From Chloroflexota bacterium (GTDB lineage: Bacteria > Chloroflexota > Anaerolineae > Promineifilales > Promineifilaceae): 9,722 bases of DNA. Under the pieces are notes generated by a model. The model ran no database searches. It was not told where the DNA came from and saw nothing but the letters and a program-made list of their open reading frames with translations. Positions 1 through 9,722 of the stretch are shown piece by piece (the stretch's first letter is position 1; each line of letters opens with the position of its first letter). The DNA lies in NCBI GenBank assembly GCA_008501785.1, contig QQUD01000798.1:1-9722 (forward strand), given 5' to 3'. The position numbers and the translations under genes are program-made.

Positions 1-396
1 TCCAGCCTGCCGTCCCCAATTATCCCGTACAAAACCATACATCCCGATACCGGCCAATAAAATTGCCAGCACAAAAACAGCTTTAATACCTGCCACCGCA
101 TCAAATTGGGGCAGCAATTCAAAACCAAGCCCTACGTAATACGCCAACGGCGCATAAAAATTAAAAATAGGGTAGCCATATCCGTGATAAAAGTTCGGTG
201 CCCACCGTGGATACCACTCCCCACCCCGCACCAACAGACTCAACTCATGCAGCCTAAAAATATGCAGTTCCGCATCCGTTCCCTCTGGCAAGCTGGCATG
301 ACTAATAAAAGGCCAGACAGCTATCATACATATCAAGATAATCACCAAAAAACCTGGATCAACCAAAGAACGGAATTTTCGCATCTGCTTCATCAT
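1..396 (-). CDS. Membrane protein, 6-pyruvoyl-tetrahydropterin synthase-related (PF10131-like), partial: C-terminus outside window
   Basis: The frame stays open for 132 codons from ATG at 396-394 to the left edge, so only the N-terminus is visible. Residues about 13-32 form one hydrophobic segment. An extracytoplasmic-looking loop follows with TDAELHIFRLHEL (about 43-55), EWYPRWAPNFYHGYGYP (about 64-80) and FNFYAPLAYYVGLGF. Residues about 106-120 (GIKAVFVLAILLAGIG) look like a further membrane segment. The first-loop pattern of an acidic residue plus H, then 'YPRW.P.F..GYGYP.FNFY.PL.YY', is what I know from the PF10131 membrane family common in Chloroflexota, a GT-C-like fold of unproven activity. 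No Shine-Dalgarno is visible before 396. A second ATG follows immediately and a third lies at 384-382, so the start is uncertain. The gene begins directly after an intrinsic terminator, so it may depend on readthrough or on a promoter hidden in the hairpin. Family assignment is from memory of motifs. Confidence 0.75.
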   Translation of the reverse strand, partial: MMKQMRKFRSLVDPGFLVIILICMIAVWPFISHASLPEGTDAELHIFRLHELSLLVRGGEWYPRWAPNFYHGYGYPIFNFYAPLAYYVGLGFELLPQFDAVAGIKAVFVLAILLAGIGMYGFVRDNWGRQAG

Positions 397-441
397 AAAA
401 ACAAAACGTGAAACACACCATAACGAATGCGTTTCACGTTT
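397..441 (-). terminator. Rho-independent terminator after the secreted beta-sandwich gene
   Basis: Perfect 11-bp inverted repeat: GTTTCACGTTT at 431-441 and AAACGTGAAAC at 404-414, with a 16-nt loop. On the minus strand the stem is followed by TTTTGTTTTT (406-397), so the orientation fits termination of the gene whose stop is at 478-480, 37 bp upstream. On the plus strand the stem is followed by TATATC, not a T-run. The T-tract runs straight into the ATG at 396 of the next gene, which is unusually tight. Confidence 0.8.
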
Positions 442-477
442 ATATCAATTCTAATAAATGATTACGGAAATATTATG

Positions 478-1914
478 TCAATTATCTTGCGGAAGTAGTG
501 CCTCCATATCAAAGTCACCACTTTCCAGGAAACCCCAATCTTCATAATCCGTCGTCGAATACCATATCTGGTTATTTGGCGTAGTAATCAAGTAATCATC
601 AAACTGTGCTTGAAAATCATCCGTCTCATACGTAGCGGAAAAGAGTCCAAAAAGCGTTCGATTCCCATACGGCCGAGGCTCGTTGATTGTTCTCAGGTGT
701 TTGTCGTTGACATAAATTATAATCTGCGTATCGGTCCGTTCAATGCGCCATGTATTCCATGATTTATTACCATCCCCTTTATTGTATTCAGGGGGAAAAT
801 CTTTCCAATCAAACAAGGGCGCCTGACTGCCCTTCTTATCATTGAGAATGGTATATCTTGAACGCTTGCTGCCTTCCCAATCGATCCACAACATGTAGTA
901 ATTGCCGAGATCTGAGCCATCAGGATTCGGATTATCTTCCCCATCAAAAATGATTCCGTATGAAGACAACCAACCACCTTCTTTAGAGAATCTGGCCTCA
1001 ACCTCAATCGTATAATCACCATTGGGCAAGAATACCGGCGGACCAGATTTAACGTCGGTACGATCATCACAAATGTCCATTTGATACAAAGTGCCGATAT
1101 AATCTAAACGGAAGCAATCATCCTTATCATTTCGATTATCTTTTCTGCGCCAGCCGCTTGTATTGTCACTGAAATCATCAAAATAAAAGTAAGCTGGTGT
1201 TGGCGTTAGTGTAGGCGTCGGGTCTAGTTTTAACATCGGCAGATAAGTTAATTCTCCATCCGTTGCTTCAAGCAGCATATCGTCAATAAATGCCCCGACA
1301 TCTTCGCTGCTACCATTACTGGTAAAATAGTAACGAATCCACACCTGCGCTTCACCTGCGTAAGCATTCAAATCAACCGTATTTGATTGCCAACCACTGC
1401 TGCCACTGTAAGTCGCCAAAACAGTGCTGTAGTCGCTATTATCGGTCGAGATTAAAACCTGCAATAAATCATTAGATGCTTCAGTTTCAAGCCAATAATC
1501 GTAGGAAAGTCGAGCAAATTCATAGCTGCTCAAATCAACAGGACCGTATGTCATAGCAGACATAGCATTGCTCGGATAATTATCCGTTCCTGCTGCTAAT
1601 GCACTACCTTGTGTACCTCCACCGGCTACCCAGGCACTACTTATGCCCTCGCTGTAGGTATAAGTGTTGGTTGCCCAGTAATATTCGCCATTTGTGTCAG
1701 CATCAAGGTCTTCAAGACTCCAAGACCCAGAAAATCCAGTTTCAAAATCTTCTTCGACAACTGCTGTCCAACTGGCGGGAGCAGCGTCAGCTTCAGATGA
1801 AGCTTCGTTTGTCAAAGCCATCAAAAAGATTACTGCTATTAAAATAGAAGTAATACTTAAACCAATAAAAACCATGTTAGTACGAATGTTTCGTCGAATT
1901 GTATTTCCACGCAT
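478..1914 (-). CDS. Secreted or membrane-anchored protein with two beta-sandwich (lectin-like) domains
   Basis: The protein has 478 residues from ATG at 1914-1912. I prefer this ATG because AAGAGGTG sits 6 nt upstream. The longer frame would begin at GTG 1923, which lies inside that Shine-Dalgarno. A basic N-terminus (MRGNTIRRNIR) and a hydrophobic stretch (about 13-34) form a signal peptide or anchor, with an alanine-rich ADAAPA after it. Domain 1 (about 50-218) begins EEDFETGFSGSW and ends GAFIDDMLLEA, the layout of MAM-like and peptidase-associated jelly-roll domains. A short linker PTPTLTPTPA (about 232-241) follows YLPML. Domain 2 (about 243-445) starts YFDDFSDNTSGW and ends FQAQFDDYLIT, with WRIERTDTQIIIYVND inside, resembling concanavalin A-like/DUF1080-type folds. 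Two cysteines (C267, C282) could pair. The C-terminal tail is acidic. I see no catalytic motif, so carbohydrate binding or a structural surface role is only inferred. The gene has its own promoter and terminator, making it a single-gene unit. Confidence 0.8.
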   Translation of the reverse strand: MRGNTIRRNIRTNMVFIGLSITSILIAVIFLMALTNEASSEADAAPASWTAVVEEDFETGFSGSWSLEDLDADTNGEYYWATNTYTYSEGISSAWVAGGGTQGSALAAGTDNYPSNAMSAMTYGPVDLSSYEFARLSYDYWLETEASNDLLQVLISTDNSDYSTVLATYSGSSGWQSNTVDLNAYAGEAQVWIRYYFTSNGSSEDVGAFIDDMLLEATDGELTYLPMLKLDPTPTLTPTPAYFYFDDFSDNTSGWRRKDNRNDKDDCFRLDYIGTLYQMDICDDRTDVKSGPPVFLPNGDYTIEVEARFSKEGGWLSSYGIIFDGEDNPNPDGSDLGNYYMLWIDWEGSKRSRYTILNDKKGSQAPLFDWKDFPPEYNKGDGNKSWNTWRIERTDTQIIIYVNDKHLRTINEPRPYGNRTLFGLFSATYETDDFQAQFDDYLITTPNNQIWYSTTDYEDWGFLESGDFDMEALLPQDN

Positions 1915-1920
1915 AAATTT

Positions 1921-1928
1921 CACCTCTT
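1921..1928 (-). promoter_or_regulatory. Ribosome binding site deciding the start at 1914
   Basis: The minus strand reads AAGAGGTG, then AAATTT, then ATG. The 6-nt spacing fits the ATG at 1914. The in-frame GTG at 1923-1921 is part of this site and is therefore an unlikely start. Confidence 0.75.
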
Positions 1929-1945
1929 GAAAAATACCGATGCGA

Positions 1946-1974
1946 ATTCTATCGTTCGCCTATTACCCTGTCAA
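1946..1974 (-). promoter_or_regulatory. Sigma70-type promoter for the secreted beta-sandwich gene
   Basis: The minus strand carries TTGACA (1974-1969), a 17-bp spacer and TAGAAT (1951-1946), that is, 6/6 and 5/6 matches to the housekeeping consensus at the optimal spacing. Transcription would start near 1939, giving a leader of about 25 nt that contains the Shine-Dalgarno. It lies in the 101-bp gap after the stop codon of the upstream glycosyltransferase gene, so the secreted protein can be expressed independently of the glycosyltransferase genes. Confidence 0.75.
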
Positions 1975-2015
1975 GAAAGCGGTGTTTGTGCTGTCTTTCT
2001 CAGTGAGAAAAATGA

Positions 2016-3905
2016 TTATGGTAACAAAACGGCCGTTATCGGCACCACATCATTCTCCATCCGCTCTCCTTTCAAAAATGCAGGCAAACGCTGTACATCT
2101 GGCAACGAGTACATTCCCACCATTAATTGATAACGGCTCTCACCCAGATTATTGGGCAACGAAATTTGAAATGTGTCCGGCACAAAGATTCCAGGACTCC
2201 ATATTGAAGTAGGCAACCGCCCTGCTGCCGGAGGTCCATCATGCTGCCCGACAAGGTCTCCATGTTCATTAACCAGATGTACAAAAATTTGATAATCATT
2301 GGGGATTGACTCAACGCCTTCCCAATAAAAGGTTCCGACTACCGTCAATTCAGATTCTGTTGCCTGTACAGGTTCCAATGAATAGCCCCGTAATTGAATG
2401 CCCGGTTGAAAAGCAACATCGAGTGGATACGTGATGGGAGACGGCCGTTTCACCATCTCATACATCGCAATTTGATCAAAAGCCGCAAACTGACTTGCTT
2501 CATTTTCTGCCCACTGGTAAAGCATGGGCAGCTTACGAAAATGTTTATCTTCAAACAGCAAATATGAAACATCATACTCCTGCTGTGCAAATAGAACATC
2601 TGTGGGCGTAAGCAAACCGGTAGAAATGCGTTTGTTCGATGTATCGGTCAAAGTGGGCGGCACCAGATGACCTGTCGTAAAAAGTAAAAATGGGCTGTTG
2701 CTAATCACAAATGTTTGTTGAGGAAACGTTGCAGCGGCTAACATCTGTGCCTGCTTGTGCTGCGGCTGCCATTCTTGCCACTCACGCACTGCTGCAACGC
2801 CCCAACCAACAGCAACAACAGCCCACAAGAGAGGCAAACGGGCAACAAATTGGGAGCGTCTTCCTGCGCCCCTCGTAGCTGACCACTGCTGCAACGCCAC
2901 ACCAACACCCCCAGCAGCGATTAAAACTAAAGGGTAAAACGCAAAAAAGATGTAGTGCTCCCACATTGGCTGCAAGCGATTTAACACAATCAATGTCGTG
3001 GCGTACCAGATGAACGTTAACCCTACCCAACCATGCAATTTTCTTTCACGCAGCAGGGTGAGCAGCCCCATCAAGGCAGCTATCAGCAGTGGCCAATGTG
3101 CAATATGGGCTTCGAGCAGAAAACGGCCGTTTCGCGTCGCCCGCTCTTGCAGCACATCACCCAGCGGGGTATTGTTAAACGCCACCACCCATTCCCAAAA
3201 ACCAACCCTATCAACCAACAACAGCCAGCTACCCGTTACGACAAGCACGCCCACTGTAAAAATCAGACCAATTTTAAAAATATTTTGCCAATTTTTTTTG
3301 GTGTTGGTTGGCGGAATATTTGCTGATTTTGAAAAAATCAGAACCAGTCCCACCGGCAGTGCCATAAACAGCAGCAGTGGATGCAATCCCAAACCAATGG
3401 CAAAGCACACGGCCGTTAACCCCACCCATCTCCACGTTTGTCGCATACGAAACTGCGTTGCACATACCAATGCTGCCAACATAAATGTCATCGCCGGCAA
3501 ATCGTTCATCACCACCGCTGATCGCACCAACGATTCAGGAATCAGCAGGTAAATGGCAATTGCCGCTACATCTGCCCAGCGTCCCCACCATTGGCGAGCC
3601 AATATCCCCAGCAAAATGAGGCCCACTGTTGTCAACAGCAGCATCGACACATTGGCCACAGCAACTGTTTCGCCACCCAGCCAAAACGCCAGTTGCAGCC
3701 ACCAGATAATCAGCGGTGGTTTATTGAAAACGGTTTCAGCATAGAGGGGAAAGCCACGACTGGTTAAAACGGCCGTTTGCAGCAGCACCCCTTCATCATA
3801 ATTCCACGCATACGCATCAAAATGGCTGACTGAGATAATCAAATATGCTGCCAGCAGCCCAATCCAAATGGACTGATACAGCCCCCTCTGACGCAAACGA
3901 TTCAT
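2016..3905 (-). CDS. GT39-like dolichyl/polyprenyl-phosphate-dependent glycosyltransferase with C-terminal beta-sandwich module
   Basis: The 629-aa protein has many membrane segments (first about 12-30) followed by a soluble tail. The first outer loop carries YDEG (D37, E38), the acidic pair typical of the GT39/PMT catalytic site, then FNKPP (60-64), a usual GT39 signature. A second loop has R129...D136 (RSAVVMNDLPAM), matching the family's second acidic position. The enzyme would move a sugar from a lipid-phosphate donor to an acceptor outside the membrane; sugar and acceptor are unknown. Residues about 495-629 form the extra domain, with IFVHLV, VGQHDGPP, PTSIWSPG and YQLMVGMYSLPDVQRLP, homologous to the tails of the two upstream genes. 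The ATG overlaps the upstream stop as TAATG, and GGTGAG (3913-3908) precedes it, which suggests translational coupling. No terminator is evident after its TAA. Three cores of the AACGGCCGTT palindrome are perfect (2028, 3122, 3768) and two are near-matches (2441, 3409). Confidence 0.85.
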   Translation of the reverse strand: MNRLRQRGLYQSIWIGLLAAYLIISVSHFDAYAWNYDEGVLLQTAVLTSRGFPLYAETVFNKPPLIIWWLQLAFWLGGETVAVANVSMLLLTTVGLILLGILARQWWGRWADVAAIAIYLLIPESLVRSAVVMNDLPAMTFMLAALVCATQFRMRQTWRWVGLTAVCFAIGLGLHPLLLFMALPVGLVLIFSKSANIPPTNTKKNWQNIFKIGLIFTVGVLVVTGSWLLLVDRVGFWEWVVAFNNTPLGDVLQERATRNGRFLLEAHIAHWPLLIAALMGLLTLLRERKLHGWVGLTFIWYATTLIVLNRLQPMWEHYIFFAFYPLVLIAAGGVGVALQQWSATRGAGRRSQFVARLPLLWAVVAVGWGVAAVREWQEWQPQHKQAQMLAAATFPQQTFVISNSPFLLFTTGHLVPPTLTDTSNKRISTGLLTPTDVLFAQQEYDVSYLLFEDKHFRKLPMLYQWAENEASQFAAFDQIAMYEMVKRPSPITYPLDVAFQPGIQLRGYSLEPVQATESELTVVGTFYWEGVESIPNDYQIFVHLVNEHGDLVGQHDGPPAAGRLPTSIWSPGIFVPDTFQISLPNNLGESRYQLMVGMYSLPDVQRLPAFLKGERMENDVVPITAVLLP

Positions 3906-5845
3906 TACTCACCAACCTGGATACCGTGGTTCAACCAGGTGCGATTATCTGGTACAGGTTCACCCACTGCAGATTGTAGCACCAGCCGATCCCCCGTTAT
4001 CCAATCGTACATTCCGACGGCGAGGTGATATTCCCCAGCCGGTGCGTCATCCGGAATTTTGATGGAAAATTGATCGTCAATCACTTGACCGGGCCACCAG
4101 CGCGTCGGTGGGTACACGCCTTCATACGGTACTTTGTCATGCTGTCCGACAATACTATTATCCGGTCCGACTAAATGGGTAAAGACACTCCAATAGTTAT
4201 CGGTGGGTCCAGTGGCTTTCCAATAAAGGGTAAATTTAACTTTATCACCCGGTTGCAACTGTTCTTTCGCAAAAGTGTAACCGGATAGTGTCACATTTTC
4301 GCCAAATTGGGTGCCATCTTCGTAAGTGATCGTGTAAGTGTCTTCGGCAAGAAACGGCCGTTCCCTGTCCCGTATCCAAATCGCCAACTCCTGTTCATCT
4401 CGTCGCGTGCGACTGTGCAAGTCAAAATTGGCTTCCAAAAAGCGATGGAAGCGGGGATAATCTCGCAAATATGCCATATGATCCCCAATGATCAGTGACT
4501 CGTTAATCATCACAATGCGTGTATTGGTAGCCACAATCTCATCAACCAGCATCTCGCCCACGATTTGACCGCTGGTAATCGCCCCATTGGACAAAGCCGC
4601 ACCAGAATACGTCGTTGGTCGGCCGCTGTAAAAGGCAAGACCAATATCATCAGTTAATACAAATTCACCCGGCTCTGTATTGTCTACAATCAGATCAACA
4701 AGCATTTGTGTCTGATTATCAACTTTTTGTACCCTGATAATATTTTCCTGCAAAAAGGGAATCGCAATGGCAGCAAAAGCCACCACGCCGACAATACGCC
4801 CTGGTCGGCGAAAACGGCCGTTTATAAACTCAGCAATAATCCATGCTGTCAACAGCGCAATCGATGGCAGCAAGAACATGAAATGCCGTCGCCCCAAGTC
4901 CCGTGACAACAACAAAAACGCCAAGATCACTGGAATTTGCCACGCCCAACGCAGCCGTGTATCACCATTCACCGAACCCCAAACGGCCGATATCAATGTC
5001 AGCCCAACCAGCACAGGATAAAAGCTAAAATATTCGTAATAAACGGCAAACTGCCGCAACAATACACGTGTCGATTCCTGGTCGCTGCCTTGTGCCACAT
5101 GATGCCCAACTACCAAATCAAAAAAGTTTGGCGACAGCCAGCTAAACACACCAGCAAACGCACCAATCACAAGCAATGTTGGCACACCCAGCCACAGACC
5201 ATCTATGATCATTTGAGAAAACGGCCGTTTCTTTCGCCATGCGTCCCAAATCACCCACAGCCCGATGCCGCCCATAGGCAAAAGGCCAAATAATTTCACC
5301 ATCGTCGCCAGCCCGAAACAGATCCCTGCCCAGGCCAAATTGCGCCGCCGCACACCGTCCTTTGGCCAGGTAGCCACCACGACTCCCAACGTTACCAGCA
5401 GTACAAACAGCGGCTCATTGCGATAGATACGCATTTCTTTGAATACTTCCGCATGAAGCAAGTAGAGCACCATCGCCAGCCAGCCAGCCATTAGGCTGTG
5501 ATGTCTTCGGCCTGCAAAAAAGAGGATTAGACTGCTGCCAAATGTTTGCAGCACAATAAAAGCACGCATAAACCAGAGTGAAGGTCCTGCCAGCAGCATA
5601 AACAACGTGCCCGTGTACAAAAAGACCGGCAGCTGCGGCGTCAGGAAATCACGATACGGCATCTCTCCCAGTGTCATGCGCCACATTTGGTAGAGATACT
5701 CCCCTTCATCATCATGAATGCGCCAGCCGGTCAGGTTATACAAATAGAGACCCAACAGTACCACCACAATCGCAGCAGTTACCCACGGCCACCACTTATT
5801 ATCAACTTTTGAAGATTGGTTCTTGTTTACAATTTGCTCTGTCAT
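3905..5845 (-). CDS. GT39-like glycosyltransferase with C-terminal beta-sandwich module
   Basis: The 646-aa protein has a short polar cytoplasmic-looking start (MTEQIVNKNQSSKVDNK) and a first membrane segment at about 20-38. The loop motif WRIHDDEGEYLY (D45, D46, E47) and then YRDFLTPQLPVFLY match the first outer loop of GT39 enzymes. E144 in RIYRNEPLF fits the second acidic position. Hydrophobic segments continue to about residue 370, and a soluble region of about 130 residues follows before the terminal module. That module (about 503-646) has FTHLVGPDNSIVGQHD, PPTRWWPGQVIDD and YHLAVGMYDWITGDRL, alignable by eye with the neighbours. The start lacks a close Shine-Dalgarno; AAAGGT is 17 nt away, and an in-frame stop lies 15 bp upstream, so ATG 5845 is the best available start. 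The gap to the upstream gene is 44 bp and shows no promoter, so co-transcription is likely. Donor and acceptor cannot be told. Confidence 0.85.
   Translation of the reverse strand: MTEQIVNKNQSSKVDNKWWPWVTAAIVVVLLGLYLYNLTGWRIHDDEGEYLYQMWRMTLGEMPYRDFLTPQLPVFLYTGTLFMLLAGPSLWFMRAFIVLQTFGSSLILFFAGRRHHSLMAGWLAMVLYLLHAEVFKEMRIYRNEPLFVLLVTLGVVVATWPKDGVRRRNLAWAGICFGLATMVKLFGLLPMGGIGLWVIWDAWRKKRPFSQMIIDGLWLGVPTLLVIGAFAGVFSWLSPNFFDLVVGHHVAQGSDQESTRVLLRQFAVYYEYFSFYPVLVGLTLISAVWGSVNGDTRLRWAWQIPVILAFLLLSRDLGRRHFMFLLPSIALLTAWIIAEFINGRFRRPGRIVGVVAFAAIAIPFLQENIIRVQKVDNQTQMLVDLIVDNTEPGEFVLTDDIGLAFYSGRPTTYSGAALSNGAITSGQIVGEMLVDEIVATNTRIVMINESLIIGDHMAYLRDYPRFHRFLEANFDLHSRTRRDEQELAIWIRDRERPFLAEDTYTITYEDGTQFGENVTLSGYTFAKEQLQPGDKVKFTLYWKATGPTDNYWSVFTHLVGPDNSIVGQHDKVPYEGVYPPTRWWPGQVIDDQFSIKIPDDAPAGEYHLAVGMYDWITGDRLVLQSAVGEPVPDNRTWLNHGIQVGE
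3908..3913 (-). promoter_or_regulatory. Ribosome binding site at the TAATG overlap
   Basis: The minus strand reads GGTGAG, two bases, then ATG at 3905-3903. The stop TAA of the upstream gene (3907-3905) shares one base with this ATG. The site therefore lies inside the upstream coding region, the usual arrangement for re-initiation by the same ribosome. Confidence 0.5.
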
Positions 5846-5889
5846 AATCAGACAACGAGTTTACCTTTGTTAGCCTGGATTGCAACTGC

Positions 5890-8226
5890 TCACTCAATCA
5901 AAATTTCACCCAGCAGAATAGTATCATCGCCGCCCGTTTGAATGGGCAAACGTACTAAAGTTTCCAGGTTATACATGCCTACAAGAAGAGTCACAGGACC
6001 TAATGACATGCCAGGTGGAATGTCAATCAAATGCGTATCGGGGATGATCTGCCCAGGTTCCCACCGCGTAGTTGGATTCATATTGCACTCTGGAGCACCG
6101 TCATGTTGGGCAACCAACTCGCCCCCCGCAACCAGATGGGTAAATACCTGATGCGGTTCGGTGAATGGCAGCAGCGCTTCCCAAAACAGTGTCACAGCCA
6201 CCTGACCGCCCGGAACCGCATTTTCCACATTTACATCGTAACCAAGTAACTTCACCTGTCCATTCCCCAAAATCGCATCTACTGGCACAATGCCTTCTGG
6301 TTGGGGAGCAGCGGCTTCTTCAGGAGTTAGCCAATGTTTGGTTCTGTGAGCGTCAATGGAGTTTACGGCCGTTTCCTCTCTTCCATAAATTTGCATGGTA
6401 GAACGGCCGTTTACCACCACCTCATGCTGCAAAAACATGCCATCCAGCCACGCCGCATCATACGGAACCGTATCCTGCACATTATTTGCCACAATAAACG
6501 TTTCAAAATCAGGACAATGCGTGCGATTTGCTTGCCCCATATAAATATTCGTGATTTCCTCTTCCTCATTGCTGGCATACGGCAGCGCCAATGGCAATTC
6601 GCCCACCGCTCGCCATCCTGCCTGATATGGGAAACCAAACAAACCATACAGCGGCGGCTCATCCCAGGTTGTTGGGAAAAAGGCGGGTTTGTTTTCAGCC
6701 CAAGTACGCTGCCGTTCAGGGCTTGTGTCCACAAACATCAAACACACATAAACGGCCGAAACCACGATAAACCCAACAAACAATCCAACCAACAAACGCT
6801 GCATCACCGGCTGCGACACCTTTTGCCACAACCAAACGCCCCCCACCGCCGCCAACATCGCTGCGCCAGGAAAAATCGTATACACGTGTGTCCGGGCATC
6901 ATCCACAATCACAGTGTAAAAGAGCAAGGGTACGAGAAAGGTAAGGAGGGCAGAAATACGGCCGTTTTTCTGCCACCACAGCACAACAAGCCCAACACCA
7001 ACCAGCAAAATCAAACCCAAAATATAATAGAGGCTGTTGTAAAATGTAGCCATCTGCCACACTTCAGTCCCACTCCAGCGCACCGTTGCCCCAGCCTGCT
7101 CCTGCCCCAATCGATCCCCAAGCAAATAACTTTGCGTCTTAGCAAAATTGGGATGCAGCACATATGGCACATAAAATAGCGTCAGCAATCCAAATCCAAT
7201 CGCGCCAGACAGCAGCCACTCCCACCACCGTGCTATCTGCAAACGAGGCCACACCAACCACACAATTGCTGGAGCAACCAGCACGGCGTCGTAATGGGAG
7301 AGGAGACCGCCTGCGAGGAAAACGGCCGTTAAACCCAACGCCCAACCATCCCCATCCTCACGATACCGGTCTGCGTGTAGCAATGCCAACAGCCCCCACA
7401 GCATCACAAACGATTGGTACTGAATAATGCGCCCAAACGCAATGCTAAACCCATTTACTGCCAGCAGCACACCAGCCACCAGCGCCACCTTGTCACCAAA
7501 CCAGCGCCGCGCCAGTGCCACCATTACCAGCACAGCCAGCACATTCCCCCACAAAAACGGCAGCCGCGCCCAAAATTCTGAAATCGCTCCCGTGCTGCCC
7601 CATGCCACCATCGGCAGCACAATTTCCACCGGTCCCTTCTGATGCAAAAACAACTCCACATCATCCCCAGTCAAGGCCGTCGCCGCCCGCATCAAAATAA
7701 TCCCCTCATCCCCTTGCAGCTCCTTATACCCCATATTCGGCAGCCGCAGCAAAATTGCAAGCAGAATGAGCAATAAGATCGGAATCAAAGATTTTGCAGA
7801 TATCGCAGATTCACTTCCCTTACTGGTTGTGCCGCTGCTCTTTTCCTCCCCATCCGTCTTCTTTCCCATTCGTATCAAAAAAAACGAAGCAAAAACAGGC
7901 AAAACCACAACAAAAACACCCCATCCCAACAACAACAAACGGGGCACAGGTCCAGGCAAATAATGAATAAGCAGCCCACCAATTACATGCAGCAGCAGCA
8001 CCCACCCCGCCGCCGTCAACCAACCCGAAAATCGTAGGGCAAAACACTGTTTTGTCCAGGCAAGATGACATCTCACCCTACCAAAGATTACAAGTTCCCA
8101 TGTGTAAATGGGCAGCAGCCAAAAGAGGAAAACGGCCGTTACCTGCTGCACATCTCCCACCGACACCCACCAAATCATCAGCGCAGCAACCAGCGACACA
8201 CCCAACCAAAAAGCAACTCGCCTCAC
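5890..8226 (-). CDS. GT39-like glycosyltransferase with extra N-terminal membrane domain and C-terminal beta-sandwich module
   Basis: The 778-aa protein is longer than its neighbours because about 145 residues precede the GT39 part. Residues 1-120 hold about four hydrophobic segments, and 120-145 is a charged, serine-rich linker (GKKTDGEEKSSGTTSKGSES). The glycosyltransferase core then starts at about 147 with a membrane segment, ELQGDEGIILMRA (D173, E174), FLHQKGPVEI (HQKGP, 195-199) and ARLPFLWGN (220-228). At the second acidic position it has R266...Q271 (GRIIQYQSF) rather than D/E. A soluble region follows the last membrane segment (about 480-500). The terminal module (about 657-778) contains VFTHLV, VAQHDGAP, NPTTRWEPGQIIPD and LLVGMYNLETLVRLP. 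Translation starts at GTG 8226, directly after an in-frame TGA, with GAGGTG 5 nt upstream. Likely first gene of a three-gene transcript. It holds several copies of the palindrome (perfect at 6402, 7321, 8131). Confidence 0.85.
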   Translation of the reverse strand: MRRVAFWLGVSLVAALMIWWVSVGDVQQVTAVFLFWLLPIYTWELVIFGRVRCHLAWTKQCFALRFSGWLTAAGWVLLLHVIGGLLIHYLPGPVPRLLLLGWGVFVVVLPVFASFFLIRMGKKTDGEEKSSGTTSKGSESAISAKSLIPILLLILLAILLRLPNMGYKELQGDEGIILMRAATALTGDDVELFLHQKGPVEIVLPMVAWGSTGAISEFWARLPFLWGNVLAVLVMVALARRWFGDKVALVAGVLLAVNGFSIAFGRIIQYQSFVMLWGLLALLHADRYREDGDGWALGLTAVFLAGGLLSHYDAVLVAPAIVWLVWPRLQIARWWEWLLSGAIGFGLLTLFYVPYVLHPNFAKTQSYLLGDRLGQEQAGATVRWSGTEVWQMATFYNSLYYILGLILLVGVGLVVLWWQKNGRISALLTFLVPLLFYTVIVDDARTHVYTIFPGAAMLAAVGGVWLWQKVSQPVMQRLLVGLFVGFIVVSAVYVCLMFVDTSPERQRTWAENKPAFFPTTWDEPPLYGLFGFPYQAGWRAVGELPLALPYASNEEEEITNIYMGQANRTHCPDFETFIVANNVQDTVPYDAAWLDGMFLQHEVVVNGRSTMQIYGREETAVNSIDAHRTKHWLTPEEAAAPQPEGIVPVDAILGNGQVKLLGYDVNVENAVPGGQVAVTLFWEALLPFTEPHQVFTHLVAGGELVAQHDGAPECNMNPTTRWEPGQIIPDTHLIDIPPGMSLGPVTLLVGMYNLETLVRLPIQTGGDDTILLGEILIE

Positions 8227-8231
8227 TCAAT

Positions 8232-8237
8232 CACCTC
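8232..8237 (-). promoter_or_regulatory. Ribosome binding site for the GTG start at 8226
   Basis: The minus strand reads GAGGTG, then ATTGA, then GTG. The 5-nt spacing is ideal. The triplet before the GTG is TGA in the same frame, so no longer start exists. Confidence 0.65.
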
Positions 8238-8255
8238 AACATACCCGACCCAACC

Positions 8256-8335
8256 CGCAGCGACAAAAGCAGCACGAGTAACAGCCATTTTTTAGATCAT
8301 GCTTGAAATCGTTCATCAAAATTTTATTCGCTGCG
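8256..8335. repeat. 8-bp inverted repeat in the intergenic gap
   Basis: CGCAGCGA at 8256-8263 is mirrored by TCGCTGCG at 8328-8335, with A-rich and T-rich flanks that partly extend the match. The 64-bp separation is too long for a terminator. The arms bracket the candidate promoter, so an operator is conceivable, but an 8-bp pair can arise by chance. Confidence 0.35.
8291..8319 (-). promoter_or_regulatory. Weak candidate promoter for the three-gene glycosyltransferase unit
   Basis: The minus strand has TTGATG (8319-8314), a 17-bp spacer and TCTAAA (8296-8291), each matching 4 of 6 consensus bases. It lies in the 136-bp gap (8227-8362), the longest gene-free stretch between the glycosyltransferase genes, and would give a leader of about 58 nt before GTG 8226. 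In such AT-rich sequence this match could be chance. I see no U-tailed hairpin in the gap, so readthrough from the upstream gene is also possible. Confidence 0.3.
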
Positions 8336-8362
8336 ATTAGCTGGCAAATTACGATAATAGTC

Positions 8363-9722
8363 TCACTCCACGCGATAAATCAAAATCGAATACCCAATCC
8401 GTGCATCCGGCTCTTGCTGCCGAAACCACGAATAAACCGTTGAATGCGGCAGCGGCAGTTCCATCAAATTACTCACGCTAATCGCATACACACCCGGTTC
8501 CGGCTCAGACACATTAAAGGGCGGTACAGTCCATTGCGAATAAAATGCGGGCAACGGAGACCCCGGCATGGGATCATACAAAATGTCATAATAATCTGGT
8601 ATCGCAGACCCAAACCAGCCCAATTTCACTCGCTCAACACCTTCATCTGCCATCCAATCCTGCAGGCGCAGCAAATCCTGACCCCAATCCACATTGCTAT
8701 CCAGCAAAACCTGGTATCCATTTTCAGGACCACCAGCCGCCTGATTAAAATAGCTTAAATAATGAGGGTGGATCCACACCGTCGTCAACAATAAGGCCAC
8801 AAAGGCCCCGCTAACACCCATCATCATGATGCGACGCTGTTTGGCATCCCTTCCCCACGCCACCAATCCAGCCAAAATCAGATAAACAAACGGCAGCGTC
8901 GGCAACAAATGACGGTAGCCAATATTCAAATTACTCATCATGCTGGTGGCAAAATACAACAGCGGCACCAGCAGCACAAACAGCACCCGCTGACGCGTCT
9001 CACGTCGCCACAACAACAATCCAATTGCCAGCACCAGCCCAATCAATGTCACCACTGGCGTTTTTACGGCAAAGGTAATTGGGAAATATTGAATAAACCC
9101 TTCGAAAGAAAAGTCACCAAACAAAAATGCCATCCGTCCACTGCTGGACCAAAACAATATCTTCTCAATCCCTCGCCAAAACGTCGGCATCGGTCCAGAC
9201 ACTAGATTCAATCCCAACAACCAATCAGCCTGAAATGCAAACCGCCCCCACTCAAACCCAAAAATTCCCCACAACACCACAATCGAAAACAAACCAGCCG
9301 ACAAATACATTGCCAACCGATTTTTCATCCCAGAGAGTACAGAGGACGCAGAGAGAAAAGAAAAAAATCTGTGTTTATCTGTGTTTATCTGCGTCCAATT
9401 CTCTTCATAAAGAGGCAAAATCGCCATCACACCCCAAATCGGCACAAACGCCAACGCCGACAGCTTGCTGCCAAAGGCCAACCCCATGCCCACACTAGCC
9501 AACAGCCAGGTACGCCAAGACGGCCGTTTCCACATCCGCCACAACAAAAAAGTCGCTAGAAATATGAACAGCGTCCCACCAAGATCAGTCGTCACATAAC
9601 GGCCGTTTGCCAACACCTTCGGGTCAAACAAAATGAAAAGGAACGTGAGGTGATGGGTAAACGGCCGCTTCCACAACTGACCCGCCCACTGAAACCCAAC
9701 CAGCCCCAACCCCAACGTCAAA
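8363..9722 (-). CDS. GT39-family phospholipid-carrier-dependent glycosyltransferase, partial: N-terminus outside window
   Basis: The frame is open to the right edge; the first visible codon is TTG, an internal leucine and not a start. Numbering from it, FDPKVLANGRYVTTDL (32-47) holds the family's conserved R and D (R41, D46). FLFGDFSFEGFIQYFP...FAVKTP (199-222), NIGYRHLLP (266-274), YLSYFNQAAGGP (321-332) and DSNVDWGQDL (341-350) are signature blocks of a GT39 subgroup I recognise from many environmental bacteria. The first catalytic acidic loop lies beyond the window. About ten hydrophobic segments are visible up to about 315; the tail of about 135 residues is soluble and lacks the beta-sandwich module of its three neighbours. 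Residues about 107-131 are polar and come from a repeat-like insertion. The stop is TGA at 8365-8363. Lipid-linked sugar transfer outside the membrane is inferred from the family; the substrate is unknown. Confidence 0.85.
   Translation of the reverse strand, partial: LTLGLGLVGFQWAGQLWKRPFTHHLTFLFILFDPKVLANGRYVTTDLGGTLFIFLATFLLWRMWKRPSWRTWLLASVGMGLAFGSKLSALAFVPIWGVMAILPLYEENWTQINTDKHRFFSFLSASSVLSGMKNRLAMYLSAGLFSIVVLWGIFGFEWGRFAFQADWLLGLNLVSGPMPTFWRGIEKILFWSSSGRMAFLFGDFSFEGFIQYFPITFAVKTPVVTLIGLVLAIGLLLWRRETRQRVLFVLLVPLLYFATSMMSNLNIGYRHLLPTLPFVYLILAGLVAWGRDAKQRRIMMMGVSGAFVALLLTTVWIHPHYLSYFNQAAGGPENGYQVLLDSNVDWGQDLLRLQDWMADEGVERVKLGWFGSAIPDYYDILYDPMPGSPLPAFYSQWTVPPFNVSEPEPGVYAISVSNLMELPLPHSTVYSWFRQQEPDARIGYSILIYRVE
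9331..9403. repeat. Short dispersed-repeat-like element read in frame through a glycosyltransferase gene
   Basis: The plus strand has a purine-rich arm, then an A-run, then a period-10 tract TCTGTGTTTA repeated twice (9368-9387), ending in TCTGCGTCC (9388-9396). GGACGCAGA at 9344-9352 is the exact reverse complement of TCTGCGTCC, so the ends form a 9-bp inverted repeat around 35 bp. On the coding strand it yields NWTQINTDKHRFFSF, a polar peptide between two membrane segments. From memory, similar 'ATCTGTGTTTATCTGTG' tracts and their translations recur in many unrelated bacterial genomes; I cannot verify this here. TTCAT occurs at 9324-9328 and 9404-9408, but the 80-bp spacing is not a multiple of three, which weakens it as a target duplication. 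Confidence 0.55.

Follow-up and report, generated by a model that had tools for sequence, protein, structure and literature searches.

A highly iterated palindrome in one Chloroflexota family and a candidate NotI-type methyltransferase that may mark it

Three kinds of short DNA word can be compared with the one described here: the DNA-uptake words of Haemophilus and Neisseria, which occur as dialects in the Neisseriaceae; the targets of restriction-modification enzymes such as EagI, which recognizes CGGCCG; and, as the closest parallel, the highly iterated palindromes (HIP) of cyanobacteria. In Elhai's account (PMC4390886), HIP1 (GCGATCGC) is a GC-rich octameric palindrome present at the order of 1000-2000 copies per Mb, and palindromic extension of its flanks, replacement by alternates in some relatives, deviations mainly at the outer pair and a link to methyltransferases are also described; its role is called "a mystery". 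The palindrome ACGGCCGT resembles HIP1 in each of these features, the methyltransferase being a candidate, but belongs to another phylum and is another word. Our literature search found no published description of this word from Chloroflexota, which agrees with an earlier reading of the locus from its sequence alone. With alternates, sister genomes that lack a HIP, phage-like contigs that carry the word and a candidate enzyme that can be named, all within one family, a second HIP system in another phylum makes the HIP1 question open to comparison: it can be asked by which enzyme the word is marked, whether mutated copies are restored through the mark, and what makes phages retain it.

The window, by which we mean the whole stretch of 9,722 nucleotides (9.7 kb) analysed here, contains ten exact copies of the decamer AACGGCCGTT, as the sequence-only reading had stated, and seven copies with one mismatch, where it had given eight (Table 1). 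The number of sites with at most one mismatch expected by chance is 0.34, and none of 200 dinucleotide shuffles reached 17. The exact copies are split 3, 3, 3 and 1 over four ORFs, with none in the fifth ORF (478-1923), and the 15 copies of the octamer ACGGCCGT fall in codon phases in the numbers 6, 5 and 4; both the spread over four genes and the use of all three reading frames had been noted before. Within-gene shuffling of synonymous codons gave a mean of 0.40 exact AACGGCCGTT (maximum 3; 0 of 1000 shuffles reached 10); for ACGGCCGT the shuffled mean was 1.07, against 15 observed. Codon usage, which the earlier reading had named as a possible refutation, thus does not account for the copies. 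The octamer of the exact copy at 5220..5229 is the only one in the window for which a block could be aligned to a motif-rich genome among those compared (G004); it is exactly conserved there, and the block has 69% nucleotide identity.

Table 1. Copies of the word, core hexamers and open reading frames in the window.
Feature	Position	Strand
Exact AACGGCCGTT	2028..2037	.
Exact AACGGCCGTT	3122..3131	.
Exact AACGGCCGTT	3768..3777	.
Exact AACGGCCGTT	4353..4362	.
Exact AACGGCCGTT	4813..4822	.
Exact AACGGCCGTT	5220..5229	.
Exact AACGGCCGTT	6402..6411	.
Exact AACGGCCGTT	7321..7330	.
Exact AACGGCCGTT	8131..8140	.
Exact AACGGCCGTT	9598..9607	.
One-mismatch GACGGCCGTT, octamer ACGGCCGT intact	2440..2449	.
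One-mismatch CACGGCCGTT, octamer intact	3408..3417	.
One-mismatch AACGGCCGAT, octamer broken at outer T	4982..4991	.
One-mismatch TACGGCCGTT, octamer intact	6364..6373	.
One-mismatch TACGGCCGTT, octamer intact	6957..6966	.
One-mismatch GACGGCCGTT, octamer intact	9519..9528	.
One-mismatch AACGGCCGCT, octamer broken at outer T	9660..9669	.
Core hexamer CGGCCG, outside octamer	670..675	.
Core hexamer CGGCCG, outside octamer	4620..4625	.
Core hexamer CGGCCG, outside octamer	6753..6758	.
ORF, weak MAM and 3keto-disac_hyd matches (below cut-off), 0 octamers	478..1923	-
PMT-like membrane glycosyltransferase ORF, 5 octamers	2016..3905	-
PMT-like membrane glycosyltransferase ORF, 3 octamers	3905..5845	-
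PMT-like membrane glycosyltransferase ORF, 5 octamers	5890..8226	-
PMT-like membrane glycosyltransferase ORF, 2 octamers; start one base from window end, may be cut	8363..9721	-

Genome-wide counts were taken in relatives of the window, all of them Chloroflexota MAGs, and they lie far above expectation: a related MAG of 6.2 Mb (G004) has 5,060 exact copies of AACGGCCGTT against 7 for the reversed control. As a description of the repeated unit, the octamer ACGGCCGT is better than the decamer, whose outer letters are a preference that differs between lineages (A..T in G004). Among 52 genomes of one family, ACGGCCGT reaches 15,176 copies in a genome of 7.5 Mb, with 183 for the reversed control, and in a class sample of 396 genomes only members of this family exceed 1,000 copies. 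The density is 437-2,102 per Mb in the 28 A-type genomes, highest in G044, and the observed-to-expected ratio under an order-2 Markov model is 27-74 in the eight genomes sampled. The octamer is found in all reading frames and in intergenic DNA. One genome (G028) was classed as A-type on its octamer density of 437 per Mb and on 6 kb of sampled sequence (3 of 6 CGGCCG), and the whole-genome CGGCCG counts covered ten A-type genomes other than this one; its octamer density is near that of the hexamer-type genomes G061 (514) and G025 (421 per Mb).

Conservation of copies between orthologous genes, proposed earlier as a check on the word, is pronounced. Of 1,789 orthologous octamer pairs in DNA of 70-75% identity, 1,146 (64%) match exactly, against 11% for control 8-mers; these pairs come from HSPs of at least 65% identity and at least 150 bases, are non-independent and over-sample rpoB regions, and G024, G025, G028, G035, G039, G057, G061 and G065 were omitted as partners or queries. 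The same comparison in motif-poor relatives gave 6% of sites exact against 12% for the control. At 65-75% identity, conservation of CGGCCG falls from 67% within the octamer to 32% where a single A/T flank is present and 19% where there is none, and the seven other all-GC palindromes are conserved at 0-15%. Where motif-rich genomes differ from each other by one mismatch, 132 of 173 partners deviate at the outer pair. Sequence comparison of this kind indicates that the octamer, not the hexamer, is the maintained unit.

The near-miss copies, counted with G026 omitted, set the word apart from HIP1 in one respect. Summed over the six A-type sets, which hold 1,347 exact copies, there are 223 inner one-mismatch variants where 288 would be expected; such variants are below expectation in nine of ten family sample sets and at 1.04x in the tenth (G035), and outer-pair variants are in excess in seven of the ten. 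Inner variants are thus not in excess, unlike those of HIP1, for which a small sample, the 50 kb Synechocystis plasmid pSYSM, gave 13 inner variants against 6.2 expected and 18 outer variants against 1.9.

These results place ACGGCCGT in the HIP class together with HIP1, as the highly iterated palindrome of a single Chloroflexota family. It is a palindromic 8-mer within the class range of hundreds to about 2,700 per Mb; its GC content (6 of 8 letters; 6-8 of 8 in the alternates) reaches the 75% minimum of the class; it occupies all frames and is not a matter of codon use; its deviations are mainly at the outer pair; and alternates occur where the main word is low, namely TCGGCCGA in G024 and G039, GCGGCCGC in G057 and TGCCGGCA in G035. 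The outer pair varies among A..T, T..A and G..C, and the whole word has been switched once; unlike the HIP alternates of cyanobacteria, most of the alternates keep one core and change the outer pair. The bare hexamer CGGCCG is the alternate in G025, G061 and G065, and hexamer-type genomes are among the densest in CGGCCG; the assignment of G062 and G063 to this type rests on octamer and CGGCCG counts, and that of G064 on its octamer count and likeness to G062, G063 and G065. Typing of the words used samples from 15 genomes, smaller pieces from 13 (3 kb for G058), and samples from ten HIP-less genomes (5-8 kb for G047, G048 and G060; G053 unsampled), and no alternate word was found in the samples of G046, G049-G052, G059 and G005. 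The word is also present in some viral contigs, at 1.7-3.7 per kb, densities that are biased upward because the pieces were detected through two close copies. Counts of the word may help to trace phages and sequence fragments back to these uncultured bacteria.

A candidate amino-methyltransferase is present at more than 300 bits in 40 of the 52 family genomes. It occurs in 29 of the 31 genomes with a fixed-flank CGGCCG word and in none of the six hexamer-type genomes (Fisher p 1.2e-5; this and the other statistics given here take no account of kinship); of two sister genomes (branch support not considered), G024 has both the methyltransferase and the fixed flank and G025 has neither. The gene was not found in G054 and G055, although both have the word. 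It is also present in 11 of the 15 family genomes without a fixed-flank word (G005, where it is partial, G046-G053, G059 and G060), so that it is no clean marker of the word, fixed-flank and word-less genomes do not differ significantly in its presence (Fisher p 0.078), and methylation is something we can only infer. Outside the family, where 23 genomes have the methyltransferase at 580 bits or more, the median CGGCCG:GCCGGC ratio is 0.69 with the gene (n=23) and 0.63 without it (n=24; rank test p 0.41). The ratio exceeds 1.2 in 7 of 23 genomes with the gene and 1 of 24 without it (p 0.023), a suggestive tail, but the two distributions overlap widely, and we reject the idea that the methyltransferase alone raises CGGCCG.

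Several features link this enzyme to NotI/EagI-type restriction-modification, which sets it apart from the DmtC (CGATCG) or DmtA (GATC) type associated with HIP1. The alternate word of G057, GCGGCCGC, is identical to the NotI site (PMC2614495), and a PF12183 NotI nuclease adjoins the methyltransferase in G030 (1.3e-52), in G057 (5.5e-11) and in the outside-family genomes G203 and G135. Among the outside loci examined, 4 of 19 have a NotI-like nuclease next to the methyltransferase (15 of the 19 were viewed on one side of it only), as have 2 of 30 family loci; unlike in a NotI/EagI system, the examined flanks of the other 28 family loci hold none. The sites are also over-represented rather than avoided. 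An orphan methyltransferase had been suggested from the window, and the suggestion has gained a candidate gene with NotI-type links, which however tracks the word imperfectly.

We give about even credence to the proposal that ACGGCCGT, besides being a HIP, is the recognition site of a NotI/EagI-type DNA-modification system, reduced in most genomes to an orphan amino-methyltransferase. The modified site would guide a process, such as strand-directed repair or the protection of modified DNA, and this postulated process would restore or favour exact copies wherever they arise; the modification, the specificity of the enzyme and the restoring step are what we infer here.

Alternatively, the octamer may be the selected binding site of a dimeric host protein, with methylation incidental and a role in chromosome organisation, replication, Chi-like recombination or end protection; we hold this to be possible, although unlikely. 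The exact palindrome, the purifying-type conservation of single sites and the maintenance of the octamer rather than the hexamer are consistent with such a site, and the density of the word in viral contigs suggests that it benefits whatever DNA is in the cell. The predicted promoter site of a Thermus TetR-type regulator, as given in PMC6651687, includes AACGGCCGTT, although this is one site against thousands. However, octamer spacing gave no support for selection of even spacing in five samples; it is near random placement in four and over-dispersed in the fifth (G041), and there is therefore no sign of a required maximum gap. Switches of the outer pair and of the whole word would also come more easily to a modification enzyme than to an essential binding protein.

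We are distinctly doubtful of a further proposal, that a nuclease-less NotI-type methyltransferase marks N-CGGCCG-N as a self-mark of the family and a second factor repairs or protects DNA by these marks. If this were so, exact copies would be re-established in chromosomes and phages equally, a change in the specificity of the enzyme would bring a change of the outer base pair, and loss of the enzyme would leave a bare hexamer, as in G025.

A function in DNA uptake (competence), as in Pasteurellaceae and Neisseriaceae, is improbable. The word shares with uptake sequences a high density and dialects that vary by lineage around one core, but differs from them as an exact palindrome that is frequent in some viral contigs. 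Forms with one mismatch are in excess for uptake words in the account of Bakkali (2007, PMC1939737), whereas the excess here is confined to the outer pair. Of the two parallels drawn by the sequence-only reading, that with uptake words is weakened on these points, and that with HIP1 holds for the thousands of copies, their presence in all frames and intergenic DNA, and their exact maintenance at most orthologous sites.

We have no more faith in a purely mutational by-product, in which methylation-directed mismatch repair, Elhai's model for HIP1 (PMC4390886), ratchets sequence towards a functionless word. Beside this precedent, the near-random placement in four of five samples, the occurrence in phage-like DNA and the shortage of inner near-misses fit such a ratchet, which would have to be very efficient to produce the conservation seen at 70% identity. 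Its GmeC rule (methylated first C) would also favour G..C outer pairs, against the A..T, T..A and G..C pairs found here, an objection that falls if an inner C is methylated. Codon usage, amino-acid bias or chance, to which we give virtually no credence even though TAV is the commonest codon phase in the ACGGCCGT samples, is ruled out by ortholog conservation and by synonymous shuffles of the window and of relatives' samples (21.8 against 195 observed in G004; 35 against 299 in G020), and is opposed by the intergenic copies and by four rpoB ACGGCCGT sites of G021 that are not ACGGCCGT in G046, although the encoded residues are identical at three of these sites.

Two other enzymes were considered and rejected. 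The 5-methylcytosine methyltransferase PF00145 occurs in 24 of the 52 family genomes, unrelated to the word, and is absent from the motif-rich G018, G021, G022, G026, G027, G031, G034, G042-G045 and G054, among others. A classical PF01555 enzyme is found in 48 of 52, but its matches are weak or split in some motif-rich genomes; the split matches pointed to the candidate methyltransferase. The tree of the latter (branch support not considered) does not match HIP type. Against solved structures, a single-sequence phmmer search gave as best match 2zie, a putative modification methylase (E 0.0041, 48 residues), and Foldseek returned general methyltransferase domains with TM-scores of at most 0.15 by query length among the matches listed; neither a single-sequence nor a profile search with the NotI-like nuclease gave a PDB match. 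Viral relatives of the methyltransferase were found at 30 loci, mostly 19-34% identical, with a few short segments at 54-64%.

The window holds ten exact copies of the 10-bp palindrome AACGGCCGTT, as the sequence-only reading had claimed, and seven copies with one mismatch, one fewer than it had given; its remaining sequence claims were correct on recount. Dinucleotide shuffles give an expectation of 0.34 sites with at most one mismatch. The inner octamer, ACGGCCGT, accounts for 15 of the 20 occurrences of CGGCCG, the hexamer cut by EagI, and this number withstood the control by codon usage that had been proposed: synonymous-codon shuffling within the five ORFs yielded a mean of 1.07 octamers and a maximum of 5, with 15 reached in none of 1000 shuffles. 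Four of these ORFs match PMT/PMT_2 glycosyltransferase families, and the named relatives of the third ORF are Chloroflexota MAGs. Positions 1-2000 have no octamer and a GC content of 0.42-0.43, below that of the rest of the window.

Among 17 genomes found through protein relatives, AACGGCCGTT occurs 0-29 times in 16 and 5,060 times in G004 (MAG JACSSI01, isolate CH7; 6.2 Mb). Across 52 genomes of the family of G004, probably Promineifilaceae on the strength of one protein name and the lineage, the count ranges from 4 to 5,060, and the octamer, not the 10-mer, is the unit that they have in common. The 28 genomes that we classed as A-type, with the outer pair A..T, carry 437-2,102 octamers per Mb; the genome-wide excess that the sequence-only reading anticipated was borne out in relatives, as in genome G021, with 15,176 copies in 7.5 Mb and 183 of the reversed word. 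In a class sample of 396 genomes, all those with more than 1,000 copies fall in this family, and the highest count outside it is 430. We found no description of the word in the open-licence literature on highly iterated palindromes (HIPs) or uptake words in Chloroflexi, on the 10-mer, the octamer or over-represented octamers. The string AACGGCCGTT itself occurs in four papers of that literature, one of which, on a Thermus TetR-type regulator (PMC6651687), has it inside a single predicted promoter site.

Comparison of orthologous copies shows that the sites are maintained. In aligned motif-rich partners the octamer is exact in 1,146 of 1,789 comparisons where identity is 70-75%; the figure rises to 564 of 751 in the 75-80% range and to 272 of 301 in the 80-85% range, against 11%, 15% and 26% for control 8-mers with six G/C. 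In motif-poor partners at 70-75% identity it is exact in 39 of 658 (6%; control 12%). Within rpoB/fusA, genomes G045 and G042 keep the sites in 8/8 directed comparisons (four rpoB sites, both ways; control words 9%), and the lowest of the listed pairs, G026 and G045, keeps 2/5 (control 7%). At 65-75% identity CGGCCG is conserved in 67% of cases within the octamer, 32% with a single A/T flank and 19% with neither. Summed over six A-type sets with 1,347 exact copies, one-mismatch forms in the inner six bases number 223 against 288 expected; those in the outer pair exceed expectation in all six sets. For comparison, a 50 kb stretch of Synechocystis pSYSM contains 32 exact copies of HIP1, with 13 inner forms (6.2 expected) and 18 outer forms (1.9 expected). 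One-mismatch forms of DNA-uptake words are over-represented (PMC1939737).

In 11 genome samples the word occupies all three codon phases, at 1.2-2.2 per kb in coding and 0.5-1.7 in intergenic sequence by simple ORF calls. Gap lengths agree with random placement in four of five samples, and gaps under 50 bases are slightly rarer than simulated in all five. In genome G041 the gaps are over-dispersed (CV 1.40 vs 1.09, sd 0.09), with long stretches that lack the motif and are perhaps recently acquired DNA; motif-free runs in its sample L149-L154 reach 8.6 kb, against a random expectation of about 4.4 kb. In the G004 sample the flanks of AACGGCCGTT are G-rich at -2/-3 (GG.AACGGCCGTT.CC), outside the 10-mer, which may reflect codon phase or a binding preference.

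Relatives poor in ACGGCCGT use alternate words.

Alternate words in genomes of relatives
Genome	Word	Copies	Sequence sampled
G039	TCGGCCGA, leading palindromic 8-mer	98	60 kb
G024	TCGGCCGA, leading palindromic 8-mer	85	60 kb
G057	GCGGCCGC, leading palindromic 8-mer	69	40 kb
G035	TGCCGGCA, leading palindromic 8-mer	55	47 kb
G025	CGGCCG, no preferred outer pair	106	20 kb
G025	CGGCCG	21,019	4.1 Mb (entire genome)

CGGCCG without a preferred outer pair is also abundant in G061 and G065, and the share of CGGCCG lying inside ACGGCCGT is 54-85% in ten A-type vs 3-15% in five such hexamer-type genomes. TGCCGGCA and CGGCCG look mutually exclusive in G035, where CGGCCG is strongly depleted (5 in 47 kb, O/E 0.16, in sample L121-L126; 447 vs 7,315 GCCGGC in 4.0 Mb). 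No comparable word appeared in samples of G046 (159 kb) or of G049, G050, G051, G052, G059 and G005 (11-24 kb each), some of which have slightly elevated CGGCCG. Eight A-type samples, the viral pieces and the window are often poor in the remaining all-GC palindromic hexamers, most of all in GGGCCC (zero-order O/E 0-0.18 in the eight samples); CGGCCG is 5-7 fold above expectation in the eight samples and 15-17 fold in G025 and G061. The 12-mers TCCGTATTCCGT/TCCGTGTTCCGT, TAATTGGGTAAT and ACAGATTTCACA, repeated 9-16 times per 100-140 kb (G030, L115-L119; G019, L108-L114; G046, L101-L107), may mark local repeat arrays.

The search for a methyltransferase gene gave a candidate whose distribution follows the word in part. 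PF00145 methyltransferases were rejected as the word's enzyme, their occurrence being unrelated to it. A protein roughly 660 residues long, in which DPMMGGG precedes DPPY, is common to several motif-rich genomes where PF01555 matches are few or weak; it scores 75.8 bits against NCBIfam DUF1156, far under the cut-off of 1000. A profile built on four of these proteins (matches >300 bits counted) places the candidate in 40 of the 52 family genomes: 29 of 31 in which CGGCCG has one preferred outer pair (fixed-flank; absent from G054 and G055), none of six hexamer-type genomes (G025, G061-G065), and also 11 of 15 others. Uncorrected for kinship, Fisher p is 1.2e-5 for fixed-flank against hexamer-type genomes and 0.078 against the 15 others. 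Outside the family, 23 genomes carry it at 580 bits or more; their median CGGCCG:GCCGGC ratio is 0.69, compared with 0.63 for 24 genomes that lack the enzyme (p 0.41 by rank test), and a ratio >1.2 occurs in 7/23 vs 1/24 (p 0.023). The enzyme tree (34 sequences) disagrees with the RpoB+FusA tree, a conflict that suggests horizontal transfer of the enzyme. AlphaFold predicts the enzyme's structure with fair confidence (pLDDT 85.2), and no close PDB match to the model was found.

A NotI-family nuclease gene (PF12183, 1.3e-52) precedes the enzyme gene in G030; Pfam NotI also adjoins it in G057 (5.5e-11), G203 and G135, and tblastn finds a NotI-like nuclease beside it in G226 and G241, in total 2/30 family and 4/19 outside loci. 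The NotI site, GCGGCCGC (PMC2614495), is identical to the HIP of G057. Other neighbours include genes for NurA nuclease (G057, G044; L196, L200) and MoxR-type AAA ATPase (G041, G029; L189, L192).

The word is a HIP, with every sequence-level feature of Elhai's class (PMC4390886) that we tested, in keeping with the HIP1-like motif first proposed. We favour a working model in which a NotI/EagI-type enzyme would methylate the word, and the mark would let repair or protection bring back exact copies. Elhai's GmeC rule, applied to methylation of the first C, does not agree with the data, because the outer pair here can be A..T or T..A as well as G..C; a methylated inner C would still be compatible with them. 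Two factors may act, one giving the hexamer and the enzyme the flank. This two-factor view fits the comparison of G024 with G025, and it fits the hexamer-type genomes. G054 and G055 are exceptions to it unless these MAGs are incomplete, and where a genome has the enzyme and no word, the other factor would need to be missing.

The word is also present in viral contigs. A search for two AACGGCCGTT within 31 bases matched 24 viral-contig stretches, vs 14 with the reversed control. Pieces from 9 of 21 distinct contigs carry 1.7-3.7 ACGGCCGT per kb and the remainder 0.2-1.5, densities biased by selection on close pairs; pieces retrieved by the reversed control carry at most 0.3. Of 10 proteins taken from five dense pieces, 7 have a PHROG match. 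Among these are the tape-measure protein of L299, head maturation proteases in L306 and L290, and an FtsK-like protein in L284 that also matches terminase more weakly; the protein of L283 has no PHROG match. GCCGGC is nearly absent from L283, L299, L290 and L306 (0-2 per 13-17 kb), and L284 has 22.
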